Notes under the pieces: model-generated
The model's database searches: none
Seen by the model: the letters and a program-made list of their open reading frames with translations, nothing else
What the model was told of the DNA's origin: nothing
Position numbers and translations under genes: made by a program
In this document: positions 1-21,177 of the stretch, one piece after another
Position numbering within the stretch: position 1 is the first letter of the stretch
How the letters are laid out: every line of letters starts with the position of its first letter
Origin: a virus
Direction: 5' to 3' (one strand)
Length of the DNA: 21,177 bases
IMG/VR virus record: IMGVR_UViG_3300032235_000150
Span: 1-21,177 of that record

Positions 1-3000
1 AAAAGTGCAAGTTATTCTAGTACTTACACCACCAGTTTGTTCTCTATATAAAGATTCTTGTATCTGTAGATTCTGTACTTTTTGAATAGGAAGTTGTTCA
101 ACTAATACGCTCTTAGTTACAAACGGACTGAATCTACCCAGTGTATTTTTATTTCTAGCTTTAACAGTTGTAACTCCAAGTGGTAGATCTGGTAATCTAA
201 GATCATCTGTTAAAAACGCTTTTTCAAAACTTGAAGATAGCTCTAGTGAGTAAACTCCGTTATTAGCTAAGGAGAATATACCAGGATATACTTCTGTAGA
301 ATATACTAGAGTAAAAGTATTATCTTCAACGGCAGTTACGGTTCCTACTGGATTTTGAGTTATATTAATAAATTCAAAACCAGATAAATCTAATTGAGGA
401 GTTGTATCTAGTGTTATGCCGTATATAGAGTTACTAGTTAGAGCGGCGTTATAACCTGCAGAAGAAACGTCATAAGTAGAGTTTACTACAGTAAAAGTGT
501 TCCCATAGTTAATTTCTAATCTATCACCAATCTCAACAGTAGGAACTGTGTAAATATAAGCTTGTGCTCTATATGTGGTTTCATTAGGACTCTTAGTATA
601 TTGTATGTTAGAAGCTAGAGCAGAGTTTTTATTTAAGTTAACTGTGTACAACCCGCTACTTTTTTCTATGCCATCGACAAAAAATGTAATATCATTCACT
701 GAGCGTACTTTATTAGGTAGCTCAATAGTTGTAAGAGTTGAAGATAAGTTACCTTCTAGTACTTGGTCTAGCTCTGTTCCTTTTAAGTATACCATATTAT
801 TTGCGTAATAGTTCTTAGCTAATACTTGGTTTAAACTAACATAAAAAGGAGGAGTTGGTAGAGCTGAGCTTAATGTAGTAAGTCCAGCAGCTGTATCTTG
901 TATTACCACAGTATCAGTAGATAGATTATATGAGCTAATATCTCTAGTCATAGAAGTTATATCAGGCTGATAACCAACAAAGTTAATTATACCTTGAACA
1001 TTTGCTTTTTCTCTGATAGGTATGTTTATTTGATCAATGCCTTTTAAGTTAGGCACTGTTACTCCGTCATTTACTGCTAAGATATGTTGATTGAAGTTCC
1101 CATCTATGCACAATCTTAAGCCCTCTAAGGTTAAGGTAATAGATCCAGGAGCAGTAACAACTGTATTACATAGGAGCTTTATTTCCCCAGCAGCAGTAGT
1201 AAATCCGTTCTTACCTGATACTATACAACTTAAAGTGTTATTGGCTAAGCTAGTAGAATCAGCTACTCCTAATGTAAGTGGGTTTTGCACATAAACATTA
1301 GCTATCGGTACGATATTATCTGGTTTGGCTACATAGTATTCTGTTTCAAACTTTTGACCGTACCCAAGTAGCTCAGTACGATTGTTTAATACTCCATCGT
1401 ATACTACACTGCCGTCAGCAGTAGAACGTGAAGTTACTGCAAAAGTAAATACAGGAGATGGTGGAGAGCTAAACGGGCTGGTTATATCAACGTAGGCAGT
1501 AGGTTCATAGTTAATAAAAGTATCTGAGTCTATATAAACATTAGATATATATTCTATACCAGATACTATAACCTCAACCTCATTAGGATCGCGCTTAACA
1601 CCAGTAACTTTAAATAGTTTGCCTGATTTATTAGTGTAGTAATTACCAGGATTTTCAAATTCACCAATAGTCCATAGGTCATTGATCTTAGGAGCAATAC
1701 TTTCAGAAAATCCTGTGCTAAGACTTTCAATACGTCTAGTTAGTGGATTAAATCTGCTCACAACTTTCACAGTAGCTAAATCAGTTCCTGTAGACACATT
1801 ATCTGTTGCGCTTAATGCATACTGTGTATTACTCAGTATGTATAAATCCATCTTATCGCTATCTGTTCTGATTATGCGCAGAGCTAATGGATAAGTATTT
1901 GCAGTAAATACAGAATTAGTTAAGCTTGGAACAGTATAGTGCTCTAAAAACACATTAGTGTTTGTACTAGAAGTGATAGCTGAATTAGCACTAATTCTGC
2001 CACCATACCCATATGCAATACCTGTACCGTTTGTAGCAACAGATATAACATCTCCAGGAGCTAGGGTTAGCGCCTCAGTGCTAGTTGTAAAACTAATATT
2101 TCTACGTAAATATCTAGAGGCGGCAATTTGATATTGCCCAAGTCTAATAGCTTGACTTCTTCTGGTTACACCAGTTAGGTCTAAAGAAGCAATATTTTCT
2201 ATTGTTTGAACTTCTCTACCGTCATTAGCTTCAGCTAAGTCTAATCTAACAACTTCACGTTTATAATGGTTTGTAGGTTCTACATAAGTTATATCTACGC
2301 CAGTATATACTTCGCTCTCTCTAATTCCAGAAATTTGAAAAGAACCTTGTTTGATATTTGTTTCGTTAAATAACATAACAGGAAATTCTTCGGGCATATC
2401 TACAGCTAAACTTATTTTACCGCCAGAATAAACTAACATACTGCGGAAAGTAGCTGTAAGTTTATTTAGAATGTCCATTGTTTTTTCTTGGTCAGAAATA
2501 GTAACGTCAGTAATAAAACGACGTTCTACTACTTTAGTGCCTTTAGGAAGGCCTATTTGATTTTCTCTAATAGCTGTATATAAAGTACGTGGTTTATATC
2601 TAAATGACCCGTCAGCAACAGCATTCACTCCTGTGAATCTACCTGTTTCAGAATCACAAGCATCGCAGTATTGTGCTATCTGATAAAAACGATATTTATC
2701 TATATTTTCTTCAGGTATACCTAATCCGTAAGTTTTATTAGTTAGTATATCATAAATTATCCATACTGGATTCTGTGTCCAAGAATATACAAAAGTACCG
2801 TCCCAAGCTCCTGTGTAGATAACTGGGTTTAATTCATATAATATTGTTCCAGTGCCTGGACGCTGTAATCTATAGCCATAAGTAGGATAACTAGACTGAG
2901 TTATTTCTACTTCTCGCCAATCAATATCACCGTTTGCTAAAATAGGCTGATTGTAGTTAGAAGGTACTTTTACTAATAAACCTTTGAGTAGACTTGTAAA

Positions 3001-3813
3001 ATTAGGTACGCCACCTGTATGCTCATCCGTAGCTTTTAAAGCATAGCCTACTAAAGCAGTTCGTGGGTACGCTTGTCTAACATACTTTATCTCATCCCAA
3101 CCTACTAATTTTATAGTATCTCTGAATCTAGGGGTATCTTGGTCATCACTGGTTTTTTCTATAGTAAATTTGTATCCATCTACTGATCTAGAAACTAATG
3201 GTATTTCTACTTTTTCGCTGAACTTATAACCAGTATCTGTCTTTTCAGTTAGAGTTTTGTCTACAATAGAAATTATAGTAGTACCTAATCTGTCATAAAT
3301 AGTAATTCTATAACTGACTGAAGCTGGCGATACGTTACCTCTTGTGTCAGCAGTGTATAGTTCTTCTATTAAGAAATTAAATCTTATAGCATCCCAATCA
3401 TTAGCACTGCTCTCTTGTAATGTTACCTTAGAACTAGGAATACCGTCTAAATTACCTTTTTTTAGCGCAACCTGTGAAGCAAAAATCTGTGGGGTTACAA
3501 TTTCGTCGCCAAAAATTGGTAGCGGATCTTGTGTAGGAGTACCTGTTGAAGTAATAGTCAAAAACTTATCGGTGTTTTCTAAACCGTTAGAATCTAAATT
3601 AATTAAATCATCTATAGCACTATCTTGAATTTGTATATCTTGAGGACCATTAGGATTAATGCGATAAATAGGCCCTTCACCTAGTGCGTTAGTAAGATAT
3701 AGAATATCAGTAGAAAATAGAGAATTTGGGCGTATAACACCACCACCCTTACCACCTTTAGCACCTGTGATAACAGGAACTTGTTGATTATTAAATCTTA
3801 CAAATCTTTTCAT
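1..3813 (-). CDS. J-like tail tip / host-specificity protein (partial, C-terminus beyond window)
   Basis: This frame starts at an ATG (3813) preceded by an AAGG ribosome-binding site and stays open for 1271 codons to the left edge, so the C-terminus is missing. The protein resembles lambda gpJ, the central tail-tip fibre that contacts the host receptor. Visible J landmarks are a Gly-rich start (GAKGGKGGG), NALGEGPIY near residue 45 (the J 'SEGPI' site), TQNPVWIIYDILTNKTYGLG near 340-360, then DKYRFYQIAQYCD, and a run ending LAPGDVISV that matches the J pre-Fn3 core. From about residue 775 there are fibronectin-III-like starts (SPPSPVF; later PIQKVQNLQI close to the edge). Between them lie several hundred beta-rich residues that I do not recognise. 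It follows the I-like gene by 9 nt, the usual lambda order. Identification as J-like is firm; receptor and full length are unknown. Confidence 0.92.
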   Translation of the reverse strand, partial: MKRFVRFNNQQVPVITGAKGGKGGGVIRPNSLFSTDILYLTNALGEGPIYRINPNGPQDIQIQDSAIDDLINLDSNGLENTDKFLTITSTGTPTQDPLPIFGDEIVTPQIFASQVALKKGNLDGIPSSKVTLQESSANDWDAIRFNFLIEELYTADTRGNVSPASVSYRITIYDRLGTTIISIVDKTLTEKTDTGYKFSEKVEIPLVSRSVDGYKFTIEKTSDDQDTPRFRDTIKLVGWDEIKYVRQAYPRTALVGYALKATDEHTGGVPNFTSLLKGLLVKVPSNYNQPILANGDIDWREVEITQSSYPTYGYRLQRPGTGTILYELNPVIYTGAWDGTFVYSWTQNPVWIIYDILTNKTYGLGIPEENIDKYRFYQIAQYCDACDSETGRFTGVNAVADGSFRYKPRTLYTAIRENQIGLPKGTKVVERRFITDVTISDQEKTMDILNKLTATFRSMLVYSGGKISLAVDMPEEFPVMLFNETNIKQGSFQISGIRESEVYTGVDITYVEPTNHYKREVVRLDLAEANDGREVQTIENIASLDLTGVTRRSQAIRLGQYQIAASRYLRRNISFTTSTEALTLAPGDVISVATNGTGIAYGYGGRISANSAITSSTNTNVFLEHYTVPSLTNSVFTANTYPLALRIIRTDSDKMDLYILSNTQYALSATDNVSTGTDLATVKVVSRFNPLTRRIESLSTGFSESIAPKINDLWTIGEFENPGNYYTNKSGKLFKVTGVKRDPNEVEVIVSGIEYISNVYIDSDTFINYEPTAYVDITSPFSSPPSPVFTFAVTSRSTADGSVVYDGVLNNRTELLGYGQKFETEYYVAKPDNIVPIANVYVQNPLTLGVADSTSLANNTLSCIVSGKNGFTTAAGEIKLLCNTVVTAPGSITLTLEGLRLCIDGNFNQHILAVNDGVTVPNLKGIDQINIPIREKANVQGIINFVGYQPDITSMTRDISSYNLSTDTVVIQDTAAGLTTLSSALPTPPFYVSLNQVLAKNYYANNMVYLKGTELDQVLEGNLSSTLTTIELPNKVRSVNDITFFVDGIEKSSGLYTVNLNKNSALASNIQYTKSPNETTYRAQAYIYTVPTVEIGDRLEINYGNTFTVVNSTYDVSSAGYNAALTSNSIYGITLDTTPQLDLSGFEFINITQNPVGTVTAVEDNTFTLVYSTEVYPGIFSLANNGVYSLELSSSFEKAFLTDDLRLPDLPLGVTTVKARNKNTLGRFSPFVTKSVLVEQLPIQKVQNLQIQESLYREQTGGVSTRITCTF

Positions 3814-3822
3814 ATTTCTACC

Positions 3823-5235
3823 TTAATAAATTATAATAACTGCACCAGTAGTGCCAGCAGCTGATGGCGCAGAACCTCCGCACCCAGCTCTATTAACACC
3901 TGAAGAACTCCACGTACCTGTTGCAAGTGTATATTGTTGTTCGCCTATAGTTATCATCTGCTGTCTCTGAGTAACAAAAGCAGAACCTACAAATTTATGA
4001 CGAAGTGCTAGAAGTCTAGTGGACCAGTCTGGTGTAGCAACATTTCCGGTATAAACCACAGAGTTAGGAATTAGGCAGGAGCCACTTCCAGCAACGCCTG
4101 TAACACCATTTTTTGGAAAACTAAATCCACTACCGCTACTAGCATTGGTACCGTTAGAACCACCAGTAGCACGGACGATAGGAGGGTTTATAATACTACC
4201 TCCTCTCCATACTGAAGAAGCACGCAAATTAGGCAATCCGTTTGTACCTACATTTACAGTTAACACTTCTGCAGGAGTAACAGGAATCTGCGCTATTATC
4301 AATCCTCCCGCACCACCTGCGCCACCAGAAAGTGTAGCACCTGTTTGATAATGTGTTGCATTAGCTCCGCCAGTTCCACCTCCTCCAGCAGCAATTACTG
4401 TAATAGAATTGACGCCTGCTGGTACAGTAAAGCTACCTGCAGTAGTAAATATTTGCAATCCGGTAGCTGTTTCTCCATTATACCCAGCTAAGAATAGTGC
4501 ACGTGACATTTCTTGCTCTGCTGCTGAAGTAGATGCTGCTGGCATAACTTCTCCGTAAACGTTTAAGTTTTGAGTTTTACCGTGCCCTACACTTAGTACA
4601 TAACCGCTTATTAACTGTCCTGCAACTCTCATTAAACCATAATTAAGAGGTACTGGAGTACCAGAGGCAGTACTATTAGTCAGAGATCCGAACATGTCGT
4701 TTTGTCTAGTATTTTCTTCGCTTGGTTTGCTAGCAAACATGGAAGATAGCAGTGCTAAGCCGATATTTACTACTAGATTTTGCAGAAAACCACCCATACC
4801 ACCTAGAGTACTAGCAATAGTACCGCCTATACCACCAGAAGCAGCTACCGTTGCACCTACAGGCGCAGCTGCTCCAGCTGCGGCAGCCCCTGCTGCGATT
4901 GGTAAGAATACGAACATAGCAACTGCTAGGGCTGCTAGTATTCCTCCACGTTTACCGCCACCACCTACAACTGCAGGAACTATATATATTACATCACCGT
5001 CACGAGCGTGTTTGAACTTGAGTTCATTAGGGTTGATTATCTTTAAGTTTTTGTCTAGAAACACAAAGCTTTCTTCTATTTTTTGTGCTCGCTGTATACG
5101 TAAGTAGTTTATAAAACGACGATGCATAGCATTAAGATAAAATAGAATATCATGGTAAGTTTTAAAGTCAGCTACATATTCTGTAGCTGAGAAGTACTTA
5201 CTAAATGATGAATGTGGCTTAATTGTTACTAACAA
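3823..5235 (-). CDS. I-like tail assembly protein with C-terminal glycine-rich adhesin-like domain
   Basis: The N-terminal ~100 residues look like lambda gpI (ubiquitin-like start, then a DGDVIYIVPAVVGGGGKRGG motif), followed by a long Ala/Gly hydrophobic stretch (about residues 99-168) typical of this family. After it comes SASGTPVP-type sequence (ASGTPVPLNYGLMRVAGQLI), where family members usually end. Here a glycine-rich extension of about 210 residues follows. It begins FTTAGSFTVPAGVNSITVIA and ends GTTGAVIIIY, the signature of glycine-rich domains on phage tail proteins. The frame opens at TTG 5259, but I prefer TTG 5235: a GAGGAAA ribosome-binding site lies 7-8 nt before it and the resulting MLVTIKPH start fits the family. 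That gives 470 residues and a 17-nt overlap with the JAMM gene. In the family the N-terminal part assists tip assembly with J; the extension's binding role is inferred. Confidence 0.85.
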   Translation of the reverse strand: MLVTIKPHSSFSKYFSATEYVADFKTYHDILFYLNAMHRRFINYLRIQRAQKIEESFVFLDKNLKIINPNELKFKHARDGDVIYIVPAVVGGGGKRGGILAALAVAMFVFLPIAAGAAAAGAAAPVGATVAASGGIGGTIASTLGGMGGFLQNLVVNIGLALLSSMFASKPSEENTRQNDMFGSLTNSTASGTPVPLNYGLMRVAGQLISGYVLSVGHGKTQNLNVYGEVMPAASTSAAEQEMSRALFLAGYNGETATGLQIFTTAGSFTVPAGVNSITVIAAGGGGTGGANATHYQTGATLSGGAGGAGGLIIAQIPVTPAEVLTVNVGTNGLPNLRASSVWRGGSIINPPIVRATGGSNGTNASSGSGFSFPKNGVTGVAGSGSCLIPNSVVYTGNVATPDWSTRLLALRHKFVGSAFVTQRQQMITIGEQQYTLATGTWSSSGVNRAGCGGSAPSAAGTTGAVIIIY

Positions 5236-5593
5236 GGTGAGTTTCCTCGAATTTCTCAAATTTTAGTGCGTCTACGTTACTATCATACCAATAAATATAG
5301 AACTTGTTATTAAATCCTACTAAGAATTTATAATTAGAAAAAGCAGCACTAGCTTTATCTTCAGAACTAGGAAGTGGGTTATCAGAACCTGGATGCGAGT
5401 GAAATATACCCCAAATATTTCCGTCATGTCTAACTAAGTCAGCTGGATCTAAGAAAAAGGTAAATTTAGGTTTGTCGCTTATATTCTTACAAGGTACATA
5501 GTTAAAATCTTTAGTGATAATACCTACACATTCTTTAGGGTACTCACGTAGTGAGTGTTTGTTCATGTCAGATAATAGTTTTACGTAGTCCAT
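5219..5593 (-). CDS. JAMM/Mov34 (MPN) metallopeptidase, K-like tail protein N-terminal half
   Basis: This 124-residue protein carries a complete JAB1/MPN+ metalloprotease signature: Glu21 in KECVGII, then His65-Ser-His67-Pro followed by Ser76-Ser-Glu-Asp79, which would bind zinc. In lambda the equivalent domain is the N-terminal half of gpK, fused to an NlpC/P60 domain. Here it is a stand-alone gene. The start ATG (5593) overlaps the end of the preceding NlpC-like gene by 13 nt and its stop overlaps the I-like gene, so translation is probably coupled. The neighbours place it in the tail tip, where it would process a tail protein or help cell-wall passage. The substrate cannot be read from the sequence. 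Confidence 0.88.
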   Translation of the reverse strand: MDYVKLLSDMNKHSLREYPKECVGIITKDFNYVPCKNISDKPKFTFFLDPADLVRHDGNIWGIFHSHPGSDNPLPSSEDKASAAFSNYKFLVGFNNKFYIYWYDSNVDALKFEKFEETHLVSNN

Positions 5594-6003
5594 CTATATA
5601 ATCCAGTAGTATATTGTTGATAATAGCTGCCATACGGGCTTATCCAGCTAGGTCTGTCAATCATGTTATGTATCATTTTATTATTTTCTAAGTACATAGC
5701 ACAATGGTTTGATATATTAGTAGAGCCTATGCTCATCAATATAAAATCAAACTTTTTTGGTTCGGATACTCGCTTCCAGTTATTGTCTGCTAGTGCAGAG
5801 TTCTCAAAAATAGAATCGCTTGTTTTATTGTACCAATCATCGTCTACTATATTACAACGATCAAAAGAGAAATAAGGTATATTTATACCCGTTTCTTCAT
5901 TATAAATATAGCGGCACAGATTAAAGCAATCCATGCCGCTTTTAGGATCATTACCTAAATGTTTATAAGGAATGTTTAAATACTTATCATACCATTTTGT
6001 CAT
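5581..6003 (-). CDS. NlpC/P60-like cysteine peptidase, second copy (tail tip)
   Basis: This 140-residue protein has the layout of phage-tail NlpC/P60 peptidoglycan hydrolases: catalytic Cys26 in SGMDCFNLCRYIY, a His100 in SNHCAMYL at the position of the family's catalytic histidine, and a third polar residue, His112, in NKMIH. The family cleaves peptide crosslinks in cell-wall peptidoglycan, and on a tail tip it would open the wall for DNA entry. It starts with an ATG (6003) inside the end of another NlpC-like gene (17-nt overlap) and overlaps the JAMM gene downstream. The Phe after Cys26 departs from the usual DCS, but the upstream neighbour differs in the same place, so this may be a feature of the subfamily. 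Family assignment is confident; enzymatic activity is inferred. Confidence 0.82.
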   Translation of the reverse strand: MTKWYDKYLNIPYKHLGNDPKSGMDCFNLCRYIYNEETGINIPYFSFDRCNIVDDDWYNKTSDSIFENSALADNNWKRVSEPKKFDFILMSIGSTNISNHCAMYLENNKMIHNMIDRPSWISPYGSYYQQYTTGLYRWTT

Positions 6004-6376
6004 GACGATATATCGCGTGTAAATGTTCCATCCAATAATCGGATAAAGTATCTACTCGAGAAGTATTCCCCTCTTCTACGTGCAGCATTTTATTCGGTTT
6101 AATATATAACCCGAAATGAATCAATAAGTTAGACTTCTTTGACTTAAAACTAATTAAATCATAATTTTTAGCGTCCGTCAATGAAACTTTTTTACCATAT
6201 TTAGATGCCCACTCATCTAAAAATTCTACAGTATATTTTTTCATCCATAACCTAGAATGAGGGTAAGCTGGTAAATTAAAACTGCAATTTAATTCATTTT
6301 CATAAAACTGTTGTACCAAAGTAACACAATCGTAACTTCCGTAACAGTGTTTAATTCCCAAATAGTTAGTAATCAT
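5987..6376 (-). CDS. NlpC/P60-like cysteine peptidase, first copy (tail tip)
   Basis: This 129-residue protein has catalytic Cys17 in YGSYDCVTLVQQFY, His87 in LLIHFGLYI and His99 in KMLHVEEGN, matching the Cys-His-polar triad order of NlpC/P60 domains. Its length equals a bare catalytic domain without a targeting domain. The start ATG overlaps the stop of the L-like gene in an ATGA arrangement (4 nt), which implies reinitiation by the same ribosomes. It is followed at once by a second, divergent NlpC-like gene. In lambda a single K protein combines the peptidase domains, so this locus has separated and duplicated them. The role, local peptidoglycan cleavage or tip assembly, is inferred from family and position. 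Confidence 0.84.
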   Translation of the reverse strand: MITNYLGIKHCYGSYDCVTLVQQFYENELNCSFNLPAYPHSRLWMKKYTVEFLDEWASKYGKKVSLTDAKNYDLISFKSKKSNLLIHFGLYIKPNKMLHVEEGNTSRVDTLSDYWMEHLHAIYRHDKMV

Positions 6377-8640
6377 GCTCGTGGTATTGTTCTGCCTACA
6401 CCAGGGAATCCGCCAAAATGTATACTGTTATTACGTACTGTACAAGCAGCTAATGATTTAGCACAAACATCTGAGCCGCTCTTATTAGCTAATGCAGAAG
6501 GAGAATAGCTAATAAGATCTGCTATACTTGGCTGACTACCATTAACTATATCAACTCTAGGATCATAGAATTGTTGGTTAGTTGAAGTATCACTAGAATA
6601 GTATAAATAACTTCTATGAAGAGCTTGTGTATTCAGAGTCTGCCACACAAAATCAGTCATAGTGGCTACCTTTGTACCGTTAGTTCTATAAATACCAGTA
6701 TCTACATACGCAGCTCCAGTACCGCTACCTGCAGGCCATACATGTCCTACTAATAACATCCATTCACTTGCTGCATAAGGCCAAGTAGCTGCATAAAAAT
6801 AAGGATTTGTATTAGTAGCGCCAGTACCTCTAATAAGTACTCCTATATTGCTTCCAACTGAGTTATAACCGTTTAGTCCTAAATATGTAGAACCATTACC
6901 AATCGTTTTTCGACGAATCCAAACTGAGAATCTGTATAGGCTAGAATTAGTTATTGGGAATAAAGAACCATTCCATCCGCCATCAGGAGCAGTACCATCG
7001 CCATCGCTAGCCCCAGCGTCTTGATTACTAACATCCCATACAGTCTGTAATTCTCCGTATGGTGTAGAATCTACAATACGAGAGTTTCCGTCCCCGTTTT
7101 GTGTATATCCTGTAGCAGAGCCAGCAGTACCAGCAATCCAAGAACTCATATTAATGATTGATGGGGATTTAATACTAGCTACTTGGTTGTCTAACCCAAT
7201 AGGATTAGTGTTTGAAGTTAGATTAGTTCCAGGAATAGCTAGGTTACCAGGTCCGGGATACTGACATTCTGGTCCTTTATACACCCATTGACAAGTGTTT
7301 TTATAAAACTTGCGTTTAGGAACAATAACCTTAAAGTACTGTAACCAAGATACTAGTGCAAAAGACGCTACATGATCAGACAGACTCTCTAACTGATCAA
7401 TTTTAAATCTATCTTCTATGTAACTTTCAGCATCTGCATCTTCATTTACGATATACAGAGCATCTCCTACAGCTGTACTAGAATTGATCTCATTGCTGAG
7501 ATAAATAATGTGGTCGTCGCTTATATGCTGAATTGTAGCTTGCTCTGATCCTTTAATAGACTTTACATTATCGCCTAAACGGTATGGTAAGGAGTTCTTA
7601 ACTGATATAGCATTAGCAGTTATAGCAGTAATTAAACTATACTCTGGCCAGAAGTCTAAAAAGTTAGCAAAAGTAGTTTTAATATTAACGATTCCGCCCA
7701 ATAGATCACGAGAATCTTCTTTATAAGCTTCCCAAGTACCGCTAACAGCTTTTGTTTGTTCATAAGTAAAACTAGCGTTATTCATACCATATAGATTTAC
7801 TATATCACCACTGTAAGCTAAACCGTTTGCACGAGCGCGTGTTAACGTGTCAAGACATTCTTGACTAATAGTAGCTGCTTGTGGAAGAGTTAAACTAACT
7901 GTACGAGGGTCTAAACCATGTACAAGTTCACCATTTACATGCGCTACTACTGAGTTAGTAGTATTATTACCAGATAAAAATGGGTCTTCTACTAAACGAG
8001 AAATCATGTTATCTACGTTGAATAGTGTAAGAGTAAGTTCATTTACTCTACCGTCAGAAGCTTGCTCTATACCGCTAATTGATACTGGGTACGGAGAGTA
8101 CGTAGTACCGCCGTAACTAACATTATAACTAATATCGTCGGCTAAATCGCCAACTATTTCTGCAAAACGTATTGGAAAATAAGGTGACCAAGCTCGCCCT
8201 TCTCCGGTTTCACCAGGATTTCCTGCCTCATTAGGTGGATACCATTCTCCAGGGTAGTACACAGAGTACAACCGCACAATTGGATTTTGTGTAAAAGCAT
8301 TCTTTTCGGCTATAAAAGTACTAGGCTGTATGTTAATTATATTAGTAACAGCAGTAACAACGTTACCACTCATAACATTTGCTTGGAACGGTAAATATGT
8401 GGAATCATTAATAGCACCATTAGCAGTACCGCTAATAGTTATAACTTTAGAGTATATATTTTCCGACCCTGTAAACTCACTAATAGCATTAGAAAGTTTA
8501 ACTTTAAGTAAATTGTTAGCTCTATCTATTCCTGCAATTATTCCAACGGCTGCAGAAGTATTACCAATAACTACATTACCTGTTTGAAATGGTAATGCGT
8601 TAGCTACGGTTAATACAACATCATATGTACGAGAAGTCAC
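6373..8640 (-). CDS. L-like minor tail protein with inserted domains and a split Cys4 (Fe-S) motif
   Basis: The protein (755 residues) starts at a GTG with AAAGGA six nt upstream. The L core is visible as SISGIEQASDGRVNELTLTL (residues 187-206) and DQLESLSDHVASFALVSWLQ (415-434), followed by Cys450-x8-Cys459 in CQWVYKGPECQYPG. The second cysteine pair, Cys726-x6-Cys733 in CAKSLAAC, and FGGFPG come only near the C-terminus. In lambda gpL these four cysteines bind an iron-sulfur cluster and sit close together. Here about 255 residues separate the pairs, rich in Trp, Tyr, Gly and Asn with short beta-strand runs (YRFSVWIRRK; YAASEWMLLVGHVW), which looks like a jelly-roll binding domain. Two related beta modules appear near residues 12-64 and 339-397. 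It sits between the M-like and NlpC genes, the lambda M-L-K order. Confidence 0.87.
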   Translation of the reverse strand: MTSRTYDVVLTVANALPFQTGNVVIGNTSAAVGIIAGIDRANNLLKVKLSNAISEFTGSENIYSKVITISGTANGAINDSTYLPFQANVMSGNVVTAVTNIINIQPSTFIAEKNAFTQNPIVRLYSVYYPGEWYPPNEAGNPGETGEGRAWSPYFPIRFAEIVGDLADDISYNVSYGGTTYSPYPVSISGIEQASDGRVNELTLTLFNVDNMISRLVEDPFLSGNNTTNSVVAHVNGELVHGLDPRTVSLTLPQAATISQECLDTLTRARANGLAYSGDIVNLYGMNNASFTYEQTKAVSGTWEAYKEDSRDLLGGIVNIKTTFANFLDFWPEYSLITAITANAISVKNSLPYRLGDNVKSIKGSEQATIQHISDDHIIYLSNEINSSTAVGDALYIVNEDADAESYIEDRFKIDQLESLSDHVASFALVSWLQYFKVIVPKRKFYKNTCQWVYKGPECQYPGPGNLAIPGTNLTSNTNPIGLDNQVASIKSPSIINMSSWIAGTAGSATGYTQNGDGNSRIVDSTPYGELQTVWDVSNQDAGASDGDGTAPDGGWNGSLFPITNSSLYRFSVWIRRKTIGNGSTYLGLNGYNSVGSNIGVLIRGTGATNTNPYFYAATWPYAASEWMLLVGHVWPAGSGTGAAYVDTGIYRTNGTKVATMTDFVWQTLNTQALHRSYLYYSSDTSTNQQFYDPRVDIVNGSQPSIADLISYSPSALANKSGSDVCAKSLAACTVRNNSIHFGGFPGVGRTIPRA

Positions 8641-8653
8641 TTGTTATCCTTTA

Positions 8654-9070
8654 TTAATCAAAAGATTCTTTTACGTCAAAAGAAACTGTGTAATAGTTTT
8701 GTAGAGCGTTAGCCCCTGTTGATAGTACATGATCTACTTTTAATGAGCCTTCAAAGCGTACACGTACTGTTCCAACTTCATTTATATGAGCTAGATCAAA
8801 ATTAAAAGAATCAAAGCTGCCGCTGCGTTCACGATAAAAACGCTCTATAGCTGTTTTTTCTAAACCAGTTACGTTAGTATATTTTAAACTATAAGTACGC
8901 TTTGGTCTGCGAGAGCGGAGTCTACGTTTTTCGTATCCGCTCTCGCTTTCAAAAATTATAGTGTTAAACTCTTGATTAGATGTAAAGCCTGTATCCGGCT
9001 TTACATCTGCCATAGAGCTAAAAGTATCAGTAGTAAATAGTCCTACTGCGTCATTAGGATATATAGCCAT
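8654..9070 (-). CDS. M-like / DUF2460-type distal minor tail protein
   Basis: This 138-residue protein resembles lambda gpM and DUF2460-type distal tail proteins: FNTIIFESESGYEKR (compare the GYEQR of M), a following YSLKYTNVTG strand, then an aromatic-rich FYRERSGSFDSFNFD block and a C-terminal YYTVSFDVKE. Such proteins cap the tail tube and connect it to the tip. The start codon overlaps the tape-measure stop by one base (TAATG), which indicates translational coupling, and the stop lies 13 nt before the L-like start. A very basic run, KRRLRSRRPKR (about residues 48-58), is encoded within a strong perfect inverted repeat. The family call rests on position and short motifs, so it is fairly but not fully secure. 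Confidence 0.78.
   Translation of the reverse strand: MAIYPNDAVGLFTTDTFSSMADVKPDTGFTSNQEFNTIIFESESGYEKRRLRSRRPKRTYSLKYTNVTGLEKTAIERFYRERSGSFDSFNFDLAHINEVGTVRVRFEGSLKVDHVLSTGANALQNYYTVSFDVKESFD
8909..8946 (-). repeat. Perfect 11-bp inverted repeat (hairpin) inside the M-like gene
   Basis: Bases 8909-8919 and 8936-8946 are perfect reverse complements (GCGAGAGCGGA on the coding strand). Inside them TACG (8935-8932) pairs with CGTA (8926-8923) around a loop of five A, with a three-base bulge. The stem is G+C-rich in an A+T-rich gene. It encodes the basic Arg/Lys patch, so codon choice could have avoided it. Confidence 0.75.
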
Positions 9071-12000
9071 TATAGACCTCCACGACCGCGTAGTGTTCTA
9101 CGAATAGGTCCATTGTTTGCAATATCACGCATAACAATGTCAACAACATACTTCTCACCATCAAAGCGAGGAGCACTAGCTTCAGCTTGTTTTGGTGAGC
9201 CTTCGTTACTTACGTTTACAAATACGTTTCCGCCTGAAGGCGCTCCACCAGTAGAGTTCATAGCTTGAAGTGCTGGCATACCTATACGCTCTGCTGATTG
9301 CTTGCGAATGACAAATTCGCCAGGCTCAAGCATAGCAGGAACGCGGTCACGATTCATGGACGCAGAGGCTGCGGCACCACCAGCAGCAAGATGAACTAGT
9401 CCACCTTGTGAGAAACCTAGAAGGCTTGTAAAGAAACCACCAATTCCCTTAAATAGTCCTGACAGTATACCGCCTTCGCCCATTAGACCCTTAAATAGGC
9501 CTGATAGTATACCATTCTGTCCAAAAATATCAGTAAACAGCGAGGTGATCTGATCGAAGAAACCTCCGAATATTCCTTTTGTACTCTCAGTCAAGCTATC
9601 AGCAGCTGCGTTTCCACCTTTAATTGATTCTTTTGTTCCAGGAACTGCATCTGCAACTATACCGAACATATCTGCAGGACCACTTACAACACTAACTAGT
9701 AATGCTCCGTTCTTAACTTGTGCATTTTCTATACCAGTACGCATACCACTTACGCCAAACATACTAAATATACTATCAGTTAAGAAACCTGATAGAGGGT
9801 CTGCAATAGTAGTTTTGAAGAAATCTTGCTGAATAGACTTAAATAAGTTACCCATTATTTCGTTGAAGTTGCCTTCACCGTAGAATATTAGGTTATTTAA
9901 TCCCATAATAGCATTCTCAATATTACCCTTGATGGAATCAAATAGCTGTTTTAATTTTTCTTCTATGTAAGTTAGTTCTTTATCTTTTTTACCAGCTTCT
10001 GCTGCTTTTTTCTCTCTAGCAAGAGCGTTATAACCCTCAATATCACCTTCTTTGGCAAGAGCAGCTAGTCTGGCCTCATAATTGGCAGCTATAGCTTCTT
10101 GCTCTGCGGCTAGTAGTGTTTGAGCTTCCTCGTAACGACGTCCTTGTGCTTCTGTTAAAGCGTTTTCACGTTCTGTAATTTTTGCTGTAGCAGCAGTTGC
10201 ATCAGCTTCAAAACCTGTAATAAGATTTGAAAACGTATCTTCAACTGCAGTAAGTTGTACAGCAGAGTTGTTAACAGCTGTTACTGCTCCTGATTGTAAA
10301 CCTTGAGAAGCTATTGCTAAAGCAATAGCGCTAGAAGCCTGTGTAAATACACCCGCTAGTGTGGTATTAAAATTATTACCAGCTGTAGTAAACCCTGTTA
10401 TGAAAGATTGATTCACAGACTGAGTCTTGCTAGCATTTTCTTGATAAATTCTAGCTAATGCAGTTATATTTTTGACATCATTCTCAATTTTAGTTCTTTG
10501 TAAGTCTGCCTCATTAGCAATAGCTTCTAATCTTTGTGTATTCTCTACTTCAAGTAAATCATATCTAGCAGCAATAGCTTGTGCTTCATTTCCCATTTGT
10601 ATGTATAATAAATATTCTTGTTCTTTTAGTAGTTGCTGTCGTATGCGGTTTTCTTCTTTAGCGCCTTCAGTTTCTGATAAGGCTCCAGCAGACACTTTAG
10701 CATTTGTTAAATCTATATCTAACTCTAATTGTTCGATTATAGACTCTTGTAAAAGTGTGTCTATACTAGCATATATTTGAGATAAATCTGCTTGAAATTT
10801 TATAGAAGCAATTCTTTCTTCGCCTGCTAGGGTCTTTAATTCTTTATCTATGTCAGATATTAAAGAAGAATACTCATTACTAAGGTCTCTCATAGAAGAT
10901 ACAGCTAGTTCTAAAGCTTGTTGAGCATTAATTCTAATAGATTCAGTAAACTGCTCATTAGCAGCTCCCGCATCAGATACAGTTTTATCAAGTAATTCAA
11001 ATGACTTTGTAGTGCCTGTTACAGAATCTGTTACGCTTAGTTGATTACCTATAACTTTTGCTTGTACACCTTCTATAGCATTTAGACTATTTAAAGTTTC
11101 ATTTATAGTACCTTTATTAGCTCCCATTATTACCGGGCTAAGAGTAGCACCAAGATTAGCGTTAGTTACGCTTTCTTTAAATTTATCATACTCTGCTTTT
11201 GCAAAAGCTGTTTGATCTACCATAACTTGTAAGTAATCTACTGTTATAGCTAATTCTTCTGCAGCACTATTGGCTCCAGCTTTTAACATATCAAGTTCTA
11301 GATTAAATAAATTCTTTTCTTTAGGAGTTACATCTTTTAAAAAAGACGCTAATTGTATTTGTGTTTTTAGTATATCTTCTTGAGAACGAAGAGTTTCTAG
11401 TTTTTCTTTCTCTACTGCGATAGTATCTTTAATAGCATCACGTTGTCTTACTAGTAATGCTAGTATACTTTCATACGCAGATACATCTGCACCCTCTCTT
11501 CTAGCACGTGCCAGATCCCCAGAAGCTTCTACTATTTCTTGTTGTAAGCTAGGAAGAGCACGTTCTGCTGTATCTAAAGCTGATGCTATAGATCCTACTC
11601 CCTGAGAAAATTGTTCTAGATCAAGACTGCCTGCCTTAATACCTTCATTAATTGTTGCGAACAAGTCAGTAGACCTAATTAAAATAGCATTCAGTGACTC
11701 TCCTGCGGTTATAGCTTCTGCAAAAGTTTGGCCTATTGGTATAGAGGTTATGTCTACCCCTATAGAGCTTAATAATTCTCCTGATTTTCTAAAAGAATTA
11801 ATGGCAATATCACCTTTTGCTATGAACTGATCAAAATAGGCAAGCACGCCTGGGTCTATACCTAAGTTATCTAAAGAGTCTCTTAAAATTTCTAAATTAC
11901 TTGCTGTTAAGTTACCAGCTAACTCTAAATTAAATAACTCTGTCTCAACGGTGCTAATACTATCCTGAATGTCAATATTTGGAACAATTTCTATATCTTT

Positions 12001-14358
12001 ACTTAGTAAAGGTGCTAGTTCATCTTTATTTATTATTTTTAAAGTTACAGGAACATCTATAACAGTAGAGCTTATTTCTGAGAAAACTTTATTTAATGAA
12101 TCATCGAATTGAAAGTTCTTGACAAGCTGATCTGCAGACTTACCTGTTGCAGCTATTAGCGCTGATATTTCGCTTACATTTTTTTCTTGTTTAGCAGATT
12201 CTAATACTAGTTGTTTTGCGGTGTTTAGGTATGCCCTAGCCACAGGATCTAGTCTAGCTGCAGCCCCATACTGATCTTCAAGAGCTGCTAATGCTCTTTC
12301 CGCTAAATTAGCTGATTCTACGCCACCAGTAACCGCTAGATCTGCTAATTCTTTACTGTAAATAGCTTTAATTTTATTAACAGATTGTTCTGTTGGATTG
12401 ACTGCAGCATCCCCGGCTTTAGCCCAAATAGTTGCTAGAGCCGCAGTAGTACCACCAGCAACAGCACCTATTAACGCACCCGGTAAACCTGCAAATCCGC
12501 CAACTAAAGCACCAGAAAATGCTCCTGCTAGAGTGCTTCCCCAGAAAGTACCAGTAGTAACTATTTCAGAAGTACTTAAACCGTCATCTAGACTTATTGT
12601 TGATAATAAGTTAGATACCTCTTTAACTAAATCTTCTTTAGTTTTTTCTATTTTTATTTCTATGTCTAAGAATTTTTTCTGTCTGAATTTAAACGTATCT
12701 AACTCTCTTAGTTCACGATTTGTTGCCTCTATATTAGTAAGAGCCCCCGCACTAAGACCTTGAAATACATTTCTAGTATCTTTAGCTATTTGAGGATCAA
12801 ATGTTTCTTTTAGTGTGTCACCTAATCCTTTAACAAACGCATTAAACTCATCGCCTTTGCCTAAAGCATTAGCTATAGCTGATCCAAAAATACCTATAAT
12901 AGAAACAGCACTTAGTATAAAGCCACCAAGTCCTATCATTGCTACGCCTAGTCTTGCCACAGCTGCTACTGCAGTACCCGCTCTAAGAACTACAGTAGAA
13001 AAGAATCTAGCTAGAGCCGCGTTACTGCTATTAGCTGCTACTGTTACAGTATTTAATTGTGCAGTAGTTGCGGCTAATAGCGTATTGGTAGTTTTAAGCT
13101 TATTAGATAAGCCAGCAAGTGTTTGTTGGGCTGCAGCATAGGCAGCCGTACCTTGTACAGCTGCTGCTCTAGCTTGACGAGCCGCTACTATCTGTTGTAT
13201 TTCTGCAGTTCTAAGAGTATTAAGATTAGATATTCTTTTTTGTAGCACTGTTTGTGCTTTTGCTAACTCTTGGGTGGTAAGAGCTCTTTGAGCTGCTATT
13301 TCTTTTAAATCTTTTAATTCATTACGGATACCAGTAGTGCCTTTAGGTGCTAAACTAATACCTGCTACAGACGTTTGAGCAGCGGCCACACGCTCTGTTG
13401 ACGCTCTTGTTAATCTAAGTATTCGCTGATTTACTACTTCCGCCCTAGCTTCTACCGACTTTTGAAAAGACGTAATTTTATTTGATGCCTCGGTTAGAGC
13501 TCTTCCTAGTACTAAACCGCCTAATAAACCAAAAGCTCCTATAGACGCTCCAAGATTATTAGTAAAAAAGTCAGCTAGAGGCGCTAAACGTTCTGCAATA
13601 AAAGCGCCTACTATAGTGCCTAAATCTATAATGCGCTTACCAAAAGCTTCAATTTTTTCAGCAGCAGTTGGTATTGTTGTGTTAATTGATGCAAATTTAC
13701 GTTGGCCTTCAGCTACAACTGCATTAACAAATGCTTGACGACGTTCATATTCTGTAAGTTGAGTTACACTCTTACCTATAGCAGCCGCATAAGCACGAGT
13801 AGCAGGTTCAATTTTAGTATAAATACCTAATTCATCTAAAAGTTCTGTTTCCATTTTAGCAGAACCACGTACTACACGAGTATAGGCGTCACCTAGATCG
13901 CGTCCTAGAGCACGTGAAGCTTTAAGTGCTACTTCAGATAGTCCTTCAATCTGATTTGTATTAAAACCAGCACTAAGTGCTAAGTTTACTTGTTGAGCAG
14001 ATTCTACCAAGCTAAGTTGGCCTTTAGTTATGGCTTGGGTAGAAGCTAGTATTTTTTGTCCATCTTCTCCGCTTACAGCAGCTAGCGACGTTAGTCCTTC
14101 TATTGTTTGCAAGGAACGAGCGCTATTAGCTAAAGCAGTAAAAGCTGCTTGTAAAGCAAAGCTAGTAGCAGCAGCACCCGCATAAGCAGCAACTAGACCA
14201 CCAAGTCCTTGTGATTGAGAAGCAAATTGTCTTCCTGCTCCTGCTGATGCCTGTCCAAGTCTAGTTATAGAACGACCAGCACGATCAGCATCATTAGATA
14301 CGTCTTGCGCTCCTGAAGAAGTAAAGATCGTTTTAATTATGTTGGTTATACTAGCCAC
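9070..14358 (-). CDS. Tail tape measure protein
   Basis: This is the longest gene in the window (1762 residues), the hallmark of a siphovirus tape measure that sets tail length and is ejected with the DNA. It starts with GTG directly after the chaperone stop (TAAGTG). Its N-terminus is Ala/Gly-rich with conserved-looking helices (SGFN-type AGFNTNQIEGLSEVALKASR; ELGIYTK at 176-182). Hydrophobic stretches lie near residues 271-286, 463-499 and 606-646 and could insert in a membrane. Long charged coiled-coil stretches fill about 900-1500. The C-terminal RDRVPAMLEPGEFVIRK (1670-1686) is a widely shared tape-measure tail motif. If mostly helical at about 1.5 angstrom per residue, the tail would be near 260 nm. 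No lysozyme, peptidase or insertion domain was recognised. Confidence 0.96.
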   Translation of the reverse strand: MASITNIIKTIFTSSGAQDVSNDADRAGRSITRLGQASAGAGRQFASQSQGLGGLVAAYAGAAATSFALQAAFTALANSARSLQTIEGLTSLAAVSGEDGQKILASTQAITKGQLSLVESAQQVNLALSAGFNTNQIEGLSEVALKASRALGRDLGDAYTRVVRGSAKMETELLDELGIYTKIEPATRAYAAAIGKSVTQLTEYERRQAFVNAVVAEGQRKFASINTTIPTAAEKIEAFGKRIIDLGTIVGAFIAERLAPLADFFTNNLGASIGAFGLLGGLVLGRALTEASNKITSFQKSVEARAEVVNQRILRLTRASTERVAAAQTSVAGISLAPKGTTGIRNELKDLKEIAAQRALTTQELAKAQTVLQKRISNLNTLRTAEIQQIVAARQARAAAVQGTAAYAAAQQTLAGLSNKLKTTNTLLAATTAQLNTVTVAANSSNAALARFFSTVVLRAGTAVAAVARLGVAMIGLGGFILSAVSIIGIFGSAIANALGKGDEFNAFVKGLGDTLKETFDPQIAKDTRNVFQGLSAGALTNIEATNRELRELDTFKFRQKKFLDIEIKIEKTKEDLVKEVSNLLSTISLDDGLSTSEIVTTGTFWGSTLAGAFSGALVGGFAGLPGALIGAVAGGTTAALATIWAKAGDAAVNPTEQSVNKIKAIYSKELADLAVTGGVESANLAERALAALEDQYGAAARLDPVARAYLNTAKQLVLESAKQEKNVSEISALIAATGKSADQLVKNFQFDDSLNKVFSEISSTVIDVPVTLKIINKDELAPLLSKDIEIVPNIDIQDSISTVETELFNLELAGNLTASNLEILRDSLDNLGIDPGVLAYFDQFIAKGDIAINSFRKSGELLSSIGVDITSIPIGQTFAEAITAGESLNAILIRSTDLFATINEGIKAGSLDLEQFSQGVGSIASALDTAERALPSLQQEIVEASGDLARARREGADVSAYESILALLVRQRDAIKDTIAVEKEKLETLRSQEDILKTQIQLASFLKDVTPKEKNLFNLELDMLKAGANSAAEELAITVDYLQVMVDQTAFAKAEYDKFKESVTNANLGATLSPVIMGANKGTINETLNSLNAIEGVQAKVIGNQLSVTDSVTGTTKSFELLDKTVSDAGAANEQFTESIRINAQQALELAVSSMRDLSNEYSSLISDIDKELKTLAGEERIASIKFQADLSQIYASIDTLLQESIIEQLELDIDLTNAKVSAGALSETEGAKEENRIRQQLLKEQEYLLYIQMGNEAQAIAARYDLLEVENTQRLEAIANEADLQRTKIENDVKNITALARIYQENASKTQSVNQSFITGFTTAGNNFNTTLAGVFTQASSAIALAIASQGLQSGAVTAVNNSAVQLTAVEDTFSNLITGFEADATAATAKITERENALTEAQGRRYEEAQTLLAAEQEAIAANYEARLAALAKEGDIEGYNALAREKKAAEAGKKDKELTYIEEKLKQLFDSIKGNIENAIMGLNNLIFYGEGNFNEIMGNLFKSIQQDFFKTTIADPLSGFLTDSIFSMFGVSGMRTGIENAQVKNGALLVSVVSGPADMFGIVADAVPGTKESIKGGNAAADSLTESTKGIFGGFFDQITSLFTDIFGQNGILSGLFKGLMGEGGILSGLFKGIGGFFTSLLGFSQGGLVHLAAGGAAASASMNRDRVPAMLEPGEFVIRKQSAERIGMPALQAMNSTGGAPSGGNVFVNVSNEGSPKQAEASAPRFDGEKYVVDIVMRDIANNGPIRRTLRGRGGL
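9446..9513 (-). repeat. 26-bp direct repeat in the tape measure gene (GILSGLFKG twice)
   Basis: Bases 9446-9471 and 9488-9513 match at 24 of 26 positions and are offset by 42 nt, exactly 14 codons. Both copies encode GILSGLFKG within a Gly/Phe-rich segment just before the C-terminal SQGGLVHLAAGG. This looks like a small in-frame duplication in the tape measure. Confidence 0.75.
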
Positions 14359-14727
14359 TTACTTTGCTCTCTTTGCTTTAGTTAAACTTTCTTGTTCTTT
14401 TTGTTTTTGTCTGTAGTATTTGCCTAGTTCATCTTCGGCAATTTTTAATAGTTCGAATACCTCGCGCCTATCATCTATATCATATATATCCATTATAGCA
14501 GCTAATCCGCTATAGTCTTTTCCCATCCAAGAACCACTCATACCTTCCCACTTATCGGGAAGTACATTAAGTAGTATTAGTGCATATTGAGCATTGATCT
14601 CTAAGAAAGAGGGGTCTATAGGCATTTCTTCTTCTGAAGGTTCCCAACCCATCTGCTCACACATAGCTAAATACTGTTCTGTGGTAACACCTCCGCCATT
14701 TAAAGTTTGGCGGAGGTATTCTGTTAG
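14359..14727 (-). CDS. T-part of the tail assembly chaperone, made by -1 frameshift (GT fusion)
   Basis: This frame is entered by -1 frameshifting from the upstream chaperone gene at 14727 and continues with LTEYLRQTLNGGGVTTEQY into the T domain, ending at 14359. An internal ATG at 14664 has no convincing ribosome-binding site, so the segment is probably made only as the C-terminal part of a 265-residue fusion. The T part is acidic and then Lys-rich (YYRQKQKEQ at the end), as expected for a chaperone that binds the tape measure and recruits tail tube subunits. The tape-measure GTG follows its stop without a gap. In lambda the same G/GT arrangement is needed for tail assembly but absent from the virion. 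The frameshift is inferred from a very strong signal; the T coding frame is clear. Confidence 0.86.
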   Translation of the reverse strand, partial: LTEYLRQTLNGGGVTTEQYLAMCEQMGWEPSEEEMPIDPSFLEINAQYALILLNVLPDKWEGMSGSWMGKDYSGLAAIMDIYDIDDRREVFELLKIAEDELGKYYRQKQKEQESLTKAKRAK

Positions 14728-14733
14728 TTTTTT
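14689..14733 (-). promoter_or_regulatory. Programmed -1 ribosomal frameshift site: A AAA AAC slippery heptamer plus hairpin
   Basis: On the coding strand the G frame reads GTA AAA AAC TAA, giving the classic heptamer A AAA AAC (14733-14727) directly before the stop. After a nine-base spacer comes a perfect 10-bp stem, ACCTCCGCCA (14717-14708) with TGGCGGAGGT (14698-14689), around a nine-base loop. Slipping back one base at the heptamer opens the T frame. Slippery site, spacing and hairpin all match known -1 signals. Confidence 0.9.
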
Positions 14734-15155
14734 ACTGTATCTTCTTTTTTCTTAAGAGAAAATTGTTCAAAATCGTTTAGTGTGTCAGTTACAAATTGAT
14801 CAAACACAGGTGAGTTTTTTAGTAAATCAATTGCATCTTCTTCACTAAATTCTACAGCTTCTTCTGGATTCATTCCAGAAATATCAACTGGAAGAAGTGA
14901 CGGCAGGTGCTTAATCTTTAGACCTGTCCAACCAGCAATTGCGCGTTCAGCGTAGTTCTCTAAGAACTTAGCGCTATCAACTTCTTCTTCGCGTTGACGA
15001 GTGCGCTTGTTAAACTTATATGCTAAACTAGCGCTGCGAATTTTTAATAGGTCTTCGCGCGACACGAAACGCAGGTTGACTTTAAACCCTGCAATATCTG
15101 GAAATTCTACCCAGGTAGAAGTGTCTTTGACCATCATAGATTTTAGTTTACTCAT
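14724..15155 (-). CDS. Tail assembly chaperone, G-like
   Basis: This 143-residue protein takes the gpG position between the tail tube and tape measure genes. It is soluble, charged and Lys/Glu-rich, with no membrane segment or catalytic motif; sequence features include VEFPDIAGFKVNLRFV near residue 17 and a C-terminus ending KKKEDTVKN at the frameshift site. I chose the ATG at 15155 because GAGGG lies five bases upstream. The longer in-frame TTG at 15230 would translate through a stem and lacks a ribosome-binding site. Its first 8 nt overlap the stop of a 36-codon ORF, so initiation may depend on upstream translation. It would act with the GT fusion to load tail tube subunits on the tape measure. 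Confidence 0.87.
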   Translation of the reverse strand: MSKLKSMMVKDTSTWVEFPDIAGFKVNLRFVSREDLLKIRSASLAYKFNKRTRQREEEVDSAKFLENYAERAIAGWTGLKIKHLPSLLPVDISGMNPEEAVEFSEEDAIDLLKNSPVFDQFVTDTLNDFEQFSLKKKEDTVKN

Positions 15156-15258
15156 TAGTACCCTCTTTATAAAAGTGAGCGTCCATCGGGGAATCTGCTG
15201 AGCAAGGTGAGGGGAAACCTTGTTTCGCAAGCCGATAGACGCTCTCTGGTTGAATCAT
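15148..15258 (-). CDS. Small ORF (36 residues) upstream of and overlapping the tail chaperone gene
   Basis: An ATG at 15258, with GAGGGG nine bases upstream, opens 36 codons that begin MIQPESVYRLAKQGFP and end HFYKEGTNE. Its TAA stop (15150-15148) overlaps the chaperone ATG by 8 nt. This arrangement suggests a translated leader ORF coupled to the next gene. The peptide has no recognised family, signal peptide or membrane segment and contains one Cys. Its DNA is richer in G+C than its neighbours and is also the site of strong RNA pairing, so composition may be set by structure. It may equally be a regulatory leader whose peptide is unimportant. Reality of translation is a reasonable but unproven inference. 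Confidence 0.5.
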   Translation of the reverse strand: MIQPESVYRLAKQGFPSPCSADSPMDAHFYKEGTNE

Positions 15259-15274
15259 TAAATATTTCCCCTCA
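15177..15274 (-). promoter_or_regulatory. Structured RNA leader before the tail chaperone: 13-bp stem interlocked with a 10-bp SD/anti-SD helix
   Basis: On the transcribed strand GAGCGTCTATCGG (15244-15232) pairs over 13 positions, one of them U-G, with CCGATGGACGCTC (15189-15177). TGAGGGGAAA (15274-15265), which holds the ribosome-binding site of the 36-codon ORF, is an exact 10-nt complement of TTTCCCCTCA (15217-15208). The order of arms is a-b-a'-b', a pseudoknot arrangement. A local hairpin CAAGGT/ACCTTG (15222-15217 with 15208-15203) competes with the second helix. No U-run follows, so it is not a terminator. A regulatory role is inferred. Confidence 0.6.
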
Positions 15275-15286
15275 GAAATAGTTTAA

Positions 15287-16558
15287 TTATTTGTCAGCAA
15301 AAATAGTTACTTCTCCGCCGCCGCCTTTTGAAGCATTTGGTTCTTGAGCCATGAAGTTAACACTAACTGCAAGTACGTCTTCTACTGCTACCTGTGGGAA
15401 TTCAAATTGAACAGCAGGCATAGAGAATGCTACGTATGGAGCAGTAGCTCCACCAACAATTAAGTTAGCATTTGAAGTCTGCGCAGAAGAAGTACGAGAA
15501 TCTTGAATAATGTTTCTCATAAACTGTGTAGACTGGTTATCACCAGCACGTAGATACATAGTAGCAGAACCAGTGACTCCGCGTGTACCAACAAAGTTTC
15601 CAATTGGAGAGTTCAATGCTGATAGTTCTTCTGGAGTTAGGTATGTTAGGTTATTGTTATACTCAAAAGTAAGAGCGGTTACTGGGAATGTGTAAGTAAC
15701 TCCCGCAGCACCGGTAGATGGAGCGTGCTGGAAGTTAATAGAGCTTAATCTATTTTTAATGAAAGAGTTAGTAGCTAGAACACCAGCTACGTTCATTTGG
15801 TTATATGGGTGATAGCAAGCAACGTTGCTTAAGTTTAATGCGTTAGCATTTGCAGTCACAGTACTACCAGAGTTTAGAATACCACCAAATACTGATACAG
15901 CGTTGTTGCGTGGAACACCTGTAAGCTCTCTTAGAGTAGTACCGTTTCCAGCCCATGTAACAGTAGCGATTTCTTCAATTCCTGCGTCTACCACTGCGCT
16001 ATTTACAGCAGCATTAGATACCTGATAAATGATGTTATCAAGCTTAAAGTATAGATGCTGATCTTCTTGAGCTATAGCGTAGTTAGAACGAGTGCTGTGA
16101 GAACCAGTACCTGCAGCTGTGTTTACAGTAGCAAGTCTACCACCAGTTGCCCATACAGATTGATCTGCAGTTCCTGTAGATGCACGCGTATTTGACACTA
16201 GTGACTGCCACATGAACCAGTCAGCTACTGGCTTAACGTTTCCGCTAGCATTGGTAGATGCAGTAGTAGTTCCGGCAGCAGCACCTGTTTCTACGCCAGT
16301 TGGACGTAGATATACTTGGAAGTTCCACTCAACTGGGTTGACAGCTGTATTGAAGCGTTGCTGAGAACGATCAGGTGTAAGTCCTGATTCTAATGAAGTA
16401 ATATCTTGAGTAGCTGAAGACGCGCTAACAGCAAAACCTGCTAACACCTCTAGCTTCCAAGTGTTAGATGGTGTCATAGCAGATACTGCAGCACCACCTA
16501 GAAGGTCAACTGTAGAAAAGAAAACCTCAGAATTTCTTTGTAAATTAAGAGATGTCAT
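15287..16558 (-). CDS. Tail tube (major tail) protein, apparently internally duplicated
   Basis: At 423 residues this is about twice a lambda gpV core. It lies between the terminator and the tail chaperones and has the strongest ribosome-binding site of the region (AAGGAG, eight bases from the ATG, overlapping the upstream stop), as expected for a highly expressed structural protein. Two blocks look related: residues 52-86 (ITSLESGLTPD ... WNFQVYLRP) and 303-337 (LTYLTPEEL ... SATMYLRA), each followed after a loop by a hydrophobic strand pair (168-203 and 376-406). This suggests two tube domains in one chain, as in T5 pb6, which would form trimeric rings with pseudo-sixfold symmetry. The C-terminus is GGGGEVTIFADK. 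Tube identity is well supported; the duplication is by eye. Confidence 0.85.
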   Translation of the reverse strand: MTSLNLQRNSEVFFSTVDLLGGAAVSAMTPSNTWKLEVLAGFAVSASSATQDITSLESGLTPDRSQQRFNTAVNPVEWNFQVYLRPTGVETGAAAGTTTASTNASGNVKPVADWFMWQSLVSNTRASTGTADQSVWATGGRLATVNTAAGTGSHSTRSNYAIAQEDQHLYFKLDNIIYQVSNAAVNSAVVDAGIEEIATVTWAGNGTTLRELTGVPRNNAVSVFGGILNSGSTVTANANALNLSNVACYHPYNQMNVAGVLATNSFIKNRLSSINFQHAPSTGAAGVTYTFPVTALTFEYNNNLTYLTPEELSALNSPIGNFVGTRGVTGSATMYLRAGDNQSTQFMRNIIQDSRTSSAQTSNANLIVGGATAPYVAFSMPAVQFEFPQVAVEDVLAVSVNFMAQEPNASKGGGGEVTIFADK

Positions 16559-16570
16559 AATTTATTCTCC

Positions 16571-17026
16571 TTAATATTCTAGTCTATAGACTACTGATAA
16601 TTCTAATTCTGCTATTCCATAAGGAAATGCTAAACCTTCGTCAGCCGAGATATTTTCTATAGTTATATCTAATATCCCTTTTTCAGGTTCGTCACCAATA
16701 CTGTAAATTACATGTTCTATGTCTTCTACTAGATTGTCTGCCGCAGTTTGAGAATTATCTTCTCCATATACGTATGCTCTTATGATAACGTTTAATGTAG
16801 CTACCGTCAAATTTTCTGATTGAAAATTTCTAATTTCGGTTCCTGCTGATAAATATATAGAAGGAAAGTCATTTACTTCATCGAGAAATTTTATTTTACG
16901 ATATACATTGTTGAAAACATTGTGTTTGTATTGATAAATATTATCGTAGGTGGATGTACCACCATTAATATTTTTTAAATTAGTTACGAGAAAGTCCACA
17001 ATCTCAGTTCGTCGATTAAAAATCAT
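16571..17026 (-). CDS. Tail terminator protein (gpU-like)
   Basis: This 151-residue protein has the size, position and character of tail terminator proteins, which form the ring that ends tail tube growth and docks to the head. It begins with an amphipathic helix (RRTEIVDFLVTNL), carries alternating strands (ATLNVIIRAYVYGED near 75-90), a helix ADNLVEDIEHVIYSI, and closes with IAELELSVVYRLEY, a typical terminal strand. Its ATG overlaps the preceding gene's stop (ATGA), so it is translationally coupled to the neck protein. The tail tube gene follows after 12 nt. No catalytic motif is expected. The call relies mainly on synteny and fold-like pattern. Confidence 0.78.
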   Translation of the reverse strand: MIFNRRTEIVDFLVTNLKNINGGTSTYDNIYQYKHNVFNNVYRKIKFLDEVNDFPSIYLSAGTEIRNFQSENLTVATLNVIIRAYVYGEDNSQTAADNLVEDIEHVIYSIGDEPEKGILDITIENISADEGLAFPYGIAELELSVVYRLEY

Positions 17027-18318
17027 ACTCTATTACCTCTAACTATATTAAATTTCTGTGCATATAGTGATTGCGCTACTTCTCTAATAGCAGTTTCTAC
17101 TTGTAAGTCAGGTTTGTAACCGTAGTTACGCAGTGAGCTATATAGTGGATTATAAATATACTGTAAAGTGCTAGTTCTATAGTTTGCAAAAACCTGAACA
17201 CTGCTTCTAAAACGACCACTACGCTCTTTTAGGTCTGGTGGCTCCGGCTCACCGAGCCGTAGCATAGTTTCTCCAAGGCGTTTTTGTGTTAATACAGTCC
17301 ACTGAACACCTGATATAAATGATTGCTTAGAAGTTTGCTGTTTTGTAGTTGTTTTGACTGTTGCTGTACCTACAAAAGTGTCAGAAGGTCTTACCTTTAT
17401 ACTTTTTGTTATCTCAGCCCCGAATACTTGAGAACCTTTTAAAGCAGGCAATAAATCTATTGTAAATGTTTGCTTTTTATTTGTTACTTTTACTTTTTGT
17501 ACTTCAGAGGTCGTGTCTTGTAAAAACTTAATATAGTCTTTATCTATTACGTTAAATATTCTTTTTTGAAAAGAATCATTAATTGATACTATAATAGCAT
17601 TGCCTTCTATAGTTGCTTTAAAGTTGTTAGAATTAAAATCAGATAGAGGAAACTGAATACCTATGAGTCTTGTACCCGAAACTTTATTTCCATTAGATTC
17701 TAATGAATAAATGTTGTTTAATACCATAGTACTTGCTTTAGAGTAGAATAACTGTTTAAGTCTGGGTTCTTTAACCATGTAGTAATTAAAAACCCTATTT
17801 GTAACAGCTTTAGTATCTCTATTTTTTGCTTGCTTATTTCTTTGGTCTGTAAAATACGGATCTAAGTCAATTAAATAACCTTCTTTAACAGTAGTTAAAA
17901 GTTTTTCAGATAACTCTGATCCTTTTATAGGCTCAGCACCTTCTACTTGATATTCTACATTTCTTTTAAAGCTACCAGTACTAAGAGTTATCTGACCGAT
18001 TTTAGTACCTTTGAAAGCACCGGCTAAAGCTTTAAATTCAACAGAAGTAACAGCAGAAGATTCGGTTACCTCTTGCTTGAATAGATCTAATATAGGAGAC
18101 GCAGGGCTCAGTACAAAGTCAGTTACCTGACTTTGTCCAAGTTTACCTTGTACTAAGCTAGCTTTTAAAAGTCTAGCAGTTTTCTGCTCTAAATAGCGTT
18201 GAATTGAGTCAGCGGCTTTTTTATTCTTATTTGCGAGTGCAGAAATATAAGAACGAGTTAATGCATCAAATTCCGGTATTCCAGTAATATCTACAGAAAA
18301 CAGTCTTATATTAGCCAT
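17023..18318 (-). CDS. Neck / tail-completion protein (HK97 gp10- or Z-like) with large central insertion
   Basis: Position between the head-tail adaptor and the tail terminator points to the gp10/Z-like neck protein. The N-terminal helix (ISALANKNKKAADSIQRYLE, about 25-44) and a C-terminal part with KERSGRFRSSVQV (364-376), a Tyr-rich strand and RNYGYKPDLQVETAIREVAQ fit that family, in which the 'R-S/T-G-x-L/F-R-x-S' site is usual. The family is normally 120-150 residues; this one is 431, and about 300 extra residues lie between the two conserved ends. The insertion is beta-rich with no recognised domain. Its ATG overlaps the adaptor stop by one base (TAATG). Neck role is likely; the exact family is less certain. 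Confidence 0.65.
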   Translation of the reverse strand: MANIRLFSVDITGIPEFDALTRSYISALANKNKKAADSIQRYLEQKTARLLKASLVQGKLGQSQVTDFVLSPASPILDLFKQEVTESSAVTSVEFKALAGAFKGTKIGQITLSTGSFKRNVEYQVEGAEPIKGSELSEKLLTTVKEGYLIDLDPYFTDQRNKQAKNRDTKAVTNRVFNYYMVKEPRLKQLFYSKASTMVLNNIYSLESNGNKVSGTRLIGIQFPLSDFNSNNFKATIEGNAIIVSINDSFQKRIFNVIDKDYIKFLQDTTSEVQKVKVTNKKQTFTIDLLPALKGSQVFGAEITKSIKVRPSDTFVGTATVKTTTKQQTSKQSFISGVQWTVLTQKRLGETMLRLGEPEPPDLKERSGRFRSSVQVFANYRTSTLQYIYNPLYSSLRNYGYKPDLQVETAIREVAQSLYAQKFNIVRGNRV

Positions 18319-19655
18319 TAATCAATAATCCTATAAAGATCTAGAATACGACGAATATGTGGAGGGAAGTTACCAGCAAGCGGGAATTGGTCACCACGTT
18401 CACCTTCAAAACTAAAGCCCTTCTTTTCTTGATCTTGTTTATACAATAGTTTTACGTAATCAATTGTAGCTACTTGTAAATCTAATGGAACACTTCCAGC
18501 TTCATAGCCTGCACGGTAAGTTACTTCTACAGCACTAGGGAATGGCTGGAAAGCTTGAGGACCAGAAAGAGTTAATGCAGGATATGATTTTCTTATAGAA
18601 GTAAAATTACCTGTTACTCCTAAGCTACCAGTATCCTTAGTTATCTCACCAGTATCTTTAGCAAAGTTATATTCGGCAGGTTTTGAATGAACATCTTTAA
18701 ACTGAGTTGAATTATTTCTCTCGTCAAAATGCACTAGTAAAGCAGTATCGTCATCGGTGCGGAATCTAAAAGCAGATGGTGTAAAACTATTAATATATCT
18801 TTGAGTAGTAGATACGCGAACCTCATCAATGTAACCCTTAAGTGTGTTACCTATAGTAACAACATTAGAGAATGATAAAGAATCTACTGTATAGGCACTA
18901 TTTGCTATCTGAGTACCGTTATAAAATAGGTACAGTCTCTCAGTTTCATAGTTTCTAGATACGGCCACGTGAGCCCAACGCTTCTTAGCGAACTGTTGTG
19001 CTTCAATGCTTGTATTAGCTCCTCTTACAGTAGTAGTCGACCCTGCAACAGTGCTAGTAAAAGCTAACCCGTACTGATTTGCTAAACTAAATCTCATATA
19101 ATTAGAGACATTAGTAGATATTTCAAATAGCACATTATCTCGTAAAAATGGTTCATCTACTTTTACATACATTTCTATAGTAAAATCAGATTTATCTAAC
19201 TGTAGTTGCTCAGGTACAATTGGAGAGTATATGTAACTAGTTTCATCTACCTCAAGAGCTGATTTTCCAAAGCGTTTAACTTTTGTAGTATTTTTAGCAG
19301 TACCAACTGCAGTAAAAGATACACTCTGACTGCTAGTATGTACAGGAGACCCAGTAACTGTGGGGTCGGATAATAGGATATTTTCTACTCCGTTAAACTC
19401 AGATACTTGGTACACCTTAGTTAATGGCAAGCGGCTAACAAATACAGAAGATACTCCTCCGTCGAATATCTCTACATAATCGTTAGCTAGTATTTCTTGT
19501 CCTATATAGTGCTCTATAACTCCGCTAGCGTAAGAGATAATATTAGACAGCCTAGCGTCTTGAGTATTGCTAGAAATGCTTAAATAATCTTTAACTTGAG
19601 CAAGAGTTATATAGGTATTCTTTCCTAAATTTTCTTCAAAACTATCTGCTGTCAT
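18318..19655 (-). CDS. Head-tail adaptor (gp6-like) interrupted by a laminin-G-like domain
   Basis: Residues 15-90 (YITLAQVKDYLSI ... SYASGVIEHYIGQEI ... LPLTKVYQVSEFNG) and 355-445 (VEVTYRAGYEAGSVPLDLQ ... YVKLLYKQ ... PPHIRRILDLYRI) are the two halves of an HK97 gp6/DUF-type head-tail connector, which forms a ring below the portal. Between them, about residues 125-312, sits a LamG/concanavalin-like jelly roll: FGKSALEVDE, FTIEMYVKVDEP, KRWAHVAVSRNYETERLYLF, YNGTQIA and LKGYIDEVRVST are its usual strand landmarks. The insertion lies in the loop where the usual protein has a short turn. It follows the capsid gene after a hairpin-containing gap. Connector and LamG calls are both strong; a surface-binding role on the neck is inference. 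Confidence 0.88.
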   Translation of the reverse strand: MTADSFEENLGKNTYITLAQVKDYLSISSNTQDARLSNIISYASGVIEHYIGQEILANDYVEIFDGGVSSVFVSRLPLTKVYQVSEFNGVENILLSDPTVTGSPVHTSSQSVSFTAVGTAKNTTKVKRFGKSALEVDETSYIYSPIVPEQLQLDKSDFTIEMYVKVDEPFLRDNVLFEISTNVSNYMRFSLANQYGLAFTSTVAGSTTTVRGANTSIEAQQFAKKRWAHVAVSRNYETERLYLFYNGTQIANSAYTVDSLSFSNVVTIGNTLKGYIDEVRVSTTQRYINSFTPSAFRFRTDDDTALLVHFDERNNSTQFKDVHSKPAEYNFAKDTGEITKDTGSLGVTGNFTSIRKSYPALTLSGPQAFQPFPSAVEVTYRAGYEAGSVPLDLQVATIDYVKLLYKQDQEKKGFSFEGERGDQFPLAGNFPPHIRRILDLYRIID

Positions 19656-19679
19656 AGTTATCTACTTTCTATTGAATAA

Positions 19680-19703
19680 GGGGAGGCGTGTGACCGCCTC
19701 CCC
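19680..19703 (-). terminator. Strong hairpin between capsid and adaptor genes (possible partial terminator)
   Basis: A perfect 9-bp G+C-rich stem (GGGGAGGCG 19703-19695 with CGCCTCCCC 19688-19680) closes a six-base loop and is followed on the transcript by UUAUUCAAU, a weak U-rich tail. It lies 29 nt after the capsid stop in a 77-base gap. It could terminate part of transcription or protect the capsid mRNA's 3' end. Full termination would silence the tail genes unless they have their own promoter, which I cannot see. Confidence 0.6.
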
Positions 19704-19732
19704 CGTAATTAGTTCTAAATTTTAAGTAACTA

Positions 19733-21103
19733 TTAGCCTGTTACAACTGTTACAGCGTATGGATACTTGGTAGAATCTAGTGCTGCACCAGAGTTTGTAG
19801 TTAGAGCCTTGAAGTCGAAACGAGTGCTCATGTACATAGCAGTTACTTGCTGACGTGGTTCGTACTCGCTTTCAATTTCAATACCACGACGTTCAGCAAT
19901 TAGGAAGCCTGGCTTGTATAGTAGTACACCGATGTGGTTACCAGTAGAACCTACGTTATCTAGGAATTCAGAGATAGCGATAGGAATACCGTATACGGCA
20001 CCTACGGAACCTGTTAGATAAGTAGCGTTTGGACCAAACTTATCAACAGTGCGGAAGTCTGCAGTTGTTACTAGATTGTTATATCCTTCGATAGAAGTGA
20101 TATATACTAGGTCGTTACCTAGTTGTAGACCGTACTTACCCATTGCAGTACGAGCTGCAGCGATATCAGATGGATCTACTTTATCTGTAGAAGAACCAGT
20201 TGGAACTGTTAGGGATGCGTCACCAGTTAGATTGGTGATACCTTCGATAACAGAAGCGTAACCAGCGCCTGCTGTGATAGAGTTAGTTGGGGATGCGGTG
20301 AAGCCTGTTAGAGCGCCAGTACCACGTAGGATGGACTTGTCGATAGCACGAGCTAGACGACGAGTTGCAGCTGCACGTAGGAAGTCTAGTAGAGGTAGAA
20401 CTGTGTCTTCTTCTTCATCCTTAGCTAGGTGAGTTGTTGCCATAAACTTATGTGGTGTAAATTCTACTGCGCCAATAGAGTTCTGGTTAGATACTGGAAC
20501 GTTTGTAGTGTCGCCAATACCAGTTGCATAAGTACCAGAACGGAACATTGCAACATCGCCATCTTTATCTTCGTCAGCTACTGGAACGCGGAATGTCTTG
20601 GCGTCTACAGGTAGACGTGTGAACATTGGAGCAATTACTAGTTGCTGTTCCATTTCTGTGTAAATATTCTGAGAGAAGTTAGATAGGAACTGATCAACAG
20701 TAGTTACAGCCTTCATGCGATTGCCGTACTTTGTGTCGAATACGTCGCGCTTGTTTAGCATTTTTGCTAGAAGCACTGCGTTTGCCATTTCTTTCTCAGA
20801 GAATTGGTTAGAAGTACGAGAATTTTCTGCATATAGCATTTTGCTGTTTTGTAGAGCTTTAATCTCGTCTCTGTACTTAGAAATTTGAGACTTTAGCTCA
20901 GAAACTTCTTCAGTATTTGTTGGTGTATACTCACCATATTTGTCTTTTGCATCAGCTTCTTTAATGATAGCTTCACCAGTTTTTTCAACTAGATCAGCAA
21001 CTCTAGGCGCTGAGACAGTAGCTGTGGCTACGTCTTTTTTAGCCTCGACCTGCTCAGCTTTTACTGCGCTAATGTCGATTGATTCTACGACTTGTTCAGC
21101 CAT
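19733..21103 (-). CDS. HK97-fold major capsid protein
   Basis: This 456-residue protein is the major head subunit. Residues 1-120 are charged and helical, with a likely coiled coil near 63-90 (EEVSELKSQISKYRDEIKAL), matching the delta/scaffold region of HK97-like capsids that a protease removes. The core follows with FTPHKFMATTHLAKDEEEDT and a long spine helix LPLLDFLRAAATRRLARAID then ILRGTG, the usual capsid pattern. The C-terminal part has EYEPRQQVTAMYMSTRFD. The ATG at 21103 has AAAGGAG about nine bases upstream and is the chosen start, but the same frame stays open without a stop to the window edge, so a fusion with an upstream protein such as a prohead protease cannot be excluded. Confidence 0.93.
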   Translation of the reverse strand: MAEQVVESIDISAVKAEQVEAKKDVATATVSAPRVADLVEKTGEAIIKEADAKDKYGEYTPTNTEEVSELKSQISKYRDEIKALQNSKMLYAENSRTSNQFSEKEMANAVLLAKMLNKRDVFDTKYGNRMKAVTTVDQFLSNFSQNIYTEMEQQLVIAPMFTRLPVDAKTFRVPVADEDKDGDVAMFRSGTYATGIGDTTNVPVSNQNSIGAVEFTPHKFMATTHLAKDEEEDTVLPLLDFLRAAATRRLARAIDKSILRGTGALTGFTASPTNSITAGAGYASVIEGITNLTGDASLTVPTGSSTDKVDPSDIAAARTAMGKYGLQLGNDLVYITSIEGYNNLVTTADFRTVDKFGPNATYLTGSVGAVYGIPIAISEFLDNVGSTGNHIGVLLYKPGFLIAERRGIEIESEYEPRQQVTAMYMSTRFDFKALTTNSGAALDSTKYPYAVTVVTG

Positions 21104-21177
21104 TTTGTCGTTCTCCTTTGTTGAATCTTCGTGAAGCTTTTCTGTAAGATTTGTTTCTGAAATCTTGTCTTCACTTA
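21104..21177 (-). other. 74-base segment upstream of the capsid start, in-frame and open
   Basis: The frame of the capsid protein continues upstream to the window edge as 24 sense codons (SEDKISETNLTEKLHEDSTK and then ENDK), acidic and Lys-rich. The other two frames contain stops at the very edge (TAA or TGA), so this may be the tail of an upstream gene or an N-terminal extension of the capsid. The capsid ribosome-binding site AAAGGAG lies within it. Confidence 0.5.

Follow-up and report, generated by a model that had tools for sequence, protein, structure and literature searches.

A laminin-G-like domain inserted in a T5-type head completion protein behaves as an exchangeable module in uncultured siphophages

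Adaptor rings of tailed phages are viewed as plumbing of the DNA channel, and contact with the host is credited to tail tips and fibres. The locus described here has an adaptor gene with a laminin-G-like (LamG) domain in its middle. The window analysed, 21,177 nucleotides of IMG/VR record IMGVR_UViG_3300032235_000150, comes from an uncultured siphophage and holds on its minus strand a structural block of the major capsid protein (MCP), adaptor, tail completion protein (TCP), terminator (TrP), major tail protein (MTP), chaperones, tape measure and lambda-type tail-tip proteins. The order MCP-adaptor-TCP-TrP-MTP matches that of Kamaji and D51. Through capsid and major tail protein the nearest cultured relatives are T5-like phages, at ~27% identity; searches for cultured relatives with the adaptor halves returned weak matches alone (E 0.4 or worse), mostly to T5-like Vibrio phages, and a search of bacterial genome contigs for a host gave 51 pattern matches with no relatives among them. 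The head and neck genes of the block are the following.

19733-21103, minus strand: major capsid protein of HK97 fold, probably truncated at the end of the window (PF05065, 5e-15; T5-like relatives 27% identical; open frame of relatives longer)
18318-19655, minus strand: 445-aa head completion protein or head-tail adaptor that bears the LamG insert (one open frame; Pfam and PHROG matches; 125 full-length homologues among the loci listed)
17023-18318, minus strand: tail completion protein (TCP / Ne1), 431 aa (follows the adaptor on the same strand; gene order shared with Kamaji and D51; PF25747 T5_p143 and phrog_3725 matched by relatives)
16571-17026, minus strand: tail tube terminator (PF23818, 4.7e-21)
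15287-16558, minus strand: major tail protein, T5-like (phrog_3575, 7e-46; T5-like relatives 27% identical)

Other genes of the block have features of their own. The capsid open frame of relatives runs to ~860-930 aa, far longer than the capsid fold (19733-21177, minus strand), and is possibly a protease/scaffold-capsid fusion. A tail protein L homologue (ORF 6373-8640) carries an extra domain of ~230 aa at 6556-7245 (minus strand), apparently between its two cysteine pairs. This domain has no match in Pfam or PHROG; a hypothetical protein encoded by Phage C48C1 shares 47% identity with it, and virion proteins of Vibrio jumbo phages ~33%. A tail assembly protein I-like ORF at 3823-5259 (minus strand; phrog_32, 4e-18) is extended at its C terminus by a glycine-rich region (a weak match to PF21722 at 0.0079; phrog_863, phrog_4474), and at 5219-6376 (minus strand) a 129-aa ORF (5987-6376) neighbours JAB (Prok-JAB) and NlpC/P60 genes, beside the tail tip genes.

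The first-pass annotation had read the adaptor as two gp6-like halves separated by a LamG domain at 18720-19283, which corresponds to residues 125-312 of the uninterrupted 445-aa frame, and Pfam, phrog_442 and hhalign all agree with this division. Three Pfam families exceed their curated cut-offs: Phage_connect_1 (gp6-like) at residues 16-55 (E 5.7e-5), Laminin_G_3 at residues 148-283 (E 1e-13; 52.1 bits against a cut-off of 27.6) and HCP (PF24163) at residues 375-442 (E 4.8e-10). The N- and C-terminal halves match positions 82-163 and 186-262 of the 'head-tail adaptor' profile phrog_442, scoring 84.3 bits as one stretch when joined and 42.8 and 40.7 bits separately. With hhalign, a profile of the joined halves aligned along the whole length of the T5-type head completion proteins (HCPs) of DT57C, Kamaji and D51 (probability 96.4, E 1.3e-9); with LamG left in the profile the C-terminal half alone aligned (probability 70.8, E 3.8e-5). 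The adaptor family profile also matches PDB chains 8hqo_R (E 0.0025) and 9ilp_a (E 0.0065), both named 'Head completion protein'. The gp6-type relationship proposed for the joined halves is thus upheld, with T5-type head completion proteins as the specific relatives.

In DT57C the HCP is a dodecamer whose domain DI (residues 1-43 and 112-170), helical with a lumen hairpin, faces the lumen and the TCP, while DII (44-111) forms a small beta-barrel (PMC10713586). Because the T5-type hairpin NDKEIDPEQYKLYSDGVIL, as it stands in DT57C, maps by sequence comparison to FNGVENILLSD, the insert and then KPAEYNFAKDTGEI, the second part of this correspondence being backed by hhalign, we place the LamG region within DII at about residues 105-325, so that the domain reported at residues 125-312 is present there but extends further on both sides. 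The 445-aa protein is a T5-type head completion protein, a gp6-like adaptor, with a LamG/ConA-like jelly roll inserted in its predicted DII, and by this alignment its parts are as follows.

19344-19616, minus strand: adaptor N-terminal half, residues 14-104, with helices 18-25 and 34-51 and the first part of the DII beta domain (phrog_442 positions 82-163; Phage_connect_1 above cut-off; hhalign to T5-type HCP)
18681-19343, minus strand: inserted LamG/ConA-like domain, residues 105-325 (Laminin_G_3, E 1e-13; AlphaFold2; VIA Z; identity drop at residues 101-330 in discordant pairs)
18321-18680, minus strand: adaptor C-terminal half, residues 326-445, restarting at PAEYNFAKDTGEI, with helices 391-410 and 432-441 (PF24163 HCP; phrog_442 positions 186-262; profile match to 8hqo_R and 9ilp_a)

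AlphaFold2 modelled the LamG region as a beta-sandwich with a pLDDT of ~90 over most of the domain, and the best matches of the model among solved folds were 4dqa, a putative carbohydrate-binding protein (Z 16.7), the arabinanase AbnA 5hp6 (Z 16.7) and 5hon, the arabinan-binding domain 4 of AbnA with ligand (Z 16.5), followed by pentraxins and CBM40. Overall, Z scores of 15-17 to LamG, pentraxin and carbohydrate-binding folds extended over 150-180 residues, in keeping with the carbohydrate-binding type of fold assigned to the domain at first. A fold shared with carbohydrate-binding proteins does not prove binding, and LamG domains also serve protein-protein contacts. Over much of the adaptor part pLDDT was low, with helices predicted at 18-25, 34-51, 391-410 and 432-441, and a Foldseek search with the whole model was uninformative on the adaptor fold, its result rows being filled by LamG matches. 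The orientation of LamG in the neck rests on homology because the adaptor part of the model is of low confidence. An exterior position had been proposed for it, and this fits an insert in DII of a T5-type HCP, the counterpart of which lies on the outer neck surface in some other adaptors. Both here and in a cyanophage S-B64 protein LamG finishes, at its C-terminal end, with the strand LLVHFD...FKDVH, which the single-domain LamG of a Nodularia phage has at the N-terminal end; this order of elements suggests that the domain is circularly permuted here, perhaps having originated from a tandem array.

The insertion is a conserved feature of the family. Two IMG/VR scans yielded the best 80 of 112 and the best 80 of 179 relatives' loci; among the loci listed 125 of the 126 complete frames, which represent 87 distinct proteins, are 440-450 aa long and carry the insert, the remaining frame (L023) being broken, so that the same insertion does occur in related phages. 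No close relative without LamG was found among these loci, and T5-type phages alone can stand in for the insert-free form. A 446-aa 'putative structural protein' of an uncultured virus, A0A218MK94, aligns with the adaptor over its full length at 41% identity. Searches of the literature for LamG in head completion proteins and for hypervariable phage LamG found no description, in line with the earlier remark that no standard account of this architecture is known; a LamG-bearing T5-type adaptor is a real and conserved architecture, apparently undescribed so far.

Across relatives the inserted domain is far less constant than the ring that carries it. Mean pairwise identity was 0.79 in the adaptor N-terminal half (residues 16-104) and 0.76 in the C-terminal half against 0.54 in the LamG region. 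Phages that are almost the same in the capsid (95-98% identity) and in the adaptor halves (95-99%) differ by 65-70% in the LamG core. L079 and L055 are one such pair of loci: their LamG cores are 30% identical, whereas identity is 98% for the MCP, 99% for each adaptor half and 97% for terminator and tail tube. In a second pair, L068 and L015, it is 98% for the capsid, 97% for each half and 35% for the LamG core. In ten discordant pairs identity was ~0.9-1.0 through residue 100, dropped from residue 101 to a minimum of 0.16-0.5 and stood again at 0.95 from residue 331. The DNA of L079 and L055 is 38-78% identical within LamG compared with 97-100% across most upstream sequence, and dS, which is 0.18 and 0.27 in the two flanks, reached 1.17 in LamG. 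LamG sequences of class B form a single clade on the LamG tree (support 99), while their carriers are spread over three distinct clades of the backbone tree, all of them interleaved with class A, which requires at least three exchanges; class A/B labels change six times on the backbone tree and twice on the LamG tree. LamG is therefore a module exchanged among these viruses, with breakpoints at the domain edges and the ring halves left nearly unchanged. Within lineages dN/dS in LamG was mostly 0.05-0.15, indicating purifying selection, and positive selection was not seen within lineages by this measure; the domain is thus kept functional and owes its diversity to exchange.

The gene that follows the adaptor is also divided into constant and variable parts. 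The C-terminal ~110 residues of the TCP are conserved, while the N-terminal ~320 form 17 BLAST groups in 57 loci, merged by profile comparison into ~4 classes, and are more variable than LamG.

17359-18318, minus strand: hypervariable N-terminal domain of the TCP, residues ~1-320, probable PD-(D/E)XK nuclease with E44, D67 and E94-x-K96 (invariant residues; predicted fold of L055)

In the best-populated class the model of the L055 protein has a folded alpha/beta N-terminal domain that a disordered linker joins to the C-terminal TCP domain. The leading structural matches of its N-terminal domain, all with Z < 8, were MvaI (6.7), BcnI (6.2), NhoI (5.4), MutH (4.8) and NaeI (4.7), so that mostly restriction endonucleases together with MutH are returned by the model, with scores that are modest and consistent. 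D73, E105 and K107 are kept in 23/23 members of one class; E44, D67, E94 and K96 are invariant in 11/11 members of the class to which the window belongs, the window included; and D...ExK is kept in about 16/17 of a third class, the exception being L034, whose TCP (L034:2148-3338) seems to lack the D...ExK of its class and is perhaps an inactive copy. The D...ExK signature together with the predicted fold suggests that the N-terminal domain is probably a PD-(D/E)XK nuclease; no published account of such a domain on a TCP was found. No further loci were confirmed for the window's own N-terminal domain, and a search for cognate methyltransferases found no PF01555 or PF00145 in 11 contigs, all of them partial. 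TCPs are essential virion parts normally of 112-255 aa, and that of SPP1 ensures DNA entry into the cell (PMC11099176). LamG and the TCP domain were considered as an obligate pair, which is ruled out by the independent swapping of the two cassettes: L117 and L110 have identical LamG domains with TCP N-terminal domains of no detectable similarity, and L079 and L061 are 30% identical in the LamG core and 80% identical in the TCP N-terminal domain.

The most likely role of LamG, judged from this combined evidence, would be to project from the neck and bind a variable glycan or surface. Twelve LamG domains would ring the outside of the neck, on an adaptor that by analogy would be a dodecamer under the portal, and would serve as accessory adhesins for a glycan or another variable partner outside the virion. 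Candidate partners include a host polysaccharide, or debris and matrix that would hold virions close to hosts, to the presumed benefit of the virus. A partner that varied by host or habitat would lead LamG alleles to recombine while the ring-forming halves stayed fixed. We give a little better than an even chance to this reading as a whole, that is, a DII-inserted LamG outside the neck that binds a glycan or other variable partner and whose alleles are exchanged.

The main rival, which we regard as unlikely, is that LamG braces the capsid. The first-pass annotation had taken adaptor rings to be normally minimal, which does not hold in every case: phage 812 has an adaptor with a beta-sandwich on the outer neck surface that contacts the capsid, Mycofy1 has an adaptor with a beta-sandwich domain (PMC12886913), and the Ig-like domain of the R4C adaptor contacts the capsid, its authors judging a role in adsorption unlikely (PMC10276861). 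The capsid-contacting domains of R4C and 812 are structural precedents for bracing at the same general position on the neck as the domain added here, and retention of LamG in nearly all complete homologues among the loci listed is in its favour. A bracing contact should however co-vary with the capsid, whereas LamG cores 30-35% identical occur alongside MCPs of 95-98% and adaptor halves of 95-99% identity. Change in LamG on a constant capsid is better explained by an external partner that varies, most likely a glycan, than by bracing.

We consider it decidedly unlikely that LamG instead serves to dock some other protein of the virion, for instance a whisker, a decoration protein or the TCP through its variable N-terminal domain. 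The neighbouring TCP domain is likewise hypervariable, identity in the LamG core correlates weakly with that in the TCP N-terminal domain when the adaptor is controlled for (partial r 0.146, with 0/500 permutations as high), and neck decoration proteins of phage 812 touch putative whiskers (PMC12886913); against this stands the independent swapping of the two modules. More improbable again is that LamG is a neutral or mildly useful hitch-hiker in a permissive surface loop, exchanged merely via flanking homology, as might be expected from the frequency of LamG additions in marine phage virion proteins and from the other extra domains in tail proteins of this phage, since purifying selection acts on LamG within lineages and its loss is absent from 125/126 complete homologues among the loci listed. 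That a sequencing or assembly error fused two proteins, the concern voiced in the first-pass annotation, has next to no probability and nothing found in its favour, being refuted by 125 full-length frames in many contigs among the loci listed and by purifying selection on LamG.

Under the preferred reading, LamG as an exchangeable adhesin, the neck may be a second site at which the virus contacts its surroundings. The swapping of a lectin-type module in an adaptor gene, with capsid and ring near constant, suggests that the neck as well is under selection for recognition, and module exchange together with a nuclease-like neighbour adds interest beyond the insertion alone. The variable nuclease-like TCP is relevant to the way in which proteins of this kind guide DNA into the cell, and it may point to DNA cutting by a virion component. 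A broader and rather doubtful proposal is that the neck would be a second exchangeable contact and effector organ, in which a swappable lectin ring would sit beside a swappable TCP-fused nuclease whose target would be DNA in the neck channel or, after entry into the cell, that of the host or of rivals, the modules varying independently on a near-constant backbone.

The known systems compared with this locus each share part of its organisation. T5-type HCPs (DT57C gp120, PDB 8hqo; PF24163, phrog_442) align along their whole length with both halves of the adaptor, and T5-type loci have the same gene order of capsid, HCP, TCP, terminator and tail tube; their HCP is however 170 aa long, compared with 445 aa here, where a 220-residue LamG in DII and an extra stretch at ~340-372 are added. 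The Ig-like attachment domain of the R4C / RcGTA type and the beta-sandwich of 812 and Mycofy1 are likewise beta domains added to a neck adaptor, but the Ig-like domain of R4C is N-terminal whereas the domain added here is a LamG internal to DII and is swapped among phages that are otherwise nearly identical; for the R4C, RcGTA-type, 812 or Mycofy1 adaptors no record of a LamG was found. LamG is present in tail fibres and other virion components of jumbo phages according to a review, and the closest LamG sequences are those of cyanophage virion proteins (S-B64; phrog_701, phrog_13163), with ~33% identity to that of S-B64, in which the elements follow the same order and the LLxHFD strand comes last, at the C terminus. 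In PHROGs these cyanophage proteins are large virion structural or baseplate wedge proteins and not head completion proteins. The head completion nuclease of T4, gp4, a virion-associated nuclease with a restriction-endonuclease fold acting at head completion, is a functional precedent for the TCP N-terminal domain (PMC7824862), although the nuclease-like domain here is fused to a tail completion protein and is hypervariable. Recognition modules of receptor-binding proteins show the same divergent alleles on near-identical backbones with breakpoints at domain edges as LamG does here; receptor-binding proteins are however products of tail tip and tail fibre genes, and LamG, lying in a head completion gene, is not filed among them.
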